Below are positions 1 to 26,137 of a stretch of 26,137 bases of DNA, piece after piece (position 1 is the stretch's first letter; every line of letters begins with the position of its first letter). The translations under genes were made by a program, and so were the position numbers. The stretch lies in the IMG/VR virus record IMGVR_UViG_3300017963_000696, positions 1 through 26,137 of that record; one strand, 5' to 3'. Source of the stretch: a virus. The notes beneath the pieces are model-generated. The model was not told where the DNA came from. It saw nothing but the letters and a program-made list of their open reading frames with translations, and did no database searches.

Positions 1-17
1 AAGCGTTGCGCTTGCGT

Positions 18-203
18 TCACTGCTCGGTTTTCTCCGGGGGGGCGATCCCGAGCTTCGCCGCCGCCGCTCGAAGAGCCGTGTCGGTAACACGGTGAACCG
101 CCCCGCCGTCGAGCCAGCGTTCGACGGTTCGCGGGTCGGCGCCGCTCTCGGCCGCGAGCCGTAACGTCTCGGCCCGTCGGTCCGTCTCGTTCCCTTCTGC
201 CAT
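18..203 (-). CDS. Small helix-turn-helix DNA-binding protein
   Basis: This 61-residue protein is essentially one helix-turn-helix. Residues about 16-52 (LAAESGADPRTVERWLDGG, then an Ala-rich helix ending AAAKLGI) follow the pattern of Cro/LacI-like DNA-binding heads: a first helix with an Ala-x-x-x-Gly turn, a recognition helix of the type D-x-R-T-V-x-R-W-L-x-G, and a following helix. It has no effector domain, so by inference it is a small phage repressor or excisionase-like regulator. The ATG is preceded by GGAG about 12 nt upstream. A TAGACT box at 240-245 (minus strand) could be its -10 element. It diverges from the plus-strand gene at 435, so the two may share a control region. The exact family is not recognised. 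Confidence 0.62.
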   Translation of the reverse strand: MAEGNETDRRAETLRLAAESGADPRTVERWLDGGAVHRVTDTALRAAAAKLGIAPPEKTEQ

Positions 204-434
204 AGCGCGCGATCTTGCTCCATCTTGCGCAAAGTGGCAAGTCTACCCGATCCCGGCCTCGAGATTGCGCTCTAAACGCGCCGTTTCCGCGGTCGACGTC
301 TCGGTCGGGGGGCGCCACGAAAGCGCGCCAGCGGGGCGCATGGCGCCCGCGCCGGCCGATTGCGCTCGGGCCGCCCGCGCCGGCCCGCCGCGGCAAGTAG
401 ACGCGAACCCGGGCCGGCCGGTACACTCTCGCGC
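204..434. other. Divergent intergenic control region
   Basis: These 231 bases separate the minus-strand helix-turn-helix gene from the plus-strand gene at 435. I see no convincing gene here. The right part is extremely GC-rich, with GGCCGGCC at about 413-420. There is a 6-bp inverted repeat GGGCGC-ATG-GCGCCC at 334-348. Putative -10 boxes point outward at each side: TAGACT on the minus strand at 240-245 and TACACT on the plus strand at 422-427. This arrangement suits a small regulator acting on its neighbour, but no operator is proven. Confidence 0.4.
398..434 (+). promoter_or_regulatory. Putative leaderless promoter of the 435-671 gene
   Basis: The -10 box TACACT (422-427) lies exactly 7 nt before the ATG at 435. 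TAGACG (398-403) is a plausible -35 element (4 of 6 to TTGACA) at an 18-nt spacing. A -10 this close places transcription start at or near the A of the ATG, so the mRNA would be leaderless. No Shine-Dalgarno sequence is visible. The block from 420 to 441 matches the block before the gene at 25537 in 19 of 22 positions. Confidence 0.5.
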
Positions 435-671
435 ATGGCAACGATCAGTGAGTCTTTCGGATCCGGTGGCGCGAACATTCAACCGGGCGGGTCAGCCGGT
501 GAACCGACTCTTGCCGAAGCATTGCGAGACAAGATCGACGATCTGACCGAGCTTCGAACACAATTCATTGCGCTTCTTCAGAAGATCGACGCCGACTCAG
601 GTGATACCGGGGGCGATTCGGACTACGAATCGACGCTGACGCCGGCCGCTCTGAAGTCGATCAAGGGTTAG
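435..671 (+). CDS. Small phage-type protein, unknown function
   Basis: This is a 78-residue acidic protein on the strand opposite the tail operon. The N-terminus is Gly/Ser-rich (SFGSGGANIQPGGSAGEP), followed by a helix (residues about 26-52, LAEALRDKIDDLTELRTQFIALLQKIDADSG) and a C-terminal segment DYESTLTPAALKSIKG. From memory, similar short proteins with 'LTELRTQFxxLLxKLDxD...DYxSTLTP' occur in phage and tail-fibre contexts, so a virion-associated or coiled-coil role is possible. No function is assigned. An in-frame ATG exists at 360, but I chose 435 because a -10 box sits 7 nt before it and the upstream residues look non-coding (Arg/Pro-rich). Its TAG stop forms one edge of a hairpin shared with the convergent gene. 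Confidence 0.62.
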   Translation: MATISESFGSGGANIQPGGSAGEPTLAEALRDKIDDLTELRTQFIALLQKIDADSGDTGGDSDYESTLTPAALKSIKG

Positions 672-687
672 CGCGCACCGCGCGCTA
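669..687. terminator. Bidirectional hairpin containing both convergent stop codons
   Basis: TAGCGCGC (669-676) and GCGCGCTA (680-687) form a perfect 8-bp stem with the 3-nt loop ACC. The left arm starts with the TAG stop of the plus-strand gene (669-671). The right arm ends with CTA, the reverse complement of the TAG stop of the minus-strand gene (685-687). One structure can therefore act on transcripts from both sides. No T-tract follows in either direction, so factor-independent termination is uncertain. Confidence 0.5.
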
Positions 688-1134
688 CTCGCACGCCGAG
701 AACGCTCGTTCGAGTTCGGCCGGGTCGCACTCGACCCCGCCGTCGGCCGCGGGTCGGCCGATCATGATCGAGACGTGCTCGGGACAGAAGCGCGCAACGT
801 CGCTCGACTCGACGTTCTCGCAAGTGGCGACACACTTGTCGACGTCTTCGCCGCCCGAGCAACCGAGCCGCGAGAGCGTCTGACACGCCCGCTCGCACGG
901 TTTCCCGAGCGGGGCGGGGGGTTGTCCCCCGTCGGGCTCGGGCGCGTCTCGGGCCGCGTCAGCGGCCGGGGCGGGGGGCGCGTCGGCGCCCGCGTCTTCG
1001 ACGGCCCCGCCGTCGGGGTCGGGGGTCGGGGGTCGGGGCTCGGTCTGACACTCGGCCGCGAGCAAGCTCACGCCGAAGATGGACACGAGACCGATCAGAG
1101 ATCGACGGCCCAAAGGTCGCTCGTTCTGTACCAT
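685..1134 (-). CDS. Cysteine-rich exported protein of the lysis cassette
   Basis: This 149-residue protein has a positively charged N-terminus with an RR pair and a hydrophobic segment (SLIGLVSIFGVSLLAA, 12-27) followed by Cys29. The residue before the Cys is Glu, so it is not a classical lipobox; Sec or Tat export with ordinary cleavage is the alternative. Residues about 31-78 are a Pro/Asp/Ala/Gly-rich linker. The C-terminal domain has eight cysteines (80, 84, 92, 101, 105, 117, 136, 148), enough for four disulfides. The low-complexity linker plus disulfide domain is typical of Myxococcota secreted proteins. The start lies inside the peptidase gene (40-nt overlap) and has GGAG about 9 nt upstream. 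An in-frame ATG at 1179 would add 15 residues but lacks a signal-like start. It could be an outer-membrane lysis factor or a protein made by lysogens; function unknown. Confidence 0.65.
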   Translation of the reverse strand: MVQNERPLGRRSLIGLVSIFGVSLLAAECQTEPRPPTPDPDGGAVEDAGADAPPAPAADAARDAPEPDGGQPPAPLGKPCERACQTLSRLGCSGGEDVDKCVATCENVESSDVARFCPEHVSIMIGRPAADGGVECDPAELERAFSACE

Positions 1135-1880
1135 TGCAGATAGCTCCACGAGATTTTGAAGAAGCCGCGATCGCCCCACCCGGTTCCGTGTGAGTTCGCG
1201 CCGGTTGCGTGCTCGTCGCCTTCGTAGCCGTCGAGCACCATTGCGTGCCCGCCTATGATCGTTTCATTCGTCGGCGCTTCGAGAACGCCGCTTCCGTCGT
1301 ATCGGCGAAAGCTCTCGCCGAGTTGCGTTCCGAAGACGACCGGCTTTCCCGCCGCAAGAGCGCGCTTGATCTCGTCGACTCTTGCGTCGCCCGTTGCCGC
1401 GATCCGGTAGTAACTCGCTTTGCGCTTGTCGTTCGCCGCGATCATGACGTTCGGCGGGGGCTTGCGCTTGTAGGTTGCGCGGGGCGTTCCGTCTTCGTCG
1501 TCGGGCTCGTTCCGATCGTGTGTCACATACGGCCAAACGCTCTCGGGCGGGCGCCCGAGTCGGTTCACGCATTTGATCGCGAGACGGATATACGTTCCCG
1601 AGTCGACCTTCGTTGCGCCGTGCTGATTCCGCGCGTGCCAGTATGCGAAGAGCCGCGACAAGAACTCGACGTCGTTCTCGCCGTTGCGCCGTTGAACAAC
1701 TCGAACCGCTTGGGCGATCGCGTTCGCGACACATGACCCGAGCGCGCCCTGATTCAAGATCGTGACGTGCTCGCGCAAGCTCACGCGAACGGGCGGGGTC
1801 GCAAGATGGAGCGAAGAGAGCGGGAAGTCGCGAACGTCCGGCTCGTCTTCGAGATACCCGAAGCCGAGTTCGTCAGTCAC
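1095..1880 (-). CDS. Papain-like (C1A) cysteine peptidase, candidate lysis enzyme
   Basis: The 261-residue protein has the complete papain-family signature: the oxyanion-hole Gln44 and catalytic Cys50 in NQGALGSCVANA, His212 in GGHAMVLDGY, and Asn229 in GANSHGTGWGDRGFFKISW. There is no signal peptide and only about 40 residues precede the Gln, so there is no long inhibitory propeptide. The GTG start overlaps the TGA of the upstream lipoprotein-like gene (GTGA), implying translational coupling. It sits directly after the holin and spanin candidate, where an endolysin is expected, and no other endolysin-like gene is in the window. By inference it cleaves peptidoglycan cross-links or another envelope protein after holin opening. 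A role in virion maturation or host-protein cleavage is the alternative. The family assignment is firm; the substrate is unknown. Confidence 0.85.
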   Translation of the reverse strand: MTDELGFGYLEDEPDVRDFPLSSLHLATPPVRVSLREHVTILNQGALGSCVANAIAQAVRVVQRRNGENDVEFLSRLFAYWHARNQHGATKVDSGTYIRLAIKCVNRLGRPPESVWPYVTHDRNEPDDEDGTPRATYKRKPPPNVMIAANDKRKASYYRIAATGDARVDEIKRALAAGKPVVFGTQLGESFRRYDGSGVLEAPTNETIIGGHAMVLDGYEGDEHATGANSHGTGWGDRGFFKISWSYLQWYRTSDLWAVDL

Positions 1881-2317
1881 GGTTCGACCTTGAACGAGAG
1901 AGCTTCGGGTTCGGGGATCTTGACTTCGGTTCCGTCGCCCGTCTTGAGCATGCTTCCACTCATGAGACCTTCACGCTTCAAGAACTCGGCAAGCTCGACG
2001 TATGCGCCTTTGAACTCTTCGAACGCCGCGTCGTATTGTTTCTGATCGAGATCGCTCGCGCCGCGAAGCGAATGATTCGCCGCGTTCAACGCGTTGATCG
2101 CGTCGGCGTAGAGTTCGACATACCGCGCGCGAACCTCCGGGGGCGTGTCTGGGTGCGTGCGGAAGTATTCGTTCGCCGCGTTGTCGATAATCTTCAGAAC
2201 CGCGAGCGCGTCGGTCAAGACGGACACGATCTGAGGCAAGACGGGAAGCACGGCCGCGCATGCCGGGGCGAGCGCGATCGCGAGCGCGAGAGTCAGAGCG
2301 ACGAGAAGACGATTCAC
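1877..2317 (-). CDS. Lipoprotein-like helical protein, spanin candidate
   Basis: This 146-residue protein begins with a strongly hydrophobic signal-like segment (MNRLLVALTLALAIALAPAC) ending at its only cysteine, Cys20. The lipobox is imperfect (A-P-A-C), so lipidation is plausible but not certain. The rest is predicted helical and charged (for example QKQYDAAFEEFKGAYVELAEFLKREG), with an acidic tail ending FKVEP. The start is GTG at 2317, chosen because GGAGG lies about 7 nt upstream and GTGA overlaps the holin stop; the reading frame stays open far upstream, but that part is Arg-rich shadow sequence. A small exported, probably lipid-anchored helical protein right after a holin fits an outer-membrane spanin or related lysis accessory. 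No sequence-level family match is claimed. Confidence 0.65.
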   Translation of the reverse strand: MNRLLVALTLALAIALAPACAAVLPVLPQIVSVLTDALAVLKIIDNAANEYFRTHPDTPPEVRARYVELYADAINALNAANHSLRGASDLDQKQYDAAFEEFKGAYVELAEFLKREGLMSGSMLKTGDGTEVKIPEPEALSFKVEP

Positions 2318-2730
2318 TTCGAGCCTCCATTCTTCTTGTAGCGATCGACGGCCGACTCGATCGCGTCTTCGACGAGCGCGCGAACCTTCTTCGGTTCGAT
2401 CACGCGCTCCATGTCGGCGAGCCACTTCGAGCCGAGATAGTCGAGAACGTCGCTTCGTGCGGCCTCGAGTAGCGCGCGGCCTTCGTCGGCTGTGATCTGT
2501 CCATCTTCCGCCGCGGCGCGAGCGCGCTTGACTTGGATCGCCATGCCACGCGCGACGACGATCTCGGCGACGTTGACGAGCCGAAGCGTTGCGTCGCGAA
2601 TGTAGTCTTCGCCGTCTTTGGCGCGCTTCGCTCGGATCCATTTCGAAAGCTCGACCGCGCCCCATGACAAGAGCGTCATGAGAACCGACGCGATCAACGT
2701 GATCGCCTGATCCATGAGAGCCTGATCCAT
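2314..2730 (-). CDS. Holin, LLH-like family, with two potential starts
   Basis: This 138-residue protein has a single N-terminal membrane segment (about 8-28, QAITLIASVLMTLLSWGAVEL) followed by a long charged amphipathic helix region, the layout of the phage LLH-type holins. It would form the inner-membrane lesion that starts lysis. It lies directly downstream of the tail-fibre gene and directly upstream of the spanin and peptidase candidates. The first ATG (2728-2730) has a strong Shine-Dalgarno (AAGGG, 5 nt spacing). A second in-frame ATG at 2713-2715 repeats the first 11 nt and has AGG 5 nt upstream, so two products differing by five residues (MDQAL) are possible. The membrane topology and position support the holin call; no biochemical motif exists for this family. 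Confidence 0.7.
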   Translation of the reverse strand: MDQALMDQAITLIASVLMTLLSWGAVELSKWIRAKRAKDGEDYIRDATLRLVNVAEIVVARGMAIQVKRARAAAEDGQITADEGRALLEAARSDVLDYLGSKWLADMERVIEPKKVRALVEDAIESAVDRYKKNGGSK

Positions 2731-2757
2731 GTGATCCCTTCCCTTCGTGTTTGTCTT

Positions 2758-4722
2758 CTACGGGGTCAAGTCGACCTTGATCGACTTGACTAGGTTCGTG
2801 TGCGAGCCGGAAGCTTTGAGGTAGAAGTTCGAAACGCCGTCCATTTCGACGATCGTTGCCGCGGCGAACGTGAGAGACAACGACGTCGTGATACACCCGA
2901 ACATTTTGGAATTGAGCGACGATTGATTGTCGACCGTGAGCAAGTTCGCGCTTAGGTAGCAGTCGCGGAAGTAGAAACGATCGAGACTGCTGCAAGATTT
3001 GGACAAGAGCGCGTCGACCATTTGTAGCTCTACCAAGTCAGCGTCAGTGCTACCGCCAACCCCGTCCAAGTAATGATGCATTGCCCCCGAGACTCCCGCT
3101 CCGTCGCCGACGAAACGAACACGGAACTTCGCGGTATCGCCAGTCAATGAAGAAAGGTTTACCGCGTCGCCCGAAGTGTCGTCGATTGTGCAGTTTTGAC
3201 ACTGTAGGTATGTGTCAGAGGCACCGATCGAACCGCTCACGTCCATTCCAGCCGTAAGCGACAACTCCACGAGCCGAAGCGTTTCGCCGCCGCTTACGTT
3301 CCAAGTGACGGCGGTTCCGATCGTAGTGTTGAGAATGTTCCCGTAAAGCGAACACGCCGCGCCGCGGATCGTCACGTCGACGCCGGAAGGAATCGTGAAG
3401 CCGGCATAGTCGGAAGGGCCGACAATGATCTCGACTTCGGCGAGCGATTCGGTCGAGATATACGACATGGCTTGCGCGAACGTCGTAAACGGATTGAGAC
3501 GCGATCCGTTTTCGATCCCGTTGCCCGCGCGTCCGTCAACATAGATCGTCTGCTTCAACGGGGTTACGTCGTCGAAGACGGTCGAAGTCCACAACTCTAG
3601 CTCGTCGAGTTGTTGACGAACGGTTGCGGCCGTCAGGTTTCCGGCTGCCCCGTTTCCCGTGCCGATCCGATATGCGCCGTCGTCGGCCGTGACCGTTCGG
3701 ATCAATTGATCGAGAAACGACGCAACCGACGAACCGAAGAAGTTCCCGCGCGCTTGCGCGCCAACGAACGCGGCGCCGTCGGGCGTTGTATTGTCGACGA
3801 GATTTTCCCAAAGCAGATCCAACTGATCGAGAAGCTCTTGAATCGCCGCGCCCGCCGTGCCTTGCGTGATCGAAACGTGCGCGTAGGTTGCCGTCATGGC
3901 TTCGATCCCGACGAGACCGATCCCACCTTCCGAAGCGGGCGCGGTCTTCGACGCGAGATCGGAAACGATCTCGTCGATCGCGGCTTCGACGTCGGTTGCC
4001 GAGAGCGGAGAACCGTTCGCCCAATTGCCGCTTCCCGCATAAGTGATCGACGCCGCCGCGTGTCCCGTTCCCGAAGCGACGTGACTTTCGATCTCGTCGA
4101 GCACGGCTTGATCCATGGCTTCGGCGGTTCCCTCGCGAAGCGTTCCCGCCGCCGACCCCGTGATCACGAACGCGTCTTCGCGTCGGCTCGTCAGATCGAT
4201 ATCGCCGGTTAGGATCTGAGTCTGGCCGTATGTGCGTGTGATATCGGCCAGCAAGATCCGACCGCTTTCGAGACCGGGCGGGGTCGGCGAGCCCGCCGAC
4301 TCGGCGCCTTGCTTGACGAAGAAGGTCAAGTCTTCGTCGCGTTGAAAGAAGACCGTTTGCGAGTTGCCGTCGATCCGTGGGTCGCTCAAGTTCCGAACGA
4401 ACTCGGCGAAGACGGACACGATCTTAGAGTTGCCGGGCGTGGCAACGTCGGTCGAGACCGAACTCGAATCGACCGAGACGTCGACGTTCTCGACCGCATT
4501 CGAGAAGAGACGTTGCCCGGCCTGATCGTAACCGACCCCGGTTCCGACGTCGACCGAGACGTTCGGAGTCGGCGACGCTTGCGAGACACCGAGCCCGGAC
4601 ATGATCCCGATCAAGCCGTTGTCGCTGATCATTGCACGGTCGGCGACTTCCGCGTTATCGAACCCGAGATCGAGTTCGGCTTCTGTTACCTTCTGGCGGA
4701 AGTAGTAGTCCAATCGGTCCAT
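2758..4722 (-). CDS. Tail fibre with C-terminal beta-helix region
   Basis: The protein is 654 residues long. The N-terminal third (MDRLDYYFRQKVTEAELDLGFDNAEVADRAM onward, with QTVFFQRDEDLTFFVKQG) looks like a baseplate-attachment region. The middle carries repeated Ala/Thr-rich helix-strand units (residues about 210-370). From about 385 on, the motif YVDGRAGNGIENGSRLNPF followed by F-x-x-A introduces a right-handed parallel beta-helix-like domain rich in short Ser/Thr/Asn strands, a fold common in receptor-binding phage fibres. No catalytic depolymerase residues are obvious. The ATG is preceded by AAAGGG. It follows the gpI-like baseplate gene and precedes the holin, the usual place for a host-recognition fibre. 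Confidence 0.82.
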   Translation of the reverse strand: MDRLDYYFRQKVTEAELDLGFDNAEVADRAMISDNGLIGIMSGLGVSQASPTPNVSVDVGTGVGYDQAGQRLFSNAVENVDVSVDSSSVSTDVATPGNSKIVSVFAEFVRNLSDPRIDGNSQTVFFQRDEDLTFFVKQGAESAGSPTPPGLESGRILLADITRTYGQTQILTGDIDLTSRREDAFVITGSAAGTLREGTAEAMDQAVLDEIESHVASGTGHAAASITYAGSGNWANGSPLSATDVEAAIDEIVSDLASKTAPASEGGIGLVGIEAMTATYAHVSITQGTAGAAIQELLDQLDLLWENLVDNTTPDGAAFVGAQARGNFFGSSVASFLDQLIRTVTADDGAYRIGTGNGAAGNLTAATVRQQLDELELWTSTVFDDVTPLKQTIYVDGRAGNGIENGSRLNPFTTFAQAMSYISTESLAEVEIIVGPSDYAGFTIPSGVDVTIRGAACSLYGNILNTTIGTAVTWNVSGGETLRLVELSLTAGMDVSGSIGASDTYLQCQNCTIDDTSGDAVNLSSLTGDTAKFRVRFVGDGAGVSGAMHHYLDGVGGSTDADLVELQMVDALLSKSCSSLDRFYFRDCYLSANLLTVDNQSSLNSKMFGCITTSLSLTFAAATIVEMDGVSNFYLKASGSHTNLVKSIKVDLTP

Positions 4723-4737
4723 GGTTCGCCCTTTGCG

Positions 4738-6039
4738 TCAGTGTAGGATCGTCTCTTCGCTCAATTCGGATTCGCCGAGTTCCCAGTGATCGAAGACTTC
4801 GGGGATCTCGGGTTCGACGAGTTGCCCTAAGTGCGTGTGCGCCGGCTTCATGTAGTCAATGATCGCGAAGACGCGGGTTCGTTGCTCGTCGGTAAGGTTC
4901 ACGGTTGTCTCGACGTCGAAGGTATACAGACCCGCAATATCGCCGATCCCGAGTTCGGTGTCGATCCCGAGTTCGGAGTCGCCAAGGATCCAGCCGCTTT
5001 CGTCGTTAAACGGAGTGATCGTAACTTCGAGCCCGAGAAAGAAACGGATCACGTTTCGGATCCCTTTGCTCGTTCCCTTCTGTCGATAGATTTCGACGAG
5101 CACGCGCGCAAGTCGTCGCTTGTCGACGAGCGTCAAGACGAACGAGAACGGGTTTCCCAAGTCGGCGAGCATGGCGTCGACGAATTGTTCGGGCGCGATA
5201 TCGACGTCGAGGATTTGGGTCCACTCGTCGATCGAGAAAAGCAACTGATCGATCACTTCTTGAAGCACGAGAGCGAATCGTTCGAGATCGCGCGTCTCGT
5301 CTTCGCGCCGGTTGAGTTCGGCGAACATTCGCCAGACTTCGAACGTTCGCCCGTCGGGAATCGCGGGCGTGAAACCGTCGAAGCTTGCCGTATTGTTTGG
5401 CGACGCGATCACGTTTCCGTGTTCGTCTTCGACGTTCTCGATCGTCAACGTGTAGGGCCGCCCATGGCTCGTCGAAATGTTTGTCTTCAACACGACGACG
5501 GACGGATCGAGTGTCGCCGAGACTGACTCGACTTCGACTTCTACCGACGGAATCACGAGTTCTGGATCGAGCACGCGCGCGATCGTGTAGTTCGCGGCCT
5601 CGAGCGCGGTATCGGGATCGACGGCTTCGTCGAATGTCACTTCGATTTCGTCGAGAGCGATTCCGCGAACCGCGTCGATCAGTGGAGCCGACAAGTCTTC
5701 GACTTCAAACCACCATGACTCGTCGAGCGTTTCCGAAGAAGTGCCGCTTTCGCTGACGACTCGAACGTCGACGACTTGTTCGCTCTCGAAGTCGCTCGTC
5801 GGATCGATCGTGATCCGGTAAGTATCGGCGAGCACAAATCCGGCCGTGCTTCCCGGGCCGTCGAAGTTCGTTTGAAAGACTCCCGCGTCGAACGCGAGCG
5901 CGCCTTCGATCCATACCTTCGTTTGCGAAACGTCGACCGTATCCCCGCCGGTTGCCGATACGTCGAGCGAAACGTTCGTCGAGATCGGAAGCCCGGTCTC
6001 GTCGGATTCTGGATCACGGTTGAAGACGTAAAGCGTCAT
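4738..6039 (-). CDS. gpI-like baseplate/tail protein with Ig-like domains
   Basis: The protein is 433 residues long. Residues about 285-408 match the phage tail protein family defined by TIGR02242 (P2 gpI-like): D-K-R-R-L-A-R-V-L-V-x-I-Y-R-x-K-G-T-x-x-G-I, then FFLGLEVTI, a WILG turn and IIDYMKPAHTHLGQL. This domain joins the baseplate periphery to fibres. The N-terminal ~230 residues are unusual for gpI and look like two Ig-like beta domains, the second (about 118-222) of the 'SxxxxxxVxFDEAVDPxTALxxxNYTI' type. The ATG at 6039 overlaps the previous stop (ATGA); an in-frame ATG at 6093 would intrude into that gene. Near the C-terminus, DSELGIDTELGIGD comes from an 18-bp tandem duplication. 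Confidence 0.82.
   Translation of the reverse strand: MTLYVFNRDPESDETGLPISTNVSLDVSATGGDTVDVSQTKVWIEGALAFDAGVFQTNFDGPGSTAGFVLADTYRITIDPTSDFESEQVVDVRVVSESGTSSETLDESWWFEVEDLSAPLIDAVRGIALDEIEVTFDEAVDPDTALEAANYTIARVLDPELVIPSVEVEVESVSATLDPSVVVLKTNISTSHGRPYTLTIENVEDEHGNVIASPNNTASFDGFTPAIPDGRTFEVWRMFAELNRREDETRDLERFALVLQEVIDQLLFSIDEWTQILDVDIAPEQFVDAMLADLGNPFSFVLTLVDKRRLARVLVEIYRQKGTSKGIRNVIRFFLGLEVTITPFNDESGWILGDSELGIDTELGIGDIAGLYTFDVETTVNLTDEQRTRVFAIIDYMKPAHTHLGQLVEPEIPEVFDHWELGESELSEETILH
4945..4980 (-). repeat. 18-bp tandem duplication in the gpI-like gene
   Basis: Two head-to-tail 18-bp units (4945-4962 and 4963-4980) differ at one base. Each begins GATCCCGAGTTCGG on the plus strand. They encode the paired hexapeptides D-S-E-L-G-I and D-T-E-L-G-I in a surface-loop-like segment of the gpI-like protein. 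The duplication is in frame. Confidence 0.85.
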
Positions 6040-6689
6040 GGAGTCACCGTTAGCGAACCGCTCGCCGTTGCCGTGCCCGCACTCGACCCCCAAATCAGAT
6101 CGTTAAGCGATCCGTATGCGGTCGAACCGCAAACGATCGTCCCGACCATTGAATCGCTAACGAGAACGAGATCGTCGACGTACCATGCTGGAAGTTCGAG
6201 ATCACGTTCGTCGGTCCCGGCCCCGTCGATAAACTGAAGACGCAAGCGGATCGTGTGATCGCCCGCTGCGAAGTGCGAAACGTTCGCCGCTATGTCGACG
6301 AGATCACGCGTTCGCCCCGGAAGGATCACGCGCGAAGTGATCAGCGTCGAGTCGATCAAGAGCTTCGCATACCAGAAGGTATTAGCCGGCATGCTCGACG
6401 GTCCACGGATCCGAGACTTCATTCGAAGGATCAACGCGTCGTCGAAGTCGGCTTCTTGGTTGATCTCGAAGTAGTCACCATTTCGGAAGCGGCCAACCGC
6501 GCCGGGCGTATCGGTCCCGAGACAAACCGCGAAGTCGCCTTCGGGCGCGTCGAAGTTGTCGGGTTGCAAGCGAAGCCCGTCGCCGCGAGCAACCGCGGCC
6601 ATGAATGGACCGAGCGTCGAGAACGCCGACGGCGCCCCGCCGCCGCTCGACGATCCCCAAGTCGATCCCCATGTGACCCCGTAACCCAT
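6036..6689 (-). CDS. Tail-associated structural protein, unknown
   Basis: This 217-residue protein starts with a Gly/Trp/Ser-rich segment (MGYGVTWGSTWGSSSGGG), a style seen at the start of small tail proteins neighbouring gpI genes. The rest is beta-rich and resembles a jelly-roll or lectin-like sandwich (FDDALILRMKSRIRGPSSM, HTIRLRLQFIDGAG, WYVDDLVLVSDS). No enzyme motif is seen. Its start overlaps the glycosyltransferase stop (TAATG) and its stop overlaps the gpI-like start, so it is cotranslated with both. It may be a decoration or adhesin protein and a possible acceptor for the neighbouring glycosyltransferase, but that is inference. Confidence 0.6.
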   Translation of the reverse strand: MGYGVTWGSTWGSSSGGGAPSAFSTLGPFMAAVARGDGLRLQPDNFDAPEGDFAVCLGTDTPGAVGRFRNGDYFEINQEADFDDALILRMKSRIRGPSSMPANTFWYAKLLIDSTLITSRVILPGRTRDLVDIAANVSHFAAGDHTIRLRLQFIDGAGTDERDLELPAWYVDDLVLVSDSMVGTIVCGSTAYGSLNDLIWGSSAGTATASGSLTVTP

Positions 6690-7363
6690 TAGCTCGAAGC
6701 CTCCGAGAGTTCAGGCCACGCCGCGCGCAAGCATGCCGCTTGCCGTGCTTCGCGCTCCGGGTGAAAGCGAAGCGAAGCGTCAGAGAGAAACGCTTCGGGG
6801 TTCGAGTGTGGCCGTCGGTGTCGATAGTCCCCCGGAACGACGAGCACGCGTCGACCTTGCGCACGAAAGATCGCGCCGAGAAAAATGTCGTCGGTGTCGC
6901 GGCAACGTGGATCACGGCCGAACGCGAGAACGTCGCTCGGTCGAAGCCATGCCGCGCGATAGGCCCACCCGAGAAGCCCGCCGAGATAGTCGGCGTGTCC
7001 ATCTTCGACCGTGGCGCCGTCGAGTGTGTGACCCTGGAAACCGCAAACGCAATTCTCGCGATCGACCGCTCGTGCGAGCGCGCTCGCGTGATCGTGCCAG
7101 TAACAATAATCGTCGTCGAACGTGACGATCGTATCCGTCGGCGCGACGAAATGCGACGCAAGGTGTTTCTTCCCCGGCCCTATGTCTTCGACCGCGTAGA
7201 CTTCGGCTCGCGTTCCGTCGGCTTGCTTGCTTGCCGCGTCTCGAACTTGGGGGGCGACCAGAAGAAGCACGCGTTCGACGTCGACTTGATCGCATACACT
7301 TTCGAGCGCCGGGCGAACATGCTCGACGCGCGGTTCCCAAGTCGTGAGGCAAGCGACGATCAA
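6689..7363 (-). CDS. GT-A fold glycosyltransferase within the tail operon
   Basis: The protein is 224 residues long if it starts at TTG (7363). It begins with a beta strand typical of GT-A enzymes (IVACLTTWEPR), followed by a D-x-G-P-x-K-K/H motif (DIGPGKKHL, 60-68). The metal-binding acidic triad lies at residues 83-85 in IVTFDDDYCYW, and a second acidic cluster, DTDDIFLG (156-163), could bind acceptor or metal. This pattern matches a group of family-2-like phage and bacterial glycosyltransferases. The TTG was chosen because AAGGGG lies 9 nt upstream and the previous gene stops 1 nt before it; an in-frame ATG at 7492 would overlap that gene by 128 nt. It has no membrane segment, so it is cytoplasmic. 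It probably modifies a virion protein, though a host sugar target is possible. Confidence 0.78.
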   Translation of the reverse strand: MIVACLTTWEPRVEHVRPALESVCDQVDVERVLLLVAPQVRDAASKQADGTRAEVYAVEDIGPGKKHLASHFVAPTDTIVTFDDDYCYWHDHASALARAVDRENCVCGFQGHTLDGATVEDGHADYLGGLLGWAYRAAWLRPSDVLAFGRDPRCRDTDDIFLGAIFRAQGRRVLVVPGDYRHRRPHSNPEAFLSDASLRFHPEREARQAACLRAAWPELSEASS

Positions 7364-7364
7364 A

Positions 7365-7763
7365 CTATTGTCCCCTTCTGATCGCCGTTGCTTCGGCGAC
7401 GAAATGCCAATCGTCGCCGCCGCCCGGTCCGCCCCAATGGATTTGGAGCCGAAGCGCGTCGGAAGAGTAGACCACTTGAAACTGATTTCCATGAACCGCG
7501 TCTTGCAAGAGATCCGCGTTTGCGACGTCGATATCGACCTTGCTCGTGCTTGGCGAATCGTCGCGCATGGCGAACGCGTGGATCGTCATGGATCCGTTTC
7601 CGTTGCTTCCGCTCGTGCCTGTCGTGAACGTCGAGACGGCAACGCGAAAAACCGCGTCGACGGCTTCTTCTTGACCGACCGGGATCACAATCAGATCGAC
7701 GAACGTTGTTTCGCCTTCCGACTTGACCGCTTCGCCGAAGTATTTTTCGATCGTGCTCGCCAT
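7365..7763 (-). CDS. Small structural protein, unknown
   Basis: This 132-residue protein is beta-strand-rich with a Gly/Ser/Thr loop (TTGTSGSNGNGSMTIHAF) and a C-terminal signature RLQIHWGGPGGGDDWHFVAEATAIRRG. I do not recognise a named family. Its position between a large fibre gene and the glycosyltransferase suggests a small virion or fibre-associated protein. AGGG lies 8 nt before the ATG, and the gap to the upstream gene is only 3 nt, so it is translated from the same message. Confidence 0.6.
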   Translation of the reverse strand: MASTIEKYFGEAVKSEGETTFVDLIVIPVGQEEAVDAVFRVAVSTFTTGTSGSNGNGSMTIHAFAMRDDSPSTSKVDIDVANADLLQDAVHGNQFQVVYSSDALRLQIHWGGPGGGDDWHFVAEATAIRRGQ

Positions 7764-7766
7764 GAT

Positions 7767-9854
7767 CTACCCTGCCAGATCCCAAGTTGTGCCCGCGTCG
7801 TTGCGAAGCTTGACCTTGCCGCTCGTCGAGTCTGCCCAGAAATACCAGTGACCCGTGGGGGGCGTTCCGGGATCGCTGATCTCGGGGATCGTCTTCGGAA
7901 GTGCAACGGGGTTCGCTTCGTTCTGCGGGGCTTCCCACCAAAGAAACCATTTCGATCCAGTCCAGTATCCACGAACGATCCGTTCTTGGCCGTTTGCTAG
8001 CAACGGCGGGGCGCCGGTCAACCATGTGATCGTTTCGGCCCCTTGCGTGCTCCATGCGATCGGATCGAGACCGCTCCCGGTTCCGTTGATCCGCAAAGTA
8101 TAGAACGGGCTCACGTTGCCCGCGACCGGGGTCTTCAAGTTCAACGTAACGCCAGACGAAGAGATCGCGATCGATCGGAGTTGTGTCAGGTTGAAGTTGA
8201 TATCGTGTGAACCCGGAGAGTTCGCCGCGCTTTCGGCTGATTCGGTTGCCCACCCGATCCGAGCCAAGCTCGTTAGAAAGTTCACCGCGTCGATCGACGT
8301 TCCGTTGCGACGCAAGAAACGTCCGTCGGCAAGCGTCGAGAACGTGAGTTGCGTTCCGCCGCCGTCATGGATCTTCTTCACTTCTGGCGCCGGATAGGAT
8401 CCTGCAAGATCCCCGCTTGCCGATCCGCTCGGGGGTCTCGAAGCCGTGTTCGTGTCGAGCGTTGCGTCGGTAACGAGTGTGTTCAACTCGGCAAGCGTTC
8501 CGCTTCCGAGGTTGCCGAGATCGGTTCCGTGCGGGTTGTTCGTCAAGCGCCCGTGCATGGCGTCCGTGATCCAGTAACCGCCGCTCGTCTCGGTCTGCGT
8601 TCCGATCACTTGACCGACGAACATGGACACATTTCCGCCGTTGATATCCCACGCAACGGAAGCATTGATCTTGCCAACGAGAGCGCGAAGCGTTCCGCCG
8701 ACCATGTTGATCGCCGTGGCGTTGCCGACCCCTGATCCCTTCTCGACGATCGACCCGATCGTTCCGGCAAGTTCGCCGCCGCCGGCCGACGATCTTCTGA
8801 TCCCAACGCAACCCGTCGATCCGGTCAGTGAGATCGATCCGATCTCGACGTTCAGACGGGTAGAGCTATTCGAAATGTCGATCGCTGCCGAGTTGTCGGG
8901 AACGACAATTTCGTCGACACTGGCAAATGCTGTATCACCAGAGTTCAACGAAGGTTGAAGCCCGGTCGTTCCGTTCGTCGTTCCAACAATGCGCCGCGCA
9001 TAAAGCGAAGCGCCGTCACCGGCAAGAACGGCCGCCGGCCCGCTCGAACTTCGCGACTCTTTGATCTCGGCGCGCGAGTTCGAGAACAAGACAAGCGTTC
9101 CGCCGAGAGTAGTATCGAAGACCGCTTCTGGAGCGAACAAGTGTGTCCATGACTGGATCGAAGATCCAGCATACTTCCCGCCGTCGAGACACACAACCGC
9201 AACCTGATTCGACTCGCTTGGAGTCAGCGCTAGCGCGGCCGTCATTGCAGCGGCGAGAGTTGCTTTCGCCTTCGAGAATTGAAGACCGTCGTTCGAGTCG
9301 TCGCCGTGTAGCCCGAAGAAGATCGTTTGCTGGATGTTTGTGTTCAACCGATCCGCGGTTGCGACGAGCGCGTCGAACAACGGGTGAGCCGCGTCGGTAT
9401 TGTCGCCCGAGTAGCCCCACGGCTGGCCGTTGAAGTTCAATTCGTTCGGCTGCTCGTCGGATTCGAGCGGCAACGGGTCGCGCTGGTAAGGTGGAGTGAT
9501 CTGCCCGTTCGCGTCGGGAACCGAGAAGACACGAATGTCGACGCTCGTTTCGCCGCCCGTTCCCGTGACCGTGTTTCGGATCCGGTATGACCCGGGCACG
9601 TCCGGCTGAAGATTGATCGCGGGGGGCGAAAGGTTCGTTCCGTTCCCGAGCGGGGTCGGCGTTCCCGGATTGACTGGCCCGTGAGTGCTACCGGGCGGGG
9701 CGAACAAGAGATCGATCGCCCATGTGGACAGATCGGTAACGTCCGACATTTCGATCAAGACGTCATTCCCCGCGACAACCTTCAACGCTTCCCCGTCGCC
9801 TTCGATCGGGGTCGGCGTGGCTTGCGAGAACTTCAAAAGCGCGTCAACCGTCAT
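7767..9854 (-). CDS. Large tail fibre/receptor-binding protein with beta-helix
   Basis: This 695-residue protein has an N-terminal beta-sandwich-like region (1-130, including VPGSYRIRNTVTGTGGETSVDIRVFSV). A pectate-lyase-like repeat region follows, introduced by TIFFGLHGDDSNDGLQFSKAKATLAAAM, the usual entry into a phage parallel beta-helix. The motif GSASGDLAGSYPAPEV, typical of tail-fibre shafts, comes next, then a C-terminal head ending in the Trp-rich WTGSKWFLWWEAP and WYFWADSTSGKVKLRN. This supports a trimeric fibre with a C-terminal receptor-binding tip. AAAGG precedes the ATG. It is the second beta-helix fibre in the operon and differs in sequence from the one at 2758. Confidence 0.8.
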   Translation of the reverse strand: MTVDALLKFSQATPTPIEGDGEALKVVAGNDVLIEMSDVTDLSTWAIDLLFAPPGSTHGPVNPGTPTPLGNGTNLSPPAINLQPDVPGSYRIRNTVTGTGGETSVDIRVFSVPDANGQITPPYQRDPLPLESDEQPNELNFNGQPWGYSGDNTDAAHPLFDALVATADRLNTNIQQTIFFGLHGDDSNDGLQFSKAKATLAAAMTAALALTPSESNQVAVVCLDGGKYAGSSIQSWTHLFAPEAVFDTTLGGTLVLFSNSRAEIKESRSSSGPAAVLAGDGASLYARRIVGTTNGTTGLQPSLNSGDTAFASVDEIVVPDNSAAIDISNSSTRLNVEIGSISLTGSTGCVGIRRSSAGGGELAGTIGSIVEKGSGVGNATAINMVGGTLRALVGKINASVAWDINGGNVSMFVGQVIGTQTETSGGYWITDAMHGRLTNNPHGTDLGNLGSGTLAELNTLVTDATLDTNTASRPPSGSASGDLAGSYPAPEVKKIHDGGGTQLTFSTLADGRFLRRNGTSIDAVNFLTSLARIGWATESAESAANSPGSHDINFNLTQLRSIAISSSGVTLNLKTPVAGNVSPFYTLRINGTGSGLDPIAWSTQGAETITWLTGAPPLLANGQERIVRGYWTGSKWFLWWEAPQNEANPVALPKTIPEISDPGTPPTGHWYFWADSTSGKVKLRNDAGTTWDLAG

Positions 9855-9865
9855 GGATCAGCCTT

Positions 9866-10564
9866 TCAGATTTGCCGGAAGACTTCGACGTGATCGACGA
9901 ACGCGCGACGCGTGACGTCTGACACTTCGAAGCCGAAGCCGAAGCGCGAAGTCGTGAACGGAGGCGATCCGCTATTGATTCCGAGCGCGTCGTCGACGAA
10001 ATCGTCGAGCCCGGGGATCGCTTCCCAGATCGGAGCCGTGACCGGGTTCGAGTCGAGATCGCTTGCGAACGCTTTCAAGATCACGTCGCCGTTGAGATTC
10101 ACGATCATGTCGAGACGCAAGTGAAGCCAAGTGTCATTCTCGAACGTCTCTGTCGACACTTCGAGGATCCCGCCGCTTCCGATCGCGTCAGCCGGGATCC
10201 CTTCGACGACTGCCCCTTTGCGAAGCGCGATCCTATGCGGGTCGTCGTCACTCAACCCGAGAAGATATGCGTTGTCCAAAACGCTTGGACCTTGCAAGCC
10301 GATCATGAGAAACGGCGAGAAGCCGATCTTGCCTCCACTCACGCCGCGCTTGACTGCGCCGCGCACACTTCCGCCGCTCGCGTTCGGTGCGAAGTTCGTT
10401 TGATTGTTGAAGAGCGCGATCGCGCCCGCGACGACTTCAAGAGAGTTGAAGCCGAACAGAAAACTTCCGCCGCCGTTCGGGCGAGTAATCCCCGTTGTCA
10501 CTCCGCGGTCAACCGAGCCGGTCGAGAGCCCGTCAGAACAGAACGTCCAGTCACTTTGACCCAT
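9866..10564 (-). CDS. Lectin-like virion protein
   Basis: This 232-residue protein is beta-rich with many Gly/Ser loops. Segments such as GGSFLFGFNSLEVVAGAIALF, HRIALRKGAV and NDTWLHLRLDMIVNLNGDVILKAFASDL resemble the strands of concanavalin-like sandwiches, where a 'W-x-x-L-R-L-D' strand is followed by a polar turn. I recall similar phage proteins with 'QSDWxFCSDGL' starts but cannot name the family. It lies between the repeat protein and a large fibre, so a surface or carbohydrate-binding role is plausible. AAAGG precedes the ATG. Confidence 0.6.
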   Translation of the reverse strand: MGQSDWTFCSDGLSTGSVDRGVTTGITRPNGGGSFLFGFNSLEVVAGAIALFNNQTNFAPNASGGSVRGAVKRGVSGGKIGFSPFLMIGLQGPSVLDNAYLLGLSDDDPHRIALRKGAVVEGIPADAIGSGGILEVSTETFENDTWLHLRLDMIVNLNGDVILKAFASDLDSNPVTAPIWEAIPGLDDFVDDALGINSGSPPFTTSRFGFGFEVSDVTRRAFVDHVEVFRQI

Positions 10565-10579
10565 GATCCACTTGCCTTT

Positions 10580-11515
10580 CTACAGTGTCGCCATGACCCC
10601 GGATTGATCCCACCCGAGATTGAAGTCTCGAACCGCTTCTTTCGTGAACTCTTCGCCCGCCGTTGCGCCGTTTAGATCGAGACGAAGAAGAAGATTCGGC
10701 GGAAGCACGGTCGATCCAATGTAGAGCGCCGGGGGGTTCGTTGCGATCGCTTGCGTTTGCAGCGGAAGCGATAGGTTGTCGATCCGTGACTTGAGTTCGT
10801 CGCGGATCGCTTCGTCGTCTTCGCTCTGCCCGACATACTCAACGACTTCCCCGTTGATCGTCACGCGGTAAGTTGCCGTGCTCGTCGTCGGAACGTCGAC
10901 TCTGATCGCCCATACATAATCCGGCGTAACGTCGTCAAAGCTCTCGAACGGATCCGAGCTTGCGAACTCGGCCGCGTCGAGTTGCGTTCCCGGACTGTCG
11001 AACTCGGTCAGATATGAGTCGTTGCTCCAACCGCTCTCGAAGTCTTCGGGGTTGCTCGTCGCGGCCTCGAGTAGCGTTCCCGGCTCGACCGAATCGTCGA
11101 AGACAAACACGAACGCGTCGTTCCCCCAACCGTTCTCGAAGCCGTCGAAGAGTTCGAGCGACGCGCCAAACGAAGCCGCTTCGGTGCGACCGAGAACGAA
11201 GAGAAAGTCTTCGTTCGACGACCAAAATTGCTCGAACGTCTCGACGACTTGGGGGCTCGGGCCAGCGTCGAAGATCGCCGCTTCGAGATCGAACGCAACG
11301 CCGACGAACGCGAAGAGAAAGTCGTCGTTGCCCCATCCAATCTCGAACGATTCGAGCGCGAGCAAGTATTCGGGATTCGGGAAGTCGATCGTTTCTTGCG
11401 CGGTAGTCCACTCAACAACGGTCCAGCTTGCCGGCTCGATCTCGTTCCCGTCGAGCGTCTTCAGCGAACCGGCTTTCGCTTCTTCAAAGCTCAAATTTTC
11501 GAACGTGTGCGCCAT
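10580..11515 (-). CDS. Tail protein with F-x-x-G-W repeats
   Basis: The protein is 311 residues long. Four repeats of about 32-37 residues share the core [ED]-x-F-E-x-G/F-W-[GS]-N/S-[ND]-x-[FY]-L/V-x-x-F: ESFEIGWGNDDFLFAF (55-70), ETFEQFWSSNEDFLFVL (92-108), DGFENGWGNDAFVFVF (124-139) and EDFESGWSNDSYLTEF (157-172). A fifth, degenerate copy begins near 189. The sequence starts TFENLSFEEA, a lectin-like opening, and ends with a beta domain (208-311, TYRVTINGEVVEYV). It follows gpJ with one base between stop and start, so it belongs to the baseplate-fibre block. The repeats may bind glycans or stack as small modules; the role is unproven. Confidence 0.68.
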   Translation of the reverse strand: MAHTFENLSFEEAKAGSLKTLDGNEIEPASWTVVEWTTAQETIDFPNPEYLLALESFEIGWGNDDFLFAFVGVAFDLEAAIFDAGPSPQVVETFEQFWSSNEDFLFVLGRTEAASFGASLELFDGFENGWGNDAFVFVFDDSVEPGTLLEAATSNPEDFESGWSNDSYLTEFDSPGTQLDAAEFASSDPFESFDDVTPDYVWAIRVDVPTTSTATYRVTINGEVVEYVGQSEDDEAIRDELKSRIDNLSLPLQTQAIATNPPALYIGSTVLPPNLLLRLDLNGATAGEEFTKEAVRDFNLGWDQSGVMATL

Positions 11516-11516
11516 G

Positions 11517-13067
11517 TCAGAGTGATTCGAGATCGTCGCCGTTGATCAGAGTGACCGTTCCGAGTTGCGGGAACTCTCGCCGTTCGAGTTCGACGTCTCG
11601 GTGATAGCCGTTCAGCGTGAAGCCTTCGACACGATCCGAGAGCTTGCGAACGCCGGGCGTGTCACGGACCACGTTCTGAACGTCGGAAAGGGGAAGTTCG
11701 CTCGTCGAGACCCCGTTCGAGTCTTTGTAGAAGAAGCCAAACTTGATCTGCTCGTTCGGCTGTCCGTCTTCGTCTTGAATCGCGAAGAAGTCTTCGAGCC
11801 GATCTCGGATCGCGTCGCCGAGATAGCCGTCGGAAGTCGGGTCGAGATCCGCGCCTTCTTCGGGAAAGACAGTCGCAACGACGTTGACCGTCTTGTAAAG
11901 CGGATCGCTGACGATCACGCGGAACGTTAGTGTTGCGGGATAGTCGCCGTCTTCGTCGAACAAGTCGGCGATCTCGTCTTTGAGCGTTTGCGACGGAAGA
12001 CCCCCGCCTTCTGGCACAACGAAGAGAAAGCCCGTGTTCTCGGCGATCGCCGGGTCTTCGTTGATCGTGGCCATGAAAGCACGAGCCACGCCTTCAACGC
12101 CACGCGCGACGATCTCGAAGTCTTCACGCGAAACCGTGCGCTCTTGCACGCGCACGGCTTCGGGCGCCGCGGCTCGGATCTGCTCGACCGTTTGCCGATC
12201 TTGTGCGCCGCTCGAACCCGACGCGTTCGTGACCGTTACGACGAGTTGATTCCCGAGAGAGTCGCGGAACGATCCGGGGATCTGAGTGATCGTGTCTTCT
12301 TCGATCTTGCCTTCTTCGCCGCCGCCCGTCTTGTAACTTACCGCGATCGTGCCAACCGGGATCTTCCCGTTGACTCCATTCCCGAACCGAAGCAACGCAC
12401 GATCGGCCGAGTTGACGACGACTCGGAAGTGACGATCCGTTGCGGTCGACGAGAGAAAGTTCTCGACTTCGGTATAAGCTCCATCCGACGCAACGACGAT
12501 CGCCGAGTCGTCGAGATACGGTGTCGACGAGAGTGTGATCTCTTGGTTGGCAAGTTCCGTGCTCACGAATGAGTCTTCGTGTGATTCGCTATGTTCAGCC
12601 GTCACCGTGTCTTCGGGCGGGTCAGTGCCCGCCGCGATCGAAGCCGTCGAGAGAAGTTGAAAGACGATCGGATCAGTGACTTCCGCCGTCTGAACGAATG
12701 TGCCCGCCGGAATGTTCACGTCGCCGACGGGAAGCCCGCCCGTCGCCGCGTCGCGAGCCGTGATCGTCACGTCGACTTGCGCCGCTTTCGCGCCTTCCGG
12801 CTGGAAGCCGATCAGTTTCGTTAGCGCGATCATGCTCTCGCGAAGTCGCGCGGTAGTCCAACGGCTCTCGTTCGCTTGGTTGTCCTGGTAGAAGGTCAAG
12901 ACGTCGCCGACATGGGCGAAGAGTTCGACGAGAATGTTTCCGAAGTTGGCGACGTTCGCGTCGGTCCATGTCGGGAAGACTGACGCGATCAAGTTGTAGA
13001 GTCGCAACCGAAGCGAGTCGAAGTCTTTGTCGGTATAGTCGAGATTGGGGGTCGGTAGGATCGCCAT
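11517..13067 (-). CDS. J: Baseplate J-like protein (P2 gpJ/T4 gp6 family)
   Basis: This 516-residue protein has the baseplate J layout. The N-terminus (YTDKDFDSLRLRLYNLIASVFPTWTD, then ANFGNILVELFAHVGDVLTFYQDNQANESRWTTARLRESMIAL) is the helical wedge region. The middle is beta-rich, with RFGNGVNGKIPVGTIAVSYKTGGGEEGKI, and is followed by the hallmark PEAVRVQERTVSREDFE and GVARAF. It forms the baseplate ring that triggers sheath contraction. It lies 3 nt after the gp25-like gene, the usual W-J order. Confidence 0.93.
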   Translation of the reverse strand: MAILPTPNLDYTDKDFDSLRLRLYNLIASVFPTWTDANVANFGNILVELFAHVGDVLTFYQDNQANESRWTTARLRESMIALTKLIGFQPEGAKAAQVDVTITARDAATGGLPVGDVNIPAGTFVQTAEVTDPIVFQLLSTASIAAGTDPPEDTVTAEHSESHEDSFVSTELANQEITLSSTPYLDDSAIVVASDGAYTEVENFLSSTATDRHFRVVVNSADRALLRFGNGVNGKIPVGTIAVSYKTGGGEEGKIEEDTITQIPGSFRDSLGNQLVVTVTNASGSSGAQDRQTVEQIRAAAPEAVRVQERTVSREDFEIVARGVEGVARAFMATINEDPAIAENTGFLFVVPEGGGLPSQTLKDEIADLFDEDGDYPATLTFRVIVSDPLYKTVNVVATVFPEEGADLDPTSDGYLGDAIRDRLEDFFAIQDEDGQPNEQIKFGFFYKDSNGVSTSELPLSDVQNVVRDTPGVRKLSDRVEGFTLNGYHRDVELERREFPQLGTVTLINGDDLESL

Positions 13068-13070
13068 GGT

Positions 13071-13508
13071 TCACCCGAGAATCACTTCGACTTCGACGCC
13101 GGGGATCAAGACCTTGTTCCCGGGTACGTTCTGATCAATGAAGTCGGCGACGACTTTCAGCGTGATCGCGCGTTGTTGCCGATCGAAGGTCGGCGTAATG
13201 TTCGCCACGCGGATCCGTGGCTCTTGCTTGTCGATCGCTTCTTGCGCGTAGACGCGTGCAAGCTCGCGAACGAGATTGCCCTTCCGGTGTTTCAGCGTGT
13301 GAAGCTTCGAGCCGAGTTCTTGACGCCAAACGATCTCGCCGTCGGTGTGCTCGCCTTGCGCTCTCGTGCCAAGGATCTGCCCGAGCACGCTTCGAACTAG
13401 CTCGCGCCCGCCCGTGCTCGCGAAATCGTTTTTCTTGTCGCGCTGAAAAGGTCGAACGATCCCGAAACCGAGAAAGCGGTCGAGCGGTGTCACGTCATCG
13501 GAAGCCAT
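13071..13508 (-). CDS. W: gp25/GpW-like baseplate wedge protein
   Basis: This 145-residue protein matches the small lysozyme-like fold of the T4 gp25/P2 gpW family, a structural and non-enzymatic part of the baseplate wedge that nucleates sheath assembly. Visible family features are the opening FLGFGIVRPFQRDKKNDFA, a central R-x-E-L-G-S-K-L-H (WRQELGSKLHTLKHRKGN) and the C-terminal strand pair RIRVANITPTFD...ITLKVVADFI. It starts close to a putative -10 box (13521-13526), so it may head its own transcription unit. Confidence 0.9.
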   Translation of the reverse strand: MASDDVTPLDRFLGFGIVRPFQRDKKNDFASTGGRELVRSVLGQILGTRAQGEHTDGEIVWRQELGSKLHTLKHRKGNLVRELARVYAQEAIDKQEPRIRVANITPTFDRQQRAITLKVVADFIDQNVPGNKVLIPGVEVEVILG

Positions 13509-13520
13509 GCGTTGCCGGTC

Positions 13521-13526
13521 AGTGTA
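13521..13526 (-). promoter_or_regulatory. Putative -10 box for the gp25-gpJ-fibre unit
   Basis: TACACT on the minus strand lies 12 nt before the ATG at 13508, in the only sizeable gap of this part of the operon. Its context, GATACACTGACCG, resembles TACACTGGACCG before the gene at 25454. I find no good -35 at 16-18 nt. With a -10 at this spacing the leader would be only about 5 nt long. Confidence 0.35.
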
Positions 13527-13574
13527 TCCGAAAACGCCCGCGTTTGCTTAGTTCGAGTTTCCCGGGTCCATTTT

Positions 13575-13594
13575 CCCGCGGTTCGGACCGCGGG
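13575..13594 (-). terminator. Hairpin directly after the stop of the 13595 gene
   Basis: CCCGCGGT (13575-13582) and ACCGCGGG (13587-13594) form a perfect 8-bp stem with loop TCGG (plus-strand reading). It begins the base after the TAA stop of the minus-strand gene. On the minus strand it is followed by AAAATGG, not a T-tract, so it may attenuate transcription, protect an mRNA end or need a factor. It separates the hub-spike genes from the wedge genes. Confidence 0.45.
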
Positions 13595-14365
13595 TTAGGG
13601 TTCGCACGGCTTCGAGAAACTACCCTCGAAGCGAATGTCGGGAACCGGGATCGAGTCGCGAAGCTCGGTCAGAAACGCGATCGCTTCGTCGAGCGGTTCG
13701 AGCGCGTCTTCGGTCAATTCACTGACCAGGGGAACCGCTGGAATGCAAGGCAAGCCAGCGAGATCGAGAAACGCGTTGATCGCGCCGATCACTCTTTGCA
13801 ACGGCTCGAAGCCAGCGTTCAAGGTTTCGAGTTCGACGTTCAAGTTCCCCTCCATGCAATCGGCTACGGCCTCCATCTTGACGTTGCCGAGTTCGCGCGC
13901 TTTCGTCTGCGACTGAATGATCGCGTCGAGCCGCGCGATCATTCGCTCGATCGTTCGCTTGTACTCGACGAGAAAACCGATCAGCGCGTCCATGATCATG
14001 ATCGCCATGACAGGGATCGCCACTTGGGGAAAATACTTCGTCAGGTTGTCCACCTTCGACAAGAGATTTTCCAAGCAGTCGATCATGGGCTGCGGGTTCG
14101 GTGGCGGCCCGAGCGAATCAGGGATCGCAACGATGCAATCTTTGAACGCGAAGATCACGTCGAGCACGTCGAGAAACGGCTGCAACGGCGCAAGCATGGA
14201 GTTGACGCCTTCGAAAAACTTCTTCGTCATGGTGACGAGATCGGGAAGGTCGGGCTCGGCAGAGACGCAATACTCGACCCCGCCCGGCATGACGATACAG
14301 ATCACGCCGGGCGCCGTCTTCAAACGTGGACACAAGACTTCGAGATCGATCGACTTGATCGGCAT
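13595..14365 (-). CDS. Conserved-position unknown protein between spike and wedge
   Basis: This 256-residue protein opens with MPIKSIDLEVLCPRLKTAPGVICIVMPGG and continues with long predicted helices (FFEGVNSMLAPLQPFLDVLDVIFAFKDC; MIDCLENLLSKVDNLTKYF). There is a hydrophobic stretch VAIPVMAIMIMDALIGFLVEY (about 114-134) and a second helical pair. It holds eight cysteines, unusual for a cytoplasmic phage structural protein. It lies between the gpV-like spike and the gp25-like wedge, so it probably belongs to the central baseplate or is an assembly chaperone. No family is recognised. GGGGGAG gives a very strong Shine-Dalgarno. Confidence 0.6.
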   Translation of the reverse strand: MPIKSIDLEVLCPRLKTAPGVICIVMPGGVEYCVSAEPDLPDLVTMTKKFFEGVNSMLAPLQPFLDVLDVIFAFKDCIVAIPDSLGPPPNPQPMIDCLENLLSKVDNLTKYFPQVAIPVMAIMIMDALIGFLVEYKRTIERMIARLDAIIQSQTKARELGNVKMEAVADCMEGNLNVELETLNAGFEPLQRVIGAINAFLDLAGLPCIPAVPLVSELTEDALEPLDEAIAFLTELRDSIPVPDIRFEGSFSKPCEP

Positions 14366-14373
14366 AGCTCCCC

Positions 14374-15024
14374 CTAGATCGGGTTGTCACTCGACAAGAC
14401 TTGCCGACCGTTGATCGTGACTTGGGGTGCTTCAATGTTGATCACGCTTTGCGAAACGATCCGGCAAGCCATGGTCCCCCGCATGGTGCAAACGTTCTCG
14501 GCGCCGTCGTATTCGAATCCGTCGCCCGTCTTCTTGTGACGGAAGACGAGCGAACCCTTCCCGTCTTGCCCGCGCTCGTCGAACGCGATCAAGAAGCTCT
14601 CGGTCTCGATTACGTCGACGTTCGGCGCGTCGTCAGCGTCGATCACTTCGCCTTCCGCGTCGAGTTCGTCGGCGCCCGTCGGGGGTTCGCGCCCGCCCCC
14701 CGGAGCTTCGTTAATCTCTTCGCCGTTCTCGTCGTCGGGAAGCCCCCAATTGCCGGGCGCATAGTACGGATGATCTATGTCGCCCAGATGGAACAAGACG
14801 ACGACTTCCGCGTCGAGCCGCGGAACGAACTTGATCCCGATCCGCTTCTTCCCGCCGCCGCCACCCGGGCAACCAAACGGCCACGCCCAAGCGCTCTCTT
14901 CTTCGATCAGTCCCGGGATCCGAAACTTGACGCGTCCAAGTTTGAGCGGATCGTTTCGCTTGACGACGACGCCGGTATACATGGCGAAATATTTCGCTTC
15001 GCCTTCGGGGTTTTCGAGACTCAC
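14374..15024 (-). CDS. V: Baseplate central spike protein (gpV/gp5-like)
   Basis: The protein is 216 residues long. YTGVVVKRNDPLKLGRVKFRIPGL is the OB-fold opening of gpV/VgrG-type spikes, and EVVVLFHLGDIDHPYYAPGNWG closes that domain. After an acidic Pro/Gly linker comes a beta-strand ladder (FLIAFDERGQDGKGSLVFRHKKTGDGFEYD, then VINIEAPQVTINGRQVL) that would form the trimeric needle. It has no lysozyme domain. The GTG start overlaps the hub stop (GTGA). An ATG 14 codons further in (before YTGVV) is the alternative start. It lies directly after the gpD-like hub, as in P2 and related phages. Confidence 0.88.
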   Translation of the reverse strand: MSLENPEGEAKYFAMYTGVVVKRNDPLKLGRVKFRIPGLIEEESAWAWPFGCPGGGGGKKRIGIKFVPRLDAEVVVLFHLGDIDHPYYAPGNWGLPDDENGEEINEAPGGGREPPTGADELDAEGEVIDADDAPNVDVIETESFLIAFDERGQDGKGSLVFRHKKTGDGFEYDGAENVCTMRGTMACRIVSQSVINIEAPQVTINGRQVLSSDNPI

Positions 15025-16277
15025 TTCTTCTTCTCTTCTTTCCCGCGCGTGTCGCGATACTGGATCGACGTTGCGCCCGTGCGACGATCGACCTTCTCGA
15101 TCGGTTCGAGCTTGTCTTGATCCTTCTTCGCGCCTTTCTTGTTCTTGTCCCCTTGCGCCGCTATGCCTTGCGCCCCGCCGAGACCGCGACCACTGCTCGA
15201 AGCGTTGCGCTTGCACTTGAGAGCAGTCGTGTAAGAGCCAGTAAGCTTGTGCGTTGCCGTGCTCACATAGTAACGCCCCGATAGCTTGTCGCCGATCCCC
15301 TTGACGTGGATCACGCTTTTCGCGAGCAAGTCGGGATCGCCAACGATCGAGAGTGTAAGTTGAACCGTGTTCGCTTGCCCGCGCTTGTATCGACCTTTCG
15401 CGGCTCGGGCTGCCGCCGCGTCGCTCGTTTCGCTCGTCGGGTGCGTCTCGTCGTTGCTCGTGTTCTCGTAACGCTTCGCGGTCGTCTCGCCCGTGCGACG
15501 ATCAACCATTTCGATCACGTCGCCCGCAACCGCGCGATCGCTCGTCGTGTCGTTGTCACCCGTTCCGCTCGTGTCTTTCTTCTTCTTCGGGTCGCGCCCC
15601 TTGTACGTCACGCGCGACGGCTTCTTCGAGATATCGTTCTCGACGTTCCAAGTCAGAATGTCACCGCGCCCGGGATCGGTGAAGTAGATCAGTTCACGGA
15701 TCGGCTGTTGCGCGAAGTCGCGTTCTTTCCAATGGAGCCCCGTGAAGTCGACCCAAAACTCGAAGCCTTCTTTCTGGGCCAAGTGGCGCAAGAATTGAGC
15801 GTCGGAAAGTCGCGCTTGCGTGATCGCTTCAAGTTCGACTTCGGTGTCTTGCACGTCGAGTGCTTCGCCCGTGTAGCCGTTCTCTTCGGCGATCTCGGTC
15901 ACGACTTGCGATCGCGTCTTATTCTCGAAGGTTCGCGACTTCTTCTCGCGATCCATTAGAACGCTCTTCGCGTGCGCTTCGACTTTCAACTGACGCGACC
16001 CCGTAACCTTCTTGATCACAGCTTCGCGCGCGGGCGAGAGTCGATCGGCGTAGCCGAATGCAACGGTCAAGACTTGCCCTTGCGCCCAAAACCCCGTTTC
16101 GAGTTGCGTCAAGTCGTGGTTGTCGACCGTGATCGAAAGCTTGTCGGCCTTCTTCTCGGTGTCTTCGAACGTAAACGAAGTGACACGCGAAGAGACGTCG
16201 ACGCGTTCTGTTGGCTCGCCTTTCTTGCCTCGAGAAGACGCTTTGACGTAGAAGACCGGCGCGCTTCGATCGGTCAC
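15021..16277 (-). CDS. D: Baseplate hub protein (P2 gpD/T4 gp27 family)
   Basis: This 418-residue protein matches the phage late-control gene D family: a beta-barrel start (FTFEDTEKKADKLSITVDNHDL and LTVAFGYAD), then RSQVVTEIAEENGY, DAQFLRHLAQKEGFEFWVD and the second barrel with LHWKERDF. It forms the trimeric hub linking tail tube to spike. A Lys-rich C-terminal extension is present, with two similar stretches, EMVDRRTGETTAKRYENT (about 260) and EKVDRRTGATSIQYRDT (about 395). The GTG start overlaps the LysM gene stop by 4 nt. Confidence 0.92.
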   Translation of the reverse strand: MTDRSAPVFYVKASSRGKKGEPTERVDVSSRVTSFTFEDTEKKADKLSITVDNHDLTQLETGFWAQGQVLTVAFGYADRLSPAREAVIKKVTGSRQLKVEAHAKSVLMDREKKSRTFENKTRSQVVTEIAEENGYTGEALDVQDTEVELEAITQARLSDAQFLRHLAQKEGFEFWVDFTGLHWKERDFAQQPIRELIYFTDPGRGDILTWNVENDISKKPSRVTYKGRDPKKKKDTSGTGDNDTTSDRAVAGDVIEMVDRRTGETTAKRYENTSNDETHPTSETSDAAAARAAKGRYKRGQANTVQLTLSIVGDPDLLAKSVIHVKGIGDKLSGRYYVSTATHKLTGSYTTALKCKRNASSSGRGLGGAQGIAAQGDKNKKGAKKDQDKLEPIEKVDRRTGATSIQYRDTRGKEEKKK

Positions 16278-16615
16278 GTCTCGCGCCTAGCTTCGGAAAG
16301 GATCTCTTCGTTCAGTGTGCGAAGCGACGGAACGAAGAGCGTTTGACCTTCGACGAGCGCGAGCGTCGGATCGTGGATCGGTTCGGGTTGAAAGTCGGCG
16401 ACCACCCACCAAAGACCCGCGGGGCGCTTCATGGGCGAGAAGTAGCGCGACGCGATCGACTGCAACGTCTCGCCGCCGACGACCGTGTGAGTGATATTGT
16501 CGTCGAGCTTGCGGTAAAAGAAGCGTTCGCGCCGTGTGAGGTAGAGTCGCGCAGGCGACTGTCCATCTTCGACGCCTTCGGTGAACGTGTGTCGCGAGAA
16601 TCGTCGGGGGGGCAT
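16274..16615 (-). CDS. LysM-domain baseplate protein (T4 gp53/P2 gpX-like role)
   Basis: The protein is 113 residues long. Residues about 43-96 form a LysM-like unit: H-T-V-V-G-G-E-T-L-Q-S-I-A-S-R-Y-F, a Trp-rich centre (AGLWWVVADFQ) and the closing L-V-E-G-Q-T-L-F-V-P-S-L. In contractile tails such a domain lies next to the hub and anchors the baseplate to peptidoglycan or helps assembly. The frame is open further upstream, but the ATG at 16615, 2 nt after the preceding stop, is the sensible start. With the preceding gene it looks like a split version of the single Afp7-type protein of injection systems. Confidence 0.82.
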   Translation of the reverse strand: MPPRRFSRHTFTEGVEDGQSPARLYLTRRERFFYRKLDDNITHTVVGGETLQSIASRYFSPMKRPAGLWWVVADFQPEPIHDPTLALVEGQTLFVPSLRTLNEEILSEARRET

Positions 16616-16617
16616 AG

Positions 16618-17157
16618 TCAAACCACGCTTTCGCCGATCCCTTCTTCGCCGCCGCGAAACGTTCCGTCGCCGAGAGCTTCGTCGGCAAGAAGCCGAACGT
16701 CTCGGATCTCTTTGATCGTCACGTCGACTTCGAACAGGGTCGGCTGTCCGTCTTTGTTGAAGCGCTTGTGCGTGAACTCGGCCCGATGGATAACGCAAGT
16801 CAGCGCAATGAAGTTCGGCCAGACGAAGAGAAACCGCGTCGGCGATCCGCCGATCACGTCTTGCGATCCGCGTGGCGCATAGAAGAGAGAGAGCAAGAAT
16901 CGCCGCCAAAGAAGAATGTCGACGAGCCGGTTCTTTCCGTCGGCGTATGCGTCAAACTCTAGCTTGAACGTGAATTGATGCGGGTTCGTGTTCTGGTATT
17001 GTTGCGGCTTGTGCGAGAGCCCGAGAACTTCGAGTTCGGTCCAATTGGCTTCGAGGATCTCGTTCAGCTCTTCGGGGTTGTAGATCGCTTCGAAGGTCAG
17101 TCCCCCGCGAAGCTCAGTGAACGACATTCGAAGCGGGGTTGTGACGAAGGTGGACAT
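16618..17157 (-). CDS. Tube-initiator/CIS_tube-like protein
   Basis: The 179-residue protein contains FEAIYNPEELNEILEANWTELEVLGLSHKPQQYQNTNPHQFTFKLEF and FLFVWPNFIALTCVIHRAEFTHKRFNKDGQPTLFEVDVTIKEI. This is the pattern of the N-terminal tube-like domain found in contractile injection system proteins such as Afp7, in which 'FxxNPxxL...PxxLxFxLxF' leads to 'P..F...WG/P..' and 'F...G.P....VxVxxxE'. It would cap or initiate the inner tube at the hub. It directly precedes the LysM gene and follows the tape measure, the expected order. Confidence 0.75.
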   Translation of the reverse strand: MSTFVTTPLRMSFTELRGGLTFEAIYNPEELNEILEANWTELEVLGLSHKPQQYQNTNPHQFTFKLEFDAYADGKNRLVDILLWRRFLLSLFYAPRGSQDVIGGSPTRFLFVWPNFIALTCVIHRAEFTHKRFNKDGQPTLFEVDVTIKEIRDVRLLADEALGDGTFRGGEEGIGESVV

Positions 17158-17163
17158 TTCAGA

Positions 17164-19911
17164 TCACGGTTGCGGGTTGTCGCTCGGGGCGAAGTCGGTT
17201 CCGCTTTCCCCGGCTTTCTTGACGGCTTCGGCGAGAACTTCGCCGTCGACGACGAGTTGAGTTGTCACGGTCGGCGACGGGATCTTGATCCCCTTCACGG
17301 CTGCCGAGACTGAACTCGCGACCTTCTCGATCCCGCCGGCCGTCTCGGCTTGCGCCTTGATCATTTCGGGCGGAAGTGGCGGCCCAATGAATGCGCCCGG
17401 CGCCGCCGGGGCGACTACCGGGCCAGCGGCTAAAGCGGCTTTCGCGGCAACGCCGGCAAGCCCGCCCGTTTGGATCTGTCCCGGTCCCGCCGTGCGAAGT
17501 TGTTTTTGCTTCTCGGCCTTTCGATTGAACGCGGCTTGCTTCGCTGCAACCTTCTTCGCGAGCCCGAGATCCTTCCCTGCAACCGCGGCGAGCGCGTCGA
17601 TCGCGCTCGCGATCCCTGCAACCAGATCCATGATCGCGTTGACGATATCGCCGCCGACACTGATCACAGTCTCGCGCGCTACTTCCCAAGCCTTCCCCCA
17701 TTGTCCAGTCAAGAAGAAGTAGACGAATTGCATTGCGCCCCATACCGCATGCACGACGGCGAGCACGACATTCCACGCTGCCGACATACCGGCCGCAACC
17801 CCGCTAACAATGATCGACGTTAGTGTGATAAACGCGCCGACCATAGCGGTTGCGATCACGAAGACGGCTTGAAGCACAGTCGCGAAGCTTTGCCAGTCCG
17901 AAGTTGCGTCGCCCGCCTTGCCGCTCGAAGCGTCAAGTTGCCGGTTGAACAACTGCAACGCGTCGGCTAGTTGCTTCATTGGCATGCGCAAGAGTTCGAG
18001 AACCGGCTTCACTTCGTTCCATGCGTCAACCGCGACGGTCGTTGCCGTCGTTGCAAACGTCATGATCTGAACTAGCTTCACGAACGCGTCGCCTAGCATC
18101 TTGCCGGCTTGTTCGCCTTTCTTCCCCCACGCGTCGAACTTGCTTGCTGCGTCGTCTGCGTCCGCTTCTTCGCCGAACACGCCGAGACGCTTCCCCAATT
18201 GATCGAGCGCGTTCAGGAACGCGTCGAACGCTGGCTTCGCCGCTTTGATCGTTCCGCGGAATCCCTTCACAAGACCTTCCCAAGCGTTCTTGATCCGCTC
18301 GACGAAGAGAAAGACCTTGATCGCGAAGTTCTTGATCCCTTCGTTCTCGGCCTTGTCTAACTCTTTTTTGACTTCGCCACTAAACCCGCCTTGCGAGAAG
18401 ACTTGCGAGAGCGCTCGAAACCCGAGCTTGATCTTCTCGAAGATGGACACGGCTTTCCCCCCGAGCCCTTCGACTTCTTGAAACGCCGTCACGAACCCGA
18501 GCACGGCGAACGTAAGCGCGCCGAGTGCGGCGATCACGGGAAGGACCGCGAGAAGCACAACGCCGAGAACGATCGCGACGATCTTGATCACAGGGATCAG
18601 CAATGCGATCGCGGCGACGAGCATTGTAACCGCCCCGCCGCCCGTCAAGAACCCGCCGAAGAGAAGCGCCGCCGCGGCAAACGCTTGCTTGACTGGAGTC
18701 GGTGTAGCCTTGATCACTTTGATCAAGAAGTTGAGCCCCTGAATCATGACCGAGATCAGAGGCTTGAACGTTGCCGCGAACCCCTCGCCCGCGACAACCC
18801 CGAGCGTTTCAAGTGATCCCTTGATCAAAGTCTTCTGACCTTCGAAGGTATCGAGCAACGCTTCGCGGAATGCCGCGGCCGTGCCTTTCGCGTCGCCCAT
18901 TTTCTTCCGCATGGCTTCGATCGCCGCTGCGCCCTTATGGACGATCTTCTCGCCTTTGACCATTTCGGTAAAGGTCGCTTTCTGGATCGCATTGAACGCG
19001 AGCAAGCCACGCGCGCCGAACGCTTGCACGACGGCGCGGTTCCGTTCTTTCGCGCTCAAGTCTTCAGTCTTGATCGCGAAGTCGCTCATAATGTCGACGA
19101 TCGATCGCATCTTCTTATCAGCGCCGAAGACTTCAACGCCGACGTCTTCGACCGCTTTCTGAGCGTTCTTGTCGGAGCCGACTCGACGAAGCGATTCGCG
19201 AAGCGCCGTCGCGCTCGAACTCGCGTCGATGTTTCGATTCCGAAGAAGACCCATTGTGATCAGAACGTCGTCGAGATTTTGACCGAACGTTGCGCCCGCC
19301 GCCGCGGCCTTGGACAAGCCGATCGAAAAGTCGCGCGCTTGGAAGTTCGAGAGTTGCGTGATCCGAAGTAGCTTGTCGGTTGTTCCGGCCGCTTCTTCGG
19401 CAGCCATGCCGTAAGCGTTCAACGTACCGACGACGGCTTCGGCGCTTTCGGCGACTCCGAGTTGACCGAGAGAACCCGCCGCGAGATCGAGAACCGGGAT
19501 CAACGTCTTCGTTGAATCGGTCGCGGTCTGGCCGGCGGTTGCGAGAGAGAGCAAACCTTGCGTTGCTTCGTCGGGTGAGAATTGCGTTTCGATCCCTGCT
19601 TGGATCGCCGCTTCTTTCAACGCGTCTAGTTCGGTCGCGGTTGCCTTCGTCACGGCTCCGACGGCCGCGACCGATTGCTCGAATGCGGCATACTTGTTCG
19701 CCATGCCGAAGCCGGCCGCAACGATCCCGAGCCCGGCTCCGACCGCGGCAAGTCCAACCCCCGCCGCGACCATGGCGCCCTGCATGACCGACATGGACTT
19801 CGCCGTCTTGCTCGCCGTCGAGTTGAACGTTCGGTTCACGCGCATCATGACGCCGGACGCCATATCGCGCGCCGTGAAGAGAAAGCCGAGACCGAGTGTG
19901 TTCAACGCCAC
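17164..19911 (-). CDS. Tail tape measure protein
   Basis: The protein is 915 residues long. The TP901-type core lies at about 75-400 ([56 protein letters not shown]). A large hydrophobic zone at about 408-478 has several potential membrane segments. A second helical half and a Pro/Ala-rich C-terminus follow. It sets tail length and may help DNA passage through the inner membrane. At about 0.15 nm per residue the tail would be near 135-140 nm, an estimate from the known rule. The GTG start lies 4 nt after the frameshift-frame stop, with GGTGA 5 nt upstream. Its position directly after the two-frame chaperone is canonical. Confidence 0.95.
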
Positions 19912-19915
19912 GCGT

Positions 19916-21060
19916 TCACCGTTTCTTCGCCGCGCTTCGTAGCGCGTTTGCTTCGCTTCTTCGGTGCGACGAAAGTTCGTCGTAAAAGAATTGAAGTCGC
20001 TCGATCGGAAGTTCCCATATGTCCGTCATGGTCAAGCCCAACCCGGACCCGCCGTGTTGAGTATAGAGCAACTCGAACACGAGACTCCAGAAGTCGTCTA
20101 AGTCGAAGCTTCCGAAGAGCGCTTCGACCATGTGATCGCGTGGCGTTGTTTCGTCGTCGTCTTCGTCTACCTCTCGGGGAAAAAGAAGTTCTTGTCGAAA
20201 GGGAGTTCGATTTCCTGAAGCTCCCCGCAGTCTGGACACTCGATCTCGATCACGGTCTCGACGCCGCAATCGTGCTCGTCGAAGCGCGCGATCAATCTGC
20301 TGAGATCGGGAAGATCCGCGTCTTCGAAAAACTCGATCAAGCCTTCGTTATGCTTGCCGGCCTCGATTCCGTCGACGCCGATCACGCGAGCCATGATCGC
20401 CTGGATCAAGTTGTTCGACTTGTCCGTCTTCGTCTTGCGTCGGTCTCGTCGGTTCTGTCGACGGATCCGTTCGGTTCGTTGCTCGGTCTCGCCTGTCGGC
20501 AACCGGAAGTGAACGAGCTTCCCGGTATCGGGAACGATCTCGAACTTCGGTCGCGGGGGGCGCCGGCCTTCCATTCGCGCGAGTTCGATCGCGTCTTCTG
20601 AAGTCGGAAGCGCTCGACGCTCTTCGGTGCCCGGCATGACGACCGAGAACTCGTTCTTGCCAGCGCGAAGCTTCTCGCGTGACTCGTCGCAAAGATCCTT
20701 CACGGGAAGATCGTCGAGATCGATTTCCCACTCGAAGCGCGAACCGCACGCGGGGCGGTTTGAACACTGGACCTTGAACCCGTATTCCGTCGTTCCCGCA
20801 CCCGCGATCCGAACTTGGATCAAGGCATAGGTTCGATCCCCTTGGAGCACCTTCCCCCAATTGGGGAAACCGTCGGGGCGAATGGCCCCGTTTGAGTAGA
20901 CGCCGGGCTCGACCGTCTCTTCCCAGCATGCGCCGAGAATGTGATCGATCATGGTTCCCTGACGCGCGATCGTCTGGTCGGTGAGAAACCGGCCGTCGCG
21001 ACCCTTCAACCCTCTGACCTTCCCAACTAACCCGGACGGGCATTCGATTTCGATCGGCAT
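19916..21060 (-). CDS. Frameshift fusion of the tail assembly protein
   Basis: This is the predicted -1 frameshift product: residues 1-295 of the 20167-21060 protein, then 86 residues read in the -1 frame to the TGA at 19916-19918, 381 residues in all. The added part begins [22 protein letters not shown] and contains [16 protein letters not shown] and the chaperone-like ending [26 protein letters not shown], similar in style to the T part of lambda gpG-T or P2 E'. Independent translation from the ATG at 20131 (71 aa) is possible, but no Shine-Dalgarno precedes it. Such extensions bind the tape measure and tube subunits during assembly. Confidence 0.72.
20167..21060 (-). CDS. T4 gp26-like tail/baseplate assembly protein with zinc ribbon
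   Basis: The protein is 297 residues long. It carries two Cys clusters: [26 protein letters not shown] (about 94-119) and [15 protein letters not shown] (about 273-287), the second a zinc-ribbon knuckle. The ending [10 protein letters not shown] mirrors the 'FFWP' tail of the T4 gp26-like hub/assembly family seen in many myoviruses, and [15 protein letters not shown] and [24 protein letters not shown] also fit. It is probably the tail assembly chaperone. A putative leaderless promoter lies directly upstream, and a slippery heptamer lies two codons before the TAG. Confidence 0.75.
   Translation of the reverse strand: MPIEIECPSGLVGKVRGLKGRDGRFLTDQTIARQGTMIDHILGACWEETVEPGVYSNGAIRPDGFPNWGKVLQGDRTYALIQVRIAGAGTTEYGFKVQCSNRPACGSRFEWEIDLDDLPVKDLCDESREKLRAGKNEFSVVMPGTEERRALPTSEDAIELARMEGRRPPRPKFEIVPDTGKLVHFRLPTGETEQRTERIRRQNRRDRRKTKTDKSNNLIQAIMARVIGVDGIEAGKHNEGLIEFFEDADLPDLSRLIARFDEHDCGVETVIEIECPDCGELQEIELPFDKNFFFPER
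20176..20182 (-). promoter_or_regulatory. -1 programmed ribosomal frameshift site
   Basis: On the minus strand the zero-frame codons read TTT TTC CCC GAG AGG TAG. The heptamer T-TTC-CCC (TTTCCCC) matches the rule X-XXY-YYZ. After a -1 slip both tRNAs re-pair (TTC to TTT for Phe, CCC to CCC for Pro). The -1 frame then stays open to 19916. I see no strong stimulatory hairpin just downstream. Confidence 0.75.
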
Positions 21061-21067
21061 GGCCCGA

Positions 21068-21076
21068 AGCGTATCA
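21068..21076 (-). promoter_or_regulatory. Putative leaderless extended -10 promoter for the assembly/tape-measure unit
   Basis: On the minus strand TGA-TACGCT forms an extended -10 (box at 21068-21073) lying exactly 7 nt before the ATG at 21060, the same distance seen for the plus-strand genes at 435 and 25537. No Shine-Dalgarno is present, and no good -35 was found at 16-18 nt. It follows a strong terminator, which makes a restart of transcription here sensible. Confidence 0.45.
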
Positions 21077-21197
21077 CAAGCCGTCCAGGCCGGGCGCTGA
21101 CGCGTTTTCGGTCCACGGTCCGACCCGTGACCCGTGCCGGAGAAAACGGCCGAGAGAGCCCGTCCTAGCGGCCTCGAGCAGCCGGCGCGCTCGGGTC

Positions 21198-21242
21198 AAA
21201 AACCACGCGACCCCGCCGCCCGTGCTCGGGGCGGGGGGTCGC
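21198..21242 (-). terminator. Intrinsic terminator after the tail tube gene
   Basis: GCGACCCC (21207-21214) pairs with GGGGTCGC (21235-21242). Above a one-base bulge, CCGCCC (21216-21221) pairs with GGGCGG (21229-21234), closing a 7-nt loop. The 14-bp stem is followed on the minus strand by GTGG and then five Ts (21198-21202). This is the best classical terminator in the window and lies 56 nt past the tube stop codon. It could keep sheath and tube transcripts abundant compared with the downstream genes. Confidence 0.75.
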
Positions 21243-21298
21243 TCGTGTCCATCTTCGACGCGCTCGGGCTCGGTCTCACGCGTCGCGGGACGCGCCGA

Positions 21299-21757
21299 TC
21301 ACGTCTCGCGATCGAAAGCCTTGAACGTGAGCGTCACGTTCTCGATCACGTTCTCGTCGGCTTCGTTGTCCCATTCGCCGGCCGTGAATTTCGTCGGCCA
21401 TGCGCGGTAGAGATTCCAGCGTCGGATCTCGGAGCCGTCGCGCGCTTGCTGAATGATATCGAGATTGCGCTCGAACTCGGGCTCGACAAGCCCGGTATTG
21501 TTCACCGCGTCGGCCGTCTCTTTGAACCAGTCCCAAAGATCGTTGTCGTCGGTCGCGCCGCGTTCGAGCGTAACGTCGGTGAACGACACGCGTCCGGGTG
21601 ACTTGTCGGGCGAAAGCGTCCCGCCTTCCGAGTGTTCGATCTTCGCGATCTCCGCGCTCAACTCGGAGCACTTCTGAAAGCCCGCATAGGCAACGCCGTC
21701 GATCTCGACCAGAAACTTGAACTTCTTGTGAAACGTTCGGGGGGTTCCGAGCACCAT
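21299..21757 (-). CDS. Tail tube protein (T4 gp19-like)
   Basis: This 152-residue protein is of typical tube-subunit length. Family features are the opening [40 protein letters not shown], the central [31 protein letters not shown] and the closing [15 protein letters not shown]. It stacks as hexameric rings inside the sheath. The ATG at 21757 has AAAGGG 8-13 nt upstream; the open frame extends further, but those residues are Arg/Ser-rich shadow. It follows the sheath gene by 40 nt and is followed by a strong terminator. Confidence 0.93.
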
Positions 21758-21797
21758 GATCGTGTCCCTTTCTCTCTCTTCTGATCTCTTCGACGGG

Positions 21798-24032
21798 TTA
21801 CGCCGCTTCGGCGAGTTCGGCCTGAATGGCTCGCGTGTCTTGTGACAGACGGATGATGATATACTCGGCCGGCTTCGCCGTTGCCAAGCCGACGCGCCCG
21901 ACGATCTTCCGCCCGAACGCAACGCTCGGAGGATTGAGCGCTTCCGAGAAGTCGACGAAGAAGGCTTCGCTCGGAATGTCGCTTGCAAATGCGTCGTTGT
22001 TCGTCTGAATGATCAAGAACAAGCGCGTCGTTCGTTCGAGTCGCTTCCGCGTGGCTTGCTTGATCTTGCGGAACTTCGCGAACTTCAGTCCCGACTTGAG
22101 CGAAGTCGAAATGAAGATCACGCCGCGACGCTCGCCCACGGTCGGGAAGTTGCCGTCTTCTTTCAGCGTGCGCGCGCCGTCGACGTGACGCGGCTCGCCT
22201 TCGATCGAAACGATCGGGTTGATCAATTCGGGGTAGACGAGATCACGCTTCCGCTCGTCGTTAACTTCGGTCGTCTCGACGCCGCGCATGGTTCGAAGCT
22301 GCCCGATCTCGATCCCCGCGGGCGCTTCGTACACGCCGCCCGGGCTCGCCCCGTCGACGCGTGCGAACATGCCAGCGAGCGCGCCCGACGGAGCCGCGAC
22401 GATCGTTGCTTCGTTGCCATAGAGAACGCGGCTCGGGTTGTCGACCTTGATCCGCGGCCAATAGATCGCGCCGAACTCCGACAACCCCTTGAGCGCTGCC
22501 GTCGCCTTGACGTATGTGATGATCTGCGCCGCCGTCAGACCCGCCGGAGGATCGAGGATCGCGAGCATGCTCTCGTCGCGAATGACTTCGGCGTAAGTGA
22601 TCATGGAGTTCTGAACGGCGCTCGTCGCGCGGCCCGGAACGATCAGAAGCCGAACGTCGTTGATCTGATCGAGCGAACGGATCCCGGTGAGACCGACACT
22701 CGATCCAATGAAGTCGTTGTCGTCGAGCCCGGTCAGACCGTCGTCGCCGCCCGTGAGACTCGTCGAACCGTTCGCCGGCCGATCGTCGGGCGAAGTCAAC
22801 GCCGCGTCGAGATCCGTCACCGTGATCAAAACGCTTCCGTTGTTCTCGTCGTTCACGATCGTCTCGACGAAGTTCGTCAGCGTGTCATCCATGGTCACGT
22901 TCGGGAAGACTTCGACGAGAACGCCGGATTCGAGAACGCGAAGATTGAACTCGGTCGCAACGCCGCTCGTTGCCGCCGCGATCTCGATCGAGAGCGAGTT
23001 CGCATACTCGCCGTCATACTTGCCGTCCACTTGAAGCGTATCGACGGCGCCGGCCGCGGCGCCCGTGTGCGTGGCGTTGTCGAACCCGAGCTTCGTGTCC
23101 ATGGTCGACGTTGCTTCGACCTGAATCGAACTCGTCGGGCCGGTTGTGTCAGAACTGATCCGAACTTGCCCGTTCTCGTCAGTGACCGTGATTCCGGTCG
23201 TGTTCGCTTCGACGACCGTCTTCACTTCAGCGGCCGTGAGTGCGCTCGCGTCGGAAATGTTGCCGCTGCCGACGGATGGAGACGTCGGGAAACCGAGCGC
23301 CGTGTTTGCCGTTCCGCCCGTGACTTCGACCCCCGAATCCGTGCCGAGTGTGTCGCTCGTGATCCGTGGCGCGCCCGCGTTCACGTCGACGGAACAACCC
23401 GTGAGTTCGGCATTCATGACGGCCGCGACTTCGAGCGCCGTTGCGGCGCCAATCGAAACGAACTCAGCCGTATTGAACGTGACTGTTTGCACGCCGCCGC
23501 CGTCGATCTTGACCGTCAACGTTTGGCCGTCGCTCAAAGAGTAGGTTTCGGTATTGCCCGCGGTCACGATTGCAGCAATCGCGGCAAAGTTGACGGATTG
23601 AGTCCCCCCGCCGTCGACGTTGAGATCGAGTTTGTCCAAATGGACAATGCTGAACGGCTCGACGACGGTTCCGAGCACGCTTCCCGCGCTCGCGCCGAGC
23701 GCGGCCGTCTGAATCGTTCCCGTCGCCGCCGCGCTCGTCTTCGTCGCGGGGGTTGCGGGATCCGTGTAGTGAACGGTCCGGGTGATATAGATCGCCTGTC
23801 CGCCTTCGTCGAAGAAGTTCGCGACGGCGAGCGGCAGATCGAGAGCGTTCGCCGAGTAGCCTCCGAACTTCTTCGAGTAGTCTTCGGGCGAAGTGACCTT
23901 CGTCGCGACTCCAACCGGGCCGCGTTCGGTCACGCCGACGGCCGCGGTTGTCGCGGTCGGCCCCGTCGGGATCTTCCGAACTTGGGGCTCTTCTTCTTGA
24001 ACGACGATCTTTGCTGCGAGTAGTTCGGCCAT
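21798..24032 (-). CDS. Tail sheath protein with a large inserted repeat domain
   Basis: The protein is 744 residues long, longer than most phage sheaths. The N-terminus ([39 protein letters not shown], then [19 protein letters not shown]) and the C-terminus ([57 protein letters not shown]) are classical sheath sequences. Between about 126 and 325 lies an insertion of beta-type repeats: [15 protein letters not shown] and [15 protein letters not shown], each followed by A-x-A-x-x-V segments, a '[15 protein letters not shown]' strand and an 'ALGF' end. This module should sit on the outer sheath surface. It drives contraction with the tube gene immediately downstream. Confidence 0.95.
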
Positions 24033-24039
24033 GGTTCAC

Positions 24040-24426
24040 TTACCCTTCGACGTTTGACTTCGCTTCGGAACCCTTGCGCCCGCCGCGGGCGCGCTTCTTC
24101 GTGTCCGTCTTCGACGGCGCCGGGGGCGCCGGGTTGTTTGCTTCACGCTGGGAACGATCGACGATCGCCCCGCGAATGATCTGGATCTGGCCGGCCGCTT
24201 CCGCGTTCTTGACTTCGGTACACTCGCCGACCGAATCGGGAAGATTCGAGACCGTCGCGCGTGCGAGGATCGTCAGCGAATCAGCGAGCCGCTTCTTCAC
24301 GAACTCGCCGACGCTTCCGCCGTTGATCAGTTGACGAACGACGGGAATCTTTCGGACCTTCACATGGTCGGATCGATCGAGATTCAGAACGAGCATGCGA
24401 CGAGTCTTGTTCTTGATTGCGATCAT
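24040..24426 (-). CDS. Small conserved-type phage protein, unknown
   Basis: This 128-residue protein opens MIAIKNKTRRMLVLNLDRSD, a short beta motif seen at the start of small phage proteins encoded just before sheath genes. The middle is helical (EFVKKRLADSLTILARATVSN), and the C-terminus is a Pro/Lys/Arg-rich tail (NPAPPAPSKTDTKKRARGGRKG) that looks disordered. It overlaps the upstream IPT-domain gene (ATGA) and precedes the sheath by 7 nt. A head-tail or sheath-associated role is plausible, but no named family is recognised. Confidence 0.6.
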   Translation of the reverse strand: MIAIKNKTRRMLVLNLDRSDHVKVRKIPVVRQLINGGSVGEFVKKRLADSLTILARATVSNLPDSVGECTEVKNAEAAGQIQIIRGAIVDRSQREANNPAPPAPSKTDTKKRARGGRKGSEAKSNVEG

Positions 24427-25454
24427 GGCCGTTTCTCTCCGGGGCTCAGAATGGATCTGACGACGAGTGACGGGTCGGGGGACAGTTGTTCGAGTTCGAG
24501 GGTCACGGGATCGTCGTCGGCGTAGGCTTCGCGTCGAATCACGCTATTGTCGATCCCAAGGTCCACGCCAGCAAGAGTTTCAATATCGAAGCCCCGAATC
24601 ACGGCTTTCCCCTCGAAAGCCCAAAGGTTCGAGTTGTTCGCAACGCCCGTCGTGTTGAAGTCTTCCGTCAGCGCGATCTCATACTCGACGAAGCCGAGCG
24701 ACGGATCGTTCTGATCGCGCAACATGCGAAGCTCGAAATTCTTCGCGAAGAAATACTCGGCCGCGTGCTGGAGGTTGAGAAGCTCCATCTTGCGATCACT
24801 GACGCCGACGATCGTGAAGGTGAGATCAACGGTTCGCGGAACTTGGAACGAGTTGAACTCGACACCTTCGAGACCTTCGACGTCGTGTTCGGGCTCCGCG
24901 TTGATCGAATAGAACCGATTCTCTTCGACGTCCGGGCCGACGAGCGCAAGCCCGGGAAGTTCGGCGACGTGAACGACTTCGATCAAGACGTTTCCGGCTT
25001 CGTCGAAATCCGTGTGTTGACTGATCTGGACGTTTTCGAGGATCTGTCGTTGGAGTTCGAGAACGAACGTTCTCACAACGCGTTGAAGGTCGCTCTCGTT
25101 CTCGGGCTCGGTTGTGATGATCGGCCGAACGAACTCGAACGCGTTCGCTTGCGTGACGCTCTCGCTCGCGATCGGTGAACCGTTGTCGTCTAGGTTCTCG
25201 ACCTTGATCGCTACCACGCCGGGATCGTGGATCGGTGTCTCGGCATAGAGCCGCGACCCGCTCACAATGATCAACGATCGCGCCGGCTCGTCGCCGAAGT
25301 AAACCGCGACCGTCAGCGGCAACGATTGTCGATCGGTTTCTCCCGCCGCTTGGATCGTCGGAAGACGGAAGTTCGATCCCGTGATCTCGACGAGCGTTCG
25401 CCCGCCCGTGTGACCCTTGCTCGGGCCGATTGTGCTGATCGTGGGAACGGCCAT
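24423..25454 (-). CDS. IPT/TIG-domain tail protein
   Basis: This 343-residue protein starts with an IPT/TIG Ig-like domain (about 3-110: PTISTIGPSKGHTGGRTLVEITGSNF, then GVVAIKVENLDDNG). The C-terminal two-thirds (TTEPENESDLQRVVRTFVLELQRQILENV, then LPGLALVGPDVEENRFYSIN and a beta-rich end with VDLTFTIVGVSDRKMELLNL) resembles small neck or tail-terminator-type proteins located just before sheath genes. A terminator role is inferred from position only. It is the first gene of the minus-strand operon visible here and has a good candidate promoter upstream. Confidence 0.65.
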   Translation of the reverse strand: MAVPTISTIGPSKGHTGGRTLVEITGSNFRLPTIQAAGETDRQSLPLTVAVYFGDEPARSLIIVSGSRLYAETPIHDPGVVAIKVENLDDNGSPIASESVTQANAFEFVRPIITTEPENESDLQRVVRTFVLELQRQILENVQISQHTDFDEAGNVLIEVVHVAELPGLALVGPDVEENRFYSINAEPEHDVEGLEGVEFNSFQVPRTVDLTFTIVGVSDRKMELLNLQHAAEYFFAKNFELRMLRDQNDPSLGFVEYEIALTEDFNTTGVANNSNLWAFEGKAVIRGFDIETLAGVDLGIDNSVIRREAYADDDPVTLELEQLSPDPSLVVRSILSPGEKRP

Positions 25455-25473
25455 TTCTTCGACGCTTCGGTCC

Positions 25474-25502
25474 AGTGTACCGACGTCAATCCGCGCAGTC
25501 CA
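25474..25502 (-). promoter_or_regulatory. Putative promoter of the tail operon
   Basis: On the minus strand TGGACT (25497-25502) and TACACT (25474-25479) are separated by exactly 17 nt and resemble -35 and -10 boxes (TGGACT matches TTGACA in 4 of 6). The -10 box lies 19 nt before the ATG at 25454, leaving a short 5' leader. The region is divergent from the plus-strand promoter at 25521-25536. Confidence 0.5.
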
Positions 25503-25520
25503 CTACCCCGCGCGATCGCG

Positions 25521-25536
25521 TGGTAAGCTATCGCGC
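25521..25536 (+). promoter_or_regulatory. Putative leaderless extended -10 promoter of the 25537 gene
   Basis: TGG-TAAGCT (25521-25529) is an extended -10 whose hexamer (25524-25529) lies exactly 7 nt before the ATG at 25537. There is no Shine-Dalgarno and no clear -35. The block 25522-25543 is 19/22 identical to 420-441, the start region of the other plus-strand gene, including the shared run TCGCGCATGGCAA. Confidence 0.5.
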
Positions 25537-26137
25537 ATGGCAAGCGTAGGAGCCGCTGAATTTTTCGCTTCGCTGCCCAAAGAACCAAGCCGGAAACGCG
25601 AAGACATGATCGTCGGCGCCGTGCAAAAGCGAATGCACTTGCCGACCGATCTTCGCGAGCTTCGATCGGAACGCGGGTCGCGAAGTGCCACTTTCCGAGT
25701 CATGCGCGACGCGCTCGCGATCGGAGTTTCGGGCGACTCGGTTCGCCCAAACGTGACGGCAGAAGGCGCACAACGAATCGCCGACGCGCTCGGTCTCATG
25801 CTTCCGACCGCAAAGCTCGTCGAGCTTGCATGGGAACAAGGGATTCGGATCTCGCCGACAACTCTCACGCCCGATCACAAAATGGCATGGACCGAACGCA
25901 TGATCGATCACAGTCGCAAGGTCGATCAAAAGCTTTACGGTACGGCCAACGATCGATCGAAAGTCGTCGCCGCGAATGTGGGGAAGCATTGGGTCTTGTC
26001 GAACGCGCTACTCGAGGGCACGAAGCCGCGCATAGTCGAAGGGCATTTCGCTTGTGTCAACTTCGGTTGGTATCGATCGAAGACGAAACCATATCGACCG
26101 ATCCAACCGCCGTCGACCGGGCACAACTCATATCACA
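25537..26137 (+). CDS. Conserved unknown protein, 3' end outside the window
   Basis: The reading frame is open from ATG at 25537 to the window edge (200 codons, no stop). The N-terminus (SVGAAEFFASLPKEPSRKREDMIVGAVQKRMHLPTDLREL) and the segments FRVMRDALAIGVSGDSVRPNVTAEGAQRIADALGLMLPTAKLVELAW and KPRIVEGHFACVNFGWY...YRPIQPPSTGHNSYH match, from memory, a widespread uncharacterised family in Gram-negative bacteria and phages. In that family 'MTPxxAQxIADxxGxxLPTxKMVDxIW' precedes 'IxGWHxxxGxPIQPLxxxHxxxYxDYSHG', sometimes next to peptidoglycan-binding domains. A cell-wall-related enzyme is one possibility; the function is not established. Its orientation is opposite to the tail genes and it has a leaderless-type start. 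Confidence 0.72.
   Translation, partial: MASVGAAEFFASLPKEPSRKREDMIVGAVQKRMHLPTDLRELRSERGSRSATFRVMRDALAIGVSGDSVRPNVTAEGAQRIADALGLMLPTAKLVELAWEQGIRISPTTLTPDHKMAWTERMIDHSRKVDQKLYGTANDRSKVVAANVGKHWVLSNALLEGTKPRIVEGHFACVNFGWYRSKTKPYRPIQPPSTGHNSYH

Follow-up and report, generated by a model that had tools for sequence, protein, structure and literature searches.

Xylellain-type C1A cysteine peptidase genes acquired by myo- and siphophages have already been reported (PMC10380794), and CDS0095 of Alicyclobacillus phage MMB025 is a predicted endolysin with a C1 domain (PMC13141910). The papain-like peptidase described here (C1) resembles xylellain (PDB 3ois), one of the short bacterial C1A peptidases, in its Q/C/H/N set and N-terminal lead-in; unlike xylellain, it belongs to what would be a late cassette of a phage, with coupling to holin-like and lipoprotein genes. 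With CDS0095 it shares a C1 domain, N-terminal there, in a predicted lysis enzyme. However, CDS0095 (L002:7878-10139 among the loci collected) is a 753-aa protein that also contains Ig-like, Rv2525c GH-like and PG-binding domains, whereas ours is C1 alone. The third point of comparison is the two-component spanins (Rz/Rz1). These share with the cassette its exported lipoproteins and, in the relative G048, a spanin-like gene for a TM/coiled-coil protein immediately before the first lipoprotein gene, but here a protease lies between two lipoproteins and there is no confident spanin family match, relatives giving weak spanin matches alongside their lipoprotein-like genes. C1A peptidases in tailed phages, and one within a predicted endolysin, are thus already published, and the unusual feature is the conserved cassette; the literature searched, which covered few subscription papers, showed no account of a lysis cassette with a C1A peptidase between two lipoproteins.

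We analysed the 26,137-base viral record IMGVR_UViG_3300017963_000696 in full (hereafter the window), which is probably a fragment. Its minus strand carries, besides the cassette at the left end, a contractile-tail module that includes a tail tube (T4 gp19), a tape measure, a CIS-type tube protein, hub, gpV, gp25, baseplate J and a Tail_P2_I protein, together with a weakly matching sheath. The Tail_P2_I protein had no match among annotated phages. The nearest sizeable relative, G001 (72% identity in the tube, 65% in J and 64% in the sheath), has the same cassette order. From the fibre gene, this order is holin-like protein, lipoprotein A, C1 and Cys-rich lipoprotein B, and the features that bear on it are as follows:

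2758..4722, minus strand: tail-fibre-like gene upstream of the cassette, 39-50% identity in relatives
2314..2730, minus strand: holin-like membrane protein, 138 aa, one N-terminal TM-like segment
1877..2317, minus strand: lipoprotein-like gene A, 146 aa, hydrophobic TM-like N-terminus, Cys20
1095..1880, minus strand: C1A (xylellain-type) papain-like cysteine peptidase C1, GTG start, 261 aa; Q44, C50, H212, N229
685..1134, minus strand: exported Cys-rich lipoprotein-like gene B, 149 aa, CxxxC...C...C pattern
18..203, minus strand: small protein after the cassette, 61 aa, 56% identity over 57 aa to the G001 gene at 43811
25537..26137, plus strand: start of an endolysin-type gene, N-terminal 200 aa, the contig ending before the rest

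Two further genes were observed in this region. One, at 6689-7492 on the minus strand within the tail module, is possibly glycosyltransferase-like (Pfam E 0.06) and is unmatched in the relatives compared. The other, a 78-aa gene at 435-671 on the plus strand, lies beside the cassette on the opposite strand and is 69% identical to a G001 gene (at 13462) that sits among head genes.

Judged by its sequence, the product of 1095-1880 is a true member of the C1A family with an intact active site, and protease activity is predicted. It matched Pfam PF00112 (Peptidase_C1) with 35.7 bits (cut-off 20.7), PHROG 16701 ('peptidase') at 7e-19 and, using phmmer, xylellain at 1.5e-34 over residues 5-259. The sequence-only reading of this DNA had assigned the catalytic set to Q44, C50, H212 and N229, exactly where we place it: all four residues are invariant in the ten full-length homologues aligned (the window protein and nine further phage homologues), unchanged at identities down to 20%. 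The predicted model was of low confidence (mean pLDDT 53), with xylellain as its top PDB fold match and cathepsins also among the best. Across the full length of C1, Peptidase_C1 was the only Pfam domain above cut-off, and the same scan found no known peptidoglycan-hydrolase or PG-binding domain. The protein has no TM-like segment and no signal-peptide-like stretch at its N-terminus. Searching the viral contigs with the window C1 protein alone recovered no relative, while the C1 of the relative G015 recovered itself only; the C1 alignment is too divergent to support a pattern search.

The genes of the cassette are coupled by overlaps. A 4-bp GTGA overlap joins the holin-like gene to lipoprotein A (2314-2317), a second joins lipoprotein A to C1 (1877-1880), and lipoprotein B, with its ATG at 1134, starts inside the C1 gene (40-nt overlap). 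This bears out the earlier description of a translationally coupled holin–lipoprotein–peptidase–exported protein cassette, with the proviso that the holin match in the window is weak (PHROG 6918, E 0.019). PHROG holin matches were obtained at 6e-4 for the G001 homologue, which is 49-50% identical to the window protein, at 1e-3 for that of L011 and at 1e-7 within the G015 cassette. Lipoprotein A is 37-41% identical to the gene at the equivalent place in G015, and the held-out relative L196 matched the lipoprotein A HMM at 6e-31. Counterparts of lipoprotein B lie downstream of C1 in G001, G015, G047, G048 and G049. In its anatomy (a holin-like protein, a signal-less soluble protease and two exported lipoproteins), the cassette fits a late lysis cassette.

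Relatives were collected using the baseplate J protein as query (70 viral loci) and using the conserved N-terminus of the tail-fibre-like protein, which marks the slot, as bait (66 viral loci, some on contigs already among those collected). The slot was scanned in the fibre-bait viral loci and in bacterial-genome loci with profiles built in this analysis. The order fibre, TM/holin-like protein, lipoprotein, C1 and Cys-rich lipoprotein was found in six phages: the window, G001, G015, G047, G048 and G049. In G001, the cassette comprises the holin-like gene, a short lipoprotein-like gene, C1, a Cys-rich exported protein and a 59-aa small gene. A sixth relative, G021, also has C1, but its contig stops within the gene. 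Because the profiles derive partly from surveyed phages, the held-out phages G048 and G049 provide the clean test: G048 matched C1 at 3e-66, lipoprotein A at 6e-31 and lipoprotein B at 8e-18, while G049 matched C1 at 1e-33 and lipoprotein B at 4e-8, the latter borne out by direct inspection of the sequence.

When the loci extending more than 1.5 kb beyond the fibre gene were counted, a short Amidase_2 protein occupied the slot in 23, C1 occupied it in six (five distinct phages apart from the window), and 32 had neither by the profiles used. Slot amidase and C1 occurred together in none of the surveyed loci, and lipoprotein B was found only alongside C1. In 6 of the 23 loci (L011/L173, L013/L144, L099, L121, L149 and L152), the slot amidase was accompanied by a holin-like gene from the same family as that of the window, and the prophage-like loci in Myxococcota MAGs, with sister phages, likewise have Amidase_2 in the slot. 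Sister holin–endolysin cassettes (L011, L013, L099 and L121) therefore resemble that of the window in post-fibre slot and holin-like family, but carry Amidase_2 instead of lipoprotein–C1–lipoprotein. As a statement of position, the earlier claim that a papain-like enzyme sits where the endolysin would be agrees with these sisters, in which the slot beside the holin-like gene holds Amidase_2; that C1 stands in for a missing endolysin is nevertheless not supported.

The right end of the window bears on this point. Using tblastn, we found that 25537-26137 on the plus strand corresponds to the first 200 residues of a 532-aa G001 protein (48% identity, E 1e-51) with Amidase_2 and PG_binding_1 at its C-terminal end (the latter weak, below cut-off). 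The G001 gene runs on the opposite strand; its neighbour is the homologue of window gene 24423-25454, and genes for membrane proteins follow. On the basis of this homologue, the PG-binding and Amidase_2 domains of the window gene would lie beyond the contig end. The N-terminus of about 200 aa common to the window, G001 and G015 amidases matched no Pfam or PHROG family. G015 has an amidase protein of this kind at a distance of about 2 kb from C1, and in G049 an Amidase_2 lies about 35 kb from C1. Thus, at least three relatives (G001, G015 and G049), and very probably the window phage, have both C1 and an amidase. The sequence-only reading had found no lysin recognisable in the window, which is literally true for domains but passes over a gene that starts at 25537 and runs off the end of the contig. 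Its suggestion of a papain fold replacing the endolysin is not supported, since the standard endolysin that it proposed looking for elsewhere in the genome is present in these relatives and very probably in the window phage.

G047 and G048, two cassette carriers whose records may be incomplete, gave no Amidase_2 match; in the G047 gene scan, 25 of 61 Pfam families were among the matches listed, and a lysin could lie outside these. Profiles for SLT, CHAP and M15_3 gave no matches in the relatives searched. We rejected the lack of a recognised lysin as an argument, because many relatives without C1 show none either. Separately, short exported proteins with a common E-S motif, lysozyme-like by eye, adjoin the C1 cassette in four relatives (L081:6185-7072, minus strand; L082:8027-8578, plus; L196:11604-12248, plus; L156:12105-12650, plus). 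Those of G015, G047, G048 and G049 may be muralytic enzymes, but they had no Pfam and no significant PDB profile match, and the one that was folded gave a poor model.

Since the window holds the start of a probable cell-wall amidase gene, C1 probably serves as an additional lysis tool that acts on the envelope and not as a replacement endolysin. An envelope protease aiding lysis, the other option raised by the sequence-only reading, is our best reading, which we hold to be as apt to prove wrong as right. More specifically, there is perhaps an even chance that C1 supplies the central enzyme of a late four-gene cassette and, once released via the holin, attacks envelope proteins, with peptidoglycan left to the amidase. 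Under this scheme, C1, lacking a signal peptide, would accumulate late in the cytoplasm, the holin-like protein would open the inner membrane so that C1 reaches the periplasm, and C1 would then cut envelope proteins. Lipoproteins A and B may help or localise it, and the separately encoded amidase endolysin would meanwhile cut peptidoglycan; the TM/coiled-coil protein of G048 is placed as an i-spanin might be. Counting against the scheme are the weak holin matches in the window, the C1A genes of other phages, which in FLC9 and Shaeky are not near recognised lysis genes and in MW202426 lie in a structural region, and the cassette carriers without a recognised amidase (G047 and G048), their records being possibly incomplete.

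The cassette directly follows the tail-fibre gene, in the tail operon, and a virion role is therefore possible, with C1 acting as a virion or tail protease in entry or in fibre or baseplate maturation. The arrangement in MW202426, where the C1 peptidase is in the structural region and an R21-like endolysin is annotated further on, is consistent with such a role, but the coupling of C1 is to holin-like and lipoprotein genes, not to tail genes, and we regard it as unlikely. The pattern of identities also argues against it: the window C1 is nearer that of G015 (40%) than that of G001 (30%), and lipoprotein A is nearer G015 (37%) with no detectable match in G001, although the tail proteins are closest to G001. 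Because both genes depart in this way from the tail proteins, the comparison suggests that lipoprotein A and C1 form one unit, moving or evolving together and swapped among related phages. Such swapping, and a protease flanked by two exported lipoprotein-like genes, would also suit a moron that alters the host surface, for example in superinfection exclusion; this is doubtful, given that the set replaces the amidase in the lysis slot, travels with holin-like genes and includes a C1 without a signal peptide. It is improbable that C1 itself cuts peptidoglycan, whether as the only endolysin or as a second one: its place in the Amidase_2 slot of the sisters, the C1 fusion in MMB025 and the failure to find Amidase_2 in G047 and G048 point to such a role, but against them stand the amidase gene begun in the window and present in three relatives, a protein consisting of C1 without a PG-binding domain, and closest solved relatives that are protein-cutting proteases.

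As to hosts, J relatives in bacterial genomes were mostly in MAGs named Myxococcales, Polyangiaceae, Archangiaceae and Deltaproteobacteria, with some matches in Anaerolineales, Rubrivivax and Trueperaceae MAGs that may be binning errors. By these matches, the window phage is related to prophages of myxobacterial genomes. Returning to C1 as an envelope protease, we tentatively propose that a phage lineage of Gram-negative hosts, probably Myxococcota, might employ a dedicated papain-type protease and its two partner lipoproteins to break envelope protein as an added part of lysis, replacing spanins or working beside them. The locus also illustrates how an endolysin can be misread as absent when a contig stops inside its gene. 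If C1 takes part in lysis, the cassette would be a compact, testable one, adding a step that cuts envelope proteins to the scheme of holin, endolysin and spanin.
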